64,000 nucleotides of DNA from the NCBI RefSeq assembly GCF_009749405.1, contig NZ_WBIQ01000005.1:248001-312000 (forward strand), read 5' to 3'. Below the pieces are notes generated by a model that saw nothing but the letters and a program-made list of their open reading frames with translations, had not been told where the DNA came from and made no database searches. The position numbers and the translations under genes were made by a program. Shown here piece by piece: positions 1 through 64,000 of this stretch. Position 1 is the first letter of the stretch. Each line of letters opens with the position of its first letter. Source of the stretch: Agromyces lapidis. Its GTDB lineage: Bacteria; Actinomycetota; Actinomycetes; Actinomycetales; Microbacteriaceae.

Positions 1-156
1 GCCGCCGTCGAGCTCGCGCGGTCGACCGGGCTCGCGCGCATCGTGCGCGCCTCGGCCGAGGTCTCGAACCTGCCCGCGCGCCGCACCCTCGAGCGCGTCG
101 GCTTCGTCGAGGCGAGCCGCACGCCCGACACGATCACGAGCGAGTTCCGCCTGTAG
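1..156 (+). CDS. C-terminal end of a GNAT-like N-acetyltransferase (partial)
   Basis: Only the last 51 codons are present, ending in TAG. The peptide contains the pattern VSNLPARRTLERVGFVEA. This matches the typical GNAT C-terminal segment, in which an Asn and a following helix lead into a Gly-Phe turn after the acetyl-CoA site. The substrate cannot be judged from this fragment. It lies convergent to the bkd operon. The family call rests on the short motif alone, so another fold with a similar ending is possible. Confidence 0.5.
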   Translation, partial: AAVELARSTGLARIVRASAEVSNLPARRTLERVGFVEASRTPDTITSEFRL

Positions 157-181
157 CGCGATCAGCTCGACAGTCCCCGCT

Positions 182-246
182 CCGGGGGTCGTTTCCCGCC
201 ATCTCGTGCGCAGGCGCGCTCGGAGATGGCGAAAATTGACCCCCGG
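182..246. repeat. Imperfect palindrome A (GGGGTCGnTTCCCG family)
   Basis: Two 24-bp arms (182-205 and 223-246) match at 20 of 24 positions around a 17-bp loop. The left arm carries GGGGTCGTTTCCCGCCA, closely related to the arms of the palindromes at 39502-39561 and 40681-40740. It lies between convergent genes and may also act as a terminator. Confidence 0.6.
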
Positions 247-304
247 AATGCGGTACCGCGAACGGCGGCTGCGCGCGAGCGCGCAGGCCGGTGCCGATAC
301 GATG

Positions 305-327
305 CCCCGCTGCTTCAGCAGCAGGGG
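305..327 (-). terminator. Possible terminator of the bkd operon
   Basis: A compact hairpin (CCCCGCTGCT, loop TC, AGCAGCAGGGG, one bulged A) begins about 14 bp beyond the bkdC stop codon on the minus strand. There is no clear U-tract, which is common in high-GC actinobacteria. Confidence 0.45.
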
Positions 328-340
328 TGCGAGACCCCCG

Positions 341-1795
341 CTACTCGAGCAGCAGCGCCGGCTCCTCGATGATCGACGCGACGTCGGCGACGAAGCGCGA
401 GACGACGTCGCCGTCGACGACGCGGTGGTCGAACGAGCCGCCGATCGTCGTCACGAAGCGCGGGCGCACCTCGCCGTCGACGACCCACGGTTTCTGCTTG
501 ATCGTGCCGAGCGCGACGATGCCGACCTCGCCCGGGTTGAGGATCGGGGTGCCGGTGTCCATGCCGAAGACTCCGATGTTCGTGATGGTGATCGTGCCGC
601 CCTGCATCTCGGCTGGCTGCGTCTTGCCCTCGCGGGCGGTGAGCGTCAGTTGCTCGAGCGCGGCCGCGAGCTCGACCATCGACATGGCCTGCGCGTTCTT
701 CACGTTCGGCACGATGAGCCCTCGGGGCGTGGCCGCGGCGATGCCGAGGTTCACGTAGTGCTTGACGATGATCTCGTCGTCGGTCCACTGGGCGTTGACG
801 GTCGGGTTGCGGCGCACGGCCCAGAGCATCGCCTTCGCCATGATGAGCAGCGGCGAGATCTTGATGCCGGCGTAGTCGGGCGAGGCCTTGAGCCGCTTGA
901 GGTACTCCATCGTGCGAGTCGCGTCGACATCGACGAACACCGACACATGCGGCGCCGAGTATGCACTCTGCACCATGGCGTTCGCGATCGCCTTGCGCAC
1001 GCCCTTCACGGGAATGCGGGTCTCGCGATCAGCCGGTGCCTCTGGCGTCTGGATGTTGCGGAAGACGCTCGCCTGGCTCGCCTCGCGGATGACGTCGTCG
1101 CGCGTGATGTCGCCGATCGGCCCGGTCGGCGCGACCCGCGAGAGGTCGACGCCGAGGTCCTTCGCGAGCTTGCGGATCGGCGGCTTCGCGATGACGGGCA
1201 CGCGCGACTCGCCGCGCGAGCCCGCGGCCGATGCAGGGGCGGATGCCACGGGGCCGGCGCCGCGGTCGGCCGCGACAGGTGCGGGGGCCGGCGCCGCGGG
1301 AGCGACGATCGGGGGAGCAGGCGGTGTCGAGAGCTTCTCGTGCGCCCCGCCGGGCGAGGGGTGCCGGCGTCGACGCGTCGCGGTGGGCCCCGAGGTGCCG
1401 TGGCCGACCAGCACGGCGCCGCCGCCCTCCTCGGCCGCCGCGGGAGCGGGAGCAGCAGCAGCAGCAGCGGGAGCCGCAGCAGCAGACGCTGCGGGAGCCG
1501 CAGCAGCACCGGCCCCGACGCCACCCGCATCAGCGGCAGGCGACGCCCCCGCGGCATCCGTCTGGATCACCAGGATGGGCGTGCCGACGTCGACCGTGCT
1601 GCCCTCGTCGACCAGGAGCTCGGCGACGACGCCCTCGAACGCGCTCGGCAGCTCGACGAGCGACTTCGCCGTCTCGATCTCGACGAAGACCTGGTCGAGC
1701 GCGATGCGATCGCCGGGCGCGACGCGCCACTGCACGATCTCGGCCTCGGTGAGGCCCTCGCCGACATCGGGAAGTGGGAATCGGATCTCGCTCAT
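341..1795 (-). CDS. bkdC: Branched-chain 2-oxoacid dehydrogenase E2 (dihydrolipoyl acyltransferase)
   Basis: This E2 core (484 aa) transfers the acyl group made by E1 to CoA through a swinging lipoyl arm in the cytosol. An N-terminal lipoyl domain has the modified Lys in ETAKS (K44). A long Ala/Pro linker follows, then an E1/E3-binding domain near residues 195-235 ([19 protein letters not shown]), then the catalytic acyltransferase domain with DHRVVDG (H457, D461). It is the last gene of hisC-like-bkdA-bkdB-bkdC. The family to which pyruvate E2 also belongs looks similar; the BkdA-type E1 alpha next door favours branched-chain substrates. No E3 (lipoamide dehydrogenase) gene is in the window. 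Confidence 0.9.
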
Positions 1796-1852
1796 CAGTC
1801 TTACCCTCGCAGTCGAGTCATGCCATCAGCGACATGTCTGGGTCGTGTCGTG

Positions 1853-2926
1853 TCAGTAGGCCAGTGCGCGGTCCACGGCTTCGAGCACCCGGTCGGGGCT
1901 CGGCAGGTACTCGGTCTCGAGCGAGGCGGGCGGGAACGGGGTGTCGAAGCCCGACACGCGCAGCACCGGCGCCTCGAGTGAGTAGAACGCCCGCTCGGCG
2001 ACGGTCGCGGCGATCTCGGAGCCGACCGAGACGTGGCCGTACGCCTCTTGGGCGACGACGAGCCGGCCGGTGCGGTGCACCGACTCGAGCAGCGGGCCGT
2101 AGTCGATGGGGGAGAGGGAGCGCAGGTCGACGACCTCGATGCTCGTGCCCTCTTCTGCGGCGACGTCGGCGGCCTGCAGCAGGGTCGACACCATCGCGCC
2201 GTGGCCGACCACCGTGATGTCGGCGCCCTGGCGCACCACGCGACTCGCGTGCAGCGGCAGTCCGGCGTGGTCGAGGTCGACCGGGCCCTTGGGCCAGTAG
2301 CGGCTCTTCGGCTCGAAGAACAGCACGGGGTCGCGCGACTCGATCGCCTCGCGGATCATCCAGTACGCGTCGTGCGGGTTCGACGGGCTCACCACGCGCA
2401 GGCCCGGGGTGTGCGCGAAGTACGCCTCGGGGCTCTCCTGGTGGTGCTCGATCGAGCCGATGTGCCCGCCGTACGGCACGCGGATGACGATGGGCATCGT
2501 GACCGTGCCCTCGTGCCGCAGCGTCTGCCGGGCGAGCTGGGTCGTGATCTGGTCGAACGCCGGGAAGATGAATCCGTCGAACTGGATCTCGCACACCGGC
2601 CGGTAGCCGCGCATCGCGAGGCCGATGGCGGTGCCGACGATGCCCGACTCGGCGAGCGGGGTGTCGAGCACCCGCTTCTCGCCGAACTCGGCCGACAGAC
2701 CCTCGGTGACGCGGAACACGCCGCCGAGCGGCCCGATGTCCTCACCCATGAGCAGCACCTTCTCGTCGGCGCGCATGGCGTCGCGGAGGCCCGCGGTGAT
2801 GGCCTTCGCCATCGACAGGGTCTGCACGCCGCGCATGTCGCCGGCGGGCTGTTCGGGGGCGGCGGCGGGCGCGGGCACCGGGGTGGCCGAAGCGGTGGAT
2901 GCCTCGGGCGTCGTGTCGCTCGTCAC
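1853..2926 (-). CDS. bkdB: Branched-chain 2-oxoacid dehydrogenase E1 beta subunit
   Basis: This transketolase-type subunit pairs with E1 alpha to bind thiamine diphosphate and decarboxylate 2-oxoacids. The core begins at MRGVQTLSMAKAITAGLRD and contains the conserved GEDIGPLGGVFRVTEGL and DTPLAESGIVGTAIGLAMRG segments. The GTG at 2926 is chosen because AGGAGGT lies five to six bases upstream. An ATG at 2956 would instead give an ATGA overlap with the bkdA stop and ten more residues. Either start leaves a Pro/Ala-rich N-terminal extension of about 35-45 residues not usual in the family. Confidence 0.9.
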   Translation of the reverse strand: MTSDTTPEASTASATPVPAPAAAPEQPAGDMRGVQTLSMAKAITAGLRDAMRADEKVLLMGEDIGPLGGVFRVTEGLSAEFGEKRVLDTPLAESGIVGTAIGLAMRGYRPVCEIQFDGFIFPAFDQITTQLARQTLRHEGTVTMPIVIRVPYGGHIGSIEHHQESPEAYFAHTPGLRVVSPSNPHDAYWMIREAIESRDPVLFFEPKSRYWPKGPVDLDHAGLPLHASRVVRQGADITVVGHGAMVSTLLQAADVAAEEGTSIEVVDLRSLSPIDYGPLLESVHRTGRLVVAQEAYGHVSVGSEIAATVAERAFYSLEAPVLRVSGFDTPFPPASLETEYLPSPDRVLEAVDRALAY

Positions 2927-2952
2927 GCGAACCTCCTCGTCGATCCGGCCGG

Positions 2953-4086
2953 TCATGCCGCGTCTCCGTCGAACGAGTTCTCGAACTCGTCGAGCCACGC
3001 GTGCTGCTCGGTCATGAGCGGGTGCGGCTCGCTGTAGACGTGCTCGAAGATCGAGGCGCGGCTCGGCCCGGTCAGTTCGAGTGCGCGTCGGCGCACATCG
3101 GCGGCGACGTCGGATGCCTCCTGGTCGACCTCGTCGAAGAACGCGGCCGAGGCGCCGCGGCTCTCGAGCCACGTGCGGTACCGGGCGATCGGGTCGCGCT
3201 CGGCCCAGTAGGCCACCTCGTCGTCGGTGCGGTACTTCGTCGGGTCGTCGGCGGTCGTGTGCGCGCCCATGCGGTAGGTGAGCGCCTCGATGAGGCTCGG
3301 CCCCTGCCCCGCGCGCGCCTCTTCGAGCGACTGGCGGGTGACCGCGTAGCTCGCGAGCACGTCGTTGCCGTCGACCCGCACGCCCGGCATGCCGAAGCCG
3401 CCGCCGCGCAGCGCGAGCGGGCTGCGCGACTGCCGCGAGACCGGCACCGAGATCGCCCACTGGTTGTTCTGGATGAAGAAGACCTGCGGCGTCTCGTAGC
3501 TCGAGGCGAAGACGAGCGCCTCGTTCGCGTCGCCCTGCGAGGTCGAGCCGTCGCCGTAGTAGACGAGCACCGCGGCATCGGTCTCGGGGTCGCCCGTCGC
3601 GGTCGCGCCGTCGAACTGCAGGCCCATCGCGTAGCCCGTGGCGTGCAGCGTCTGCGAGGCGAGCACGAGCGTGTAGAGGTGGAAGTTGCCGTTCTCCTCG
3701 GGGTTCCAGCCGCCCTGGGTGATGCCGCGCAGCAGCGCGAGGATGCGCACGGGGTCGAGGCCGCGGATCATGCCGACGATGTGCTCGCGGTACGAGGGGA
3801 AGAGGTGGTCCTGCGGGCGGGCCGCGTGGGCCGAGCCGACCTGCGCGGCCTCCTGGCCCGAGCTCGGCACCCACAGCGCCAGCTGACCCTGCCTCTGCAG
3901 GTTCGCGCCGGCGACGTCGAGCCGCCGCGAGACGGTCATGTCGCGGTAGAAGCGCTGCAGCGTCGCGTCGTCGAGTGCCTCGACGAGCGGCAGGTAGGGC
4001 TCTGCTTCGGGGCTCGGGCGCAAGGCGCCCTCAGGGGTCAGGAGCTGAACCGTCGGCGCGGTGAAGTCTCTCTCGCTGGCTGCCAC
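2953..4086 (-). CDS. bkdA: Branched-chain 2-oxoacid dehydrogenase E1 alpha subunit
   Basis: This thiamine diphosphate-dependent subunit (377 aa) starts oxidative decarboxylation of 2-oxoacids derived from amino acids. The cofactor motif runs from GDG (178-180) to NN (207-208), the spacing typical of the family. The N-terminal VQLLTPEG is characteristic of actinobacterial BkdA rather than pyruvate-specific E1. The start codon is GTG. Only 16 bp separate it from the stop of the upstream aminotransferase, so the four genes are probably one operon. Confidence 0.9.
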   Translation of the reverse strand: MAASERDFTAPTVQLLTPEGALRPSPEAEPYLPLVEALDDATLQRFYRDMTVSRRLDVAGANLQRQGQLALWVPSSGQEAAQVGSAHAARPQDHLFPSYREHIVGMIRGLDPVRILALLRGITQGGWNPEENGNFHLYTLVLASQTLHATGYAMGLQFDGATATGDPETDAAVLVYYGDGSTSQGDANEALVFASSYETPQVFFIQNNQWAISVPVSRQSRSPLALRGGGFGMPGVRVDGNDVLASYAVTRQSLEEARAGQGPSLIEALTYRMGAHTTADDPTKYRTDDEVAYWAERDPIARYRTWLESRGASAAFFDEVDQEASDVAADVRRRALELTGPSRASIFEHVYSEPHPLMTEQHAWLDEFENSFDGDAA

Positions 4087-4102
4087 CGTTCCACGCTACC
4101 CG

Positions 4103-5212
4103 CTATGCGGGATGCCCTTCTTGTGAAGCCGGTACAAGCTCACCCAGAATCCGGAGGAGGGAATCGACAGACTCCTCCTCGCCGATCGACACGCGGATGC
4201 CCGCGGGCGGGAACGCGCGCGTCACGAGTCCGGCGTCGAAGAGCCGCTCGGCGACCTCGGCCGTCGCCTCGCCCGCCGGCACCCAGATGAAGTTGCCCTG
4301 GGCGACCGGGATGCGCCATCCCTGCTCGAGCAGCGCTTCGCGCACGCGGTCGCGGCGTTCGGCGATGACCCCGACGCGTTCGAGCAGCTCGGCCTCGGCG
4401 ACCGGCTCGAGCGAGGCGAGGGCCGCAGCGGTCGAGGCGGCGGTCACGCTGAGCGGGGTGATGGTCGCCCGGGCCGCATCGAGGATCGGGCCGGGACCGA
4501 TCGCGTAGCCGACCCGGAGGCCGGCGAGGCCGTAGGCCTTCGAGAAGGTGCGTAGGACGACGAGGTTCGGATACCGCCCGAGCAGGGTCGCGCCGTCGAC
4601 GGATGCCTCGTCGCGGACGAACTCGATGTATGCCTCGTCGAGCAGCACGAGCAGATCGGCGGGGACCTTCGCCATGAACGCCTCGAACGCGGCGGCCGTG
4701 ACGACCGCACCGGTCGGGTTGTTCGGCGAGCAGACCATGACGACGCGGGTGCGGTCGGTGATCGCCGCGGCCATCGCCTCGAGGTCGTGCCCGTGATCGG
4801 GACGGTTCGGCACCTGCACGCTGGTCGCGCCCGACACGGTCACGAGGCCCGGGTAGGCCTCGAAGGAGCGCCACGAGTAGACGACCTCGTCACCGGGAGC
4901 GGCGGCGGCCTGGATCAGCGCGGCGAGCAGCGCCACCGAACCGGCGCCGACGAGCACCTCGTCGGCGGTGACCCCGTACCGCTCGGCGAGCCGCTCGCGC
5001 AGCGCGAGCGCCGTGGCGTCGGGGTAGCGGTTGATCGTCGAGGCCGCGGCGGCGACCGCATCGACGACCGAGGGCAGCGGCTCGAACGGGTTCTCGTTGC
5101 TCGACAGCTTGAACCCGTCGGCGGGGGCGGGGCGGCCCTGGCGATACGGCGGGAGTGCGGCGATCTCGGGGCGCAGGCGAACGCCTGCCCCTCGCGGTTC
5201 CGGTGCGTTCAC
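4103..5212 (-). CDS. Aminotransferase, histidinol-phosphate/aromatic type (HisC/Pat)
   Basis: This fold-type I PLP enzyme has 369 aa from the GTG at 5212. It carries LSSNENPF near residues 36-43, CSPNNPTG at 161-168, DEAYIEF, and the PLP lysine in [14 protein letters not shown] (K225). The family covers histidinol-phosphate aminotransferase and the related aromatic aminotransferase Pat. No other his gene is nearby. It heads an operon with bkdABC, so production of a 2-oxoacid for the dehydrogenase is a reasonable inference. The choice between HisC and Pat cannot be made from the sequence alone. Confidence 0.85.
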
Positions 5213-5264
5213 GCGATCCACCGTACCCCTTCGCCTCCGCTGCGCCGTCTGACAGAGTGGAGGC

Positions 5265-5648
5265 ATGCGGTTCATCCTCAAGGTCATCGTCGTCGCCCTC
5301 GCACTGTGGCTGACGACGCTCATCGTCTCGGGTGTCAGCGTGGTGCCGTACGACGACACCGAGCTCGCGACCGTGCTCACCTACCTCCTCGTCGCCGTGA
5401 TCTTCGGCCTCGTCAACGCGATCGTCGGCACCTTCATCAGGATCGTCGCGTTCCCGATCTACGTCATCACGCTCGGCCTCATCTCGTTCATCGTCAACGG
5501 CCTGCTGCTGCTGCTCGTCGACTGGATCAGCGGGCTCATGGGCTTCGGACTCGTCGTCGAGAGCTTCTGGTGGGGCGTGCTCGGCGCGCTCGTGCTCGGG
5601 TTGATCAGCTGGCTCATCGGCCTCGTGGTGCGTCCGTCGCGCGACTGA
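5265..5648 (+). CDS. Small four-helix membrane protein, YvlD/phage-holin-IV family
   Basis: The 127-aa protein is almost entirely hydrophobic, with about four transmembrane helices (near residues 5-25, 35-58, 60-85 and 95-122). Its pattern, including [20 protein letters not shown], is that of the YvlD group (phage holin family 4 superfamily). These are widespread chromosomal membrane proteins without a firmly known role, so holin activity should not be assumed. It diverges from the aminotransferase by 52 bp. Its 3' end overlaps the converging hydrolase gene by 35 bp. A GGAGG lies very close to the ATG. Confidence 0.75.
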
Positions 5649-7185
5649 GCGGCGCGGCGACGGCTGGCGCGGGCGACGGCTCGAGTGCCGGCTCGGCCGC
5701 ACCCGCCGGGTCGCGTTCGGCGATCCACTCGCTGACTGCACCGGTGCCGCCGCCCGTGAACGCGATCAGCTCGCGGAGCTCGACGAGCTTCGTCGCCTCA
5801 GAGGCGTCGATGAGTGCCGCCGTGTCGCGGTAGCTCTCGAGCGAATGCGCCGGAAGCACGCCTTCGTAGCCGTGTCCGTCGCCGAGCACGCTGCGCGTGA
5901 CGGTCGTGCGCTCAGGCGACGACCGACCGGCGCCGCCGACCGCCGGAACCAGATCCTCGTCGTGGGCGACGTCGAGCACCGGCACCCCGTCGCGTGTCGG
6001 CGCCGAGTCGCCCGGGCCGCCGAGATTCACGCCGCCGATCGCATTGAGCTCGGGATCCTTCACGAGTTCGTGCACGATGATGCCGCCGCCCGAATGACCG
6101 GCGAAGTAGACCGGGTCGCCCGGCGCCATTCCGGCGGCCAGCATCGCGTCGCGGACGGCCCGCTCACCCGCCCCCGACTCGGCGCCGGCGAGGCGGAGCG
6201 CGTCGAGCGGCGAGTCGTCGGCGACGCCGTGCAGGTTCGAGACCATGTCGAAGGGCTGCTCGCCCGCGACGATCGCGGGATCGACGGTGCCGCTGATGTA
6301 GACCACCCAGCGCGGATCACCGGGTTCGCCATAGCGCTCGATGCGGATCTGCGGCCCTTCGCCGCCGGGGATGCGCGCCGCGAGGTCGGCGAAGCCGCCC
6401 GGAGCTCGCACGCTGCGCTCGGGCCCCGCGCTCGGGTGCCCCGCGGGCGCGGCCCCGTCGCCTGCGCGGTCGCCGCCCTCGGCTCGGCGCACCGAGACGG
6501 GCCCGTCGACCAGGGCCCGCGAGCCGACGAGTGCGGCGACCCCCAGCAGCATCGACGCGCTCTCGGGGGCGTTCACGAGATCGCCGAACGCCGCGGCGAG
6601 CCCGCTACCGCCGGGGAGGCGCGCAGCGCCGACCGCGAACTCGTCGACCGAGTCGACCGCGGCACGCACCGCACGCACGAACAACGGGTCGGAGAGGAGC
6701 CCCCGGTTCGCGGCGAGCCAGTCGCCGAGCGGGGTGCTGCCCCACGCCTTCGCGGCGGCCGCATCGAGGCCCGCCGTCAGGGCGACCCCGCCCGCGAAGA
6801 GCAGCCCGGCCGGCGTCGTGAGCGCCGACCCGAGCAGGTAGGCGACGACACCGCCGCCGAACTGCCAGAGTCCGTCGACGGCGCGCTCCGTCCACCCGTA
6901 TCGTTCTGCGCTCGCGAGGAGTGCGGCGCGGAGCTCCTCGCCGTCGGCCTCACAACGGCGCAGCTCCATTTCGAGTTCGCGCAGCAGGGCGGCCGGTCGC
7001 GGCTCGGCCCAGCCGGTGCCGTGATCGGCACCGATCGCGTCGAGCTCGTGGCCGAGCGCGCCGGCCTGCGCTCGCGCCGCAGACACGGCGGTCGCCGCAC
7101 CGCCGAGGCGGGCGGCGTCGGCGAACAGCTCATCGGTCGCGACCGCGGTCGAGCCGCCGCCCGAGATCGTGATGGTGTCGCTCAT
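5614..7185 (-). CDS. Alpha/beta-hydrolase with N-terminal helical (WXG/ESX-like) region
   Basis: The 523-aa protein has a roughly 120-residue helical N-terminus and a Gly/Ala-rich hydrophobic stretch (about 110-150). A C-terminal hydrolase domain carries the nucleophile elbow FAGHSGGG, a likely acid in LDVAHDEDLVP and a likely His in PAHSLESY. The layout resembles lipase/esterase effectors of ESX-type systems, but no export machinery is present here and no signal peptide is evident. Its ATG overlaps the stop of the upstream small helical gene (ATGA), so the two are translationally coupled. The substrate is unknown. Confidence 0.6.
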   Translation of the reverse strand: MSDTITISGGGSTAVATDELFADAARLGGAATAVSAARAQAGALGHELDAIGADHGTGWAEPRPAALLRELEMELRRCEADGEELRAALLASAERYGWTERAVDGLWQFGGGVVAYLLGSALTTPAGLLFAGGVALTAGLDAAAAKAWGSTPLGDWLAANRGLLSDPLFVRAVRAAVDSVDEFAVGAARLPGGSGLAAAFGDLVNAPESASMLLGVAALVGSRALVDGPVSVRRAEGGDRAGDGAAPAGHPSAGPERSVRAPGGFADLAARIPGGEGPQIRIERYGEPGDPRWVVYISGTVDPAIVAGEQPFDMVSNLHGVADDSPLDALRLAGAESGAGERAVRDAMLAAGMAPGDPVYFAGHSGGGIIVHELVKDPELNAIGGVNLGGPGDSAPTRDGVPVLDVAHDEDLVPAVGGAGRSSPERTTVTRSVLGDGHGYEGVLPAHSLESYRDTAALIDASEATKLVELRELIAFTGGGTGAVSEWIAERDPAGAAEPALEPSPAPAVAAPLSRATDAPRGR

Positions 7186-7601
7186 CGCCGGGCCCCCGCG
7201 ACGATGGAGCGCTCCTCCGCGCGGCGCGCGAGCCGCGCCTCCTCGGCGAGCGCGGCCTCCCGATCAGCCTGCACTCGTGCCTCGGCGTCGCGCTGGGCCT
7301 GCTCGTACTCGGCGAGCTCGGTCTGCATGCGGCGGATGCGCTCGTCGAGCTCGGCGGCGGCGGCATCGAGGCGCTCCACGCCGCCGAGCAGGCGCGACCG
7401 CAGCTCGTGCAGCCGTTCGGCGTAGCGATCGGCCGCTTCTGAGCGCCACCGCCCGCCGTCTGGCGGCAGCATCGCCGCAGCCTGTCCGAGGTCGGTGCGC
7501 AGCACGGCGAGGCGCCCGCGCACGGCGACGGCGGACTCGATGCGCTCGGCGGTGGCCGTGCGGCCCGTGAGGGCGGCGACGAGGGCGTCTGGGGCATCCA
7601 T
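7182..7601 (-). CDS. Small helical protein coupled to the hydrolase, WXG100-like
   Basis: This 139-aa protein is predicted to be almost all helix. An N-terminal hairpin contains RWRSEAADRYAERLHEL, reminiscent of the W-x-G region of ESX partners. A long charged coiled coil (about residues 80-135) rich in Glu, Ala and Arg follows. The start ATG at 7601 is preferred over more upstream, Arg-rich alternatives. The stop overlaps the hydrolase start (ATGA). I infer a partner or chaperone of the hydrolase from the coupling; no function is directly shown. Confidence 0.5.
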   Translation of the reverse strand: MDAPDALVAALTGRTATAERIESAVAVRGRLAVLRTDLGQAAAMLPPDGGRWRSEAADRYAERLHELRSRLLGGVERLDAAAAELDERIRRMQTELAEYEQAQRDAEARVQADREAALAEEARLARRAEERSIVAGARR

Positions 7602-7706
7602 TCGGCCAGACTGCCGACCGCGGCGGCGTGCGCCGGCGCTCGGAACCGAACCGTGCGCAGACCGCGCCGCATCCCCCATGTGGAGGAGCGATCGGCTGCG
7701 TCGACC

Positions 7707-8627
7707 TCAGTCGACGAGCACCTGTTCGAGCGCGTGGCGGCCGAGGCGTGCGATCGGGCCCGGACCCGCGCCGTCGAGCGTGTCGACGACCGAGCTGCCC
7801 CAGACGACGGCCCACCCTCGGGCGCGGCGCCAGGTCGCGGCATCGACCGGCCTGCGCCGTTCGACGTCGCGCACGAAGGCGGCCCGGCCGGCGGCGTCGA
7901 AACTCAGCCACGCCGTCGCGAGGTCGGTCGCCGGGTCGCCCGCGGTCAGGTCGCCGAAGTCGATCACGGCGGCGAGAGCACCGAACGCCTCGAGCACGAG
8001 GTTGCCCGGATGCAGGTCGCCGTGCAGCCACGTCGGAGTTCCGGACCAGACCGGTGCGGCGAGCGCGTCCTCCCAGACCTCGCGGAGGCGCTCGGCGCGG
8101 TCGCCGAGGACGGCGTCGAGCCGCCCGCCCGCGAAGCGTTGGCGCACCGAATCATCGCGCGCCGCGAGCGGCACGCCGCGGAAGGGGTTGTGCGGCGCGT
8201 CGGCGGGGGCCGGCAGGTGCAGCGCGTCGATGAAGGCGGCGAGGGCCGGCGCGAGGGCGGCGCGGTCTGCGGGGGTGCGGGTCGCCCCGTTCACGCCGTC
8301 GAACCAGGGCACGATGCTCCACGGGGCGTCGAAGCCGAGTTCTGGAGCCGGGCGACCCGATCGAACCGGCGCCGGCACCGCGACGGGCAAGCGCTCGGCG
8401 AGCACGGGCAGCCAGCGCTGTTCGTGCTCGATGAGCGGAGCGGCGATCCGGCGGCGAGGGAGGCGCACCGCATACGCGGCATGCCGCGCGTCGAGCCGGT
8501 ACATGGCGTTGTCCCAGCCGTTCGCAGCGAACTCGACCGGCCCGGCCAGCTCGGGGTACTGGGTCTCGACCAGCCGCGCCACGAGTTCGGCGTCGACGTG
8601 CAGCTCGGGCGCAGGGGCATCCGCCAT
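7707..8627 (-). CDS. Aminoglycoside phosphotransferase-family kinase
   Basis: This 306-aa kinase-fold protein shows the catalytic loop WLHGDLHPGN and the metal-binding segment VIDFGDLTAGDPATDLA of the APH/choline kinase superfamily. An upstream AVRLPRR may hold the ATP-binding lysine equivalent. Such proteins phosphorylate small molecules, and most genomic copies are not resistance enzymes, so no drug substrate is claimed. The ATG at 8627 follows AAAGG at good spacing. The gene diverges from the phosphatase gene over a 73-bp promoter region. Confidence 0.8.
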   Translation of the reverse strand: MADAPAPELHVDAELVARLVETQYPELAGPVEFAANGWDNAMYRLDARHAAYAVRLPRRRIAAPLIEHEQRWLPVLAERLPVAVPAPVRSGRPAPELGFDAPWSIVPWFDGVNGATRTPADRAALAPALAAFIDALHLPAPADAPHNPFRGVPLAARDDSVRQRFAGGRLDAVLGDRAERLREVWEDALAAPVWSGTPTWLHGDLHPGNLVLEAFGALAAVIDFGDLTAGDPATDLATAWLSFDAAGRAAFVRDVERRRPVDAATWRRARGWAVVWGSSVVDTLDGAGPGPIARLGRHALEQVLVD

Positions 8628-8700
8628 CTCGTCACCTTTCGCCGTCTCGGCAGGGCCCGTGAGTCCGTACCCATTCCTGAAAAGGGCATTCTCCTCCACA

Positions 8701-9237
8701 ATGGATGCCATGACGCGAGCGGAACCCGCGGGGGACGCCGCGCAGCCCTTCCGAGTCTCGTTCGTGTGCACCGGCAACATCTGCCGGTCTCCGATGGCGG
8801 AGGTGGTGCTGCGCTCCCTCGCCGACCAGGCGGGGCTCGCCGGCGCGCTCGCGATCGAGTCGGCCGCGACCGGCGACTGGCACGTGGGTGAACCCGCCGA
8901 CCAGCGCACCGTCGAGGCGCTCGCGCGGGCCGGCTACGACGGCACGCACCACCGCGCGCGGCAGTTCGACGCCGGCGACTTCCCCGAGCTCGACCTCGTG
9001 GTCGCCTTCGACCGTGGACAGGCGCGGATCCTGCGCAACTGGGCGACCGGCGCGGCCGAGCAGCACAAGGTGCGCCTGCTGCTCGAGTTCGAGCCCGAAC
9101 TCGCGGGCCTGCAGGACGTCCCCGACCCCTATTACTCCGATGCGGGAATGTTCGATCGAGTCCTTGAGATGATTGAACGGTCGACCCAGGCGCTCTTCCG
9201 CCAACTCGCACCCGCTCTCAGACAAGGAATCCGATGA
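8701..9237 (+). CDS. Low-molecular-weight protein-tyrosine phosphatase
   Basis: The P-loop VCTGNICRS has catalytic Cys23 and Arg29 (C-X5-R). The acid loop VPDPYYSD supplies the general-acid Asp. This is the complete LMW-PTP signature. It probably removes phosphate from protein tyrosine or arginine in the cytosol. ATG codons at 8701 and 8710 are both possible and no strong ribosome site decides. The stop overlaps the purB start (ATGA), so purB translation is coupled to it. Confidence 0.85.
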   Translation: MDAMTRAEPAGDAAQPFRVSFVCTGNICRSPMAEVVLRSLADQAGLAGALAIESAATGDWHVGEPADQRTVEALARAGYDGTHHRARQFDAGDFPELDLVVAFDRGQARILRNWATGAAEQHKVRLLLEFEPELAGLQDVPDPYYSDAGMFDRVLEMIERSTQALFRQLAPALRQGIR

Positions 9238-10616
9238 CTTCGCTGCCTCCCCAGCCGCTCAGCCCCCTCGACGGCCGGTACCGTTCGGCGGTCGGCGAGC
9301 TCGGCGAGCACCTCTCCGAGGCGGGCCTCAACCGGGCGCGCGTGCACGTCGAGGTCGAGTGGCTCATCGCCCAGACCGACCGCGGCTTCTTCGGCTCCGC
9401 CCCGCTCTCGGAGCACCAGAAGGCGAGCCTGCGCCAGGTCGTCGCCGACTTCGGCCAGCCCGACATCGACGAGCTCGCGACCCTCGAGGCGACGACGCGT
9501 CACGACGTCAAGGCCGTCGAGTACTACGTGCGCCGTCGCCTCTCCGACCTCGGTCTCGACGCGATCGCCGAGCTCACCCACTTCGCCTGCACGAGTGAAG
9601 ACATCAACAACCTCTCGTACGCCGTCACCGTGCGCGACGCCGTGCAGCAGGTCTGGCTGCCGAAGTACCGCGCCGTCATCGCGACGCTGCAGGCGCTCGC
9701 CATCGAGCACCGGGATGCCGCGATGCTCAGCCGCACGCACGGCCAGCCCGCGACCCCGTCGACCATGGGCAAGGAGCTCGCGGTCTTCGTGCACCGCCTG
9801 GGCCGCATCGCGGCGCAGGTCGAGGCGACCGAGTACCTCGGCAAGTTCTCGGGCGCCACCGGCACCTTCTCGGCCCACGTCGTCGCAGCACCGGATGTCT
9901 CGTGGCCGACCGTGTCGCAGGAGTTCGTCGAGTCGCTCGGCCTCACCTGGAACCCGCTCACCACGCAGATCGAGTCGCACGACTGGCAGGCCGAGCTGTA
10001 CGGTCGCGTGTCGCATGCCAACCGCGTGCTGCACAACCTCGCGACCGACATCTGGACCTACATCTCGCTCGGCTACTTCCGCCAGATCCCGGCCGCCGGC
10101 GCGACCGGTTCGTCGACGATGCCGCACAAGGTGAACCCGATCCGCTTCGAGAACGCCGAGGCGAACCTCGAGCTGAGCTCGGCCGTGCTCGACTCGCTCG
10201 CGGCGACGCTCGTCACCTCGCGCCTGCAGCGCGACCTCACCGACTCGTCGGCCCAGCGCAACATCGGCGTCGGCTTCGGCCATTCGATGCTCGCGCTCGA
10301 CAACATCCAGCGCGGCCTCGGCGAGATCGACCTCGATCGGGCGCTGCTGCTCGCCGACCTCGACGGCAACTGGGAGGTGCTCGGCGAGGCGATCCAGACG
10401 GTGATCCGCGCCGAGGTCGTCGCCGGCCGCTCGACGATCGCCGACCCCTACGCGCTGCTCAAGGAGCTCACCCGCGGCAAGCGGGTCGGGGCCGCCGACC
10501 TGGCCGAGTTCGTGTCGTCGCTCGAGATCGGCGACGAGGCCAAGGCGCGCCTGCTGGCGCTCACCCCGGCGTCGTACGTCGGCATCGCCGACGAGCTCGT
10601 CGACCGGCTGCCGTAG
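9234..10616 (+). CDS. purB: Adenylosuccinate lyase
   Basis: PurB acts twice in purine synthesis, cleaving SAICAR and adenylosuccinate to release fumarate. The 460-aa protein has the N-terminal PLSPLDGRYRSAV, TSEDINNLSYA, the catalytic-His region SRTHGQPATPSTMGKE and the superfamily signature SSTMPHKVNPIRFENAEAN. It shares a four-base overlap with the phosphatase gene. A 69-bp symmetric element follows 31 bp after its stop. Confidence 0.95.
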   Translation: MTSLPPQPLSPLDGRYRSAVGELGEHLSEAGLNRARVHVEVEWLIAQTDRGFFGSAPLSEHQKASLRQVVADFGQPDIDELATLEATTRHDVKAVEYYVRRRLSDLGLDAIAELTHFACTSEDINNLSYAVTVRDAVQQVWLPKYRAVIATLQALAIEHRDAAMLSRTHGQPATPSTMGKELAVFVHRLGRIAAQVEATEYLGKFSGATGTFSAHVVAAPDVSWPTVSQEFVESLGLTWNPLTTQIESHDWQAELYGRVSHANRVLHNLATDIWTYISLGYFRQIPAAGATGSSTMPHKVNPIRFENAEANLELSSAVLDSLAATLVTSRLQRDLTDSSAQRNIGVGFGHSMLALDNIQRGLGEIDLDRALLLADLDGNWEVLGEAIQTVIRAEVVAGRSTIADPYALLKELTRGKRVGAADLAEFVSSLEIGDEAKARLLALTPASYVGIADELVDRLP

Positions 10617-10647
10617 TAGCCCGCCGAGGGGACCGCACCCGCACCGT

Positions 10648-10716
10648 TTCAGGAGAACGCACGCTGTTCAGGACGATCTTGCCGAGATCGTCCTGAACAG
10701 CGGCCCGAGTCCTGAA
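10648..10716. promoter_or_regulatory. Four-site symmetric element 1, upstream of the Lrp-type regulator
   Basis: Perfect two-fold arrangement: TTCAGGA (10648-10654), 12 bp, TTCAGGA (10667-10673), 17 bp, TCCTGAA (10691-10697), 12 bp, TCCTGAA (10710-10716), centred on 10682. The inner 17-bp arms (10663-10679 and 10685-10701) are fully complementary. The last site overlaps where a -35 would lie for a -10 TACGCT (10731-10736), which sits six bases before the GTG start of the next gene. This suggests autoregulation and a leaderless transcript. The inner hairpin could also terminate purB transcription. Confidence 0.65.
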
Positions 10717-10742
10717 CGAGTGTCGTCCGGTACGCTGACGGG

Positions 10743-11249
10743 GTGGATGCCGGGCGCCAGTCGAGGGACTCCCTCCTCGACGATGTCGATCGGGAGATCA
10801 TCGACCAGCTCCGGGTCGACGGCCGCCGCTCGTTCTCCGAGATCGGGCGCCGTATCGGCTACTCCGAGCCGACGGTGCGCCAGCGCTACAATCGGCTCGT
10901 CTCGCTCGGTGTGATCTACGTCGCCGGCATGTATGACGAGACGAAGATCGGCGGCATCGCAGCGCACGTCGGTATCCGGGTGTCCGAAGTGCCGGTCGCG
11001 AAGGTCGCCGAGCAGCTCGCCGAGCACCCCCAGATCAAGTACGTCGCGTGCACCCTCGGGTACTACGACATCATCCTCGACATCGCGGCACCCGATGCCC
11101 AGGCCCTCGGAAAGATCGTGCTGCAGGACCTGCGCCGAATCCGCGGCATCTCCGACCTCGAGACGCTCACCGTGCTCGAGGTCATGAAGGACACCTATCT
11201 CTGGCAGGGATTCCGCGAACCGTCGCCGCTCTCGCGCCCGGCCGAGTGA
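10743..11249 (+). CDS. Lrp/AsnC-family transcriptional regulator
   Basis: The 168-aa protein has an N-terminal winged helix (VDREIIDQLRVDGRRSFSEI, then RIGYSEPTVRQRYNRL as the recognition region) and a C-terminal effector/oligomerisation domain with HPQIKYVACTLGYYDI. Lrp-type proteins form octamers that bind several half-sites and sense small molecules, often amino acids. The GTG start lies six bases after a -10-like TACGCT, so the message may be leaderless. The four-site element upstream is the natural candidate operator. It ends directly against the next, converging regulator gene. Confidence 0.88.
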   Translation: MDAGRQSRDSLLDDVDREIIDQLRVDGRRSFSEIGRRIGYSEPTVRQRYNRLVSLGVIYVAGMYDETKIGGIAAHVGIRVSEVPVAKVAEQLAEHPQIKYVACTLGYYDIILDIAAPDAQALGKIVLQDLRRIRGISDLETLTVLEVMKDTYLWQGFREPSPLSRPAE

Positions 11250-11726
11250 TCAGCGGTTCGGGTCGCTGACGATCTGGCCGCGCGCGTCCCGGAGGCCGCC
11301 ACCGCTGTAGTCCTTCGCGAGCGAGGTCACGATGATCGGCTGGATCGATGCGACCCCCGGCTGCCTGCGGACCTCGTCGAGCAGCGCGATGAGCTGCGGC
11401 TGGTCTCGACAGGTCGCCTCGAGGTAGAGGTCGTGCGAACCTGCGACGAGCGCGACGTGGTTGATCTGGTTGATCCCGACGAGTCCGTCGGCGACCGCGC
11501 GCGGCGTGAGGTTACGCACGCGGAGCAGCAGGCGCACGACCTGGTGGCCGAGCAGCAGCGCGTTGCAGAGGGCGACGATCATGACGACGTCGTCGTCCTG
11601 CAGCTTCGCGACACGGGCTCGCACCGTCGACTGCGAGACGCCGAGTTCCTCGGCGAGCGATGCGAAGGGGCGGCGGCCATCGCGCGCGAGCAGTTCGATG
11701 AGCTTGCGATCGAGTTCGTCAATCAT
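11250..11726 (-). CDS. Second Lrp/AsnC-family regulator
   Basis: This 158-aa protein begins MIDELDRKLIELLARDGRR and has the helix-turn-helix ELGVSQSTVRARVAKLQ followed by an effector domain. It is clearly a diverged relative of the regulator at 10743-11249, to which it is convergent with no spacer. It is in line with the catabolic genes on the same strand and 71 bp downstream of the BKACE gene, so it could be the last gene of that transcript. The effector is unknown. Confidence 0.88.
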   Translation of the reverse strand: MIDELDRKLIELLARDGRRPFASLAEELGVSQSTVRARVAKLQDDDVVMIVALCNALLLGHQVVRLLLRVRNLTPRAVADGLVGINQINHVALVAGSHDLYLEATCRDQPQLIALLDEVRRQPGVASIQPIIVTSLAKDYSGGGLRDARGQIVSDPNR

Positions 11727-11797
11727 TGCGCCAGTCGCCTCCCTCGAACCGAGGGTATCGCCTCTCGGGACTGACGACTCCGGCGACCCCGAATGCC

Positions 11798-12535
11798 TCA
11801 CACGAGGGTGCGGGCGCGTTCGAGTTCTCGTACCGCGCTGACGAGTTCGGCGTTGTCGACCGGCATTCGGCCATCGGGCAGCAGCACGCCGTCCTCGAAG
11901 CCGATGCGGGTCTCGCAACCATCGGCGATGGCCGCCTCGACGACCGGCCAGACCGTGGCGTCGTAGCCGTGGTAGAGGATCGGGGCGGTGACGCCCGCCC
12001 CGCGCACGGCCGCGGAGATCTCGCGGCACTGGGCGACGGCCTCGACCGGGTCCTCCGTCTCGGGTTCGATGAGGATGCGCACATTACGGTGCAGCGTCGG
12101 GGAAGCGAGCAGCGCCGGGACATCCGCCATCGACCACACCGCCGACTCGAGCACCATGCCGCGTTCGAGTACGAGCTCGGCCGCTTCGGCCGCTCCCTCC
12201 TCGCAGAATGCCACCGACGCGAAGTCGGGCAGCGCGTCGGCGGGCCAGGCGGCGACGTGCGCCATCCGCTGGGCGTGCGACTCGACCGTCCAGAGGCCCG
12301 TCGTCGTGCCGATCACGATCGACGCGTCGGCCGCGCGCATCGCGCTCACCCATGCGCCGACTGCGTCGGGATGGATCGTCTGCGCACCTTCGGCGGTGAG
12401 CACGTGCGCGTGCACGACGTCGGCCCCCGCGGCGATCGCGGCGCGACTGGCCTCGACGATCTGCTCGGTGGTGCGCGGCACAGCGGGGTGTTCGGAGAGC
12501 GGTCGCCCGCCGTTGATCGCGGCTTTGAGAAGCAT
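11798..12535 (-). CDS. BKACE-family beta-keto acid cleavage enzyme (DUF849)
   Basis: The 245-aa protein resembles the 3-keto-5-aminohexanoate cleavage family. It has LKAAINGGRP at the start, a conserved AGADVVHAHV that would carry metal-binding His residues, and a TIM-barrel pattern. The family condenses a beta-keto acid with acetyl-CoA to give acetoacetate and a new acyl-CoA, with Zn as cofactor. At 245 aa it is shorter than the usual 270-310. The ATG at 12535 follows GAAAGG. The neighbours (RraA-like, nitrilase, importer) suggest degradation of an imported nitrogenous compound, but the substrate is not evident. Confidence 0.72.
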   Translation of the reverse strand: MLLKAAINGGRPLSEHPAVPRTTEQIVEASRAAIAAGADVVHAHVLTAEGAQTIHPDAVGAWVSAMRAADASIVIGTTTGLWTVESHAQRMAHVAAWPADALPDFASVAFCEEGAAEAAELVLERGMVLESAVWSMADVPALLASPTLHRNVRILIEPETEDPVEAVAQCREISAAVRGAGVTAPILYHGYDATVWPVVEAAIADGCETRIGFEDGVLLPDGRMPVDNAELVSAVRELERARTLV

Positions 12536-12653
12536 TTCGAAGGGCCTTTCGCGGATGAACAAGGTGGAACGGGGTGAAGCTGATGCTGATGCGATGGCGC
12601 GACGGATCACCGCCGGCGAGGGTTCTCGCCGATCGGAGGTGTGCGCCGCGGGG

Positions 12654-13340
12654 TTACTGCGGAGTCGTGCTCGTTACGAGGGTCGCCACGATGTCGCTCG
12701 CGCCGGTCAGGCTGCCGAGCGGGGCGCCGGCGCGGAGTTCTTCGATCAGCTCGGGCTCCTCCGCGTCGTCCTGCAGCGCGAGGTCGACCAGCCGCTCGAT
12801 GACATCGAGCGCGACCACGAGCACTCCATTGGCGTCGGCGAGCACGACATCCCCGGGATGCACGACCGCGCCCCCGCACGTGATGGGGATGTTCACGCCG
12901 CCGGCGTCGATCCCATGCAACTTCGTGGTGAGCATGCTCGTGCCCCGCGCGTGCACGGTGAGCCCGAGCCCGTCGATCTCATCGACGTCGGTGACGACGC
13001 CGTCGACGACGGCGCCGGCTGCGCCTCGCGCGACGAGCTGCGCAGCGACGACCTCGCCGAGCGGGGCGTGACGACGGTCGCCGCCCGTGTCGAGCACGAG
13101 CACCTGGCCGGGCTCGATGAGGCCGGCCGCGTGGTGCAGCGCAGTCGAGTCGGTTGCGGTCGTGCGCACGGTGAACGCGGTGCCGATCACGCGACCCCCC
13201 GCTGCGACCACGCGGCGCACCTCGGGGTCGACGAAACCCTCCTCGAGATAGTGGCCGAGAGTGGGGAAGCTCAGTCGCTCGAGCTTCTCGCGGAGCTCGG
13301 CGGGGAGCGGAGCGGGCAGGTCGCCGGTGTTGAAGAACAT
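12654..13340 (-). CDS. RraA-like family protein
   Basis: This 228-aa protein has the RraA fold signature GEVVAAQLVARGAAGAVVDG and a C-terminal PGDVVLADANGVLVV. Members include pyruvate-releasing aldolases (HMG/CHA aldolase type) and the RNase E inhibitor RraA. Aldolases usually have DGxxRD, whose Arg and Asp bind substrate and metal. Here the motif reads DGVVTD, with Thr in place of Arg, so classical aldolase activity is doubtful. It lies between the nitrilase and BKACE genes on the same strand, which points to a metabolic role. Confidence 0.75.
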   Translation of the reverse strand: MFFNTGDLPAPLPAELREKLERLSFPTLGHYLEEGFVDPEVRRVVAAGGRVIGTAFTVRTTATDSTALHHAAGLIEPGQVLVLDTGGDRRHAPLGEVVAAQLVARGAAGAVVDGVVTDVDEIDGLGLTVHARGTSMLTTKLHGIDAGGVNIPITCGGAVVHPGDVVLADANGVLVVALDVIERLVDLALQDDAEEPELIEELRAGAPLGSLTGASDIVATLVTSTTPQ

Positions 13341-13355
13341 TGGTCGCTTCCTCTG

Positions 13356-14156
13356 TCAGTTCACGTGGTACGCGAGGTCGATGCGGCGGTTCTCGAGCGC
13401 CGGCAGCATCCGGCGTGCGGCCGCGGTGCGCTCGGCGTCGAGTTCTGCGAACGCGATCCCCTCGTCATGCGCGTCGAGCCCCGAGACGACGACGCCGAGC
13501 GGATCGATGACGCGGCTCAGTCCCGCCGAGTCGGGGCCGACAGTCGCCGAGGCGAGGAACCAGCTCACGTTCTCGATCGCTCGGGCCCGCGTGAGCACCG
13601 ACCAGTGCTCCTCCTTGCCCTTGCCCGATACCCAGGCGGCCGACAATGCGATCGCATCGACGCCGCGATCGGCGAGGCTGCGGAACAGCTCGGGGAACCG
13701 GACGTCGTAGCAGTTCGCGATTCCGATCCGCCAACCCTCGACCTCGATGATCGGCGGCAGCACGTCGCCCCGCGTCACGTACGCCGATTCCCGGTAGGCG
13801 AACGCGTCGTAGGTATGGATCTTGTGGTATCTCGCGAGTTCACCGCCGTCGGGGCCGACCGCGAGGATCGTGTTGAACGGGGTGCCCGCAGGGTTCGGCT
13901 CGTAGCCGGCCGCGATGATCGTCAGGCCGTGTTCGCGGGCGAGCTCGCGCACGAGCTCCTCGAATCGCGGCCAGATCGAGGGCAGCAGCTCGGGGAAGTC
14001 GGGCTTGTTCTCGTCGTCGGCGAGCAGCATCGCCTCTTCGGGGAAGACGACGAGTCGGGCACCCCCCGCAGCCGCCTCGGCCGTGTAGCTGCTGATGGTG
14101 GCGAAGTTCGCCTCGGGCTCGATGCCCGGGGAGGTCTGGACGACGGCTACGCGCAT
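13356..14156 (-). CDS. Nitrilase-superfamily carbon-nitrogen hydrolase
   Basis: The 266-aa enzyme has the full Glu-Lys-Cys triad: E40 in VVFPEEA, K112 in YHKIHTYD and C149 in IANCYDVRFPELFR. Proteins of this group hydrolyse amides or carbamoyl groups; nitrile hydrolysis is rarer. An ATG at 14156 follows GAGGAG six bases upstream. It sits 15 bp from the RraA-like gene and 51 bp from the ABC ATPase gene, so it is probably co-transcribed with both. An amidase acting on the imported compound is inferred. Confidence 0.85.
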   Translation of the reverse strand: MRVAVVQTSPGIEPEANFATISSYTAEAAAGGARLVVFPEEAMLLADDENKPDFPELLPSIWPRFEELVRELAREHGLTIIAAGYEPNPAGTPFNTILAVGPDGGELARYHKIHTYDAFAYRESAYVTRGDVLPPIIEVEGWRIGIANCYDVRFPELFRSLADRGVDAIALSAAWVSGKGKEEHWSVLTRARAIENVSWFLASATVGPDSAGLSRVIDPLGVVVSGLDAHDEGIAFAELDAERTAAARRMLPALENRRIDLAYHVN

Positions 14157-14170
14157 GCGAGGCTCCTCGA

Positions 14171-14188
14171 TTCTGGTTCTGGTTCTGG
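14171..14188. repeat. Hexanucleotide tandem tract (TTCTGG x3)
   Basis: Three perfect TTCTGG copies followed by a partial TTCGG lie in the 51-bp spacer between the ABC ATPase stop and the nitrilase ribosome site. Such tracts can vary in length by slippage and could alter the spacing of the two cistrons. Confidence 0.6.
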
Positions 14189-14207
14189 TTCGGTCGGTAC
14201 GGGGGTG

Positions 14208-15314
14208 TCAGCGGATCACGATCCGGGCGTCCTGCGGGCGCCACGAGAGCCGAAGAGTGTCGCCCATCGACAGCCCGGGCAGGTCGCGCTCCTTCGCAAG
14301 GCTCGAGAGGGACGCCTTCACGGTCAGCCCTCCGACGAGGAGGTGCAAGTGCCACTCCTCGCCGAGGAAGGTCAGGGTCTCGACGACACCCGCGATGCCC
14401 GCCGCCCCCGGGGCGTCCGGCCGCACCTCGATCCGCTCGGGGCGCACGAGCAGGGTGCCGGGGCGCTCGGAGGTGACCGTCTCGCCGAGCACGCCGCGCA
14501 CGGTGCCCGCTCCATCGACGACGACCTCGACCTCATCACCGGCGGCCCCTTCGGGCACGGTGGTGTCGAGCAGGTTGCAGCTGCCGATGAAGCCCGCGAC
14601 GAATCGTGTCTCGGGACGGTTGTAGATGTCCTCCGGTCCTGCAACCTGCTGCACGACGCCCTCCGACATCACCGCGATGCGGTCCGACATCGTCAGCGCC
14701 TCCTCCTGGTCGTGCGTCACGTAGATGAAGGTGATCCCGACTTCGCGCTGCATGCGCTTGAGTTCGTACTGCATCTCCTTGCGCAACTGCTGGTCGAGCG
14801 CACCGAGCGGTTCGTCGAGCAGCACGACCTTCGGGCGCGACACGACCGCACGGGCGAGCGCGACCCGCTGCCGCTGCCCGCCCGAGAGCTGGTCGGGCTT
14901 GCGGTCACCGAGGTGTCCGAGTCGCACGAGCTCGAGCGCCTCCCGGGTTCGGCGGTTCGCCTCATCCTTGGCGACCCGCCGAACCCGGAGCTCGAAGGCG
15001 ACGTTCTCGAACACCGTGAGGTGGGGAAACAGCGCGTAGCTCTGGAACAGCATGTTGAGATCACGGTTGCGCGTGGGGACTGCCGTGACATCCGCGCCGC
15101 CGAGCAGGACGCGCCCGGAACTCGGCGCCTCGAAACCGGTGATCATCCGCATCAGCGTGGTCTTGCCGCAGCCCGACGGGCCGAGGATCGAGAAGAACTC
15201 GTTGTCCCCGATGGTCAGGTCGAGCGGCTGCACCGCGAGATGGCCGGCGAACTCCTTCGAGAGGCCCTGGATCTCGACCGCCGGGGCGATGGTCGACGTG
15301 GTCTGCGTGTTCAT
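14208..15314 (-). CDS. Polyamine-type ABC importer, ATP-binding protein (PotA-like)
   Basis: The 368-aa ATPase energises uptake at the inner face of the membrane. It shows Walker A GPSGCGKTT (about 45-53), Q-loop FQSYALFPHLTVFENV, signature LSGGQRQRVALARA, Walker B VVLLDEPLGALD, the switch His in YVTHDQEEAL and a C-terminal TOBE-like regulatory domain. That arrangement fits the PotA/spermidine-putrescine group. It follows the binding-protein gene by 56 bp in a potB-potC-potD-potA order. Confidence 0.9.
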   Translation of the reverse strand: MNTQTTSTIAPAVEIQGLSKEFAGHLAVQPLDLTIGDNEFFSILGPSGCGKTTLMRMITGFEAPSSGRVLLGGADVTAVPTRNRDLNMLFQSYALFPHLTVFENVAFELRVRRVAKDEANRRTREALELVRLGHLGDRKPDQLSGGQRQRVALARAVVSRPKVVLLDEPLGALDQQLRKEMQYELKRMQREVGITFIYVTHDQEEALTMSDRIAVMSEGVVQQVAGPEDIYNRPETRFVAGFIGSCNLLDTTVPEGAAGDEVEVVVDGAGTVRGVLGETVTSERPGTLLVRPERIEVRPDAPGAAGIAGVVETLTFLGEEWHLHLLVGGLTVKASLSSLAKERDLPGLSMGDTLRLSWRPQDARIVIR

Positions 15315-15370
15315 GATCCCAATCGCTGTTCGCTGGAACTGAGGTGCTCGGAGCCGGCCGGAGCCCGGCC

Positions 15371-16432
15371 TCAGGAGGCCTTCACCCGGGTCCAGCCGTC
15401 CTGGTAGAACTTCATCGCCGCTCCGGGGTCGACGATGAAATCGGCGTTCTCGACCTGCTCGTCCGAGGCGTACACCGCGGCGTTGCTCAGCAGGCCCTGG
15501 TCGGAGACGTGCTCCGCGGCGGCGGCGTTCGCACTCGCGAGGCCGCCGTCGTTCGTCGCCATCGCGGCGATCTCGGGACGCAGCAGGAAGTTGATGAACT
15601 CGTACGCCGCATCCTGGTGCGGCGCGCCCTTCGCGATCGACAGGCCGTCCACCCAAAGGCTGCCGCCCTCTTCGGGGAGCACGTAGTGCACGTCGGGGTT
15701 CTGCTCGACGATCTTCGCGGTGCTGGTGCCGCCCCACGCCTCCGAGATGCAGACATCGCCGCTCGCGACGAGCTCGCCGTAGTTCGTGGAGTTGTAACCC
15801 GCAAGGATCGACTTCTGCTCGATGAGCGACTCGGTCGCCGCTTCGATCTCCGCCTCGTCGGTGCTGTCGGCGTCGTAGCCGTTGACCTGCAGGCCGGCGA
15901 TGTACGCGGCGAGCATGTTGTCGAGCATGTTCACCTTGCCCTTCCACTTCTCGTCGAAGAGCGAGTCCCAGCTCGTGATCTCCTCACCGCCCGTGCAGGC
16001 CGAGTTGTAGAGGATGCCGGTCGTGCCCCACACCCACGGCACCGAGTATTCGAGGCCCGGGTCGTAGCTCGGGTCGGCGAACTTCGGGGCGAGGTTCTCG
16101 ATGCCCTCGATCTTCGACTTGTCGAGCGGCTCGATGAGTTCCTGGCCGACGAGCTGCTGCACGGCGTACTGGCTCGGTTCGACGATGTCGTAGCCCGAGT
16201 TGCCGGCGGCGAGCTTCGAGATCATGGTCTCGTTGCTGTCGAAGTTGTCGACGTTGACCTTGATGCCGGTCTCCTCGGTGAAGGCGTCGAACACCGTCTG
16301 GGGGATCTCGTCGGCCCACGCGTAGACGTTGAGCTCTGTCGATGTGCCATCGCCCGATCCGCCGGCGCTGCACGAGGTCAGGGCGAGTGCGGCGACGATG
16401 CCGACGGCCGCTGCCGTGGTGATCTTCTTCAT
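15371..16432 (-). CDS. ABC importer substrate-binding lipoprotein (PotD-like)
   Basis: This 353-aa protein begins with a lipoprotein signal (MKKITT, hydrophobic core, LTSC with Cys21 as the lipidated residue). The mature part resembles spermidine/putrescine-binding PotD: LNVYAWADEIPQTVFDAFTE, YDIVEPSQYAVQQLV and VPWVWGTTGILYN. It would capture the ligand outside the membrane. The ATG at 16432 follows AAAGGAA. Polyamines or other small amines are plausible ligands; specificity cannot be read from the sequence. Confidence 0.88.
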   Translation of the reverse strand: MKKITTAAAVGIVAALALTSCSAGGSGDGTSTELNVYAWADEIPQTVFDAFTEETGIKVNVDNFDSNETMISKLAAGNSGYDIVEPSQYAVQQLVGQELIEPLDKSKIEGIENLAPKFADPSYDPGLEYSVPWVWGTTGILYNSACTGGEEITSWDSLFDEKWKGKVNMLDNMLAAYIAGLQVNGYDADSTDEAEIEAATESLIEQKSILAGYNSTNYGELVASGDVCISEAWGGTSTAKIVEQNPDVHYVLPEEGGSLWVDGLSIAKGAPHQDAAYEFINFLLRPEIAAMATNDGGLASANAAAAEHVSDQGLLSNAAVYASDEQVENADFIVDPGAAMKFYQDGWTRVKAS

Positions 16433-16482
16433 TGCAGGGGGTTCCTTTCGGTGGGGGAGTGCAGGAAGGTCGCGGGTCGCGC

Positions 16483-17271
16483 TCACGAGCGCGATTCGAC
16501 GAGGATGCGCCGCATCTGCGACACCCCGACGAGCAGCACGATGACGAGCGTCAGCAGGATGAGCAGGGCGCCGAGGGCGTTGATGCTCGGCGTGAGCCCG
16601 GTCTTCAGGCTCGAGTAGATCTTGAGCGGCAGAGTCGTCGACCCCACGCCGCTGAGGAAGGTCGACATGACGATGTTGCTGAACGAGGTGGTGAAGCTCA
16701 GCAGCCAGGCGGCCACGACCGCGGGGCGCAGCAACGGGAAGTACACCCGCGTGAAGGTCTGCCAGGGCGTGCAGCCCAGGTCGGTGGCCGCCTCGGGCAG
16801 GCTCGGGTCGAGCATCGCCGCAGAGCTCATGAGCACGAGGGTCGCGAGCGGGAGCGAGACGATCAGGTGCCCGAGCACGAGGGTGAGGATGCCGAGGGGG
16901 ATCTTCGTCGCGCTGAAGACACTCAGCATCGCGACACCGAGCACGATCTCGGGCACGATCAGTGGAAGCGCGATCAATGCCAGGAGGCTCGCCCGGCCCC
17001 GCCCCCGGTAGCGGGCGAGACCGAGTGCGAACATGATGCCGATCGCCGTCGCGACGGTCGCGGTGATGACGGCGACGATCGCGCTGGTCTGCAGGGTCTG
17101 CATGAGCGCGGCGTCTTGGAACAGCTCGACGTACCACTGCAGTGTGAGGCCCTCGAAGCGAGTGTTCGTGCCCGCCGCGTTGAACGAGTAGACGATCACC
17201 GCGGCGATCGGAATGTAGAGGAAGACGAAGACGCCCCGGGCGATGCCGTTCACGACGCGATCCACGGTCAC
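16483..17271 (-). CDS. ABC importer permease (PotC-like)
   Basis: The 262-aa permease has about six transmembrane helices. The cytoplasmic coupling motif EAATDLGCTPWQTFTRVYFP matches the EAA loop that contacts the ATPase. The GTG start at 17271 overlaps the stop of the preceding permease gene (GTGA), giving translational coupling. It pairs with the PotB-like subunit to form the membrane channel. Confidence 0.88.
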   Translation of the reverse strand: MTVDRVVNGIARGVFVFLYIPIAAVIVYSFNAAGTNTRFEGLTLQWYVELFQDAALMQTLQTSAIVAVITATVATAIGIMFALGLARYRGRGRASLLALIALPLIVPEIVLGVAMLSVFSATKIPLGILTLVLGHLIVSLPLATLVLMSSAAMLDPSLPEAATDLGCTPWQTFTRVYFPLLRPAVVAAWLLSFTTSFSNIVMSTFLSGVGSTTLPLKIYSSLKTGLTPSINALGALLILLTLVIVLLVGVSQMRRILVESRS

Positions 17272-18188
17272 GCCCCCTTCTCGGTCGACGAGCGCTTGGT
17301 CCTGGATGACGATCCCTTCGTCGCCGAGCGCTGCAGCAGCAGGCCGACGAGCACCATCGAGATCAGCATCAGGATGAGCAGCAGCATCGAGGCTGCGGCT
17401 CCCATCGGCTGGTTGCGGAACTCGGTGTACAGGGTCACGATCAGGTTGCCGACCAGAGGGTCCTTGCCGCCGCCGAGCAGCACGGGGATCACGAAGACGC
17501 CCATGGTCGGGATGAAGGTGAGCAGCGCTGCGCCCAGCAGACCGGGGCGGGTGAGCGGCAGGATGACCCGGCGTTGCACGCCCCACCACCCGCAACCGAG
17601 ATCCGTGGCAGCTTCCTTCAGCGAACCGTCGATCGAGCGCATCGATGCGTAGATCGGGAAGATGGCAGTCGGCAGGAACGAGTAGAGCAGGCCCAGCACG
17701 ACCGCGACGTTGCTCGGGATGAGCGAGAACCCGGCGATGCCGAAGATTCCGAGCACTCCGGCGATCGGCCCGCCCGAACCGAGGATGGTGATCCACGCGA
17801 AGGTGCGGACGAGGAAGTCGGTCCAGAACGGGATGATGACGAGCAGGAGCAGGAAGCCCTGCTTGCCGGCCGGCCTCGACACGATGTAGTACGAGGTGAT
17901 GTACCCGATCACGAGGCACACGGCGGTGTTCAGCAGGCCCAGCCCCAGTGAGTAGAGCAGGGTCTTCGAGTAGACGGGGTCGAGCAGCTTGGCGTAGTTG
18001 TCGAGCGTGAGCCCGTCGGTGATGCCGCCGTAGTTGTCGGCGACGGCGAAGCTGTTGCGTGCCACGATGAACAGGGGCAGGATCCCCAGCAGCACGACCG
18101 AGGCGATGCCCGGAATGAGCAGCAGGAGGGAGCCCCGCTTGGGCTTCTCCTTGCGACCCAACTGGATCGCACGTGTCATCGACGTCAC
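17268..18188 (-). CDS. ABC importer permease (PotB-like), first gene of the importer operon
   Basis: This permease has about six transmembrane segments, the PFWTDFLVRTFAW segment typical of PotB and the EAA loop EAATDLGCGWWGVQRRVILP. The GTG at 18188 is preferred because AAGGAG lies four to five bases upstream; ATG codons at 18203 and 18179 are alternatives. A symmetric element identical in design to the one at the lrp gene lies about 155 bp upstream, suggesting shared control. Confidence 0.88.
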   Translation of the reverse strand: MTSMTRAIQLGRKEKPKRGSLLLLIPGIASVVLLGILPLFIVARNSFAVADNYGGITDGLTLDNYAKLLDPVYSKTLLYSLGLGLLNTAVCLVIGYITSYYIVSRPAGKQGFLLLLVIIPFWTDFLVRTFAWITILGSGGPIAGVLGIFGIAGFSLIPSNVAVVLGLLYSFLPTAIFPIYASMRSIDGSLKEAATDLGCGWWGVQRRVILPLTRPGLLGAALLTFIPTMGVFVIPVLLGGGKDPLVGNLIVTLYTEFRNQPMGAAASMLLLILMLISMVLVGLLLQRSATKGSSSRTKRSSTEKGA

Positions 18189-18342
18189 TTTGCTCCTTCG
18201 CACTTCACCGCCCGGCTCGGCGGTTCACCCATCTTGATACGCGGTACTGACGAACCGCCCGGGATCGCGTCGCGGAATCCGTGGATGTGGGCGTCAATAG
18301 CGACGGAGTCCGCGATTCGCGGCAGCGGTGATCAGCGCACCT

Positions 18343-18411
18343 TTCAGGAAGACGCACGCGATTCAGGAAGTTTCAGCGGGAAACATCCTGACGAGCGGGT
18401 GTTTTCCTGAA
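18343..18411. promoter_or_regulatory. Four-site symmetric element 2, upstream of the importer operon
   Basis: TTCAGGA (18343-18349), 12 bp, TTCAGGA (18362-18368), 17 bp, TCCTGAC (18386-18392), 12 bp, TCCTGAA (18405-18411), centred on 18377. The spacing is the same as in element 1, with one base off in the third site. It lies in the 303-bp gap 18189-18491, which holds no gene. That gap also has an 8-bp inverted repeat GGCGGTTC/GAACCGCC (18219-18226 and 18252-18259). It is probably an operator of the nearby Lrp-type regulator (inference). Confidence 0.65.
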
Positions 18412-18491
18412 ACCGTTGCGCGGTGACGGCAGGGCGTTGCACGGCGCCGCCCGGCCCAGGGCGGGCATGTGGCAGGGCAGCCGTGCGCGGC

Positions 18492-18794
18492 TCAGTGGCG
18501 CGTCGGGCCCTGCGGAGCGGGCGGCTCGCCGGGGTTCTCGCCCTCGCCCTCGCCCTCGCCGAGCTCGGCCCGCTCGTCGGCGTTCGGCTTGATCGCCATC
18601 TGCAGAAGCGCGAGCACGACGAGCACGACGATGAAGACGCCGCCGGCGCCGACGAGGGTGATCGTCCAGTCGCGGGTCGCGACGAGGCAGATCACGCCGA
18701 CGAAGATCGCGGCGATCGCGGCGCCGCCGACGTACTCGGCCGGACGCAGCCTGTCTTGCCGGCTCGGCTGGTACTCACCGGGGGACTGGGTCAC
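18492..18794 (-). CDS. Small two-helix membrane protein
   Basis: The 100-aa protein has two hydrophobic helices (about residues 20-42 and 48-68) and an acidic Gly/Glu/Pro-rich tail. The GTG at 18794 overlaps the stop of the upstream HdeD-like gene, so both are made together. I do not recognise a specific family. The arrangement suggests an accessory to the upstream membrane protein. Confidence 0.65.
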   Translation of the reverse strand: MTQSPGEYQPSRQDRLRPAEYVGGAAIAAIFVGVICLVATRDWTITLVGAGGVFIVVLVVLALLQMAIKPNADERAELGEGEGEGENPGEPPAPQGPTRH

Positions 18795-19399
18795 GACTGC
18801 TGCTCCGCTCCTGCCGCGGCGGGGCCGTCGGCGGTCTGGTTCGCGGCCCACTTGAGCGAGAGGCCGCCGATCACGAGGAACACCCCGAGAATCACGAGAT
18901 AGCCGCCGAGCAGGCCGACCGCGGTGACGGCGTCGGGCGGGAGGAGCAGGAACACGATCGCGAGGACCGCGGTGAAGGCGCCGACGAAGATCCAGTCGCG
19001 GGCCGCGGCGGTGCGGCCGCGGGAACGCAGTCCGGCGTAGAGCTCGACGAAGCCGGTGACGGCCGCCCAGACGCTCACGAGGTAGAGCAGGAACGCCAGC
19101 CCGCCCGGCACCGAGAGGGCGAGGAGGCCGGCGACGACGGTGACGACGGCGTTGATCGCGAAGAGCGAGCGGATGCCGCGGCCGACCAGCAGGCGAAGCG
19201 CCAGCGCCCCGACGACGAGGCCGGAGACGACCGCCCAGATGCCGAACACGAGCAGCCCGAGTTCGGGCGAGTGGTTCGGCGAGAAGGTGATGACCACGGC
19301 GGGGACGACCGCGAGGAGTCCGCGGACGACCGGGACGACCCAGTACTGCGGGCGCTCCGGGGATGCATCGCGGGCGGTGGCCACGGCGACCTCTTTCAC
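18791..19399 (-). CDS. HdeD/DUF308-like multi-pass membrane protein
   Basis: The 202-aa protein has six likely transmembrane helices in paired repeats (VVRGLLAVVPAVVITFSP, LLVFGIWAVVSGLVVGALAL and similar later units), the pattern of the DUF308 repeat family that includes the acid-stress protein HdeD. The role in actinobacteria is unknown. Its stop overlaps the GTG of the next small membrane gene by four bases. Confidence 0.65.
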   Translation of the reverse strand: MKEVAVATARDASPERPQYWVVPVVRGLLAVVPAVVITFSPNHSPELGLLVFGIWAVVSGLVVGALALRLLVGRGIRSLFAINAVVTVVAGLLALSVPGGLAFLLYLVSVWAAVTGFVELYAGLRSRGRTAAARDWIFVGAFTAVLAIVFLLLPPDAVTAVGLLGGYLVILGVFLVIGGLSLKWAANQTADGPAAAGAEQQS

Positions 19400-19728
19400 A
19401 TCGGAGGGGGTTACCGATCCATCCTACGCGGGCGCCGCCGCTGCCGGGTCCGCCGCCCGCTCGCCCACCCGCCTCGTTCCGCCCCTGGCCGCCGTGTCGG
19501 TCCCACCCCGCCACGTCCCGTCCCAACACCGCGCCGAATCGCCAGAAGATGCTCCATATTCACGACCGGAGAGCGGTTTCTGGCGACTCGCTTCAGTGGT
19601 GGGGGGCGGGGCCCCGGCGGGCGAGTCAGGCCGGGCCGGGCCGGCCGTGCGAGCCGAGCCGGCCGTGCGGGACGGGTGGGCCGGGCGACCCCGCCCGACC
19701 CCGTCCGGGCCCCGCCCGACCCCGCCGC
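19400..19728. other. Gene-free GC-rich spacer with one inverted repeat
   Basis: I see no coding sequence in these 329 bp. A perfect 9-bp inverted repeat TCGCCAGAA/TTCTGGCGA (19539-19547 and 19578-19586) encloses a 30-bp AT-richer loop. The remainder near 19600-19728 is low-complexity GGGCC/CCCGACC sequence lying just past the pntB stop and may take part in termination. Confidence 0.5.
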
Positions 19729-21150
19729 TCACAGCACCCGCAGCAGGTCCTCCACCCGCTGCTTCGCGTCGCCGAAGAGCATCTGCGCGTTGTCGCGGGT
19801 GAACAGGGGGTTCGCGACACCGGCATAGCCGGAAGCCATCGAGCGCTTGAAGACGACGACGTTCTTCGCCTCCCACACCTTCAGCACGGGCATGCCGGCG
19901 ATGGGGCTGCCCGGGTCCTCGGCGGCGGCTGGGTTCACGGTGTCGTTCGCCCCGATCACCAGCACGACCGTCGTCTCGGGGAAGTCGTCGTTGATCTCGT
20001 CCATCTCTTCGACGATGTCGTACGGCACCTTCGCCTCGGCGAGCAGCACGTTCATGTGCCCGGGCAGTCGGCCGGCCACGGGGTGGATGCCGAACCGCAC
20101 CCGCACCCCGCGCTCGCGCAGCCGGCTCGTGAGCTCGGCGACCGGGTACTGCGCCTGCGCCACCGCCATGCCGTAGCCCGGGGTGATGATGACCGACGAG
20201 GCGTCGCGCAGCAGCTCGGCGGCATCCTCGACCGTGATCTCGCGCGACTCGCCCTCGACCTCGCCCGACGAGGTGGGCGCGGCGATGCCGAAGCCGCCCG
20301 CGATCACCGAGATGAACGAGCGGTTCATCGCCTTGCACATGATGTACGAGAGGTAGGCACCCGACGAGCCGACGAGCGCACCGGTGACGATGAGCAGGTC
20401 GTTGTTGAGCAGGAATCCCGCGGCGGCGGCCGCCCAGCCCGAGTAGCTGTTGAGCATCGAGATGACGACCGGCATGTCGCCGCCGCCGATGGATGCCACG
20501 AGGTGCCAGCCGAGCGCGAGGGCGAGTGCCGTGACGACGACGAGCAACCACAGCTCGGGCGTGATCACGTACCAGACGGTGAGCACGACGAAGGCGACGA
20601 GCGCACCGAGGTTCAGCGCGTTCTTGCCGGGCAGCATGAGCGGTGCCGACTTCATGCGCGCCGAGAGCTTCAGGAACGCGACGATCGAGCCGGTGAAGGT
20701 GACGGCGCCGATGAAGACGCCGATGAAGACCTCGGCGTGGTGGATGTCGAGGAGGGCACCGGTCATGCCGGTTTCCTCGAGGGCGCCGTTCCAGCCGACC
20801 AGCACGGCGGCGAGTCCGACGAAGCTGTGCAGCAGGGCGATCAGCTCGGGCATGCCCGTCATGGCGACGACGCGGGCCCGCCAGAGTCCGATCGCGCCGC
20901 CGACGAGCACGGCCACGACGAGCAGCACGAGCGCCGTCGTCACGTGCGGTTCACCCCACGCCCCGGCGAAGGTGGCGGAGACGGTCGCGACGAGCGCGAT
21001 GACCATACCGGCGATGCCGTAGCTGACACCGGCCTTGGCGGTGTCGTGTCGGCTGAGCCCCGCGAGGCTCATGATGAACAGCAGTGCCGCGACGATGTAG
21101 GCGGCGCCGGCGATCGACGCCGGGGTCAACAGGGCGGTCGTCTCAGCCAC
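19729..21150 (-). CDS. pntB: NAD(P) transhydrogenase beta subunit
   Basis: PntB (473 aa) forms the proton channel and the NADP(H)-binding domain of the membrane transhydrogenase, which uses the proton gradient to make NADPH from NADH. About nine transmembrane helices occupy residues 1-270. The C-terminal domain III shows [16 protein letters not shown] and [20 protein letters not shown], both typical of the NADP site. It overlaps pntA by 8 bp and follows it on the minus strand. Confidence 0.95.
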
Positions 21151-22708
21151 GGTCGGCTCCAGTCCTGCCCGCCGAGAACATCGCGAGCATTCGTCGGGTC
21201 ACGGCGAAACCGCCGAAGATGTTGATGCTGGCCAGCAGCACGGCGATCGCGGCGAGGATCTGCACCACGAGCACGTCGCTCGTGATCTGAACCATCGCGC
21301 CGACCACGATGATGCCCGAGATCGCGTTGGTCACGCTCATGAGCGGCGTGTGCAGCGCGTGAGCCACCTTGCCGATCACGTAGAAGCCGACGACGACCGA
21401 GAGCACGAGCACCGTGAAGTGCTGCGGCAGCGGCGGCGGCGCGATCGCGTTCACAGCGAAGAGGGCCGCGATGCCCGCAGCGACGAGCACCACCTTCTTC
21501 ACGGGCGACATGGGTCGCTTGGGTTCGGGGGCGGGCGCGGCATCCTGCGCCGTCGCAGCGGATGCCGCGGCCGCGGGTGCGGCGGAGACCTGCACCGGCG
21601 GCGGCGGCCAGGTGACCGAGCCGTCGCGGGCGACCGTGACCGAGCGCTGCACGATGTCGTCGAAGTCGAGCACGAGCTCGCCGTCCTTGCCGGGCGTGAG
21701 CAGCTTCACGAGGTTCACCACGTTCGTGCCGTAGAGCTGCGAGGCCTGCGTCGGCAGGCGTGAGGCGAGGTCGGTGTAACCGAGGATCGTGACGCCGTTC
21801 GGCGTGACGATCTTCTCGCCCGCGACCGATCCCTCGACGTTGCCGCCCATGCCGGCGGCCATGTCGACGATGACGCTGCCCGACTTCATGCTCGCGACAT
21901 CGGCCGCGGTGATGAGCTTCGGGGCCGGGCGCCCCGGGATGAGCGCGGTCGTGATGATGATGTCGACGTCGGCCGCCTGCTCCGAGTAGATCTCGGCGGC
22001 ACGACGGTCGTAGGCCTCGCTCGTCGCCTTCGCGTAGCCGTCGGTCGACTGCTCGACCTCCACCTCGACCTTGAGGTACTCGCCGCCGATCGACTTCACC
22101 TGGTCGGCGACCTCGGGGCGCGGGTCTGTCGCGCGCACGATCGCGCCGAGGCTCGAGGCCGCTCCGATGGCGGCGAGCCCGGCGACGCCGGCCCCCGCCA
22201 CGAGCACCTTCGCCGGCGGCACCTTGCCCGCGGCCGTGACCTGCCCGGTGAAGAAGCGCCCGAACGAGTGGGCCGCCTCGACGACCGCGCGATAGCCCGC
22301 GATGTTCGTCATCGAGCTCAGCACGTCCATCGACTGTGCGCGAGAGATGCGGGGCACGGCGTCCATCGCGAGGGCCGTGACGCCGCGCGCGGCGAGGGCC
22401 TCGAGCAGCTCGGGCTTGAACGCCGGGGCGAGCAGGCCGACGACCACCGCCCCGGGCTCGAGCCCGGCGATCTCGTTCTCGGTGGGCGCGTTCACCTTGA
22501 GCACGAGGCCGCTCGCGAGCGCCTCGGCGCCGTCGACGATCGTCGCCCCCGCCTCGCGGTACGCGTCGTCGGCGAACGCCGACGCGTGACCCGCGCCGGC
22601 CTCGACCACGACCTCGTACCCCAGGGTGATCAACTGCCTCACCGTCGCGGGCGTCGCAGCGACCCTGGTCTCGGGTGGCTGCTCGGTGACGACACCGATG
22701 CGCGTCAT
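21143..22708 (-). CDS. pntA: NAD(P) transhydrogenase alpha subunit
   Basis: PntA (521 aa) carries the NAD(H)-binding domain I (alanine dehydrogenase-like fold, [20 protein letters not shown] near residues 169-188). An Ala/Pro linker (about 365-400) and four C-terminal membrane helices follow. The single-chain form is as in enterobacteria, whereas some actinobacteria split it into PntAa and PntAb. Translation is coupled to pntB through an 8-bp overlap. Confidence 0.95.
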
Positions 22709-22758
22709 GCGGCTCTCCTTCTTCGTCGAAGCGTCCGCGTCGAGCGCGGAACTCAGCG

Positions 22759-22810
22759 TGCAGCACCGTCATCGCGGTGCCGGCTGAGCCGCTGCGGCGA
22801 CGGTGCTGCA
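22759..22810. terminator. 12-bp inverted repeat between the oleate hydratase and pntA genes
   Basis: TGCAGCACCGTC (22759-22770) is perfectly complementary to GACGGTGCTGCA (22799-22810), with a GC-rich 28-bp loop. It sits in the 279-bp spacer upstream of pntA and downstream of the oleate hydratase gene. It could be a terminator or an mRNA leader structure; no U-tract decides. Confidence 0.4.
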
Positions 22811-22987
22811 AATCGGCACCACGTCGGGGTGGTGCTGGCCTCAGCGTAGAGCGCTCCGGCGAACGTCGGCACGAATATCTCGCCGAATCGCCGCGAAGGA
22901 ATCGCGGATCTTTCGCGTCGCGGAACTTCGCACCTGCGGCGATCGGGGCATCCTGTCGTCGACGAGCACCGGATGCCCCGCGCGCGC

Positions 22988-24817
22988 TCACTCGATCGCG
23001 TCGTCGACCCGATCACGCACCACCGTGCCGCCGTGCTCGGGGATGAGCTTGAAATCGGTCAGCAGCTCGCCCACCTGGGTGCCGTCCAGCCGCGTGAACA
23101 GGCGCTCGCGCAGGAACTTCGGCCCGGGCAGCCCGACCTCCTCGCCGTCGCGCAGCCGGCTCGTCGCCTTCAGCAGGTGCCGCACGTCGTAGGTCGAGCC
23201 GAACACCTCGGGCACCCCGCGGTCGATGCCGAGCAGCCGGTAGGCGGCCTCCATGCCCGTGCGCACCGAGTACTCCGTGGTGAAGATGCAGTCGCGGGTC
23301 GTCTCGGCGAACTGGCCGATGAAGGCGAAGTTCTGCGCCCCCACAGGCACCACGTCGGGTCGGTCGCCCGCCTTGCGCGGCATGAAGAAGCTCGTGACGT
23401 ACGGCATCATCACCGGCACCGCGGTCGCCGCGTTCGCCGCGAGCTCGTCGATCCGGTCGACCGGGACACCGAGGTGGTAGAGCCACTCGCGGGTGATCTC
23501 CTCGCCCGTCGACTCCTGCAGCGTCTTGCCCGTGTAGTCGCCGGGCACGTCGACGAAGAGCCCGTACACCCACACCACGATCTGGTCGGCGGGCTGCTGC
23601 TTGAAGTGCGGCTGGCGGTTCACCGTCCAGCTCATGAGCCACGACGAGTCGCGTGCGGTGACGATGCCGCCGGTGACGACCTTGCCGCTGAACGGGTCGC
23701 GCTGCGCGATCTTCTCGATGTACGCGGGGATGCGCGCGTCGAGGGTCGTCACCGTGGCCGACTCCCACTTGGTCTTCTCGATGTCGCCGCAGAAGACCTC
23801 AGGCCGGCCGAACGAGGGATGCTTCGCCGCGATGCGCTGCCAGAGCGCCCACCCCGCCGCGGGCGACTCGTCGAGCTTCGCCGGGGTGTGCTGGTCGCCC
23901 TCGTCGGAGTTCTCGGTGAGGCCGCCGATGGTCGCGAGCACGAGATCGTCGGGTCCGAGATCGACCCCGCCCTCGACCCCGCCCTGCACCCAGTGGATGC
24001 GCGTCGCCCGCTTCGTGACATCCGAACCCTGCCCGTCGACACTCGCGAACGAGAAGTCGATGTCGGTGACCTGGGTGTCGAAGTGGAAGGTGACGCCCTG
24101 GTCGAGCAGCCACTTGTACAGCGGCAGCACGAGCGACTCGTACTGGTTGTACTTCGTGAACTTCAGGGCCGACAGGTCGGGCAGACCGCCGATGTGGTGC
24201 ACGAATCGGTGGATGTAGAGCTTCATCTCGAGGGCCGAGTGCCACTCCTCGAAGGCGAACATCGTGCGCCAGTAGAGCCAGAAGTTGCTCTCCAGGAAGT
24301 CCTTCGAGAAGACCTCGTCGATACGCTTGTCCTCCATCTCCTCGCGCGTCGCGAGGAACACCCGCACGATGTCCTTCTGCGCGGAGTCGCTGAGGCCGAA
24401 CAGGTTGTTCGTGTGCGCGTCGTGCCCCTGCTGCTCGGTCACGCGGCAGAGCGAGAAGTTCGGGTCGTCCTTGTTGAGCCAGTAGAACTCGTCGAGCACG
24501 CTCGCGCCCTCGATCTCGAGCGAGGGCACGGTGCGGAAGGCGTCCCACAGGCACTCCATGTGGTCCTCCATCTCACGGCCGCCGCGGATGACGAAGCCCT
24601 TCTCGGGCCGCTTGATGCCGTCGAGGGCACCGCCCGGCAACGGCAACCGTTCGAGGATCGTGATGCGATCGCCCGGCAGCTGCCCGTCGCGGATCATGAA
24701 GAGCGCCGACGACATCGATGCGAGCCCCGCACCGACGAACCACGCCGACTTGCCGTCGACCCCCTCGGGCTTGCGCGGACGCGCGAACGCCTCGTAGTTG
24801 CCACTGCTGTAGTACAT
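22988..24817 (-). CDS. ohyA: Oleate hydratase (FAD-binding, myosin-cross-reactive antigen family)
   Basis: The 609-aa flavoprotein adds water across the cis-9 double bond of oleate to give 10-hydroxystearate, detoxifying free unsaturated fatty acids. The FAD motif is AWFVGAGLASMSSALFM at about 26-42. Also present are IRGGREMEDHMECLWDAF, TKYNQYESLVLPLYKWLL and GQFAETTRDCIFTTEYSVRT, conserved along the family. The ATG at 24817 gives the family's usual N-terminus MYYSSGNYEAFARP. It diverges from an IclR regulator gene over 208 bp. Confidence 0.93.
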   Translation of the reverse strand: MYYSSGNYEAFARPRKPEGVDGKSAWFVGAGLASMSSALFMIRDGQLPGDRITILERLPLPGGALDGIKRPEKGFVIRGGREMEDHMECLWDAFRTVPSLEIEGASVLDEFYWLNKDDPNFSLCRVTEQQGHDAHTNNLFGLSDSAQKDIVRVFLATREEMEDKRIDEVFSKDFLESNFWLYWRTMFAFEEWHSALEMKLYIHRFVHHIGGLPDLSALKFTKYNQYESLVLPLYKWLLDQGVTFHFDTQVTDIDFSFASVDGQGSDVTKRATRIHWVQGGVEGGVDLGPDDLVLATIGGLTENSDEGDQHTPAKLDESPAAGWALWQRIAAKHPSFGRPEVFCGDIEKTKWESATVTTLDARIPAYIEKIAQRDPFSGKVVTGGIVTARDSSWLMSWTVNRQPHFKQQPADQIVVWVYGLFVDVPGDYTGKTLQESTGEEITREWLYHLGVPVDRIDELAANAATAVPVMMPYVTSFFMPRKAGDRPDVVPVGAQNFAFIGQFAETTRDCIFTTEYSVRTGMEAAYRLLGIDRGVPEVFGSTYDVRHLLKATSRLRDGEEVGLPGPKFLRERLFTRLDGTQVGELLTDFKLIPEHGGTVVRDRVDDAIE

Positions 24818-24944
24818 GCTTCCCCCTTCGTCGCGCTGCGACGATGCGCAGCGCACCGCTTTCGACGCTACCTGCGGATGCCTCGCGGTGCACCCGCACG
24901 GATGTGCAGCCTCGGCGAACGCCGAGTCGTCGCGTCGAGGGGCA

Positions 24945-24973
24945 TTCGTACAGCGAACGCGGCGTCCTAGTAT
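24945..24973 (+). promoter_or_regulatory. Candidate promoter and IclR-type half-palindrome upstream of the iclR gene
   Basis: TTCG-TACAG-CGAA (24945-24957) is a small inverted repeat. It lies just before a -10-like TAGTAT (24968-24973) in the divergent spacer between the oleate hydratase and IclR genes. The composition resembles the palindrome at 27741-27755, so autoregulation is possible. The evidence is a pattern match only. Confidence 0.35.
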
Positions 24974-25025
24974 CGAACGAGCGGCTCGGGAGACTCCGAC
25001 CGGAGGATGCACGGGAGGTCGGCCG

Positions 25026-25730
25026 ATGGCGGAGAGCACGGGTGCCGGATCGCAGACGCTGAGCCGGGGCATCCGCATCCTCGAGATCCTGGCCGACGCC
25101 GACCGCGCCCTCTCGATCGACGAGGTCGCGGGCGAACTCGGGGTGCACCGCTCGGTCGCCTACCGACTGCTGCGCACGCTCGAGCACCACGGGCTCGCCT
25201 CGCGCGACGCCGCCGGACGCATCGGCCTCGGCGCCGGGCTCGCCGCCCTCGCCGCCGGCGTGCAGCGCGACCTGCAGCAGCTCGCGCTGCCCGAGCTCTC
25301 GGAGGTCGCGGAGGACCTCGGCATGACGTGCCTGCTCGCGGTGCTGCTCGACGGCGATGAGGCCGTCACGCTCGTGAGCGCGTCACCCCGCCGCACCGCC
25401 GCGGTGTCGTACCGGCCGGGCCACCGGCATCCGATCACCCGCGGCGGGCCGGGCAAGGCGATCCTCATGGGCCTGCCCGAGTCGCGCTGGCCCGACGTGT
25501 CCGAGGCGCTGCGCGCCGAGATCGCCGAGAGCCGCGCGCGCGGGTACACCGTGAGCCACGACGAGGTCGTGCCGTCGCTGCGCTCGGTCGCCGTGCCCCT
25601 CACCCTGCCCGGTCAGCCCCCGGCCGCGATCGCGGTGATCCACGTGTCGTTCCCCCGGCCCGAGGCCGAGCTCGCCGAGCGCCTGCTGCTCGCGTCGGCG
25701 AACCTGAGCCGAGCCTCCGGGGTGGGCTGA
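25026..25730 (+). CDS. IclR-family transcriptional regulator
   Basis: The 234-aa protein has an N-terminal winged helix (LSIDEVAGELGVHRSVAYRL) and a C-terminal effector domain with GGPGKAILMGLPESRWP and VPLTLPGQPPAAIAVIHVSF. IclR proteins often control aromatic-acid catabolism. The ATG at 25026 is preceded by GGGAGG at eight bases. It sits between the divergent oleate hydratase gene and the convergent hydroxylase gene. A palindrome in the hydroxylase promoter resembles known PcaR/PobR-type sites, so that gene is the leading target. Confidence 0.88.
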   Translation: MAESTGAGSQTLSRGIRILEILADADRALSIDEVAGELGVHRSVAYRLLRTLEHHGLASRDAAGRIGLGAGLAALAAGVQRDLQQLALPELSEVAEDLGMTCLLAVLLDGDEAVTLVSASPRRTAAVSYRPGHRHPITRGGPGKAILMGLPESRWPDVSEALRAEIAESRARGYTVSHDEVVPSLRSVAVPLTLPGQPPAAIAVIHVSFPRPEAELAERLLLASANLSRASGVG

Positions 25731-25752
25731 GCGGCTCGACGGCCCGTGGCGC

Positions 25753-27675
25753 TCAGCGCGCGAGCATCTGCCCGGCGAAGAACTCGCCGAGCTCCGCGGT
25801 CGCGGTGAGCGGCAGGATGTTCGCCACGTAGCCGTCGGGGCGCACGACGACGACTGCGCCGTCGCGAGAGATGCCGCGCTCCTCGAAGATGTCGGTCGGG
25901 CACCAGACGCTCGGGCCGGCCGCGAACACCTTCTCCCAGTCCATGAGGCCGAGCGGCCCGGTCTTCGGCCGGAACACCTCGGGCGCGAGCGTGACGTCGA
26001 TCTCGTCGTGCGACTGCTGGTAGACCACCTTGACGTCGAAGACGGCGTCGGCGTCGGCCCCCTCGGGGGTGAAGCGCGCGAGCGGCGCTTCGGCCGACGA
26101 CATCCACGCCGCCCACGAGGCGAGCGCCGAGGCATCCGCCGTGCCGGTCGCGGTGCCGGCCGCGGCGTCGGCGAACGCGTAGACGCGCCACCGGCCGTCG
26201 GCCTTGGCGTGGTGGCCGAGGTGCACGACGTTGCCGTCGCAGACGAACGACACCTGCGACGACTTGAAGCGCTTGCCCATCGGGAAGCCCGTGGCGAGCG
26301 CCTGGTGCTCGCCCGAGCCGACGATCATCGAGGGGCCGTACTGCGTCATGAAGCCCGAGGGGAACTCGGCGGTGCCGAGGTAGAAGGTCGCGAGCTCCTG
26401 CGGGTCGGAGATCTCCTCGGGCTTGCGCGCCATGAGCGACGACCACTCGCGGTCGAAGTCGATGAGCTGCTGCGCGACGGGCTGCCGCTCGGCCGAGTAG
26501 GTCGAGAGGAGCGACTCGGGCGCGAGGCCCGAGACGACCGAGCCGAGCTTCCAACCGAGATTGAAGCCGTCCTGCATGGAGACGTTCATGCCCTGCCCGG
26601 CCTTCGCGCTGTGGGTGTGGCAGGCGTCGCCGGTGAGGAAGACGCGGGGCGCGGCATCCTCGTCGTCGGCGGCACGGTCGTCGAAGTGGTCGGTCACGCG
26701 GTGGCCCACCTCGTAGACGCTGAACCAGGCGACCTCGCGCACGTCGAGCGTGTACGGGTGCAGGATGTCGTTGGCCTTCGCGATGATCGCCTCGATGGGC
26801 GTCTTGCGCACCTCGTGGTTGTCGTCCTGCGCGACTTCGCCGAGGTCGATGTACATCCGGCTGAGGTACCCGCCCTCGCGCGGGATGTGCAGGATGTTGC
26901 CCGCCTCGGAGTTGATCGCGCACTTCGTGCGCCAGTCGGGGAAGTCGGTGTTCACGACGACGTCCATGACGCCCCACGCGTGCGCCGAGATGCCGCCGAG
27001 GTGCTTGCGGCCGATGGCCTCGCGCACGCCGCTGCGGGCGCCGTCGCACCCGGCGACGTACTTGGCGCGCACCGTGCGCTCCTCGCCGGCGCGCTCGCCC
27101 GCGGTGTACCGCACGCGAACCTCGACGGGATGGTCGCCGGCCTCGGCGGAGCCCGCCTCGTGCACGGTGAGCCCGACGAACTCGATGCCGTAGTCGGGCG
27201 TGATGCGGCCCGGCCCGTGCGCGGCGGCCTCGGCGAAGTAGTCGAGCACCCGCGCCTGGTTGACGATGAGGTGCGGGAACTCGCTGATCTTGTACCCGTA
27301 GTCCTCGGTGCGCGAGGTGCGGACGATGTTCTGCGGCTCGGCGGGGTCGGGGCCCCAGAAGTTCATGTAGCCGATGTTGTAGGCCTCGGCGATGATGCGC
27401 TCGGCGAAGCCGAACAGCTGGAACGTCTCGACGCTGCGCGGCTGGATGCCGTCGGCCTGGCCGAGCACCAGACGGCCGTCGCGTCGCTCGATGATGCGGG
27501 TGACGACGTCGGGATACTGCGAGAGCTGGGCCGAGAGCAGCATGCCGGCGGGGCCCGAGCCCACGATGAGCACGTCCATCTCGTCGGGCAGCTCCTCGGG
27601 GCGGTCGACGCCGACTCCCGCAGCGGGCTGCACCCGCGGGTCGCCGGACACGTAGCCGTGGTGGTGGAACTGCAC
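25753..27675 (-). CDS. FAD-dependent aromatic hydroxylase (phenol/3-hydroxybenzoate monooxygenase type)
   Basis: This large class A flavin monooxygenase (640 aa) has GxGxxG in VLIVGSGPAGMLLSAQLS, the internal VAGCDGARSGVREAIG, and FLTGDACHTHSAKAGQGMN that holds FAD. A C-terminal thioredoxin-like domain is typical of phenol 2-monooxygenase and 3-hydroxybenzoate 4-monooxygenase. The start VQFHHHGYVSGDP also fits that group. The GTG at 27675 has AGGAG seven to eight bases upstream; an ATG at 27708 lacks such a site. No ring-cleavage genes are nearby, so the exact phenol or acid is open. Confidence 0.82.
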   Translation of the reverse strand: MQFHHHGYVSGDPRVQPAAGVGVDRPEELPDEMDVLIVGSGPAGMLLSAQLSQYPDVVTRIIERRDGRLVLGQADGIQPRSVETFQLFGFAERIIAEAYNIGYMNFWGPDPAEPQNIVRTSRTEDYGYKISEFPHLIVNQARVLDYFAEAAAHGPGRITPDYGIEFVGLTVHEAGSAEAGDHPVEVRVRYTAGERAGEERTVRAKYVAGCDGARSGVREAIGRKHLGGISAHAWGVMDVVVNTDFPDWRTKCAINSEAGNILHIPREGGYLSRMYIDLGEVAQDDNHEVRKTPIEAIIAKANDILHPYTLDVREVAWFSVYEVGHRVTDHFDDRAADDEDAAPRVFLTGDACHTHSAKAGQGMNVSMQDGFNLGWKLGSVVSGLAPESLLSTYSAERQPVAQQLIDFDREWSSLMARKPEEISDPQELATFYLGTAEFPSGFMTQYGPSMIVGSGEHQALATGFPMGKRFKSSQVSFVCDGNVVHLGHHAKADGRWRVYAFADAAAGTATGTADASALASWAAWMSSAEAPLARFTPEGADADAVFDVKVVYQQSHDEIDVTLAPEVFRPKTGPLGLMDWEKVFAAGPSVWCPTDIFEERGISRDGAVVVVRPDGYVANILPLTATAELGEFFAGQMLAR

Positions 27676-27740
27676 GGGATGGCTCCTCACATCGTCGTGA
27701 CGGGGCATCCCTTGGCTGATGGGTATGGATGCCTCGTGCT

Positions 27741-27782
27741 GTTCGATAATCGAACGCTACATTCGTTTATCGCGCGAGGCAA
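27741..27782 (-). promoter_or_regulatory. Promoter and palindromic operator of the hydroxylase gene
   Basis: On the minus strand TTGCCT (27777-27782), a 17-bp spacer and TAGCGT (27754-27759) form a good promoter. A 15-bp palindrome GTTCGATAATCGAAC (27741-27755) overlaps the -10 end and the expected start point. It is nearly the site bound by PcaR/PobR-type IclR regulators of aromatic catabolism (GTTCGATAATCGCAC as I recall it). Repression by the neighbouring IclR protein is the natural inference. Confidence 0.6.
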
Positions 27783-27921
27783 TGGTAGATCGCGTGGGCG
27801 CGCCGCACAAGTCACGCGCTGGATGCTGCGGAGCGCGGCCTCATCCGCGGCGCCGGCTCCCTCCGCGGTGGGCGCCGAAGAAGAGCGGCGCAGCGATGCG
27901 GTCGCGCCGTCGTGCCGCCGG

Positions 27922-28293
27922 TCAGCGCGCGCGGTTGAACCGGCTCGCGCCGATGATCGCCGCGAGGCCGGCGCCGATCGCCGCCACGAGCGGCACCGCG
28001 ACCGCGACGAGGGCGATCGTGTTGGGGCGGAATCGCAAGCCGTCGGGTCCGCCGATGTACGCGCCGATCGGCACGGCGTAGCCCGCGCCACCACCGCCGC
28101 TGCCCTCGCCCCGGCCGCCGGGGTTCTTGTCGGACTCCGGCATGTCGCCGGAGCCCTCGCCCCCGCCGAACCCGAAGGCCACGAACGCGACCGGAACGAA
28201 CTCTCGTCCGTCGATCGCCGACTTCTCGCCGTATGCCACCTTCGCGCCCCACGCGGGCACCGATTCCGCCAGGTTCTCGATGAGCTTCGTCAT
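27922..28293 (-). CDS. GerW/YtfJ-family protein
   Basis: The 123-aa protein has an N-terminal GAKVAYGEKSAIDGREFVPV segment, a Gly-rich middle (GFGGGEGSG, then GRGEGSGGGGAGYAVPIGAY) and a C-terminal hydrophobic helix (about 93-115). This matches the GerW (sporulation protein YtfJ) family. In spore-formers it supports germination; here, in a presumably non-sporulating lineage, its role is unknown. It stands alone between the hydroxylase and MATE genes. Confidence 0.72.
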   Translation of the reverse strand: MTKLIENLAESVPAWGAKVAYGEKSAIDGREFVPVAFVAFGFGGGEGSGDMPESDKNPGGRGEGSGGGGAGYAVPIGAYIGGPDGLRFRPNTIALVAVAVPLVAAIGAGLAAIIGASRFNRAR

Positions 28294-28414
28294 GGGCTCG
28301 ACGGTACGCGCGTTGTCTGCATGCGGCTAGACCCGCCGTGACAGCCGGACGGCGTTCGGAGCGCAAGCTGCACGACCGGCGCAGCGAGCCGATCGCGCTC
28401 GTCGGCCGCGCTCG

Positions 28415-29950
28415 TCAGCCGCGCTCGACGCTCGGCTCGAGGTCGGGGTCGGGGTCGGGGTCCTGATCATCGTCGGCCGACGCAGCCACGGGCGCGGCCG
28501 CCGCAATCGGCCGTTGCGCCGGCACCGAGCCGGTCACGACGGCGTCCACGGTCATCGAACCGTCTACCGGCCCGATGACGGCGATCGGCGTGGTCGGGGT
28601 CGGGGCGAGCGGTTCGACCGGCAGCCGCCCGAGCCGACGGTGCTCGCGCACGTAGGCGGGAACGAGGATCACCACCGCCCCGAGCCAGGCGAGCGGGTTG
28701 CTGAGCACGACCCCGACGAAGCCGAACATCGAGCCGAGCACGATCGCGGCCCCGACGCGCATCACGAGCTCGATCACGCCCGACACCGTCGGCACGGCGG
28801 TGTACCCGAGGCCCTGCAGCACTCCGCGCAGCACGAACAGCACGCCGAGCAGCGAGTAGGTGAAGCCGTCGATGCTGAGCATGAGGGCGGCGTCGGCGAC
28901 CACGTCGGCCGAGCCCTCGCCGACGAAGAGCTGCACGAGCCGATCGCCGAAGAGGATGAGCAGGGCGCCGACCGCCACCGCCGCCCCGATCGACATCCAC
29001 GTCGCCTGCACGACCCCGCGACGAACGCGGTCGGGGCGTCTGCCGCCGAGGTTCTGCGCGGCGTACATCGACGCGGCCAGGCCGATCGACGAGAGCAGTG
29101 CGATCGCGATCGACTCGACTCTCGACCCCATCGTGAAGGCGGCGACGGCGTCGGCGCCGAGCTCGTTGAGCGCGACCTGCACGGTGAGCGTGCCGATCGC
29201 GATGATCGAGGTCTGCACGCCCATGGCCATGCCGACGCGCAGGTGCTCGCGCAGCTCGCCGCGCGACACCCGCCAGTCGGTGCGGCGAAGGTGCAGCACG
29301 GGCAGGCGGCGGCGCACGTACCCGAGGCAGAGGGCGACCGAGACGGCCTGCGCGACGACCGTCGCCCACGCCGCTCCCGCCACGCCCCAGCCGAGCGGGC
29401 CGACCATGAGCACGACGAGGCCGACGTTCAGCACGCACGCGATCGTGAGGAAGACGAGCGGCGTGCGCGAGTCGCCGAGCGACCGGATCACCGCGGAGAG
29501 GTAATTGAAGAACATCACCGCGGAGGCACCGAGGAAGCTGACCTGCGTGAACACGGTCGCCTCGACGAGCAGCTCTTCGGGGGTCTGCAGCAGTCGCAGG
29601 ATCGGCTCGGCGAGGAACGGGGCGCCGATCGTGAGGCATGCGCTCATCGCCGCGGTGAGCGCCGTGCCCGTCGCGACCGAGCGGCGCACCGCGTCGTGGT
29701 CACCGGCGCCGAAGGCCTGCGCCGTCGGGATGGCGAAGCCCGAGGTCACCCCCCACGCGAATCCCAGCAGCAGGAACAGCAGCGACCCGGTCGCGCCGAC
29801 CGCGGCCAGCGAGTCGATGCCGAGGTATCGCCCCACGACGATCGCGTCGGCGACCTGGTAGAGCTGCTGCACGATGTTGCCGATGAGCAGCGGCGTCGCG
29901 AAGACGAGGATGACGCGCCAGGGCGCGCCCGTGGTGAGGGAGGTGGTCAT
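28415..29950 (-). CDS. MATE-family efflux transporter
   Basis: The 511-aa protein has about 12 transmembrane helices in two homologous halves. The N-terminal PWRVILVFATPLLIGNIVQQ is followed by LYQVADAIVVGRYLG and AVGATGSLLFLLLGFAWGV, as in NorM/DinF-type exporters. It would expel cations or drugs using an ion gradient. The ATG at 29950 aligns with the family start; an ATG at 29983 adds 11 residues. The C-terminal tail ends in an Asp-Pro repeat encoded by three GGGGTC copies (28445-28462). Confidence 0.88.
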   Translation of the reverse strand: MTTSLTTGAPWRVILVFATPLLIGNIVQQLYQVADAIVVGRYLGIDSLAAVGATGSLLFLLLGFAWGVTSGFAIPTAQAFGAGDHDAVRRSVATGTALTAAMSACLTIGAPFLAEPILRLLQTPEELLVEATVFTQVSFLGASAVMFFNYLSAVIRSLGDSRTPLVFLTIACVLNVGLVVLMVGPLGWGVAGAAWATVVAQAVSVALCLGYVRRRLPVLHLRRTDWRVSRGELREHLRVGMAMGVQTSIIAIGTLTVQVALNELGADAVAAFTMGSRVESIAIALLSSIGLAASMYAAQNLGGRRPDRVRRGVVQATWMSIGAAVAVGALLILFGDRLVQLFVGEGSADVVADAALMLSIDGFTYSLLGVLFVLRGVLQGLGYTAVPTVSGVIELVMRVGAAIVLGSMFGFVGVVLSNPLAWLGAVVILVPAYVREHRRLGRLPVEPLAPTPTTPIAVIGPVDGSMTVDAVVTGSVPAQRPIAAAAPVAASADDDQDPDPDPDLEPSVERG

Positions 29951-30064
29951 GTGAACTCTCGGCGGGTCTCTGCGGAGGGGCATCAGATGTTTGCGTTGCC
30001 AACGAGCCTATCGAACCGATTCGATGACCGCAGCCCCATTCGTCGCACCAACCCCGCCAGTCCG

Positions 30065-30979
30065 TCACTCCAGAGCCGCAGCACCGGGCAGGGTCGGCAC
30101 CCAGCACCGCACCGCCTCGCGGTACCGGCGGAACTCCTCACCGAACCGCGCCTCCAGCTCGGCCTCCTCGAGCGGGCGCACCACGAAGTTCCAGAACAGC
30201 CCACCCGCGACCGCGTACACGACGACCAGCCACGAGCCGAGCATGAGCCCGACCGCGACGCCCTGGGTGATCCCGGCCACCGCCATCGGGTTGCGCACGA
30301 AACGATACGGGCCCGCGACGACCAAGCGGTTCGCGGTCGCTGCAGGAAGCGGCGTGCCGACGCCCCGGGTCGCCATCGCGATCGCCGACCAGATGCCGAG
30401 GGCGCTCGCGAGCGCGAACACGACGGCACCGAACGGGAGGAGCCAGGTCGGCGCATCGACGGCCAGGCCCCAGCGCCGCTCGAGCCAGGCGATCACGACC
30501 GGCACGACGCCGAGCAGCACTCCCCAGAAGACGGTGATCTGCGCGGCGGTCGCCGCCAGGTGAGCGCCCGTCTTCGCCGTCGCATCCGCACGGCGGAAGG
30601 CGAAGGGGCCGACGAGCATCCACTCGGTCGGCACGCGTCCGAGCACCATCAGGCTGAGCGCCACCACGGATGCCACGGTCGCCGCCCCCATGAGCAGCAC
30701 GCCCCAGCCCGCCTCGCCGGTCACCGTCGCGTACACCGCCAGCAGCCCGGTGACGATCAGGGTCCACCCCGTCGCGACGAACGCCGCCGCCCGCACGCCG
30801 AACGCGGCGATCGCCGAGGCGCCGACGAAGAGCGGGACATCGAGCACGGCGACGAGCACCGCGTCGAGCCCGCCGAGCGTGGCCTCCCGCACGAACGGCA
30901 CCGTGAACACGGCGATCCACCAAGTCAAGCCGGCGACCGCCTGCATCCCGAAGTAGACCCGGCCGAGCCGTTCAGTCAT
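30065..30979 (-). CDS. Multi-pass membrane methyltransferase (PEMT/ICMT-like)
   Basis: The 304-aa protein has about seven transmembrane helices. Its C-terminal domain carries GPYRFVRNPMAVAGITQG and EEAELEARFGEEFRRYREAV, ending near CWVP. These are the SAM-binding signatures of isoprenylcysteine carboxyl and phospholipid methyltransferases. The substrate is probably a lipid or lipid-attached group, not further defined. Its ATG overlaps the stop of the upstream immunity-like gene by 8 bp. Confidence 0.78.
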   Translation of the reverse strand: MTERLGRVYFGMQAVAGLTWWIAVFTVPFVREATLGGLDAVLVAVLDVPLFVGASAIAAFGVRAAAFVATGWTLIVTGLLAVYATVTGEAGWGVLLMGAATVASVVALSLMVLGRVPTEWMLVGPFAFRRADATAKTGAHLAATAAQITVFWGVLLGVVPVVIAWLERRWGLAVDAPTWLLPFGAVVFALASALGIWSAIAMATRGVGTPLPAATANRLVVAGPYRFVRNPMAVAGITQGVAVGLMLGSWLVVVYAVAGGLFWNFVVRPLEEAELEARFGEEFRRYREAVRCWVPTLPGAAALE

Positions 30980-31502
30980 CGAAGACGTTCCAGCAGATCG
31001 GGCTCCTGCGCAGCTGGTCCTCGAGCACGAGCTCGCGGATCTCGGGCGGCAGCTGCGCGCGCTGCCAGTCGCGCTCCGCGAGACGGGCCGGCTCCGCGGC
31101 ATCCGCACCGCCCTGCTCGGCCGCCGCCGCGGCCGCGGCCCTGATCGCGTACGCCGCCGCGCCGAGCTCGTGCTCGGCGACGTGCGCGACGGCGACCGCC
31201 TGGCCCACCGACAGCGCGGCGAACTTCACCGGCGCGGGCTGATCGCGACCGGCGGCATTCGCGTGGAACGCGGCATGATGCGCCGCGCGCATCGGCACCT
31301 CGCCGCGCACCCAGCCGCGCGCGACCTCGAGCACCTCGCGCGGCCTCGGGTCGTCGGGCCGGGCGCACTCGAAGAACGGCAGCACGTGCTCGGAGCAGGC
31401 GATCGCCCACTCGGCGAGCCTGCGATGGTCGTCGTCGCTCAGGGTTCCGCCACGACGGATGGTGATGAGCCGGGGGTCGCGTTCTTTCGGAAGGATCGGC
31501 AC
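30972..31502 (-). CDS. Putative immunity protein (Imm-5-like domain)
   Basis: The 176-aa protein contains LSDDDHRRLAEWAIACSEHV followed by a helical domain with ARPDDPRPREVLEVARGW and AVAVAHVAEHELGAAAYAIR, ending near ICWNVFD. This resembles the helical imm_5-like domain annotated in polymorphic-toxin immunity proteins. No toxin gene with a matching domain is adjacent, so it appears to be an orphan immunity or a housekeeping relative. It overlaps the methyltransferase gene by 8 bp, suggesting co-expression. Confidence 0.6.
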   Translation of the reverse strand: MPILPKERDPRLITIRRGGTLSDDDHRRLAEWAIACSEHVLPFFECARPDDPRPREVLEVARGWVRGEVPMRAAHHAAFHANAAGRDQPAPVKFAALSVGQAVAVAHVAEHELGAAAYAIRAAAAAAAEQGGADAAEPARLAERDWQRAQLPPEIRELVLEDQLRRSPICWNVFDD

Positions 31503-31528
31503 CCTGCCATTCCTACCACCGGGCGGCG

Positions 31529-31972
31529 TCAGGCGCCGCGCAGTTCGGCGAGCAACTTCTCGACGCGGCGCACCCGGGTGTCGGCGGCCTTCGCCTGATC
31601 GATCACCCGCGCATGCTGGCGCCGCCGGCCCAGGGTCAGCGCGTCGAACGCGGCGCGTGCGGCGGGGTCGGCCTCGAGCGCTTCGCTGAGCTCTTCGGGT
31701 TCCTCGAACGCGATCGGCTCGGTGTCGAGTTCGAGGTCGATCTCGACCTCGTCGCCGACCTGCGCGCCGGTGGCGGCGCGGTTCGCGTTACTGAAGCCGA
31801 TCAGGTCGCGCCCCCGCATGATCGCGATGCGGGTGCGCCACGAATGGCCGGCGATCGTGACGACGACGCGCGGGCGCTTGCCGCCCCCGAGCGCCTCGAC
31901 GACCTCGGGCGGCACCTCGAGGCCGCGCATCTTCTCGTGCGGTTCGACGATCGCGGTGAACTGCTCTGCCAT
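31529..31972 (-). CDS. DUF1905/YdeI-family protein
   Basis: The 147-aa protein combines an N-terminal beta-barrel DUF1905-type domain (about 3-90; GHSWRTRIAIMRGRDLIGFS) with a C-terminal helical YdeI/OmpD-associated segment (about 95-145; FDALTLGRRRQHARVIDQAK). YdeI-type proteins have been linked to bacteriocin and peptide resistance in some bacteria. The function here is not established. It diverges from the cupin gene by 62 bp. Confidence 0.75.
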   Translation of the reverse strand: MAEQFTAIVEPHEKMRGLEVPPEVVEALGGGKRPRVVVTIAGHSWRTRIAIMRGRDLIGFSNANRAATGAQVGDEVEIDLELDTEPIAFEEPEELSEALEADPAARAAFDALTLGRRRQHARVIDQAKAADTRVRRVEKLLAELRGA

Positions 31973-32034
31973 GGGCCCATCCTGCCGCAGGCGATCCCTC
32001 GCGGCATCCGACCCGCCCTCGTAGGCTCGACCGC

Positions 32035-32400
32035 GTGAGTGAAGACATACGCAACCTCAAGGCCGCCCTCGCCTCGATCGCCGAGCCCTGGCAGCCGCAC
32101 CGGCTTGCGAGCGTCGACGAGACCGACGTCAAGGTGGTGAAGCTCCAGGGCGAGTTCGTCTGGCACACGCACCCCGATGCCGACGAGTTGTTCCTCGTGC
32201 TGAGCGGTCAGCTCACGATCCAGCTGCGCGACCGCGACGTGGTGCTCGGCCCTGACGACATGTTCGTGGTGCCGAAGGGCGTCGAGCACTGCCCGCGGGC
32301 CGACGCCGAGGTGCACGCCGTGCTCATCGAGCGCCGCGGCACCGTCAACACCGGGGATGCCGGGGGCGAACGCACCTCGCCGCTGCGCGAGCTCGACTGA
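32035..32400 (+). CDS. Cupin-domain protein
   Basis: This single-domain cupin (121 aa, GTG start) has the metal-binding motif FVWHTHPDADELFLVLSG, with two His and one Glu, and a second motif near VPKGVEHCPRA. Small stand-alone cupins include isomerases, dioxygenase-like enzymes and ligand-binding proteins, so no reaction is assigned. It is monocistronic and followed by a strong hairpin. Confidence 0.85.
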   Translation: MSEDIRNLKAALASIAEPWQPHRLASVDETDVKVVKLQGEFVWHTHPDADELFLVLSGQLTIQLRDRDVVLGPDDMFVVPKGVEHCPRADAEVHAVLIERRGTVNTGDAGGERTSPLRELD

Positions 32401-32424
32401 TCTTCAGACCCGCGAACGACGACA

Positions 32425-32453
32425 CCGCCCGCACCCCCTGAGGGGCCGGGCGG
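32425..32453. terminator. Bidirectional terminator between the cupin and ABC permease genes
   Basis: CCGCCCG (32425-32431) pairs with CGGGCGG (32447-32453), continued inside by CCCC/GGGG around a CTGA loop. It lies between converging genes and can serve both. Confidence 0.65.
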
Positions 32454-32481
32454 CGTTCGAGGTGTTGCGCTCGAGGAGCCG

Positions 32482-33249
32482 TCAGCTCATCTTGCGCTTG
32501 TAGATCGCGATCGCCCAGACGTAGGCGACGACGAGGATGCCGACGAGCCAGGCCAGTGCGACCCAGATGTCGCTGCCGACGGGCTGCCCCGCGAACAGCG
32601 CCCGGATCGAGTTGACGATCGAGGTCACCGGCTGGTTCTCGGCGAACCAGGCGACCGGAGCGGGCATCGAGTCGGTCGGCACGAAGGCCGAGCTGATGAA
32701 CGGGAGGAAGATCAGCGGGTAGCTGAAGGCGCTCGCGCCGTCGACGGTCTTCGCCGAGAGGCCGGCGATCACCGCGAGCCAAGTCAGGGCGAGGGTGAAG
32801 AGCACCAGGATGCCCGCGACCGCCAGCCAGACCGCGACGGATGCCCCGGTGCGGAACCCCATGAGCAGCGCGACGCCGATGACGATCGCGACCGAGATCA
32901 GGTTCGAGACGAGCGAGGTGAGCACGTGCGCCCAGAGCACGCTCGACCGGGAGATCGGCATCGACTGGAAGCGCTCGAAGATGCCGCCCTGCATGTCGAG
33001 GAAGAGCCGGTACGCGGTGTACGCGATGCCCGACGCGATCGTGATGAGCAGGATGCCGGGGAGCATGTAATCGATGTACGACTCGTCGGACCCCGTGTTG
33101 ATCGCCCCGCCCAGCACGTAGGTGAAGAGCAGCATCAGCGCGATCGGCGTGACCGCGGTGGTGATGATCGTGTCGGGGCTGCGCAGGATGTGGGTGAGCG
33201 AGCGGCCCGTGAGAACCCGGGTGTCGCTCAGGACGTGGGTGGTCATCAT
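32482..33249 (-). CDS. ABC-2-type exporter permease (DrrB-like)
   Basis: The 255-aa permease has six transmembrane helices and the ABC-2 pattern VLTGRSLTHILRSPDTIITT near the start and SAFVPTDSMPAPVAWFAENQ late, as in daunorubicin-type exporters. It works with the ATPase encoded just upstream. Its ATG overlaps that gene's stop (ATGA). A drug or lipid substrate is typical; none can be named. Confidence 0.9.
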   Translation of the reverse strand: MMTTHVLSDTRVLTGRSLTHILRSPDTIITTAVTPIALMLLFTYVLGGAINTGSDESYIDYMLPGILLITIASGIAYTAYRLFLDMQGGIFERFQSMPISRSSVLWAHVLTSLVSNLISVAIVIGVALLMGFRTGASVAVWLAVAGILVLFTLALTWLAVIAGLSAKTVDGASAFSYPLIFLPFISSAFVPTDSMPAPVAWFAENQPVTSIVNSIRALFAGQPVGSDIWVALAWLVGILVVAYVWAIAIYKRKMS

Positions 33250-34034
33250 GAGTCCTTTCCGTTGTCGTTGCCGGCGCCGGCGCCGACGAGCGTGAGGAAG
33301 ACCTCTTCGAGCGTCGGCTGCTTCTCGACGTACTCGACCGTGGCGGCCGGAAGGAGTTGCTTGAGTTCGGCGAGGGTGCCGTTCTGGATGATCGTGCCCT
33401 CGTGGAGGATGGCGATGCGGTCGGCGAGCTGCTCGGCCTCGTCGAGGTACTGGGTCGTGAGCAGCACGGTCGTGCCGCGGTCGGCGAGCTCCTTGACGGT
33501 CTGCCACACCTCGATGCGCGCCTGCGGGTCGAGCCCGGTGGTCGGCTCGTCGAGGAAGATGATCGGCGGGTCGCCGATCAGGCTCATCGCGATGTCGAGC
33601 CGGCGGCGCATGCCGCCCGAGTAGGTGCCGGCCTTGCGCCCGCCCGCCTCGGTGAGCGAGAACCGGGCCAGCAGTTCGTCGGCGATCGCGCCCGGGTTCT
33701 TCAGGTGCCGCAGCTTCGCGATGAGCACGAGGTTCTCGCGGCCGGTGAGCACCTCGTCGACCGCGGCGAACTGCCCGGTGAGGCTGATCGACTCGCGCAC
33801 GTCGCCGGGGGCGCCGGCGACGTCGAAGCCGTGCACGGTCGCGGTGCCGGCGTCGGACTTCAGCAGCGTCGAGAGGATGCGGACGAGGGTGGTCTTGCCG
33901 GCGCCGTTCGAGCCGAGCAGGGCGAAGATGCTGCCCCGCGCGACGTCGAAGTCGACGCCCTTCAGCACCTGGAGGTCTTTGAACGACTTCTCGATGCCCT
34001 GGACCCGGATGGCGGGTGCGGTGACGGTGTTCAT
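33246..34034 (-). CDS. ABC exporter ATP-binding protein (DrrA-like)
   Basis: The 262-aa ATPase has Walker A GSNGAGKTT, signature YSGGMRRRLDIAMS, Walker B IIFLDEPTTGLD and a C-terminal LEEVFLTLVG, the regulatory tail seen in DrrA-type exporters. Its ATG overlaps the DUF1048 stop, so all four genes from PadR onward are tightly packed. Confidence 0.92.
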   Translation of the reverse strand: MNTVTAPAIRVQGIEKSFKDLQVLKGVDFDVARGSIFALLGSNGAGKTTLVRILSTLLKSDAGTATVHGFDVAGAPGDVRESISLTGQFAAVDEVLTGRENLVLIAKLRHLKNPGAIADELLARFSLTEAGGRKAGTYSGGMRRRLDIAMSLIGDPPIIFLDEPTTGLDPQARIEVWQTVKELADRGTTVLLTTQYLDEAEQLADRIAILHEGTIIQNGTLAELKQLLPAATVEYVEKQPTLEEVFLTLVGAGAGNDNGKDS

Positions 34035-34396
34035 GACTGCTCCTTCTTCGCCTCGTCGATCGCCGTGTTCAGGCGAGCGCGCTCCTTGTCGATCCACTGC
34101 TTGCCGCCGTACGCCTGCGTGAACTCCTCGGCGAAGGCGACGGGGTCGTCGCCGACGATCTCGCTGACGGGCGTGCCGTCGATCGCGGCGCGCTCCCACA
34201 GGTCGGCGAAGTCCTCGAGCATCTTCACCATGGTCTCGCCGTCGGTGATGCCGCCGGCGTACATGAAGTACCGGTCGAGCGCCTTCGCGCTGCCGCGATA
34301 CGGCTCGGGGAGGCCCTCGATGCGGGCCTTGTACTGCTTGTACTGCTTCTTCTGCTCGAGGGAGCCGGTGAGGGCTTCGATCCACTTTGCAGCCAT
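34031..34396 (-). CDS. DUF1048-family protein
   Basis: The 121-aa helical protein starts MAAKWIEALTGSLEQKKQYK and contains RIEGLPEPYRGSAKALDRYF and a DFADLWERAA segment, typical of DUF1048. These proteins are commonly encoded between a PadR repressor and an ABC exporter, as here, but their function is not known. It lies 2 bp from the padR-type gene stop and overlaps the ATPase start by four bases. Confidence 0.82.
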   Translation of the reverse strand: MAAKWIEALTGSLEQKKQYKQYKARIEGLPEPYRGSAKALDRYFMYAGGITDGETMVKMLEDFADLWERAAIDGTPVSEIVGDDPVAFAEEFTQAYGGKQWIDKERARLNTAIDEAKKEQS

Positions 34397-34398
34397 GG

Positions 34399-34737
34399 TC
34401 ACTTCTCCGTTTCGTCGGTCTGGTGGAGCTGTTCGATACGTTCTGCGAGGAAGCTCCACGTCCTCCAGAACTCTTCGAGTTCGCCTCGGCCCCGCTCGTT
34501 GAGCGTGAAGACCTTGCGCGGCGGGCCCTTCTCGGAGGGCACCTTCTCGACGTCGACGAGACCGCGCTGCTCGACCCGCACCAGGAGGGCGTAGATCGTG
34601 CCCTCGGCGATGTCGGTGAAGCCGCGCTCTCGCAGCCGCGCCGTGATGTCGTAGCCGTAAGCCGGCTGTACGGCGAGGATCGCAAGGACGATGCCCTCGA
34701 GCGTGCCCTTGAGCATCTCGGTCATCTGCTTGCCCAT
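34399..34737 (-). CDS. PadR-family transcriptional regulator
   Basis: The 112-aa winged-helix protein has LKGTLEGIVLAILAVQPAYG, GYDITARLRERGF, AEGTIYALLVRVEQRGLVDV and a C-terminal dimerisation helix. PadR proteins usually repress the exporter operon they head and are released by the exported compound. AAAGGAG precedes the ATG at seven bases. A promoter with a palindrome between -35 and -10 lies upstream. Confidence 0.9.
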   Translation of the reverse strand: MGKQMTEMLKGTLEGIVLAILAVQPAYGYDITARLRERGFTDIAEGTIYALLVRVEQRGLVDVEKVPSEKGPPRKVFTLNERGRGELEEFWRTWSFLAERIEQLHQTDETEK

Positions 34738-34801
34738 GGAACGCTCCTTTCACTTTCACTACTTAGTGGTGCTGGTAATCAGTGTTGCTGACTACCACTA
34801 C

Positions 34802-34831
34802 AAAGTAACACTGAGTACCGGTACTTAGCAA
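34802..34831 (-). promoter_or_regulatory. Promoter of the PadR-exporter operon with operator in the spacer
   Basis: Minus-strand TTGCTA (34826-34831) and TACTTT (34802-34807) are separated by 18 bp. The perfect palindrome GTACCGGTAC (34815-34824) lies inside that spacer. Direct repeats AACACTGAGTAC (34807-34818) and AACACTGAATAC (34830-34841) and further ACCACT/AGTGGT repeats make this AT-rich island a likely PadR binding region. Confidence 0.55.
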
Positions 34832-34993
34832 CACTGAATACCAAATTTCGTTCGAGGAGATTTCGAGTGCGGCGAATTCGACGGCGCGCAGCAGGCCGCG
34901 GAGGCCTCGGCACCCCGCGGCTCGAGGGCGCGCCGAGAGGCCGCCGTTGCGGACGGGCACGACCCCGACGACCGTCCCCGCGCGAGCCCGGCG

Positions 34994-35590
34994 TCAGCCG
35001 CGGGCGGGTAGGACCGTCTTGCGCATCACGGTTTTGCTCTTGCCGATGTGCCGCTCGAAGGTGAACCCGGCCTTCTCGAACATGGCCCGCGTGCCGTTGT
35101 GGAGGAACGACGACGACGTCCTCTTGTCGGGGGCGAGCTCATTGGGGAACGAGACCACCTCGCCCCCGCCGGCCCGCGCGATCAGCTCGAGCGCGCCCTC
35201 CAGCGCCTCGCGCGCGACTCCTGACCGTCGGTGATCGCGGTCGACGAAGAAGCAGGTGATGCGCCACGGTGCCGGCGTGGTCTCGCCCGCCTCGTACTGC
35301 TTGCGGTGGTAGATGTTCGGCAGCTCGACCGGACTGCCGTACTCGCACCACGCGATCGCACGGTCGCCGTCGAAGACGAGCGCGGCGTGCGCGACACCCT
35401 CCGCCACGAGTCGCTGCTTGAACATCGGCCGGTCGAAGTCTTCCTTGGCGGTGTGCTCCGTGTCATCGTGGAAGTACGAGCAGTAGCACCCGCCCCACAC
35501 CCCGTTGTGCTTCTGCGCGAGCGCCAGCCACGCGGGGAAGGTCTCGAGCGTGAGCGGCTTGATCACGTGCGAGGTCGTAACGCCCCCCAT
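34994..35590 (-). CDS. GNAT-family N-acetyltransferase
   Basis: The 198-aa protein has the GNAT core: beta-strand ITCFFVDRDHRRSGVAREAL, where RRSGVA resembles the acetyl-CoA loop R/Q-x-x-G-x-G/A, and a C-terminal GTRAMFEKAGFTFERHIGKS. An N-terminal NGVWGGCYCSYFHDD with two cysteines is distinctive of a sub-group. The substrate is unknown. It is monocistronic. Confidence 0.75.
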   Translation of the reverse strand: MGGVTTSHVIKPLTLETFPAWLALAQKHNGVWGGCYCSYFHDDTEHTAKEDFDRPMFKQRLVAEGVAHAALVFDGDRAIAWCEYGSPVELPNIYHRKQYEAGETTPAPWRITCFFVDRDHRRSGVAREALEGALELIARAGGGEVVSFPNELAPDKRTSSSFLHNGTRAMFEKAGFTFERHIGKSKTVMRKTVLPARG

Positions 35591-35614
35591 GGCAGTCTCC
35601 CTTGCGTCCGTGCC

Positions 35615-35632
35615 GCCAGTCTGCCGACTGGC
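35615..35632 (-). terminator. Weak hairpin downstream of dnaB
   Basis: GCCAGT/ACTGGC with a six-base loop begins about 28 bp after the dnaB stop codon. A second short repeat CCGAC/GTCGG lies beside it. The stem is short, so this is tentative. Confidence 0.3.
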
Positions 35633-35659
35633 TCCGACTTCGACAAGGTCGGGCCAGGA

Positions 35660-37033
35660 CTACATCGGAGCCATGTCAGCGAACTTGGAGAAGTGCCCCT
35701 GGAACGCGACCGTGATGGTGCGGGTCGGACCGTTACGGTGCTTGGCCACGATGAGGTCGGCCTCGCCCGCGCGGGGGCTGTCGCGCTCGTAGGCGGCCTC
35801 GCGGTGCAGCAGGATCACCATGTCGGCGTCCTGCTCGATCGAACCCGACTCGCGCAGGTCGCTGATCGCGGGCATCTTGTCGGCGCGCTGCTCGGGGCCA
35901 CGGTTCAGCTGCGAGAGGGCGATGACCGGCACCTGCAGTTCTTTCGCGAGCAGCTTCAGCGCGCGCGAGAACTCCGAGACCTCCTGCTGGCGGCTCTCGA
36001 CGCGCTTGCCGCTCGTCATGAGCTGCAGGTAGTCGATGACGACCATCTTCAGCCCGACCTTCTGCTTGAGGCGGCGGCACTTCGCGCGGATCTCGACGAG
36101 AGTCATGTTGGGGGAGTCGTCGATGTAGAGCGGGGAGTCGTTGATGCGACCGCGGGTCGAGGCGATCGTGGTCCAGTCGCGGGAGTCGACGGTGCCCTTG
36201 CGCATGTTCTGCAGGGGCACGTTCGACTCGGCCGAGAGCAGGCGCATGGCGATCTCGCTCTTGCCCATCTCGAGCGAGAAGAAGACGGAGGGCAGGCCGT
36301 TGGTGATCGACGCCGCGCGTGCGAAGTCGAGCGCGAGCGTCGACTTGCCCATGGCGGGGCGCGCGGCGACGATGATCATCTGGCCGGGGTGGAACCCGTT
36401 CGTCAGGTCGTCGAGGTCGGCGAAGCCGGTCGGAACACCCGTGAACTTGCCGTCGGTGTGCTTGGCCGCTTCGATCTCGTCGATGGCGACGGTGACCGCT
36501 TCGGAGAGCGGCACATAGTCTTCGGTCTCGACCGAGCCGGTGACCGAGTAGATCTCGGCCTGGGCGTTGTTCACGAGGTCGACGACCTCGCCCTCGCCGG
36601 CGTAGCCCATCTGCACGATGCGCGTGCCCGCCTCGACGAGTCGGCGCAGCAGTGCGCGCTCGGCGACGATCGAGGCGTAGAAGCCGGCGTTCGCGGCGGT
36701 CGGCACGAGGCTCGTGAGGGTGTGGAGGTACTCGACGCCGCCGGCGCGCTGCAGGTCGCCGGTCTTCGTCAGCTCGTCGGTGACCGCGATGACGTCGGTC
36801 GGCTCGCCGTGCGAGTAGAGCGTGAGCACCGCGTTGAAGACGACCTCGTGCTTGGGCACGTAGAAGTCGATGCCGCGGATCGTCTCGATGACGTCGGCCA
36901 CGGCGTCTTTCGAGAGCATCATGCCGCCGAGTGCGCTCTGTTCGGCGAGGAGGTCGTGCGGAGGGACTCGTTCGCCTCGTCGGGCGTCGGTCTCATCGAC
37001 CGGTTCGGCGAGCCCGATATGCGCGATCGACAA
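35660..37033 (-). CDS. dnaB: Replicative DNA helicase
   Basis: DnaB (457 aa) is the hexameric helicase that unwinds DNA at the replication fork. It has the N-terminal primase-binding domain (PHDLLAEQSALGGMMLSKDA), Walker A in ARPAMGKSTLALDFA, Walker B in MVVIDYLQLM and the arginine-finger region near SGSIEQDADMVILLHR. The TTG at 37033 is chosen because GGAGG lies just upstream at the right distance and no ATG or GTG fits. No intein interrupts it. Its loader DciA is encoded at the far right of the window. Confidence 0.93.
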   Translation of the reverse strand: MSIAHIGLAEPVDETDARRGERVPPHDLLAEQSALGGMMLSKDAVADVIETIRGIDFYVPKHEVVFNAVLTLYSHGEPTDVIAVTDELTKTGDLQRAGGVEYLHTLTSLVPTAANAGFYASIVAERALLRRLVEAGTRIVQMGYAGEGEVVDLVNNAQAEIYSVTGSVETEDYVPLSEAVTVAIDEIEAAKHTDGKFTGVPTGFADLDDLTNGFHPGQMIIVAARPAMGKSTLALDFARAASITNGLPSVFFSLEMGKSEIAMRLLSAESNVPLQNMRKGTVDSRDWTTIASTRGRINDSPLYIDDSPNMTLVEIRAKCRRLKQKVGLKMVVIDYLQLMTSGKRVESRQQEVSEFSRALKLLAKELQVPVIALSQLNRGPEQRADKMPAISDLRESGSIEQDADMVILLHREAAYERDSPRAGEADLIVAKHRNGPTRTITVAFQGHFSKFADMAPM

Positions 37034-37194
37034 GTGAATGACCTCCGTGTTCGAGCTCGTACGGGCGAGCGACCCGCGCCCGCACTTCAGTGTCATCGGA
37101 GCCACCGACACCGGCTCATCGACGCGAGGAAGATCCACTGTTCGTGGGACGCTGCTTCACGATATGAGGGGCCCGTCCACAGCACAAGCCGGCC

Positions 37195-37390
37195 TGTGGA
37201 TAACTCTGGGGAGAATCTGGGCGAAACGCCGTTCAACATGTGCATTCCACCTGTGGAGAACTGTGGAATTCGTGTGAATTACATTGGTTGAATTCTGATC
37301 TGATCAGGCGTAAAAACTGTACACACCTGTGGGGAAAAACTTCTTCAGAAGTATTCCCCACCGAGTTCTCCACCTGTGTACAACAGTCAC
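37195..37390. promoter_or_regulatory. DnaA-box-rich, AT-rich region upstream of dnaB
   Basis: The 546-bp gap 37034-37579 has no gene. It holds an exact DnaA box TTATCCACA (minus strand, 37195-37203) and near-boxes TGTGGAGAA (37252-37260), TGTGGAATT (37262-37270) and TGTGGGGAA (37328-37336). A 31-bp hairpin (37330-37360, TGGGGAA...TTCCCCA) is flanked by further dyad sequence (ACTGTACACA / TGTGTACAACAGT). Composition is markedly more AT-rich than its surroundings. DnaA-dependent control of dnaB, or DnaA titration, is inferred. Confidence 0.55.
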
Positions 37391-37526
37391 AGGGAACCCG
37401 GATGTGGACTTGCGCGCAGGCCGCGCACGGGTGTAGGCGCAGCGCGCGTTTCCGACACACGCAGCGCCCGTCCGGGGGACGCCCCGAAGCAGCCCGACGC
37501 AGCCCCGACGCACCCCGAAGCGACGA

Positions 37527-37562
37527 AGCGGCGGCCGGGAGCCGAAGCTCCCGACCGCCGCT
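37527..37562 (-). terminator. Terminator of the rpsF-ssb-rpsR-rplI operon
   Basis: A 16-bp stem with one mismatch (AGCGGCGGCCGGGAGC / GCTCCCGACCGCCGCT, CGAA loop) begins 17 bp beyond the rplI stop codon. There is no U-tract. Confidence 0.75.
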
Positions 37563-37579
37563 CGCGATCTCTCGGGCGA

Positions 37580-38032
37580 TTACTTCGCCGCGACCACCTG
37601 AAGGGTGATCGTCGCGGTGAGCTCGTCGTGCAGACGAACCGTCGCCTCGTGGTCGCCGACCGACTTGATCGGCGTGGGGATCTGGATCTTGCGCTTGTCG
37701 ATCGAGCCGAGGCCTGCGGCCTCGACTGCGTCCGCGACATCCGCCGTCTTCACCGAACCGAACAGGCGGCCGCCGAGGCCGGCCTTGACGGCCAGCTTGA
37801 CCTTGCCCGACTCGAGCTTGGCCTTGAGGGCCTGCGCGTCTTCGAGCGAGTGCAGGGCGCGAGCCGCACGGGCGGCCTTGATCTGCTCGACCTGCTTCTC
37901 GCCACCGCGGGTCCACGGCGTCGCGAAGCCCTGGGGAACCAGGTAGTTGCGCGCGTAGCCGTTCTTGACCTCGACGACGTCGCCGGCCGTGCCGAGGCCG
38001 GTGACCTCGTGCGTGAGAATAACCTTTGCCAT
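37580..38032 (-). CDS. rplI: Ribosomal protein bL9
   Basis: bL9 (150 aa) binds 23S rRNA and spans the large subunit surface. The N-terminal domain [20 protein letters not shown] with [15 protein letters not shown] is diagnostic. A long connecting helix and a C-terminal domain ([20 protein letters not shown]) follow. Last gene of the operon, 11 bp after rpsR. Confidence 0.97.
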
Positions 38033-38043
38033 TGTCGTGCTCC

Positions 38044-38304
38044 TTAGCGGCCGGAGCCCGAGTAGGGCAGGAGGGCCATCTCGCGCGCGTTCTTCACGGC
38101 GCGGGCGATGAGGCGCTGCTCCTGCACGGAGACACCGGTGATGCGACGGGCGCGGATCTTTCCACGCTCCGAGATGAACTTGCGAAGGGTCGCAACGTCC
38201 TTGTAGTCGATGATGCCGACCTTGATCGACTTCGCCGGGGCGGCGTTCTTCGCGCCCTTCCCGCGGCTCGGCTTGCGGCGATCGCCGCTGCTCTTTCCAG
38301 CCAT
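38044..38304 (-). CDS. rpsR: Ribosomal protein bS18
   Basis: bS18 (86 aa) pairs with bS6 on the small-subunit platform. It contains [19 protein letters not shown] and [20 protein letters not shown], the classic core. It lacks the paired cysteines of zinc-binding S18, suggesting the zinc-independent form. Encoded between ssb and rplI. Confidence 0.96.
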
Positions 38305-38349
38305 TGGTTTTCCTGTCTTGAGGATGCGGGCCGCAGGGCCCGCCGAATA

Positions 38350-38868
38350 TTAGAAGGGGGTCTCGTCGCCGTAGCCGGTGCCCGGGGTGTTCCAGACATC
38401 CCCGCCGCCCTGCTGCTGCTGGGCTGCGGGAGCGCTGGGCGCCCATGCGTCGTCGGACTGGCCGCCCCCGAAGGAGCCACCGCCGCCGACCGCACCGCGG
38501 TTCGACTGCGCACGAGTGACGGAAGCGGTGGCGTACCGGAGCGAGGGACCGATCTCGTCGATCTCGAGCTCCATGGTGGTGCGCTTCTCGCCTTCCTTCG
38601 TCTCGTAGGAACGCTGCTTGAGACGCCCGGAAGCGATGACCCGGGAACCCTTGGTGAGTGAACCGGCGACGTGCTCGGCGAATTCACGCCAGCAGCTCGC
38701 GCGCAGGAACAGCGCTTCACCGTCTTTCCACTCGTTCGCCTGACGGTCGAACGTACGGGGAGTGGAGGCGATGGTGAAGTTGGCAACCGCCAGACCGTTC
38801 TGCGTGTAACGCAGCTCGGGATCTGCAGTGAGGTTGCCCACCACGGTGATGATGGTCTCGCCGGCCAT
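38350..38868 (-). CDS. ssb: Single-stranded DNA-binding protein
   Basis: The 172-aa SSB has an N-terminal OB fold (about 1-110; [20 protein letters not shown], then [18 protein letters not shown]), a Gly/Gln-rich linker and an acidic C-terminal tip GDETPF that recruits replication and repair partners. In the usual rpsF-ssb-rpsR context. Confidence 0.95.
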
Positions 38869-38873
38869 GGGGA

Positions 38874-39257
38874 CTAGGCGTCCTTCTTGGCGGTGGCCTT
38901 GGCGGCGGCGGCGGCCTTCTTGGCAGCCTTCGCCTCCTGAGCCTTCGCGTGAGCGGCGACCTGTGCGATCGCCTCTTCGGCGCGGAGGACCTTGGTGCGC
39001 ATGACGGCCTCGCTGAGGTTCAGCTGGCGGTCGAGCTCATCGGTGGTCTTGGACTCGGCGGTGAAGTCGACGACGGCGTAGATGCCCTCGTTCTTCTTGT
39101 TGATCTCGTAGGCCAGACGACGACGTCCCCAGATGTCGACCTTGTCGACGGTGCCGCCATCGTTACGGATGACGTTGAGGAACTTGTCAAGGCTGGGAGC
39201 AACGGTGCGCTCATCGATCTCGGGATCGAGGATAACCATCAGCTCGTACTGGTGCAT
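38874..39257 (-). CDS. rpsF: Ribosomal protein bS6
   Basis: bS6 (127 aa) begins [20 protein letters not shown] and contains [21 protein letters not shown] Lys/Ala-rich C-terminal tail (about 100-127) exceeds the usual length. GGAGG lies upstream of the ATG. First gene of the operon. Confidence 0.96.
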
Positions 39258-39583
39258 GACTAACCCACCTCCTTCGGACTCAAACGGCTACAGGATCTCT
39301 GCAGCAGGAGGGTTGTGCATACGTCGCACCGAGGAGGCCTCGCAATCGAGGCGCACGGGCAACCTGTCAATGGTAACGGATGCCCCGCGCTCGCGCCATT
39401 CGTGCTGCTCACGCCGCGCCTCCCGACCCCTGCGCCCTGCCCGCCCCTTGCGCTCGGCATCCGCCCCTTGCGCCGTGCATCCGCCCCTTGCGCTCGCTCC
39501 GGGGGTCGTTGCCCGACACCGCTCCGGGCCGCGCGCGAGCTCGGTGTCGCGAATCGACCCCGCGAACACCGCGGCGGCTGCGA
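39258..39583. other. Gene-free region with a 20-bp tandem repeat and palindrome B
   Basis: The stretch upstream of rpsF must hold its promoter, though no clear hexamers stand out. At 39441-39495 a 20-bp unit CCGCCCCTTGCGCTCGGCAT occurs nearly three times. It is followed at once by the palindrome at 39502-39561. Confidence 0.6.
39502..39561. repeat. Imperfect palindrome B (GGGGTCGnTTCCCG family)
   Basis: Arms 39502-39521 and 39542-39561 pair at 17 of 20 positions. The left arm reads GGGGTCGTTGCCCGACA. It lies about 20 bp beyond the stop codon of the AbiEi-like gene and 20 bp from a tandem repeat. Its relatives are at 182-246 and 40681-40740. Confidence 0.65.
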
Positions 39584-40576
39584 TCACGACGCGGGGAGCT
39601 CCCCCGAGACCTGGGGGAGTCCGGATTCGAGGAGCGTCGAGCGAAGCAGCGCGCGAGAGCGCGCGATCGGCCAATCCCATCGGATCGATCGACGCCGATG
39701 CCGTCGACAGATCGCATCGGCCCGCTTCTTCTCGTCGAGGATGACCTCTTCGATGGTTCGGCGTCCACGGAACGCCGGGTCGAGGTATTTCAGGTCGCCG
39801 TCGAACTCACCGAAGATCCCGTACTCCGGCCAGTCGAAGTCGACGCGATCGATGCGACCGTCGCTCCGCCCGAACTCGACCTGCAGCAGCGGACTCGGAA
39901 ACCCGAGCAGATGCATCTGACCCCGACTCAGTGATTCACCGACCGACTCCGACCGCGCGTCTGCGAAGGCGATCGCCCGGTCGGCGGAACGGGCGCCGCT
40001 CCGACGGCCCGAATCGCGCACCCGCGCAGCGAGTGCCATCGGGTCGACACCCGGCATCCGCCGATCACCATCGGCCCGCAGCACCGGTGCGACTGCGGCG
40101 TCGAGCGCGACGACCGCGTTCAGGAACGATCTCGTGCACGCGATGTCCACGAGCGTCTGCGCGAGACCCGTGACGAGGTACCCGTCGAGTTCGACGACTT
40201 CGGCGGGATCGAACGGCGTTCTCCTCCAGACGACCCCGTTGCGGGATCGCGGCCTGGTTCCCCGGGCGTCGGCCACCTCGACCGGCTCGGGCCAGCGCCC
40301 GAGCCGCGGCAGCCCCCACAACAGCGCCGCGGACTCATGGGAGAGCACGACGCGATCGCGGCGGGTGCAGACGACGGCCGCAACGCGCCCGAGTGCACGT
40401 TGCCGGTCTGAGGTCGACCCCCAGGCGCGTGCATTGGCGAATGCCCCTGAGCGAACTCGATGCAGGCGTCCGTCAGAAGCATCCCGTTCGAGGGTTCTCG
40501 ATGACGTGAACGGCGACTCAGCGGCGCAGGAGAAGAGCAGATCGAGGGCCGGTGCGTCGCGGTGGAACTCGGACAT
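39584..40576 (-). CDS. AbiEi-antitoxin/DUF559-like protein
   Basis: The 330-aa protein has an N-terminal helical segment, then VVLSHESAALLWGLPRLGRW, typical of actinobacterial proteins annotated as type IV AbiEi-like antitoxin regulators. The C-terminal part (RIDRVDFDWPEYGIFGEFDG followed by KYLD and EEVILDEKKRAD) resembles the DUF559/PD-(D/E)XK endonuclease-like fold with D, E-x-D and K in order. No AbiEii toxin partner is adjacent. The ATG at 40576 follows GAGGA. The gene is bracketed by related palindromes and tandem repeats. Confidence 0.65.
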   Translation of the reverse strand: MSEFHRDAPALDLLFSCAAESPFTSSRTLERDASDGRLHRVRSGAFANARAWGSTSDRQRALGRVAAVVCTRRDRVVLSHESAALLWGLPRLGRWPEPVEVADARGTRPRSRNGVVWRRTPFDPAEVVELDGYLVTGLAQTLVDIACTRSFLNAVVALDAAVAPVLRADGDRRMPGVDPMALAARVRDSGRRSGARSADRAIAFADARSESVGESLSRGQMHLLGFPSPLLQVEFGRSDGRIDRVDFDWPEYGIFGEFDGDLKYLDPAFRGRRTIEEVILDEKKRADAICRRHRRRSIRWDWPIARSRALLRSTLLESGLPQVSGELPAS

Positions 40577-40680
40577 GCCGGTGATCCTCGCAACGAACGG
40601 CGGCGCGAGAACCGTTCCGCGGCAGACTGCAGCCGATCCTGCTGACGCTCCTCTGTGGAGGAGGGGTACGCCTCGTTCGC

Positions 40681-40740
40681 GGGGTCGATTCCCGACAGGG
40701 AGCGGCCGCGACGACGAGGATCGTGTCGGGAAGCGACCCC
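40681..40740. repeat. Palindrome C (GGGGTCGnTTCCCG family)
   Basis: Arms 40681-40697 and 40724-40740 pair at 16 of 17 positions (GGGGTCGATTCCCGACA). This is the most regular member of the family. It sits upstream of the AbiEi-like gene and directly abuts a 30-bp tandem array. Confidence 0.7.
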
Positions 40741-40840
40741 GGGAGCGGCGCAGGTGAGCCCGGACACCCCGGGAGCGGCGCAGGTGAGCCCGAACACCCC
40801 GGGAGCGGCGCAGGTGAGCCCGGGAGCGGCGCAGGTGAGC
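40741..40840. repeat. 30-bp tandem array
   Basis: A unit starting GGGAGCGGCGCAGGTGAGCC repeats at 40741, 40771 and 40801 and, after a 9-bp deletion, at 40822. The first two units are a full 30 bp and differ by one base. The array ends next to the pcnA stop codon and abuts palindrome C. No spacers of independent sequence exist, so it is not CRISPR. Confidence 0.85.
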
Positions 40841-40841
40841 G

Positions 40842-42278
40842 CTACGCCCCGCGCGCGGCCCACCAGGCGCGCAGGCGATCGGCCGCGGCATCCTCGCCGA
40901 TGGGACCCTCATCGAGGCGCACCTCGAGCAGGTACTTGTAGGCCTCGCCGACGACGGGGCCGGGCGTGATGTCGAGCAGCTTCATGATCTGCTGGCCGTC
41001 GAGCTCGGGCCGCACCGCGGCGAGTTCCTCCTCCTCGGCGAGCATCGCGATGCGCTCCTCGAGGTCGTCGTAGGCGAAGGCGAGCTGGTCGGCCTTGCGG
41101 CGGTTGCGGGTGGTGACGTCGGCGCGCGAGAGGATGTGCAGCCGCTCGAGCTGCTCGGCGTCGCCCGCGTCGCGCACGTAGCGGCGCACGGCCGAATCGG
41201 TCCACGCGCCGTCGGTGTAGCCGAAGAACCGCAGGTGCAGCTCGATGAGGCGCGAGACCGCGGCGACCGTGTCGTTGTCGAAGCGCAGCGCGCGCAGGCG
41301 CTTGCGGGCGAGCTTCGCGCCGACGACGTCGTGGTGATGGAAGCTGACGGCGCCGCCCGACTCGTAGCGGCGCGTGGCCGGCTTGCCGATGTCGTGCAGC
41401 AGCGCCGCGAGCCGCAGCACGAGGTCGGGGCGACCCGGCACAGCGCGCTCGCCCTCGTAGTCGATGGCCTGCTCGAGCACGGTGAGGCTGTGCTCGTACA
41501 CGTCCTTGTGGCGGTGGTGCTCGTCGCGTTCGAGGCGCAGCGCGGGCAGCTCGGGCAGCACGCGGGCGGCGAGCCCCGAGTCGACGAGGAGACGGAGGCC
41601 CGGGCGCGGCGCGTCGGTGAGCAGCAGCTTGCCGAGCTCGTCGCGCACGCGCTCGGCCGAGATGCGGTCGATCTCTGGGGCGAGGTCGCTCATCGCCTGC
41701 GTCGTGTCGTCGTCGACCTCGAAGCCGAGCTGCGAGGCGAAGCGCGCCGCACGGAGCATGCGCAGCGGGTCGTCGCCGAACGACCGCTCGGGCGAGGACG
41801 GGGTGCGCAGCACCCTCGCCACCAGGTCTTCGACGCCGCCCGACGGGTCGACGAGCTCGAGCTTCGGCAGCCGCAGCGCGAGTGCGTTCACGGTGAAGTC
41901 GCGGCGGGTGAGATCGGCCTCGAGCGAGTCGCCGAAGACCACCTCGGGCTTGCGCGAGTCGCCGTCGTACGCGTCGGCCCGGTAAGTCGTGATCTCGACG
42001 GTCTCGCCGGCGACCTTCGCCCCGATCGTGCCGAAGGCGCGGCCGATGTCCCAGTGGGCCTCCGCGATCGGCTTCACGATCGCGAGGATCTCGTCGGGCG
42101 TGGCATCCGTCGTGAAATCGAGGTCGTTCATCTCGCGGCCGAGGAACGCGTCGCGAACCGGGCCCCCGACGAGCGCCAGTTCGTGGCCGGCGCGCTCGAA
42201 CGCCTCGGCGAGCTTCGCGACGGTCGGCGAAGACGCCGCCTCGGCCAGGCGGTCGAGGGCTGCCGCGACACTCTGCAT
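40842..42278 (-). CDS. pcnA: CCA tRNA nucleotidyltransferase / poly(A) polymerase family
   Basis: The 478-aa protein adds or repairs the 3' CCA of tRNAs. The head domain has LALVGGPVRDAFLGREMNDL and DFTT (Gly-Gly, R-D and D-x-D catalytic elements), then RRDFTVNALALRL and DPLRMLRAARFASQLGF. An HD domain LAALLHDIGKPATRR follows. The ATG at 42278 is preferred because TAACAT lies seven bases upstream, typical of a leaderless start; an ATG at 42287 is the alternative. It diverges from the DUF6049-murJ operon, its usual neighbour in this family. Confidence 0.92.
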   Translation of the reverse strand: MQSVAAALDRLAEAASSPTVAKLAEAFERAGHELALVGGPVRDAFLGREMNDLDFTTDATPDEILAIVKPIAEAHWDIGRAFGTIGAKVAGETVEITTYRADAYDGDSRKPEVVFGDSLEADLTRRDFTVNALALRLPKLELVDPSGGVEDLVARVLRTPSSPERSFGDDPLRMLRAARFASQLGFEVDDDTTQAMSDLAPEIDRISAERVRDELGKLLLTDAPRPGLRLLVDSGLAARVLPELPALRLERDEHHRHKDVYEHSLTVLEQAIDYEGERAVPGRPDLVLRLAALLHDIGKPATRRYESGGAVSFHHHDVVGAKLARKRLRALRFDNDTVAAVSRLIELHLRFFGYTDGAWTDSAVRRYVRDAGDAEQLERLHILSRADVTTRNRRKADQLAFAYDDLEERIAMLAEEEELAAVRPELDGQQIMKLLDITPGPVVGEAYKYLLEVRLDEGPIGEDAAADRLRAWWAARGA

Positions 42279-42284
42279 GCCTCC

Positions 42285-42372
42285 CATGTTAAGCGGGCGG
42301 GTCGACGACGCGGGGGAGCGGCCGCCCGGCGGGAGGGCATCGAGCGGACGCCCGGCTCGCTCACCGTAGAAT
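42285..42372. promoter_or_regulatory. Divergent leaderless promoters of pcnA and the DUF6049 gene
   Basis: On the minus strand TAACAT (42285-42290) lies seven bases before the pcnA ATG. On the plus strand TAGAAT (42367-42372) lies seven bases before the ATG at 42380. Neither gene has a ribosome-binding site at usable spacing, so both messages probably begin at the start codon. Confidence 0.55.
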
Positions 42373-42379
42373 CGCCTGC

Positions 42380-44845
42380 ATGGCAGCCGACCGGACTCCT
42401 GCGCGCGCGCGCGGCGATCGGCTTCCCCCGACGGCATCGGTGGGCGGTGCGGATGCCACGGAGCGACGTGCGCGCCCGATCGACGCGCCGCGCGCATCGG
42501 CCCGAGCAGCCGGCACGGGGCGTCGCCGCGGCGTCGCTCTCGGTGTCGCCGCCGCTGCGGTGTGCGCGGTCGTCGCCGCACCGCTCGGGGCGCTGGCCGT
42601 CGCGGGCGGGCCCGACGGCGAACGTCGCGCGGCCCCGATCCCGGTGCAGGTCGCCGCCGACGATCCCGAGGGCATCGCACTGCACGTCGCGCCGGTGAGC
42701 ACGACGACGATCACCGCCGGGCAGCCGCTGACCGTGCAGGTCGAGGTCGAGAACACCACCGCCGAGGCCCTCGCCGCCGGCACGGTGCGCCTCACCCGCG
42801 CCGACGGCGTCATCGATGACTCCGACGAGCTCGACGCCTGGCTGGCGAGCGCCGGCTCGACCGACGAGAGCGCCGCCCCAGACGGAGTGGCGCTCGGCGA
42901 AGCCGAGACCCGGCCCGTCGCCGCGGGGTCGAACACCATCGTCTCCTTCACGGTTCCCGCGTCGGCGATCACCGCGGCGGGCGACGCCCCCGTGCTCGGG
43001 CTCGGCGCCGAGCTCGTGGTCGACGACGTGCTGGTCGCCTCGGGCGCCGACGCCTTCGCCACCTCCACGGCACCTGCCGCGAGCGGCACCTCTGTCGCCC
43101 TCGTCTACCCGCTGACCGTGCCCGCGAGCTCCTCAGGACTGTTCGACGCCGAGACGCTCGAAGAGTGGACCTCGCCGCTCGGGCTCCTCGACCGGCAGCT
43201 CGACGCCGTCGCAGGGCGTCCGGTCGCGATCGGCGTCGACCCCCGCATCATCGCCTCGATCCGCGTGCTCGGCAGCTCGGCGCCGAGCTCGGCCGTCGAC
43301 TGGCTGAACCGCCTCGGCGAGGCCGGCAACGAGATATTCCCGCTCGCGTATGCAGATGCGGATGTCGCGTTGCAGGCCCAGCTCGGACTCGCGACCCTGC
43401 TCGGACCGACCGGCTTCGCCGACGCGCTCGATCCCGACGACTTCGCCGAGCAGCCCGGCCCCGACGGCGAGGGCGAGGGTGAGGGCGACCAGCCCGGCGA
43501 GACCGAGGCCCCGGCCGACGGCGCCACTTCGACGCCCGCGCCGAGCGAGACCGCCCCCGCCGAGCCCGAGCCCACCCCGCCCGCCCCGGGCGAGGTGCCG
43601 AGCACCGAGATGCTGCTCGACTGGCCGTATACGCGAACCGACATCGCCTGGCCGGCCGACGACACGGTCGCCGCCGGTGATCTCGCGGTGCTCGACGCCG
43701 CCGGACTCACGACGACCGTTTTGTCGCCGGGCAACGTCACCTCACCGGGCGGCCGCGTCGGCGCCGCCGCGTCGATCGACGGCTCGACCGCCGTGGTCGC
43801 CGACGCACGGCTGACCGCGCCGCTGCGCGAGGCATCCGTCGCCGACTCCGACACCGAGTGGCGCTCGGCGACCGGTCACCTCCTCGCCGAGCTCGCACTC
43901 GATTCGGGCGATTCGCCCTCGGCGCTGCTCGCGACGTTCGGCCGCGACGCGGGCGACCACTCGACTCGTGTCGCCGCGACGCTCGACGAGCTGACGAGAG
44001 CGTCGTCGGCTCGCACGGCCGGCCTGGCCGAGGCGATCGGCGCTCCGCCGACCTCCCGCGCACTCGTCGACCTCGCCGAAGACGCATCCCGGGTCGACTC
44101 CGCACAGCGGATGCTCGAGGCCGAGGACTCGGTCGCCGAGTTCGCCACCGTGCTCGACGATCCCGCCCTGCTGACCGATCCGGTTCGCCGCGATCTCCTC
44201 GCAATGCTCGACGTCGCCTGGCTCACCGACCGTGCGGCGTGGGAGACCGCGGTCGCGGAGTGGCTCGCTGCTCGGCGCGCGACGACCGAGGCCGTGTCGG
44301 TCGTGCCCTCCTCGAGTGTCAACATCTTCGCGCGCGAGACGCCGTTGCCCGTCACCGTGCTGAACGCCCTGCCGTACCCGGTGACCGTGATCGTCTCGGC
44401 CGACCCGTCGAACGGCCGGCTCGTCGTGGAGGAGAGCGTCACCGCGACCATCCCCGCCGAATCCCGCAGTACCGTGCAGGTTCCGATCACCGCCGGCGTC
44501 GGGCGCGGCGAGGTGACGATCGCGATCTCCCTCTCGTCGCCGACCGGGGTCGCCGTCGGGCGCACCGTCTTCATCAGCGGCAACGTGCAGGCCGACTGGG
44601 AGGGCCTCGGCGCCGGCATCCTCGCCACCGCGCTCGTGCTCTTCTTCGGCTTCGGCATCTGGCGCAACATCCGTCGGCGTCGCAAGCAGCGCGCGGCGGA
44701 AGCGAGCGGTGCGGTCGACGCCCCTGCCCTGCATGACGTCGCGGATGACGCCATTGCCGAGCCGGCCGATGACATTACTGAGACGAACGACCCCGTTGAC
44801 GACCCCACCGAAACTCCCGACCCCGAGGACCCCAAGCGTGACTGA
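42380..44845 (+). CDS. DUF6049-family large membrane-anchored protein
   Basis: The 821-aa protein has a cytoplasmic Arg/Ala-rich start, a first hydrophobic helix (about 51-76), a large extracellular region with Ig-like beta segments (ITAGQPLTVQVEVENTTAEA), an acidic Pro/Glu-rich linker (about 355-410), and a last transmembrane helix (ILATALVLFFGFGIW) with a basic then acidic tail. This layout is that of the DUF6049 proteins encoded before murJ in actinobacteria. A role in cell-envelope assembly is inferred from this linkage. Its stop overlaps the murJ GTG by 8 bp. Confidence 0.78.
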   Translation: MAADRTPARARGDRLPPTASVGGADATERRARPIDAPRASARAAGTGRRRGVALGVAAAAVCAVVAAPLGALAVAGGPDGERRAAPIPVQVAADDPEGIALHVAPVSTTTITAGQPLTVQVEVENTTAEALAAGTVRLTRADGVIDDSDELDAWLASAGSTDESAAPDGVALGEAETRPVAAGSNTIVSFTVPASAITAAGDAPVLGLGAELVVDDVLVASGADAFATSTAPAASGTSVALVYPLTVPASSSGLFDAETLEEWTSPLGLLDRQLDAVAGRPVAIGVDPRIIASIRVLGSSAPSSAVDWLNRLGEAGNEIFPLAYADADVALQAQLGLATLLGPTGFADALDPDDFAEQPGPDGEGEGEGDQPGETEAPADGATSTPAPSETAPAEPEPTPPAPGEVPSTEMLLDWPYTRTDIAWPADDTVAAGDLAVLDAAGLTTTVLSPGNVTSPGGRVGAAASIDGSTAVVADARLTAPLREASVADSDTEWRSATGHLLAELALDSGDSPSALLATFGRDAGDHSTRVAATLDELTRASSARTAGLAEAIGAPPTSRALVDLAEDASRVDSAQRMLEAEDSVAEFATVLDDPALLTDPVRRDLLAMLDVAWLTDRAAWETAVAEWLAARRATTEAVSVVPSSSVNIFARETPLPVTVLNALPYPVTVIVSADPSNGRLVVEESVTATIPAESRSTVQVPITAGVGRGEVTIAISLSSPTGVAVGRTVFISGNVQADWEGLGAGILATALVLFFGFGIWRNIRRRRKQRAAEASGAVDAPALHDVADDAIAEPADDITETNDPVDDPTETPDPEDPKRD

Positions 44846-46463
44846 CGACCGTATCGGCCGAGCCAGCCTGTTCCTCGCATCCGGCACGATCGTCTCCCGC
44901 GTGCTCGGCTTCGTGAAGGCCGCGGTGCTTGTGAGCGCGATCGGCCTGACGAAGTCGCCGAGCGCCGACGCGTTCGCTGTCGCGAACCAGCTGCCGAACA
45001 CGGTCTACGTCGTCGTCGCGGGCGGCGTGCTGAGCGCGGTGCTCGTGCCGCAGATCGTCCGGGCTGGACTGCACGCCGACGGCGGCAAGGCCTACATCAA
45101 CCGCCTGCTCACGCTCGCACTCGTCGTGCTCGCCGGCATCACGATCCTGGCCACGATCGCGGCGCCGCTGCTCACGATGCTCTACGGCATCAGGCTCGAC
45201 GAGTCGACGCGCAACCTCGCGACGCTCTTCGCCTACTGGTGCCTCCCGCAGATCTTCTTCTACGGCCTCTACACCCTGCTCGGCGAAGTGCTCAACGCCC
45301 GGCGCAGCTTCGGCCCCTTCACCTGGGTGCCCGTGCTCAACAACGTGGTCGCGATCGCAGGCCTCGTCGCCTTCATGGCGATCTGGGGCAGCGACCCCGA
45401 CGGTCACCGCGCACCCGAGGCCTGGGACCCGGCGATGATCGCCGTGCTCGCCGGTTCGGCGACCCTCGGCATCGCCGTGCAGGCACTCGTGCTGTTCTGG
45501 TTCTGGCGCCGGATCGGCCTCAGCTACCGCCCCGACTTCCGCTGGCGCGGCGTCGGGCTCGGCGATGCCGGGCGCATGGCGAGCTGGACCTTCGGCATGC
45601 TCCTGCTCACGACCTTCGCGGGACTCGTCGAGACGAACGTGGTCGGCATCGCGTCGGGCCAGGGCGCGTCGGTCGCTGCGCTCGGCAACGCGTGGCTCAT
45701 CTTCATGCTGCCCCACTCGGTCATCACGGTCTCGATCGCGACCGCGTACTTCACGCGAATGAGCGAGCACGCCTCGCACGGCGACCTCGACCGGGTCCGC
45801 GCCGATCTCTCGAGCGCCGCGCGCGGCGTCGGCCTCATCATCGTGCTGGCCGCGATCGTGCTCGTGATGTGCAGCTACCCGTTCGCGACCGCCTTCGCGA
45901 GCACCGCCTCGTTCGAGACGCACATCGAGTTCGGCAACGTCGTCGTCGCGTACATGCTCGGGCTGCTGCCGTTCAGCCTGCTGTTCATCGTGCAGCGCAC
46001 CTTCTACGCCCTCGGAGACACGAAGACCCCCTTCTTCTTCACGCTGTTCCAGGTAGTGCTCTTCAGCGCCGGCGCGCTGCTGCTCGTCAACGTCCTGCCA
46101 GAGTTCATCGCGATCGGCATCGCCCTGCTCACCTCGCTCGCGTGCTGCGCCCAGGTCGTGCTCGCCTCCGTGCTGTTGCGACGCCGGCTCGGCACCCTCG
46201 ACGGCTGGCGCATCGCGTCGAGCTTCGTCCGCTACACGCTCGGCGCCATCCCGGCTCTCATCGTCGGCTTCGTCGCCCTCGTGCTGCTCGGTGGCGTCTC
46301 GCCCGACGGTTTCGCGATGTCGGGCCTCATCCCGTCGCTCATCTCGATGGCCGTCATCGGCGTCGCGATGTCGGCCGTCTACTTCGCCGTGCTGTGGCTC
46401 ATCCGCACCCCCGAACTCCGCGGCTTCGCCGAGCCGGTGCTGCGTCGCCTCCGTCGCAGCTGA
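44838..46463 (+). CDS. murJ: Lipid II flippase MurJ (MviN family)
   Basis: The 541-aa protein flips the peptidoglycan precursor lipid II across the membrane. About 14 transmembrane helices are visible. The N-terminal GRASLFLASGTIVSRVLGFV and DAFAVANQLPNTVYVVVAGG with VLVPQI are the MviN signature. The GTG at 44838 overlaps the upstream stop by 8 bp, indicating coupling. It lacks the C-terminal pseudokinase-like extension found in mycobacterial MviN. Confidence 0.92.
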   Translation: MTDDRIGRASLFLASGTIVSRVLGFVKAAVLVSAIGLTKSPSADAFAVANQLPNTVYVVVAGGVLSAVLVPQIVRAGLHADGGKAYINRLLTLALVVLAGITILATIAAPLLTMLYGIRLDESTRNLATLFAYWCLPQIFFYGLYTLLGEVLNARRSFGPFTWVPVLNNVVAIAGLVAFMAIWGSDPDGHRAPEAWDPAMIAVLAGSATLGIAVQALVLFWFWRRIGLSYRPDFRWRGVGLGDAGRMASWTFGMLLLTTFAGLVETNVVGIASGQGASVAALGNAWLIFMLPHSVITVSIATAYFTRMSEHASHGDLDRVRADLSSAARGVGLIIVLAAIVLVMCSYPFATAFASTASFETHIEFGNVVVAYMLGLLPFSLLFIVQRTFYALGDTKTPFFFTLFQVVLFSAGALLLVNVLPEFIAIGIALLTSLACCAQVVLASVLLRRRLGTLDGWRIASSFVRYTLGAIPALIVGFVALVLLGGVSPDGFAMSGLIPSLISMAVIGVAMSAVYFAVLWLIRTPELRGFAEPVLRRLRRS

Positions 46464-46622
46464 GTCGCGCGGCGAACGCCCGCCCCGAGGCATCCGTCAC
46501 ACTCTGCGCGCGCTCAGGCGGCAGGAATACCGGCCGCTTAGACTGTGTTGACCATGGCGTGTCCTCCGGAATCTCCGGGGGCCGCACCACTGCAGCACCG
46601 CTGAGAGCATCTAGGAGCATCG

Positions 46623-47609
46623 TTGCGCGACATCATCATCATCGGTTCGGGCCCGGCCGGCTTCACCGCCGCGATCTACGCCGCCCGCGCGCAGCTGAAA
46701 CCCCTGCTCATCGCGAGCTCGGTCGAGATCGGCGGCGAGCTCATGAACACCACCGAGGTCGAGAACTACCCCGGGTTCCCCGAGGGCATCATGGGCCCCG
46801 ACCTCATGACGAACTTCCAGCAGCAGGCCGAGCGCTTCGGCACCGAGGTGGTCTACGACGATGTCGTCGAGCTCGAGCTCGACGGCCCGGTCAAGCGCGT
46901 CAAGCTCGGCAACGGCGAGACCCACGAGGCCGCGGCCGTCATCTACGCGACGGGCTCGGCGTACCGCAAGCTCGGTCTTCCCGAAGAAGAGGTGCTGTCT
47001 GGCCACGGGCTCTCGTGGTGCGCGACCTGCGACGGCTTCTTCTTCCGCCAGAAGACCATCGCGGTCGTCGGCGGCGGCGACTCGGCGATGGAGGAGGCGA
47101 CCTTCCTCACCCGTTTCGCCGACAAGGTCTACGTGATCCACCGCCGCGACTCGCTCAAGGCGTCGAAGATCATGCAGCAGCGCGCCTTCGACAACGACAA
47201 GATCGAGTTCATCTGGAACGCCGAGATCGCGGCGATCCACGGCACCGACGCGGTCACCGGCGTCACCCTGCGCGACACGGTGAACGGCGACGAGCGCGGC
47301 CTCGACCTCGACGGGCTGTTCGTCGCGATCGGCAACGACCCCCGCACCCACCTCGTGCACGGCAAGCTCGACCTGACCGCCGAAGGCACCATCGCCGTCG
47401 ACGGGCGCAGCTCCCGCACGAGCGTTCCCGGCGTCTTCGCCGCGGGCGACGTCATCGACCCCAGCTACCGCCAGGCGATCACCGCCGCCGGCTCCGGCGC
47501 CGCAGCGGCCCTCGACGCCGAGCACTACCTCGCCGCACTCGATGCGGGCGACGACGAGGAGGCTGCACCAGTGGCCGCCCCCGAACTCGCCGGCGTCGCG
47601 GCCGAATAG
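46623..47609 (+). CDS. trxB: Thioredoxin reductase
   Basis: This NADPH-dependent flavoprotein (328 aa) reduces thioredoxin. It has FAD-binding IIGSGPAGFTAAIYAARA, the redox pair CATC in GLSWCATCDGFFF, NADPH-binding VVGGGDSAMEEATFL and the C-terminal GVFAAGDVIDPSYRQAITAA. The TTG at 46623 follows AGGAG at five bases. A -10-like TAGACT (46537-46542) lies in the upstream spacer. The thioredoxin gene follows 77 bp later. Confidence 0.95.
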   Translation: MRDIIIIGSGPAGFTAAIYAARAQLKPLLIASSVEIGGELMNTTEVENYPGFPEGIMGPDLMTNFQQQAERFGTEVVYDDVVELELDGPVKRVKLGNGETHEAAAVIYATGSAYRKLGLPEEEVLSGHGLSWCATCDGFFFRQKTIAVVGGGDSAMEEATFLTRFADKVYVIHRRDSLKASKIMQQRAFDNDKIEFIWNAEIAAIHGTDAVTGVTLRDTVNGDERGLDLDGLFVAIGNDPRTHLVHGKLDLTAEGTIAVDGRSSRTSVPGVFAAGDVIDPSYRQAITAAGSGAAAALDAEHYLAALDAGDDEEAAPVAAPELAGVAAE

Positions 47610-47686
47610 ACGACCGGCCGCGGCATCCTCCGGGCCCGCGGCGCCGGAACCGACCCAGCATCCACTCTTCCACTAAGGAGAACGCA

Positions 47687-48010
47687 ATGTCCGCACGTGC
47701 AGTGACCGAAGCCACCTTCGAGCAGGAGGTCCTCAAGAACGACAAGCCCGTCATCGTCGACTTCTGGGCCGAATGGTGCGGCCCGTGCCGCGCGGTCAGC
47801 CCGATCCTCGACCAGATCGCGACCGAGCACGCCGACAAGATCGACATCGTCAAGCTCAACGTCGACGAGCACCCGAACCTCGCGATGAAGTACCAGATCA
47901 CCGCGATCCCCGCGTTCAAGGTGTTCAAGGGCGGAGAAGTCGTGCAGAGCTTCGTCGGCGCGAAGCCCAAGCCGGCCCTCGAGGCCGACCTCGCCGCCTA
48001 CATCGCGTAG
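47687..48010 (+). CDS. trxA: Thioredoxin
   Basis: The 107-aa thioredoxin has the active site WAEWCGPCRAVSP and the cis-proline segment ITAIPAFKVFKGG. AAGGAG precedes the ATG at seven bases. It forms a redox pair with trxB and is followed by a strong terminator. Confidence 0.97.
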   Translation: MSARAVTEATFEQEVLKNDKPVIVDFWAEWCGPCRAVSPILDQIATEHADKIDIVKLNVDEHPNLAMKYQITAIPAFKVFKGGEVVQSFVGAKPKPALEADLAAYIA

Positions 48011-48030
48011 TCGGCGGTCGATTCGTACGA

Positions 48031-48060
48031 AGACCCGTCCGGCGAGAGCCGGGCGGGTCT
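48031..48060 (+). terminator. Terminator of trxB-trxA
   Basis: AGACCCGTCCGGC / GCCGGGCGGGTCT form a 13-bp stem with a GAGA loop and one G-T pair, followed by TTTCG. It starts 20 bp past the trxA stop. Confidence 0.8.
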
Positions 48061-48151
48061 TTCGCATCCCCGGCGGATGCCACGTGTCATCCGTCATCCC
48101 GCCGGTTCACCGGCAACTAGCATGGAAATCCCGAGCAGAACGGAACTCGCA

Positions 48152-49474
48152 GTGACCTCTGACGGCGTCCCCCAGCGGACCGGCAACAATCTCGACCCCT
48201 GGTACGCGAACTACGCCGAGCGAGCCGCCGGGCTCGCCGCCTCCGAGGTCCGAGCCCTGTTCGCCGTCGCCTCGCGCCCCGAGGTCGTCTCGCTCGCCGG
48301 CGGCATGCCGTTCGTCTCCGCCCTCCCGCAGGATCTGATCGTCTCCTCGATGGACAAGGTCATGCGCGAGCAAGGACCGGTCGCGCTGCAATATGGCTCT
48401 GGTCAGGGGATTCCCGCGCTTCGTGAGCAGATCCTCGAAGTCATGGCCATCGAGGGAATCCGTGGTGCGGTCGACGACGTGGTGACGTCGACCGGCTCGC
48501 AGCAAGCACTCGATCTCGTCGCAAAGCTCTTCCTCGACCCCGGTGACGTCGTGCTCGCCGAGGCGCCCTCCTATGTCGGGGCCATGGGGGTGTTCCGCTC
48601 CTACCAGGCGAACGTGGTGCACGTCGCGATGGACGAGCACGGACTCATCCCCGAAGCCCTCCGCCAGACCATCGCGCATCTGCGCGGACAGGGGCGGCGC
48701 ATCAAGTTCCTCTACACGATCCCGAACTTCCACAATCCGGCCGGGGTGACGCTCTCCGCCGAGCGGCGGCCCGAGATCCTCGAGATCTGCCGGTCGAACG
48801 AGATCCTCATCCTCGAAGACAACCCCTACGGCCTGCTGCACTTCGACGAACCGGCCCCGAACGCGCTGCGTTCGCTCGACCCCGAGGGCGTCATCTACCT
48901 CGGCTCGTTCTCGAAGACGCTCGCGCCGGGCTTCCGGGTGGGCTGGGCGCTCGCACCGCACGCGATCCGCGAGAAGCTCATCCTCGCCGCCGAGTCGGCG
49001 ATCCTCTCGCCGTCGTCGTTCAGCCAGCTCGTCGTCTCCGAATACCTCGCGACCGCCGACTGGCGAGCGCAGATCGACACCTTCCGCGGCGTCTACCGCG
49101 AACGCAAAGATGCGATGGTCGAGGCGCTGGGGGAGTATCTGCCGCAGCTGTCGTGGACGAACCCGAACGGCGGTTTCTACGTCTGGGTCACCATGCCCGA
49201 TGTGCTCGATTCGAAGCAGATGCTTCCGCGTGCGGTGAAGGAGCTCGTCGCCTACACGCCGGGCACCGCCTTCTTCGCCGACGGTCGCGGCCGCCACGCG
49301 ATGCGACTGTCCTTCTGCTATCCGACGCCCGAGGCGATCCGACTCGGCATCCGCCGGCTCGCGACCGTCGTCAACGGCGAACTCGACCTGCTCGACACCT
49401 TCGCCGGCACGGGCACGCTGCAGCTGCCACCGAGCGCGGGCATCGAGTCCGCACCGCCTTCCGACCTCAAGTAG
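48152..49474 (+). CDS. PLP-dependent aminotransferase (class I, 2-aminoadipate/Aro8-like)
   Basis: The 440-aa enzyme has SLAGGMPFVSALP, QYGSGQGIPALREQI, IPNFHNPAGVTLS and the PLP lysine in YLGSFSKTLAPGFRVGW, typical of the MocR-related/LysN aminotransferase group. It lacks a DNA-binding domain, so it is an enzyme rather than a MocR regulator. The GTG at 48152 is preferred: a -10-like TAGCAT lies at about 48116-48121 and GGAA lies close to the GTG. An ATG at 48122 would add ten residues. The amino-acid substrate is undetermined. Confidence 0.85.
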   Translation: MTSDGVPQRTGNNLDPWYANYAERAAGLAASEVRALFAVASRPEVVSLAGGMPFVSALPQDLIVSSMDKVMREQGPVALQYGSGQGIPALREQILEVMAIEGIRGAVDDVVTSTGSQQALDLVAKLFLDPGDVVLAEAPSYVGAMGVFRSYQANVVHVAMDEHGLIPEALRQTIAHLRGQGRRIKFLYTIPNFHNPAGVTLSAERRPEILEICRSNEILILEDNPYGLLHFDEPAPNALRSLDPEGVIYLGSFSKTLAPGFRVGWALAPHAIREKLILAAESAILSPSSFSQLVVSEYLATADWRAQIDTFRGVYRERKDAMVEALGEYLPQLSWTNPNGGFYVWVTMPDVLDSKQMLPRAVKELVAYTPGTAFFADGRGRHAMRLSFCYPTPEAIRLGIRRLATVVNGELDLLDTFAGTGTLQLPPSAGIESAPPSDLK

Positions 49475-49513
49475 ACCCCGATCTCAACCTCTCTGAGCGG
49501 AGAATCCCTGATC

Positions 49514-50518
49514 ATGAGCGAATCCACCGGATTGCACGTCGTCGTTCTCGCGGGCGGCATCTCGCATGAGCGGGATGTCTCGCTGCGCTCCGGCCGTCGC
49601 GTCGCCGACGCCCTGACCGCGGCGGGCCACCGAGTGACGCTGCGCGATCCCGACGCCGGGCTGCTCCCCTTCCTCGCGAGCGAGCGACCCGATGTCGTGT
49701 TCCCGGCCCTGCACGGGTCGAGCGGCGAAGACGGCTCCCTGCTCGATCTACTCGCCGCGCTCGGGGTGCCGACCATCGGCTCCTCCGGCCCGGCCGCCCG
49801 GCGCGCCTGGTCGAAGCCGGTCGCGAGTTCCCTGCTCGCCGAGGCGGGCGTCGCCGTGCCCGAGTCGATCGTGCTGTCGCACGAGGCGTTCCGCGAACTC
49901 GGTGCCTCGAGCGTGCTGCGCGTCGTGCGCGAGAAGCTCGACGGCGAGCTCGTCGTGAAGCCGGCGTCGGGAGGATCCGCGCAGGGCGTGACCATCGTCG
50001 AGACCACCGACGAACTTCCCCGAGCCATGGTCGAGGCGTTCACCTACGCCGACGTCGCCGTCGTCGAACGACGCATCGTCGGCACCGAGATCGCCGTGAC
50101 GGTCATCGACAACGGCGACGGCCCGACCACCTTGCCTGCCGTCGAGATCGAGCCGACCACCGGAATCTACGGATTCCAGGCTCGCTACAACGCGGGGGAG
50201 ACCACCTTCTACGCTCCGTCACGCCTCGGCGAGGCCGAACTCGCGGCCGTCACCGACGCGGCGATCATCGCGCACCGCACCCTCGGCCTGCGAGACCTGT
50301 CGCGTATCGATTTCATCGTGGATGCCTCGGGCACCCCGTGGTTCCTCGAGGCGAACGTGCTGCCGGGCCTCACCGAGACTTCGCTCGTCCCCCTCGCGAT
50401 CGAGGCCTCCGGATCGGACGCGGCATCGATCTACGGGCAACTCGTCCGCACTGCGCATGCGCGGTCGAGAGGTTCGGTTTCGGGTTCGGGTCCGGGTTCG
50501 GGTTCGCCCCAGAATTGA
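49514..50518 (+). CDS. D-alanine--D-alanine ligase-family ATP-grasp protein
   Basis: The 334-aa protein has VLAGGISHERDVSLRSGRRV, HGSSGEDGSLLDLLAALGVP, ATP-binding LVVKPASGGSAQGVTIV and FLEANVLPGLTETSLVP, all Ddl hallmarks. It would ligate two D-alanines for peptidoglycan, but a second, canonical ddl often exists elsewhere in such genomes, so a paralogous role is possible. The C-terminus is a Gly-Ser repeat encoded by a GGTTCGG-type tract (50471-50508). It is followed by a perfect terminator. Confidence 0.82.
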   Translation: MSESTGLHVVVLAGGISHERDVSLRSGRRVADALTAAGHRVTLRDPDAGLLPFLASERPDVVFPALHGSSGEDGSLLDLLAALGVPTIGSSGPAARRAWSKPVASSLLAEAGVAVPESIVLSHEAFRELGASSVLRVVREKLDGELVVKPASGGSAQGVTIVETTDELPRAMVEAFTYADVAVVERRIVGTEIAVTVIDNGDGPTTLPAVEIEPTTGIYGFQARYNAGETTFYAPSRLGEAELAAVTDAAIIAHRTLGLRDLSRIDFIVDASGTPWFLEANVLPGLTETSLVPLAIEASGSDAASIYGQLVRTAHARSRGSVSGSGPGSGSPQN

Positions 50519-50525
50519 GCTGACC

Positions 50526-50565
50526 GACGAGAACGGGGGTGGTCTCAGCCACCCCCGTTCTCGTC
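50526..50565. terminator. Strong bidirectional terminator between the ddl-like gene and parB
   Basis: A perfect 17-bp stem (GACGAGAACGGGGGTGG / CCACCCCCGTTCTCGTC) with TCTCAG loop is followed by TTT on the plus strand. It lies between converging genes. Confidence 0.9.
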
Positions 50566-50628
50566 TTTCCGCACCCTCGAAACCTACGGTTTCAGTTCGT
50601 CAGGAGCGATTCTGCGACGAATTCACTA

Positions 50629-51615
50629 TCAGACGCCGTCGAGTTCCTCACCGAGCTCGCTCAGGATGCGCCGCAAGTCCTGAACCGTGGCGAAATCAAT
50701 GCTGATCTGGCCTTTTCGAGCGCCGAGCGCGATCTTCACCCGCGTGTTGAGACGATCGCCGAGTCGCGTCGCCAGATCATCGAGAAAGTCCTGTCGCTTG
50801 CCGGCCGAGGGCTTGATGCGCGACGGCTTCGGCTCCTTGGTCGCGATCGACTCGGCAGCACGCACCGACAGTTCCTCGTTCACGATCTTGTCGGCGAAGC
50901 GCTGCATCTCGTCGGTGTCGCCGCCGACCGAGAGGATCGCACGGGCGTGGCCCGCGGTGAGCACGCCGGCGGCGACGCGAAGCTGCACCGGCTCGGGCAG
51001 CTTCAGCAGCCGAAGCGTGTTCGAGATCTGCGGACGCGACCGGCCGATGCGGGTCGCGAGCTCCTCCTGCGTGATGCCGAAGTCGGCGAGCAGCTGCTGG
51101 TACGCCGACGCCTCCTCGAGCGGGTTGAGCTGCGAACGGTGGAGGTTCTCGAGAAGGGCATCGCGCAGCATGTCCTCGTTCGCGGTGTCCTTGACGACCG
51201 CGGGGATCGTCTCGAGGCCGGCGGCCTTCGTCGCTCGGAGTCGTCGCTCGCCCATGACGAGCTCGTACTTGCCCGCTTGGTCGGGATGCGGACGAACGAC
51301 GATCGGCTGCAGCACTCCGAATTCGCGGACGCTGTGCACGAGCTCGGCGAGGTCCTCGGGGTCGAAGACGCTTCGCGGCTGCACGGCGTTCGGCACGATG
51401 TCGTTCGGGTCGAGTCGGGCCAGGCGCGCGCCGGGCACCGCGATGAGGCCTTCGCTGTCTGCAGCCTGTTCGACGACGGCGACAGCGACGGGGGAGGGGG
51501 CGGTGTCCGAATCAGGGAAGAACACGTCGACCGGGCGGCTCGCCCGCGTCGCATCGTCACCGCTCGGGATCAGTGCGCCGATGCCGCGGCCGAGTCCGGT
51601 TCGCTTGCTTGCCAT
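50629..51615 (-). CDS. parB: Chromosome-partitioning protein ParB
   Basis: ParB (328 aa) is the CTP-dependent clamp that loads at parS and spreads to organise the origin. The N-terminal segment RTGLGRGIGALIPSG interacts with ParA. The CTP-binding domain has YELVMGERRLRATKAAGL. The helix-turn-helix ELATRIGRSRPQISNTLRLL binds parS, and a C-terminal dimer domain follows. Its ATG abuts the parA stop codon. Six parS-like sites lie just upstream. Confidence 0.96.
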   Translation of the reverse strand: MASKRTGLGRGIGALIPSGDDATRASRPVDVFFPDSDTAPSPVAVAVVEQAADSEGLIAVPGARLARLDPNDIVPNAVQPRSVFDPEDLAELVHSVREFGVLQPIVVRPHPDQAGKYELVMGERRLRATKAAGLETIPAVVKDTANEDMLRDALLENLHRSQLNPLEEASAYQQLLADFGITQEELATRIGRSRPQISNTLRLLKLPEPVQLRVAAGVLTAGHARAILSVGGDTDEMQRFADKIVNEELSVRAAESIATKEPKPSRIKPSAGKRQDFLDDLATRLGDRLNTRVKIALGARKGQISIDFATVQDLRRILSELGEELDGV

Positions 51616-53288
51616 CAGTTCGACTCCTCAGTGGTGACCGCGCCACGACGGGCGATCTCGGCGGCGGCTTCTCGGTATGACAGGGATCCGGTCGACGCGA
51701 AGTCGTAGCTGATCACGCTCTGCCCGTAGCTGGGAGCTTCGGAGACGCGCACCGACCGCGGGATGATCGTCTGCAGCGTCTGGACCGGGAAGTGATCACG
51801 CACCTCTTGCGCGACCTGCTGGGCGAGGTTGGTGCGGGAGTCGTACATCGTCAGCAGGATCGTGGAGAGGCGGAGCTCGGGGTTGAGGTGCTTCTCGATC
51901 AGTTCGATGTTGCTGAGCAACTGAGAGAGGCCTTCGAGCGCGTAGTACTCGCATTGAATCGGGATGAGCACCTCGCGCGCGGCGACGAATGCGTTGATCG
52001 TCAGCAGACCCAGCGACGGCGGGCAATCGATGAAGACGTAATCGTACGCACGCTCCATCGTTGCGAGATGGGTGTCGAGCGCGCGCCGGAGGCGCTGCTC
52101 GCGTGCCACCAGAGAGACGAGTTCGATCTCGGCGCCCGCAAGGTGAATAGTGGCCGGGACGCAGTCGAGTCGTTCGTGCTCGGTGGAGGGACGGATGACC
52201 TCTGCGAGGGCGAGATCGGCTACGAGTACTTCGTAGACGCTCTTCTGCTCGGACCGGTGGTCGACTCCGAGAGCCGTTGAGGCATTGCCCTGGGGGTCGA
52301 GGTCGATGACGAGCACCTTCGCGCCGGAACGCGCGAGTGCTGCCGCCAGATTCACGGCGGTGGTCGTCTTTCCGACGCCGCCCTTCTGGTTCGAGATCGT
52401 GAGCACTCGAGTGGCGGGCGGCAACGGCAACACCGATTCCTCGAGCGCGATACGCCGACGCGTTTCATCGGCAAGTTCGTAAGCCAGGGGAGTTCCTCCG
52501 TGATCGATCGACGTTTCACGTGAAACATCGGGGGCTGCGGACGGCTGGGCCTGTGCAGGCGCCGCCGTTTCCGTGGGGATCTCTTCCGGCGAAGCCGGAG
52601 AAAATTCTGCGGGCTGAACGGTTTCACTGACGTCGCCCGCGGTGCGGTCTGCAGGGACGGGTACGGCGCGCTCGGCGTCCACTGGCTCGGCTTCGTGCCA
52701 GGTCGAGCCCTCCATCGGTGCCGCCGGATGCATGGAGTACTCGGTCTGCGAGTCCTCGGAAGCCTGCGCCGCGCCGACGAGCGACTTCTCGTCTTCAGGC
52801 ACTGCTCGGGGACTCGTCGCTGTGGCAGGCGCCCCCGAGTCGACGTGCGGCTGCACCGCAACCGGCGCGGTCTGCAGTGCCGTGGCAGTGTCCACGGCGG
52901 CATCGCCGACGATCTCACGAATGAGGTCCTCGAGCAGGCGGTCGGCTCCGTGCGCGTGGTCGACGGCATGTGCCGTCGAGCCGCCGTCTTCCACCGGTTC
53001 GTCCGAGAGCGCCGCAGCAGTGGCGGCGTCCCAGTCGATACCGGGGGAGTACGCCTGCGCTTGCGGCCGGCTCTGCTCGCTCGGCTCGGAGCGCGGCACC
53101 GCAGGGCCCGATTCGGCGCCCGCATCTTCGAGGGGAGCGATCGGATTCGAGGTGGCTGGGACCGGGCTCTCGGGAGCAGGCGGGGGCGAAACGATTGAGG
53201 AGTCAGCTGGGCCGTTCGCGCCCGCAGCAGCGTCGTTCTGGTGGGGGCGTTTGCGATGAAACCATCCACGTCCCCCGCCAGGTGTCAT
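51615..53288 (-). CDS. parA: Chromosome-partitioning ATPase ParA with long N-terminal extension
   Basis: The C-terminal ParA/MinD-type ATPase (about residues 293-557) has deviant Walker A NQKGGVGKTTT (300-310), VLVIDLDPQGNASTALG and YVFIDCPPSLGLLTINAF. It uses ATP to segregate ParB-parS complexes. The first 290 or so residues are Pro/Ala/Glu-rich and probably disordered, far beyond the usual short N-terminus. A parS palindrome lies inside this part of the gene and is translated as VSRETS (255-260). The ATG at 53288 is the first plausible start; a shorter start cannot be excluded. Confidence 0.9.
   Translation of the reverse strand: MTPGGGRGWFHRKRPHQNDAAAGANGPADSSIVSPPPAPESPVPATSNPIAPLEDAGAESGPAVPRSEPSEQSRPQAQAYSPGIDWDAATAAALSDEPVEDGGSTAHAVDHAHGADRLLEDLIREIVGDAAVDTATALQTAPVAVQPHVDSGAPATATSPRAVPEDEKSLVGAAQASEDSQTEYSMHPAAPMEGSTWHEAEPVDAERAVPVPADRTAGDVSETVQPAEFSPASPEEIPTETAAPAQAQPSAAPDVSRETSIDHGGTPLAYELADETRRRIALEESVLPLPPATRVLTISNQKGGVGKTTTAVNLAAALARSGAKVLVIDLDPQGNASTALGVDHRSEQKSVYEVLVADLALAEVIRPSTEHERLDCVPATIHLAGAEIELVSLVAREQRLRRALDTHLATMERAYDYVFIDCPPSLGLLTINAFVAAREVLIPIQCEYYALEGLSQLLSNIELIEKHLNPELRLSTILLTMYDSRTNLAQQVAQEVRDHFPVQTLQTIIPRSVRVSEAPSYGQSVISYDFASTGSLSYREAAAEIARRGAVTTEESN
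52512..52527. promoter_or_regulatory. parS: parS site 1 (inside parA)
   Basis: CGTTTCACGTGAAACA contains the perfect 14-bp core GTTTCACGTGAAAC of the bacterial parS consensus TGTTTCACGTGAAACA. It lies within the coding region of the ParA extension. Confidence 0.93.
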
Positions 53289-53473
53289 GCCCTCTGCTCC
53301 AAACCGATGATGCGTCGCGGCCCCTCTTCGTAGGCCTGACCCGAGAGATAAGCCTAACCGCCCCGACTGACTTGCGGAGATCGAAAACCCCGCCAGTGAC
53401 GATGAGAATCGAGCAAACCATGCCGCGCCCGACGCTGACCCGCGCAGCTCGTGACGAAGAAGTGAGGCTGCAG

Positions 53474-53489
53474 TGTTTCACGTGAAACA
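53474..53489. promoter_or_regulatory. parS: parS site 2
   Basis: TGTTTCACGTGAAACA, a perfect 16-bp match to the consensus, in non-coding DNA 186 bp upstream of the parA start. Confidence 0.96.
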
Positions 53490-53720
53490 TCGTCGAGGGT
53501 GAGGTTTGGGGCCGCGTGGTGAAGGCACATCCTCGGCCCGAAACTGCCGGCGAACACCGAGCTGTGTGGCAGTGATCGCGGCTCTCGGCTCGTTGCCCAC
53601 CACTCACGACCGAAGCTCCCTCCGACATGAGGCGGTCACGCGGAACGGCTTCCAGATGCTCAGTGCTGCCGTGCTCTGGCCGGACGGTTCGACGGTTCAG
53701 CGACCGACCGCCATGGGGCG

Positions 53721-53736
53721 CGTTTCACGTGAAACA
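53721..53736. promoter_or_regulatory. parS: parS site 3
   Basis: CGTTTCACGTGAAACA, perfect 14-bp core, in non-coding DNA. Confidence 0.94.
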
Positions 53737-54264
53737 CTCGTGCCCGGGTGGGGCGGCTGGCCTATGCACCGGGGAACGAGTGATCTGCCCACCCGGGTCC
53801 GGCAGGCATCCGAACCCCCAACGGCCGCGTCGGCCGACGATCATGTCATCGCCGACTGCACCGCGTACTCCACCAACAGTGCCCTCGATCCACCATCTCC
53901 ATCGCCTGCCGTGTCCTCCGCGACGGAACGAGACACGCGACCGCGCCAAAGCCGGTAGGCGAGGCTGCCCCGCCCATACGTCCCCAGTTGCACAGCACCG
54001 TAGGCAGGCAGGCCAGCCGCTGACATCCGGCAGGCGTCCGCGTTCTCCCGTCTCTTCATTCGCCCGTCCTCTTGACGAAGCTCAGCCGCACTTCATGAGG
54101 TCAATCCGCCTCCCTGGAAGAGAGGCGACGCCACCGTGCCGCCCCGCGGCCCCGGACGCAGCCGCGCCGCTGCCCAGGCCCAGGCTCAGACCCGGCGCGG
54201 TCCGGGAGATACTGAGTCATCGCAGCCACCGCGTGCTCCGTGTCCCATGCGCCGCTCGCACCTC

Positions 54265-54280
54265 CGTTTCACGTGAAACG
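54265..54280. promoter_or_regulatory. parS: parS site 4
   Basis: CGTTTCACGTGAAACG, perfect 14-bp core, immediately before the transposase remnant. Confidence 0.93.
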
Positions 54281-54285
54281 TCTCG

Positions 54286-54582
54286 GTCGTCTTCGCGCAG
54301 CCCGACCGCGAGCACGTGCGTGCCCAGCTCGACGAGGTCGTCCGGATGCTCGAGCGCGCGCACCCGAAAGCAGCCGCGATGCTTGAGGACGCCCGGGCAG
54401 ATCTGCTTGCGTTCGCGTTGGTTCCGACTCGGCACTGGCGGCAGGTGAGGCCCGCGAACCCGCTCGAGTGAGTGAACTAGGAGATCAAGCTTCGCGACGA
54501 TGTCGCTGGAGTGTTTCCCAACCTTGCTGCCCTGCGCCGCATCGCTGGAGCAGTCCCACTGCCTGAACTGAATGCTGCCTAG
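54286..54582 (+). pseudogene. IS256-family transposase C-terminal remnant
   Basis: In one frame the strand encodes VFAQPDREHVRAQLDEVVRM, then a helix and LLAFALVPTRHWRQVRPANPL, then E, stop (TGA), VN, stop (TAG), EIKLRDDVAGVFPNLAALRR and IAGAV. This matches the conserved end of IS256-type transposases (HWRQIWSTNPLERVNKEIK, then R-x-x-VVGVFPN). The two stops replace the Arg and Lys of LERVNKEIK by point changes. The N-terminal part with most of the catalytic residues is missing and no inverted repeats were found, so the copy is dead. Its end overlaps the converging reductase-like gene by a few bases. Confidence 0.85.
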
Positions 54583-55022
54583 AGGAGGTCGATACGGAAG
54601 ACCGGAAACCCCGGGGCGATCTCCGCGATCTTCTCGTTCGGCGAGGTGGCATCGACGCCATCGAAGAAGCGGCCGACCTCCCAAGACCACGCCTTGAGGT
54701 ACGCCCTCAGGATGGGCGCCTTGTTCACGTCGGCGACCTCGACCGCGCGGAACGACGTCACACGTCCGCGCACCCGCAGCTCACCGCCACCGGCCACGCG
54801 AAGATTGCGCACCCACTGCGTCTGTCCACGCGGCGCGACAAGGTACAGGATGCCCTCAACACGCAGCGGGTTCACCGGAGTCGTGCGCCACTCACCGCTG
54901 GAGCGCCCACGCACGGCGAGTACGCGGCTCCCCGCGAGCGGAAGCCCGATATGGGTCAAGAAGCCGACGACGCTGTTGAACACCGCGTCCACCGCGGTGG
55001 GCCGCACAAACCGCTCGCTCAT
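54579..55022 (-). CDS. Nitroreductase/deazaflavin (F420)-dependent oxidoreductase-like small protein
   Basis: The 147-aa protein has the split beta-barrel pattern of the DUF385/Ddn-type family: VLAVRGRSSGEWRTTPVNPL, then YLVAPRGQTQWVRNLRVAGG and a late VFRIDL. These proteins bind F420 or flavin and reduce quinones or nitro compounds. The ATG at 55022 gives the usual length; the ribosome site is weak. It lies alone between the transposase remnant and two parS sites, suggesting it arrived with the inserted stretch. Confidence 0.75.
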   Translation of the reverse strand: MSERFVRPTAVDAVFNSVVGFLTHIGLPLAGSRVLAVRGRSSGEWRTTPVNPLRVEGILYLVAPRGQTQWVRNLRVAGGGELRVRGRVTSFRAVEVADVNKAPILRAYLKAWSWEVGRFFDGVDATSPNEKIAEIAPGFPVFRIDLL

Positions 55023-55265
55023 GCCCTCATTCTGCCGTCGACTCGCAGAGGAGCCACATTCGACACCAGGCACCGCGGTCCGAAGACAGGCGGATCTGAC
55101 GGCCATTCCGGATGCCGTCCTCAGATATGCCGAAACCGCACACGGCACGGCGTCGAGAGACTCCACCACCCAGCGGAACGCCACGAAGGTCCTCGGCCGG
55201 AGAGCTCGAACCACTCCCCACCCCAGAGAGACGCCCACCGGGGAGTACACCCACGCGAAATCTGA

Positions 55266-55281
55266 CGCTTCACGTGAAACA
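55266..55281. promoter_or_regulatory. parS: parS site 5 (one mismatch)
   Basis: The core GCTTCACGTGAAAC (55267-55280) differs from the consensus at one position (C for T). Weaker binding is expected. Confidence 0.75.
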
Positions 55282-55577
55282 CCGGAAGGAGCAAGCGTGG
55301 GTGGGGGGCGCTCGGCACGGGCCTGTCTCCATCCACTGCGCCGAGGGCGGCAGACTCCCGCCAACGCTGTACCGAGGCCGACGACGAGCTGGTTCGAGGT
55401 CCCCAACAGCTCACCGCCCATACCCGACCCGCAGCGAAGAACGACGCTCAGTTCGACCCGGCTGATGCCACCACTGCATGACAGCGATCGCCGTCGACGA
55501 GCGCTGACGAGCCCACCGCATTCAGACGGCCTGAGAGAAACCTCGACGACGACGCGAACGCAGGCAGATCAACGCGC

Positions 55578-55593
55578 CGTTTCACGTGAAACA
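55578..55593. promoter_or_regulatory. parS: parS site 6
   Basis: CGTTTCACGTGAAACA, perfect core, 57 bp beyond the rsmG stop codon. Confidence 0.94.
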
Positions 55594-55649
55594 TCGGTGG
55601 GAGGCAGGCAACCCCGGCGCGCATCAGCGGGCGCCCGCGGGCTCTCCGC

Positions 55650-56285
55650 TCAGTCGACCTTCGCGCGGAAGACCCGGGTCACCTCGGAGTCGGGAACGAT
55701 TCCCTCACCGAGCACGAGGACCTCGACGTCGCTCAGCTTGTACTTGCGAATGACCTTCTCGGCCGAGCCGATCTCGCCGTCGACACCGGCGCCCTTCATG
55801 AGCACGAGTTCGCCACCGGCGCGCAGCAGGGGAGCGGTCACCGGGATCAGCGTGCGCAGCGCGCTCACGGCTCGCGCGGTCACCTGGTCGAGCGAATCAC
55901 CGAGCTTCGAGTCTTCGGCGCGCGCGCGAACCACCGTGACATTCGTGAGTCCGAGCTCCTCGGCCTGACGCTCGAGCCATGCGACTCGGCGCTCCATCGG
56001 CTCGATCAGCGTGAACTCGACATCGGGCCGCATGATCGCGAGCACGAGCCCAGGCAGGCCCGCTCCGGAGCCGACGTCACCGACACGCCCTGGGCGAAGG
56101 AGCGGGGCGACGAGCGCGCTGTTCAGCACGTGCCGCGTCCACAGCCTCGGGAGTTCGAGCGGACCGATGAGCCCGAGTTCTTCGCCGTGCCGCGCAAGCG
56201 CCGTGGTGAAGGCGCGCCCCTGTTCGAGGTGCGGGCCGAAGAGCTCCGCGGCCGCTGCGGGTTCGGGCTCGAGTCCGTCGATCAT
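55650..56285 (-). CDS. rsmG: 16S rRNA (guanine527-N7)-methyltransferase RsmG
   Basis: RsmG (GidB, 211 aa) methylates G527 of 16S rRNA with SAM; loss gives low-level streptomycin resistance. The SAM motif GDVGSGAGLPGLVLAIMRPD and the ELPRLWTRHVLNSALVAPLL segment are diagnostic. The ATG at 56285 follows the khpB stop by 16 bp. Part of the rpmH-rnpA-yidD-yidC-khpB-rsmG series. Confidence 0.95.
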   Translation of the reverse strand: MIDGLEPEPAAAAELFGPHLEQGRAFTTALARHGEELGLIGPLELPRLWTRHVLNSALVAPLLRPGRVGDVGSGAGLPGLVLAIMRPDVEFTLIEPMERRVAWLERQAEELGLTNVTVVRARAEDSKLGDSLDQVTARAVSALRTLIPVTAPLLRAGGELVLMKGAGVDGEIGSAEKVIRKYKLSDVEVLVLGEGIVPDSEVTRVFRAKVD

Positions 56286-56301
56286 CGTTCCGTGCGAGAG
56301 G

Positions 56302-56799
56302 TCAGGCGCCGCGGGTGATGACGGTGTGACGGTCGGAACCCTCGCCGCGCGACTCCGAGTGGAAACCGTGCTCGGCGACGAGGTCGTGCACGAGCTTGCG
56401 CTCGTACGACGACATCGGGGGCAGCGAGGCTTCAGCGGCACCGGCCTCGATGCGCTCGACTGCGCGGGTCACGAGAGAGGCGAGTTCATCGCGACGCGCG
56501 TCGCGCGAGCCGCCGATGTCGAGGATCAGGCGGGAGAACGCGCCGGTCTTCGTCTGCACGGCGAGGCGAGTGAGCTCCTGCAGCGCGCTGACGGTGTCGG
56601 GCTTCGACAGGAGGTTCAGGTTCGCACCGGCGCCGGCGTTCACCGAGATGTAGGCCCGGCCGTTGCGCGCGTCGATGTCGATGTCGCCGTCGAGATCGGT
56701 GATGTCGAGGAGCTCTTCGATGTAGTCGGCGGCGATGTCGCCCTCTTCTTCGAGCTGCGAGGTCGAACGTTCGGCTGCGTCGTGCTGCACGTCGGTCAT
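56302..56799 (-). CDS. khpB: KhpB/Jag-family RNA-binding protein (KH and R3H domains)
   Basis: The 165-aa protein has a KH-like domain (about 25-90; AYISVNAGAGANLNLLSKPD) and a C-terminal R3H domain with LPPMSSYERKLVHDLVAEHG. It lacks the N-terminal Jag domain present in Firmicutes. It binds RNA and is linked to cell-envelope growth control in other bacteria. Only 2 bp separate it from yidC. Confidence 0.9.
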   Translation of the reverse strand: MTDVQHDAAERSTSQLEEEGDIAADYIEELLDITDLDGDIDIDARNGRAYISVNAGAGANLNLLSKPDTVSALQELTRLAVQTKTGAFSRLILDIGGSRDARRDELASLVTRAVERIEAGAAEASLPPMSSYERKLVHDLVAEHGFHSESRGEGSDRHTVITRGA

Positions 56800-56801
56800 G
56801 T

Positions 56802-57770
56802 CTACTTTCCCTGCTTCTTGGCGCGCGACTTGCCCATCGGCTGCTGGCGCTGAGTCTTCTTGGCCTCTTCGACGACGGTCGTCGTGCCCTCCGCCTTGTC
56901 TTCGACGACGAGCTTGCCCTTCTTCGCGAGGCGCGCCTCACGGGCCTTCGCGGCGTCACTGCCCGGCGTCGGCATGTTGCGGATGACCACGAACTGCTGG
57001 CCCATCGTCCAGAAGTTCGAGACGAGCCAGTAGAACATGACGCCGAGCGGGAAGGCGACACCCGAGAACGCGAAGACGAGGGGGAGCAGGTACAGCAGGA
57101 TGCGCTGCTGACGGAACATCGGGCTCGCCTTGGTCTCGGGCGACATGTTCTTCGAGACGATCTGGAGCTGCGTGATGAACTGCGAGGCGGTCATCAGAAC
57201 GATCATCGTGAGCGCGATGAGCATCACGTTGAGGCTGAAGACATCGCCGGCGACCATGAGGTTCCACTCGCCGATGAACGTCGCCTTCAGCGGGGCACCG
57301 AGGAACTCGGCGTTCGCGAACGAGTTCGCGAGCTCCTGCGTGAACACGCCCACGCCGGCCTTGTCGTGCTGCGCGTCGTTGAGCACCGAGAAGAGGCCGA
57401 AGAAGATCGGCATCTGCAGCAACAGGGGGAGGCACGAGGAGAGCGGGTTGGTGCCCGTCTTCTTGTAGAGCTCCATCGTCTCGCGCGACATGGCCTCGCG
57501 CGAGTACTGGTCCTTCTTGCCCTTGTACTTGTCCTGGATCTTCTTGAGCTGCGGCGCAACCTCGAGCATGCGGCGCTGGCTCTTGATCTGCCGGACGAAG
57601 ATCGGGATGAGCGCGGCACGAACGACGATCACCAGGCCGACGATCGAGAGGACCCAGGTGACACCCCCGTCGGGATCCATGCCGATGAAGGTCCACAGCG
57701 AGTGGAACGCGACGAGGATCAGCTCGATGACCCACTTGATGGGCCAGAGAATCAGGCTGATGATGTCCAT
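56802..57770 (-). CDS. yidC: Membrane protein insertase YidC
   Basis: YidC (322 aa) inserts and folds inner-membrane proteins. It has about five hydrophobic segments, the inner conserved Arg in RAALIPIFVRQIKSQRRMLE, and PLSSCLPLLLQMPIFFGLFS and LGVMFYWLVSNFWTMGQQFV near the end. The C-terminal tail is Lys-rich, helping ribosome contact. No Cys lipobox is present. The yidD gene lies 9 bp upstream. Confidence 0.95.
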   Translation of the reverse strand: MDIISLILWPIKWVIELILVAFHSLWTFIGMDPDGGVTWVLSIVGLVIVVRAALIPIFVRQIKSQRRMLEVAPQLKKIQDKYKGKKDQYSREAMSRETMELYKKTGTNPLSSCLPLLLQMPIFFGLFSVLNDAQHDKAGVGVFTQELANSFANAEFLGAPLKATFIGEWNLMVAGDVFSLNVMLIALTMIVLMTASQFITQLQIVSKNMSPETKASPMFRQQRILLYLLPLVFAFSGVAFPLGVMFYWLVSNFWTMGQQFVVIRNMPTPGSDAAKAREARLAKKGKLVVEDKAEGTTTVVEEAKKTQRQQPMGKSRAKKQGK

Positions 57771-57779
57771 TTGGCGGTG

Positions 57780-58232
57780 TCAGTCCTTCCGGGACATGGT
57801 GGGGGAGGCGGTGACGATCGCCGCATCGTTGCGGGTCGAAGACTGAACCGGGGCGAGACCGGCGGATGCCACGTGGTGCGCGTGATCATGGACGTGCGCG
57901 TGCGGCGCCGGCGCCGAGGCATCCGTGTGCCCGGAACCCGCCGGCACGACCCAGCCGAAGGGGGTGACGCGATAGCGATCGTGGCGCGCAGCTCGCACGT
58001 CGTCGACGCCGCCGGGCGACCAGGGGTTGCAGCGGAGGATCCTCCACGCCGTGAGGGCCGAGCCCACGAGAAGCCCGCGCTGCTGCACGGAGCCGAGTCC
58101 GTAGGCCGAGCACGAGGGGTAGTAGCGACAGACGTCGCCGTACAGGGGGGAGATCAACGCGCGGTAGCCGCGGATCAGCAGAACCCCGGCGTTCCGGGGA
58201 ATGAGCGCGACGAAGAGCAGAGCATCACGCAT
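57780..58232 (-). CDS. yidD: Membrane protein insertion efficiency factor YidD with His-rich tail
   Basis: The first 85 or so residues are classic YidD: IRGYRALISPLYGDVCRYYP, SCSAYGLGSVQ and RCNPWSPGGVDD. The remaining part, unusual for the family, has APHAHVHDHAHHVASAG, a His-rich stretch that could bind metal. It overlaps none of its neighbours: rnpA ends 1 bp before its ATG. Confidence 0.92.
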   Translation of the reverse strand: MRDALLFVALIPRNAGVLLIRGYRALISPLYGDVCRYYPSCSAYGLGSVQQRGLLVGSALTAWRILRCNPWSPGGVDDVRAARHDRYRVTPFGWVVPAGSGHTDASAPAPHAHVHDHAHHVASAGLAPVQSSTRNDAAIVTASPTMSRKD

Positions 58233-58233
58233 G

Positions 58234-58590
58234 TCATCCGCCCTTCACCCGGTCTTGGACGCGGCGGTCCGAAACGGCGCCGATCACATCGGAACGGAGC
58301 GCCGTCCAGTCGGCGGCGGCCGCTGACGGCAATGCTCGCACGACGATGTCGACTCCGTTGAACCCGTCGCCGAGCACCTCGTGGCACACGGCCTTGAGCC
58401 GGCGACGGACGAGGTTGCGGCGAACGGCACCGCCGACCTTCTTCGAGACGATGAAGCCGAAGCGCGCGTCGGTGCCCGACTCCCGTGAGCGCACGTAGCT
58501 CACGGTGTGGGCACCGGCGACCTTCGCACCACGGCGCACGATGACTCGATAGTCGTCGGCGTTCGTGATGCGATTGGCTTTGGCGAGCAC
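58234..58590 (-). CDS. rnpA: Ribonuclease P protein component
   Basis: RnpA (118 aa) is the protein subunit that helps RNase P RNA cleave tRNA 5' leaders. The RNR-type motif in GAVRRNLVRRRLKAVCHEVL is diagnostic. The GTG at 58590 gives VLAKANRITNADDYRVIVRR, the normal N-terminus. It starts 7 bp after the rpmH stop. Confidence 0.93.
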   Translation of the reverse strand: MLAKANRITNADDYRVIVRRGAKVAGAHTVSYVRSRESGTDARFGFIVSKKVGGAVRRNLVRRRLKAVCHEVLGDGFNGVDIVVRALPSAAAADWTALRSDVIGAVSDRRVQDRVKGG

Positions 58591-58597
58591 CGAGAAG

Positions 58598-58735
58598 TTA
58601 CGCGGAGAGTTCGGTGCGGCCCTTGGCGCGACGTGCCGACAGGATGGCACGGCCCGCGCGGGTGCGCATGCGAAGGCGGAAGCCGTGCTTCTTGGCACGA
58701 CGACGGTTGTTCGGCTGGAACGTACGCTTGCTCAT
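58598..58735 (-). CDS. rpmH: Ribosomal protein bL34
   Basis: This 45-codon gene starts ATG at 58735 and encodes [20 protein letters not shown], then [20 protein letters not shown] and TELSA. It is an unmistakable L34, found beside dnaA in almost all bacteria. Confidence 0.97.
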
Positions 58736-59175
58736 TCTTCTTCTCCGGCTGGTCGAATCTCCTCGCCGGGAGATGGCTGCGACAGGTGCTGCAGCTCGGC
58801 GGCGGGAAAACTGGGTGCCCGAAAGGGCTGGGTCAACTGATTAAAACTACGGCCTCGCACGCGAACGGTCAAACCGAGACGCCGAGATCGAGGTGCAGTG
58901 CGAACCCGACAGTATCCCGTGAACCTCGACATCACCTGTGGAACGACACGCCGAGGCCATCGAATCCTCGAATCGGCATTTGTCGGCGGGGCCTTCCTCG
59001 GATAGCGTTTGACACCAGTTATCCCCAGCTTCGTGCGCGGAAACACGGGCAAGTCCCCGAATCTCCCCACAGGGGGTGGATAACACTGTGAACACTCGCC
59101 TCGCGCCGCTTGCTTTCGTCGATGGGGGATCGATGAGCGGCGCACGAGACCACCAGAGCCTGATTGCGGGGAACG
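58736..59175. promoter_or_regulatory. Divergent rpmH/dnaA promoter region with DnaA-box-like sites
   Basis: No gene is present in these 440 bp. TTATCCCCA (59019-59027) and TTATCCACC (minus strand, 59075-59083) each differ from the DnaA box TTATCCACA by one base. TTGACA at 59009-59014 is a candidate -35, though no matching -10 is convincing. DnaA autoregulation is likely, as in other bacteria. Confidence 0.6.
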
Positions 59176-60597
59176 ATGACAGAACAGCCCATTTCCGACA
59201 CTTGGGCGACGATCCTCGATCGACTGTCAGACGACGACGCGATCACCCCGATGCTGCAAGGGTTCCTGAACCTGGTCGAACCCAAGGGCATCGCAGCCGG
59301 CACCTTCTACCTCGAGGTGCCGAACGACTTCACCGCGAGCATGCTGAACCAGCGCATGAGGGTGTCGCTCCTGTCCGCGATGAGCACCGTCGAGGCGCCC
59401 TCACCCGTCACCTCCTTCTACGTCGTCGTGAACCCCGAACTCGAAGAGGCGGCGCGCACGGCCGACGTCCAGCCGGGCTACGGCAACGAGCCAGACCCGG
59501 TCGAACTGCCGGCCTCGCCGCAATCGGTGTTCGAGAACACCAGTCCGGTCTCCTCGCGCGATACGCGGCTGAACCCGAAGTACGCCTTCGAGAGCTTCGT
59601 CATCGGTCAGTCGAACCGCTTCGCCCATGCGGCGGCGGTCGCGGTGGCCGAGGCGCCGGCCAAGGCGTACAACCCGCTCTTCATCTACGGCGACTCGGGC
59701 CTCGGCAAGACCCACCTCCTGCACGCCATCGGCCACTACGCGATGAGCCTGTATCCCGGCATCCGCGTGCGGTACGTCTCCTCCGAGGAGTTCACGAACG
59801 ACTTCATCAACTCGATCGCGAACAACCGCGGCTCGCTGTTCCAGCAGCGGTACCGCAACATCGACATCCTGCTGATCGACGACATCCAGTTCCTGCAGGG
59901 CAAGGCGGAGACGCAGGAGGCGTTCTTCCACACCTTCAACACGCTGCACGACCACAACAAGCAGGTCGTGATCACTTCGGATGTCCCGCCGAAGCACCTC
60001 ACCGGCTTCGAGGACCGCATGCGCAGCCGCTTCGAGTGGGGGCTCATCACCGATGTCCAGGCGCCCGACCTCGAGACGCGCATCGCGATCCTCCGCAAGA
60101 AGGCCCAGTCCGAGCGCCTCCAGGTGCCCGACGACATCCTCGAGTACATGGCGTCGAAGGTGTCGTCGAACATCCGCGAGCTCGAGGGCACCCTCATCCG
60201 CGTGACCGCGTTCGCGAGCCTCAACCGCACGCCGGTCGACATGCCGCTCGTGCAGACGGTGCTGAAGGACCTCATCACCGACGACTCCGACAACGTGGTG
60301 GCGCCGGTCGACATCATCACGGCGACGGCCGACTACTTCAAGCTCACCGTCGACGACCTCTACGGCTCGAGCCGCTCGCAGGCCGTGGCGACGGCGCGCC
60401 AGATCGCGATGTACCTCTGCCGCGAGCTCACGAACCTCTCGCTGCCGAAGATCGGCCAGCTGTTCGGCAACCGCGACCACACGACGGTGATGTACGCGAA
60501 CAAGAAGATCTCGGAGCTCATGAAGGAGCGTCGCTCGATCTACAACCAGGTCACCGAGCTCACCGCGCGCATCAAGCAGACGACCCGCTACCGCTGA
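59176..60597 (+). CDS. dnaA: Chromosomal replication initiator DnaA
   Basis: DnaA (473 aa) binds DnaA boxes and melts oriC. It has domain I (1-85), an Ala/Pro linker, and the AAA+ domain with VIGQSNRFAHAAAVAVAEAP, Walker A YGDSGLGKTHLLHA, Walker B ILLIDDIQFL and the arginine finger in FEWGL. The C-terminal DNA-binding signature is LPKIGQLFGNRDHTTVMYA. The ATG at 59176 is chosen; a TTG four codons earlier is unlikely. The linker is much shorter than in Streptomyces. Confidence 0.97.
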   Translation: MTEQPISDTWATILDRLSDDDAITPMLQGFLNLVEPKGIAAGTFYLEVPNDFTASMLNQRMRVSLLSAMSTVEAPSPVTSFYVVVNPELEEAARTADVQPGYGNEPDPVELPASPQSVFENTSPVSSRDTRLNPKYAFESFVIGQSNRFAHAAAVAVAEAPAKAYNPLFIYGDSGLGKTHLLHAIGHYAMSLYPGIRVRYVSSEEFTNDFINSIANNRGSLFQQRYRNIDILLIDDIQFLQGKAETQEAFFHTFNTLHDHNKQVVITSDVPPKHLTGFEDRMRSRFEWGLITDVQAPDLETRIAILRKKAQSERLQVPDDILEYMASKVSSNIRELEGTLIRVTAFASLNRTPVDMPLVQTVLKDLITDDSDNVVAPVDIITATADYFKLTVDDLYGSSRSQAVATARQIAMYLCRELTNLSLPKIGQLFGNRDHTTVMYANKKISELMKERRSIYNQVTELTARIKQTTRYR

Positions 60598-61106
60598 TCG
60601 TTCGCCGGCCGAGCGCATGCGGTCGTCCCCGGGTCGAGACCTCGACGCTGCGACGACACGCCCGTTCGACGACCCCGAAAGTGCTCTGCAGCACCCGTGC
60701 AGACCGATCTCAGCACGCTTCCCACAGTTGTGGAGAACCTGTGGATTGTTAACGAGCAACCGCCTGATGACTGTTGAGACGCGACGCCGGCCTGTGCAGA
60801 ACGGTGTGCTGCGTTCCCGTTCGCCCCGACGCGGTCGCACTCGAATCCACACACCGTGCACAGATCGAATGGGCCGCGATCGGCGTCGTTCCGGGGGACT
60901 CTGAACACCATCCACAGTTTCCACAATGGTTAACACCGTTAAGAGAGAGTTGTTTAAGGGGGATTCCCACAACCTCGTCGTCGGCGAGCCTCGAGCGAGG
61001 GCTCGATCCGGTCGAACGAGCTCCGCGATCGCCGGATTCTCCGACGCCGTCAACAGTCGTGCGGATAGCATGGGAGCCACCAAGCGACATCCACGACGGG
61101 AGAACC
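60598..61106. other. oriC: Origin of replication oriC
   Basis: This 509-bp dnaA-dnaN spacer has no gene. DnaA-box-like sites: TGTGGAGAA (60729-60737), TGTGGATTG (60740-60748), GAATCCACA (60843-60851), CCATCCACA (60908-60916) and GTTTCCACA (60917-60925). AT-rich runs with GTTAAC/GTTAAG/GTTTAA (60746-60753 and 60929-60960) are candidate unwinding elements. The position matches actinobacterial origins. dnaN promoter elements must lie in its right part. Confidence 0.85.
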
Positions 61107-62258
61107 GTGAAGTTCCAGGTCAATCGCGACGTCTTCAGTGAGGCCGTTTCCTTCGCCGTGAAGCTGCTTCCGCAGCGCACGACGCTGCCGATCCTCTCCG
61201 GCGTCCTCATCAAGGCGACCACCGATGGACTCGTGCTGTCCTCCTTCGACTACGAGGTGTCCTCGCAGACCGAGATCCAGGCCGACGTCGAAGAGCCCGG
61301 TACGGTGCTCGTCTCGGGTCGCCTCCTGGCCGAGATCGCCGGACGCCTTCCGAACGCCCCCGTCCGCATCGCGACCGAAGAGAGCCGCATCTCGGTGAGC
61401 TGCGGCTCCGCGAGCTTCACGCTGCTCTCGATGCCGGTCGAGGAGTACCCGTCGATCCCCGAGATCGGCGAGCAGTCCGGGCTCGTTCCCGCAGAGGAGT
61501 TCGCGGCCGCCGTGGCGCAGGTCGCCGTCGCGGCCTCGCGCGACGACGTCACTCCCGTCATCACGGGCGTGCAGCTCGAGGTCCGCGAGAACAGCCTCGG
61601 GCTCGTCGCGACCGACCGCTACCGCGTCGCCGTGCGCGAGATCGACTGGGACGGCGGCAACGTCGCCGCCGGCGAGGAGGCGATCACCGCGCTCGTCCCG
61701 GCCCGCACGCTGCAGGAGGTCGGCAAGACCCTCGGCAACGCCGGCAACATCTCGGTCGCGATCACCAGTCGCGACGACCGCGAGCTCATCGCGTTCAGCG
61801 CCGACAAGAAGACCGTGACCTCGCTGCTCATCAAGGGCAACTTCCCGCCCGTGCGCCGGCTCTTCCCCGAGACCGTCGACAACTACGCCGTCATGAACAC
61901 CGCCGACCTCATCGAGGCGACCCGTCGTGTCGCCCTCGTCCTCGAGCGCGAGGCGGCGCTGCGCTACAGCTTCACGGCCGACGGCCTCACTCTCGAGGCG
62001 ATCGGTTCCGAGCAGGCCCAGGCATCCGAGTCGATCGACGCGATCCTGACCGGTGACGACACCGTCGTCTCGCTGAAGCCGCAGTTCCTCCTCGACGGCC
62101 TCGGCGCCGTGCACTCCGAGTTCGTTCGGATCTCGTTCACGAAGACCGAGAACCCGAACAAGCCCGGCCCGGTGCTCATCACGAGCCAGACCTCGCGCGA
62201 GCAGGCAGGCGCCGACAGCTACCGGTACCTGCTGCAGCCGAACCTGCTGCTGCGCTGA
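61107..62258 (+). CDS. dnaN: DNA polymerase III beta subunit (sliding clamp)
   Basis: DnaN (383 aa) is the ring clamp that tethers polymerase to DNA. It starts MKFQVNRDVFSEAVSFAVKL (GTG at 61107, GGGAG at five to six bases). It contains the three repeated clamp domains, the peptide-binding pocket residues near ATDRYRVAVREI and the C-terminal YRYLLQPNLLLR, where other species have MPMR(L/V)-like ends. Confidence 0.96.
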   Translation: MKFQVNRDVFSEAVSFAVKLLPQRTTLPILSGVLIKATTDGLVLSSFDYEVSSQTEIQADVEEPGTVLVSGRLLAEIAGRLPNAPVRIATEESRISVSCGSASFTLLSMPVEEYPSIPEIGEQSGLVPAEEFAAAVAQVAVAASRDDVTPVITGVQLEVRENSLGLVATDRYRVAVREIDWDGGNVAAGEEAITALVPARTLQEVGKTLGNAGNISVAITSRDDRELIAFSADKKTVTSLLIKGNFPPVRRLFPETVDNYAVMNTADLIEATRRVALVLEREAALRYSFTADGLTLEAIGSEQAQASESIDAILTGDDTVVSLKPQFLLDGLGAVHSEFVRISFTKTENPNKPGPVLITSQTSREQAGADSYRYLLQPNLLLR

Positions 62259-62405
62259 CCCGCGGGGGCGGCGCGACGTCGACTCGATCTCCACGACCGG
62301 GGTCGAGTCGGCTTTCGTCCGGTCGATGAACGGGTGGATGCCACGTGCCGCGCTGTCGGCGGGCGCCGGTAGCGTAGGCGTGGTCGAACGAGAGGAGCGG
62401 TGCCC

Positions 62406-63656
62406 GTGCACGTCGCCCGACTCTCCCTCACCGACTACCGCAACTACGAGCGCGCCGAGCTCGAGCTCGGGCCGGGCGCGACGGTGCTCGTGGGCCGCAA
62501 CGGCCAGGGCAAGACCAACCTCGTCGAGTCGATCGGCTACCTCGCCACGCTCGGATCGCACCGCGTCTCGGGCGACCAGGCGCTGATCCGGGCGGGCGCC
62601 GATGCCGCGATCGTCCGGGCGCTCCTCGCCCACGGCGACCGCGAGCTGCTCGTCGAGTTGCAGCTCAACCGCCAGGGTGCCAACCGGGCGCAGCTCAACC
62701 GCTCGCCCGTGAAGACCCGCGAACTGCCGCGCTACGCGCACAGCGTGCTGTTCGCCCCCGAAGACCTCGCGATCGTCCGCGGCGAGCCGGGGGTCCGTCG
62801 GCGCATGCTCGACGAGCTCCTCGTGCAGCGCACCCCGCGGCTCGGCGGGGTCATGGCCGACTACGAGCGCGTGCTGAAGCAGCGCAACACCCTGCTGAAG
62901 AGCGCTCGCGCCCGGGGCCTCGCGGCCGAGAAGCTCACGACGCTCGACATCTGGGACGAGCGGCTGATCGCGCTCGGCTCGGAGCTCATCGACCAGCGGC
63001 TCGCGCTCATCGCCGAACTCGGCGATCCGGTGGCGGCCGCCTACCACTCGATCGTCGATGCCGATCACCGTCCCGAGCTCCGGGCCGTGCTCTCGATCGA
63101 CGGCGGCGACGCAGAGGGCGACGAAGGCGGTGTCGACGCGAGTCCGAGCGCGTCGGGCACGGCTCCGTCGACGTCGTCGACCGCCGAGCGCTTCGCCGCC
63201 GCGCTCGGCGCGCTGCGCGGCAAAGAGCTCGAGCGGGGCGTCACCCTCGTGGGCCCGCACCGCGACGACGTCCTCCTCCTCCTCAACGGGCTGCCGGCGA
63301 AGGGCTACGCCAGTCACGGCGAGTCCTGGTCGTTCGCCCTGGCCCTCCGCCTCGCCTCGGCCGAGCTGCTCCGCCGCGACTCGAGCACCGGCGACCCCGT
63401 CCTCGTGCTCGACGACGTCTTCGCCGAGCTCGATCGCTTGCGACGCGAGCGGCTCGCGACCGCGATCGCGGGCTTCGAGCAGGTGCTCGTCACGGCGGCG
63501 GTCCTCGAAGACGTGCCGTCGCCCCTCGTCGCGCGTATCGTGCACATCGAGTCGGGGCGCATCGTCGAAGCCGCGCAGACGAACGACCTCGACGTCGACG
63601 CTCGGTCCGACGTCGGCGAGGCATCCGATCGAGAAGGCGACCATGCCGATGGCTGA
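62406..63656 (+). CDS. recF: DNA replication and repair protein RecF
   Basis: RecF (416 aa) is an SMC-like ATPase loading RecA at gaps. It has VHVARLSLTDYRNYERAELE, Walker A GRNGQGKTNL (about 30-39), ABC-type signature SHGESWSFALALRLASAELL and Walker B VLVLDDVFAELD. The GTG at 62406 sits eight bases after AGGAG; the GTG at 62400 is too close. A Gly/Asp/Ser-rich insertion (about residues 230-260) separates two conserved parts, an addition not typical of the family. Confidence 0.93.
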   Translation: MHVARLSLTDYRNYERAELELGPGATVLVGRNGQGKTNLVESIGYLATLGSHRVSGDQALIRAGADAAIVRALLAHGDRELLVELQLNRQGANRAQLNRSPVKTRELPRYAHSVLFAPEDLAIVRGEPGVRRRMLDELLVQRTPRLGGVMADYERVLKQRNTLLKSARARGLAAEKLTTLDIWDERLIALGSELIDQRLALIAELGDPVAAAYHSIVDADHRPELRAVLSIDGGDAEGDEGGVDASPSASGTAPSTSSTAERFAAALGALRGKELERGVTLVGPHRDDVLLLLNGLPAKGYASHGESWSFALALRLASAELLRRDSSTGDPVLVLDDVFAELDRLRRERLATAIAGFEQVLVTAAVLEDVPSPLVARIVHIESGRIVEAAQTNDLDVDARSDVGEASDREGDHADG

Positions 63657-64000
63657 GGCATCTGAGGCATCCCGGGTCTACCGGCACTTCCGCGAGATCT
63701 TCGGCGGAGAGCCCCGGTTGCGTACCGGGCGTGCGACGAGGGTGCGCACTCGCGACGACGGCGAGAACCAGCCGTTCACCCCGGGTCGCGACCCGAAGGC
63801 GCTCGGCGCGACGCTCGACGGACTGAGCGCGCAGCTCGGCTGGACGGGGCCGCTGTCGCAGCACGACGTGCTCGCCTCATGGGCCGAGATCGTCGGCGAG
63901 GAGACCGCGCGGCACTCCGAGGCGATCGCGATCGAGGGCGGCGTGCTGCAGGTGCGCTGCGAGTCGACGGCATGGGCGACCCAGCTCAGGCTGATGCGCA
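63643..64000 (+). CDS. dciA: DciA-family (DUF721) helicase-loading protein, 3' end missing
   Basis: The visible 119 codons include a variable N-terminus (VYRHFREIFGGEPRLR) and the DUF721 core DVLASWAEIVGEETARHSEA with QVRCESTAWATQLRLM. DciA loads DnaB in bacteria lacking DnaC/DnaI. The ATG overlaps the end of recF by 14 bp, with GAAGG six bases upstream. gyrB normally follows just beyond the window. Confidence 0.9.
   Translation, partial: MPMAEASEASRVYRHFREIFGGEPRLRTGRATRVRTRDDGENQPFTPGRDPKALGATLDGLSAQLGWTGPLSQHDVLASWAEIVGEETARHSEAIAIEGGVLQVRCESTAWATQLRLMR

Follow-up and report, generated by a model that had tools for sequence, protein, structure and literature searches.

Palindromes bracket an orphan AbiEi-like gene with a predicted Vsr-type nuclease domain in Agromyces lapidis and many relatives of this gene

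Introduction

REP-type palindromes that come with a dedicated gene have been tied to HUH tyrosine transposases (passages of PMC3116915, PMC6006769, PMC3733652). As these passages describe them, REP/REPIN-RAYT systems (TnpA-REP, REPtron) pair one gene with one palindrome type, the gene being flanked by its own palindromes, and these palindromes consist of inverted half-sites at a fixed spacing and are dispersed in the genome; paralogs each have their own type, and the gene phylogeny is largely that of the hosts. Two further described groups bear on the gene considered here: AbiEi proteins (S. agalactiae AbiEi and M. tuberculosis Rv2827c), which in the part of PMC7319586 that describes them bind several inverted repeats beside their own gene, and the homing endonuclease I-Bth0305I, which according to an extract of PMC3943268 dimerises on a target of nearly 60 bp.

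Here we analyze a gene from a 64,000-nt stretch of the Agromyces lapidis contig NZ_WBIQ01000005.1 (hereafter “the window”), together with its relatives in the genus, the family and the phylum. All of the REP/REPIN-RAYT traits listed above have a likeness in this gene family. It differs, however, in its enzyme, which is predicted to combine an AbiEi fold with an EDxHD/Vsr nuclease fold and is no HUH tyrosine transposase, and in its palindromes, which measure ~60–68 bp, have cores 19 bp apart and reach only a modest copy number. Since the enzyme is unrelated, the family is not a member of the RAYTs, despite its REP/RAYT-like behavior. Among the open-licence papers searched, none was recognised as a description of this pairing of gene and palindrome.

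Results

The window gene and its flanking repeats

A preliminary description of the window had placed a gene bracketed by matching palindromes and tandem arrays between the core loci rpsF and pcnA. The open reading frame is present as described (39584–40576, minus strand, ATG start, 330 aa, hereafter P0001), and so are the related palindromes B and C with a 20-bp x3 tandem and a 30-bp array. Its neighbors match Pfam Ribosomal_S6 (rpsF, 38874–39257) and PolyA_pol/HD (a pcnA-type protein, from 40842), which bears out the placement between two core loci. A Pfam scan of these immediate neighbors found no toxin gene, AbiEii or modification gene; with Ribosomal_S6 and PolyA_pol/HD on its two sides, the window gene lacks the bicistronic arrangement with an AbiEii nucleotidyltransferase toxin. 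The features are as follows.

39584..40576, minus strand: orphan gene for a predicted AbiEi-EDxHD/Vsr-type nuclease, P0001 (ORF, PADLOC, AlphaFold, structure matches)
39959..40552, minus strand: AbiEi-like half, residues 9–206, predicted winged helix and nucleotidyltransferase-like domain (structure match)
39611..39955, minus strand: predicted nuclease domain, residues 208–322, with invariant E214, D246, E257, D259 and K263 (structure match and alignment)
39502..39561, no strand: palindrome B, 3' of the gene (likeness to C; weak as a lone hairpin)
40681..40740, no strand: palindrome C, 5' of the gene (hairpin z -4.3)
181..247, no strand: palindrome A, third copy in the window (half-site and inverted-repeat evidence)
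39441..39500, no strand: 20-bp x3 tandem adjoining palindrome B (C 32 and G 14 on the top strand, i.e., G-rich outward)
40736..40840, no strand: 30/21-bp array starting at the outer edge of palindrome C (beyond C, top strand G 47, C 32, i.e., G-rich outward)

Palindromes B and C belong to one palindrome family, forming a single 73-nt inverted-repeat pair (39495–39567 with 40675–40747, 75%). Their half-site GGGGTCGNTTCCCGACA, allowing up to three mismatches, occurs seven times in the window against a shuffle mean of 1.37, and seven was reached in 0 of 100 shuffles. As a hairpin, palindrome C was matched in strength by none of 200 shuffles; palindrome B is degenerate and, taken alone, lies within chance (z -0.65, 52 of 200 shuffles), so that its standing comes from its likeness to C. 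No intrinsic-terminator-like sites, promoters or known RNAs were found in 39200–40900.

Elsewhere in the window, an AT-richer inverted repeat of 34 nt with a 3-nt loop lies at 34773–34843. The window's genome also holds two further relatives of the gene: L040 (G000:C14), with a 3'-side hairpin of different sequence that lies beyond the search range of the bracketing counts given below, and L041 (G000:C8), which is of the DUF559 type and has several GAGTCGCC...GGCGACTC palindromes on each side.

Predicted fold of the protein

Sequence searches with P0001 gave no Pfam match over the cut-off (the only row being a chance-level one to SAMD1_SHD, E 0.072), none to DUF559 (PF04480) and no NCBIfam match at E up to 1; a search of solved structures with the profile of A1 gave 0 matches at E up to 1, and Foldseek alone returned nothing at E 0.001 or better (top Rv2827c, 2.7e-3; AbiEi, 7.3e-3). 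PADLOC, on the other hand, matched P0001 to AbiEi models (best 1e-10), so that of the initial label “AbiEi/DUF559-like” the first half stands and the second is without a Pfam match. The AlphaFold model, built with 58 relatives, is confident (pLDDT 92.3, pTM 0.89). VIA comparison of this model aligned residues 9–206 with the AbiEi antitoxin 6y8q (Z 10.2, rmsd 6.4, 172 aligned) and residues 12–207 with Rv2827c (1zel, Z 8.1), while residues 211–321 aligned with I-Bth0305I (3r3p, Z 10.7, rmsd 2.5 Å, 94 aligned) and residues 209–321 with Vsr (1cw0, Z 9.8, rmsd 2.9 Å, 105 aligned). The model thus contains both the AbiEi fold (wHTH plus nucleotidyltransferase-like domain) and the EDxHD/Vsr nuclease fold, and P0001 is predicted to be an AbiEi-antitoxin-like half joined to an EDxHD/Vsr-type PD-(D/E)XK nuclease fold. 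An orphan antitoxin- or nuclease-like gene had been proposed from the outset; judged by fold it is both, with no toxin gene as immediate neighbor. Features of HUH tyrosine transposases were not found, and no transposase family occurs among the Pfam matches of P0001 or its relatives.

Across the 58 relatives, E214, D246, E257, D259, K263, E282 and K283 are invariant (58/58). Mean pairwise identity is 0.31 for residues 12–60, 0.34 for residues 61–206 and 0.44 for residues 207–322, making the nuclease domain better conserved than the N-terminal part. Pfam AbiEi_4 was matched in 26 of the 58, P0001 not among them. In the sister group from the same genus (DUF559/REase_MTES_1575), 13 of 16 proteins match MTES_1575 and 7 of 16 match DUF559 at E up to 0.01, and many members of this group likewise have flanking palindromes.

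Compared with AbiEi antitoxins, with which its two N-terminal domains share the fold, P0001 is predicted to have an extra C-terminal nuclease domain, has no AbiEii next door, and its sites lie on both sides of the gene as well as dispersed. With I-Bth0305I and Vsr it shares the predicted nuclease fold, and the ~60-bp target that the extract of PMC3943268 gives for I-Bth0305I is about the length of the palindromes, but the DNA-binding half is different, the gene is chromosomal and cognate-type palindromes are abundant in several host genomes. The PADLOC matches to AbiEi, and the report in a passage of PMC3710099 that the MTES_1575 REase domain, which also occurs in the sister group, is fused to HEPN, would be consistent with a defense or toxin-antitoxin function, in which decoy palindromes on the chromosome restrain the nuclease and incoming DNA sets it free. 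We consider this very unlikely given that a partner toxin or modification gene is absent next to the window gene and that the gene stays by core genes in 22 genomes.

Bracketing across the gene family

Family members were found in 54 of 60 genomes of the genus, up to four per genome, and our genus set comprised 100 places plus the window (n = 101), the nine weakest being left out. Hairpins (16-nt arms, at least 14 paired, loop of up to 45) are most frequent at distances of no more than 400 bp from the protein match, with 59 upstream and 71 downstream (four 200-bp bins), against 1–15 per 200-bp bin farther out, to 8 kb. By locus, 35 of the 101 are bracketed on both sides, 20 upstream only, 30 downstream only and 16 on neither side at this threshold. 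With ORF-based windows, the 99 usable relatives included 83 with any palindrome, 33 with palindromes on both sides and 27 in which the two were also alike; the corresponding counts for MarR controls from the same genus (29 usable of 30) were 9, 1 and 0. Left and right flanks were alike beyond the 99th percentile of mixed pairs at 52 of 101 loci, vs. 16 of 394 same-locus pseudo-flanks.

Hairpins beside genes are common, as the any-side hairpins at 9 of 29 MarR loci illustrate, and the ordinary explanation would be that they are bidirectional terminators whose likeness on the two sides stems from local duplication. This we regard as highly improbable: no intrinsic-terminator-like site was found around the window gene (39200–40900), two-sided likeness occurs at 27 of 99 relatives vs. 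0 of 29 MarR loci, and further points against it, both described below, are the constant spacing of dispersed cognate copies and a 19-nt grammar common to several genera.

The same bracketing extends beyond the genus. In the family, 199 genomes from 85 genera were sampled (own genus included), and members were found in 147 of these genomes and 67 of these genera. Of 28 loci from other genera, 23 have a hairpin on any side and 14 on both; two of the 28 are short (L245 and L249) and distort the flank-likeness statistic of this set, which was therefore left aside. In a phylum sample, 77 of 296 genomes had members, four of these genomes being of the own family; among 27 loci from outside the family, including the AT-rich L302, 22 had any palindrome, 14 had palindromes on both sides, and 12 had palindromes on both sides that were alike. 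Overall, bracketing by palindromes is a property of the gene family, beyond the window.

A 19-nt ruler under changing letters

Aligning 22 copies from two genomes (G023 and G027) revealed a 68-nt dyad in which the core GTTTCC usually occurs four times, two per arm. The centers of the aligned TGTTTCC copies vary, which is not what recent copy-and-paste would give. More generally, the outer 9 nt of the bracketing palindromes recur 19 nt inward (identity 0.47 vs. 0.29 expected, z 18, n = 105), also when taking one palindrome per locus and excluding the rpsF site (z 11.5, n = 51) and in other genera (0.58, z 15, n = 30). In the genus set, none of the other offsets from 11 to 25 rises. In other families (n = 36), z is 3.0 at 19 nt, hardly above the 2.7 at 24 and 2.4 at 21. 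The grammar is absent from 171 hairpins far from the gene, which show codon periodicity only, and, judged by eye, the window palindromes carry only a poor 19-nt repeat. The sister group DUF559/REase_MTES_1575, although alike in its genus and its frequent flanking palindromes, also differs here, with the grammar absent from 14 palindromes at DUF559-type loci, as well as in its domain matches, P0001 itself having none in Pfam over the cut-off. Such a constant ruler, with letters that change, would be expected from a protein scaffold that is conserved while its specificity diverges.

In a stem covariation test, 90.2% were paired, against at most 55.1% when slid; two-sided change was modest (7 pairs, equalled or exceeded in 34 of 500 shuffles), so that covariation is no proof of selection on a folded strand.

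Every protein comes with a palindrome type of its own, and likeness between palindromes is found mainly where proteins are alike. Across the 87 loci with a palindrome, palindromes were alike in 22 of 27 pairs at 70% protein identity or more and in 13 of 29 at 60–70%, against 17 of 278 at 50–60% and 9 of 3407 below 50%; among paralogs of the same genome, no pair out of 59 had like palindromes. Since hardly any palindrome pairs are alike, the global Mantel correlation is weak (r 0.063, reached in 50 of 999 permutations).

The rpsF-pcnA site in the genus

Among the 60 genomes of the genus, 22 have a relative in the rpsF-pcnA interval, or 23 when counting one (G033) whose contig ends at the site. 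As rpsF itself was found in 59 of 60, the gene is on record at this place in some genomes and absent from the record in others, among them 36 that have rpsF. In a tree omitting a duplicate (L059) and a frameshifted locus (L064), the 22 site proteins fall in one clade (support 0.99), joined only by L049 and L053 from elsewhere. The 23 usable site loci include one duplicate; 20 of the 23 are flanked by a palindrome on one side or more and 8 on both, and from genome to genome these palindromes usually differ (12 of 210 site pairs alike): at the rpsF-pcnA gene, the palindrome letters change in place.

The preliminary description had read the symmetrical bracketing as a cassette moving as a unit. 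As a main reading, whole-cassette mobility was rejected on account of this same-site conservation, in 22 of 60 genomes and one clade with mostly different palindromes; the contrary case raised together with it, a gene at the same place with palindromes absent, did not occur either.

Separately, plasmid or phage carriage was considered and rejected, P0001 having no match in 72,556 plasmid and 50,697 phage records. On one contig (G055:C9), an 18.9-kb stretch that includes the gene has a second, inverted copy with 100% identity (L058 and L059), either a real duplication or an assembly error. L064 (G058:C16), an rpsF-site relative, seems frameshifted; its match ends at residue 219 and unrelated sequence continues the frame.

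The patchy presence at rpsF-pcnA, the two clade members located elsewhere and the nuclease domain's best fold match, I-Bth0305I, all fit a homing-type selfish nuclease that cuts gene-free alleles so that the gene is copied in, the palindromes being remnants of the target. Against this, where both sides were seen, each flanking palindrome is whole and no split-target half. Many copies also lie elsewhere in the genomes, the site clade looks vertically kept, and the plasmid and phage records hold no match to P0001, and we thus rate homing as quite unlikely.

Dispersed copies and tandem arrays

Three palindrome types were found flanking their own gene and dispersed, with inverted pairs of half-sites, as in RAYT systems. 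The half-site TGTTTCCGTTCGNGC (up to one mismatch) occurs 51 times in G023, 46 in G010, 15 in G027 and 12 in G013, all of which have the cognate gene, whereas G047 has 6 and none of the other 55 genomes more than 3 (reversed control 0–3). For GGGTCGNTTCCCGMCA (up to one mismatch) the counts are 59 in G005, 14 in G033, 8 in the window's genome and at most 7 elsewhere, and for ACCACTCGTNTCGCACNGGAC (up to two mismatches) 30 in G019, 23 in G009, 8 in G057, 7 in G045 and at most 2 elsewhere; G005, G019 and G009 likewise have a cognate gene. Many half-sites form inverted pairs whose starts lie a constant distance apart (45, 42 and 35 nt for the three types). Copies are few in the window's own genome, at those 8 half-site matches, and G053 has a TGTTTCC-type gene yet only 2 half-site matches. 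A fourth pattern, TGCGCCACTTCGGCG, has a high background (71 in G027, 27 in G023, up to 22 in others), and we therefore relied on the other three. In an open-frame test for extragenic position, random positions scored the same as the dispersed copies in such GC-rich DNA. When 15 dispersed palindromes of G023 were compared with G027, both flanks were comparable for six, of which two were shared and four lacked the palindrome in G027, with ragged junctions.

Several copies drew attention individually. Palindromes of the ACCACTCG type also occur in G045 (7 half-sites) and G057 (8 half-sites), two genomes that lack a close cognate gene; they are perhaps leftovers of a lost gene. In G005 (L328), near-identical palindromes with the same center at 1501–1558 and 1728–1785, 227 bp apart, are possibly a recent duplication. 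On four contigs (G010:C10 and C40, G033:C55 and C76), palindromes lie within ~130 bp of the contig ends, as if breaking assemblies.

Might the palindromes simply be operators, the protein being an AbiEi-like autoregulator or a regulator of dispersed genes and the nuclease domain serving a structural or other use? AbiEi and Rv2827c autoregulate via inverted repeats in their promoters (according to the relevant part of PMC7319586), and palindromes often lie upstream of the start, with a fixed core spacing that is operator-like. They are, however, no rarer downstream than upstream (71 vs. 59 up to 400 bp from the match), no variation is seen at the nuclease motif residues, and, among genomes with a relative of the gene, some have numerous dispersed copies and others next to none. 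An operator role alone therefore appears unlikely.

Tandem repeats accumulate beside the gene, with densities of 0.96 and 1.16 per kb in the adjoining 300 bp vs. 0.00–0.53 in farther bins, and the peak persists without those overlapping hairpins (24 and 24 vs. 2–9 per bin). On the strand that runs outward 5' to 3', 32 of the 34 arrays next to bracketing palindromes (29 loci) are G-rich, against 18 to 15 at control hairpins, and 11 of 12 arrays beside dispersed TGTTTCC copies are also G-rich outward; by base count, both window arrays fit this polarity. For dispersed copies, array adjacency is strong for TGTTTCC (11 of 18 vs. 4.6% of random positions), moderate for the G005 type (11 of 24 vs. 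10.5%, polarity 9 to 4) and weak for ACCACTCG (4 of 23 vs. 5.7%, polarity 2 to 2). With the effect weaker or absent in these two other types, array polarity is a lead and no rule.

Discussion

Taken together, the explanation that we find fairly probable is a site-specific DNA-binding nuclease with cognate flanking recognition palindromes, i.e., a REP/RAYT-like partnership built on a non-homologous enzyme. Its parts differ in strength. The protein very probably binds the palindromes; it would, on balance, also nick or cut at them, and it is possible, if rather less assured, that this activity spreads or homogenises them. Mechanistically, the AbiEi-derived winged-helix half would read a short core, the complete site would be a dyad of ~60–68 bp with two cores per arm, 19 bp apart, and the EDxHD/Vsr-type nuclease domain would act at this dyad. 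The binding of inverted-repeat arrays by AbiEi, combined with an I-Bth0305I-like dimer on ~60 bp, offers a natural mechanism for such a four-core dyad. Several host genomes would keep up to tens of copies of the same sites at other places, and the sites would turn over with the specificity of the protein; the tandem arrays next to them may be scars that repair has left there.

Several observations count against this nuclease-palindrome partnership: the few copies in the window's genome and in G053, the copies lacking a close gene in G045 and G057, the 16 loci with no bracketing hairpin at the threshold, the weak Mantel correlation, the varying centers of the TGTTTCC copies, the high background of TGCGCCACTTCGGCG, and a 19-nt grammar that is absent at DUF559-type loci, indistinct outside the family and poor in the window's own palindromes. 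In addition, if numerous targets lie intact in the genome that encodes it, the nuclease has to be kept under restraint. Restraint could come from an action on single-stranded DNA or extruded hairpins only, or from tight autorepression via the upstream palindrome.

A bolder and more tentative proposal, which we offer with some doubt, is that of a phylum-wide nuclease-palindrome class unrelated to RAYTs: the AbiEi-EDxHD fusion would cut a four-core dyad with a conserved 19-bp ruler, drive the spread and turnover of palindromes and leave polarised G-rich arrays as repair scars, with protein and palindrome co-evolving so that the letters become new and the geometry stays the same.

Finding the one-gene-one-palindrome pairing with a second enzyme, unrelated to the first, would point to more than one origin of this lifestyle. 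It would also give a target to the common actinobacterial AbiEi-type genes, for which we found none assigned, and would offer a natural series of nucleases in which specificity changes and the geometry of the site stays fixed.
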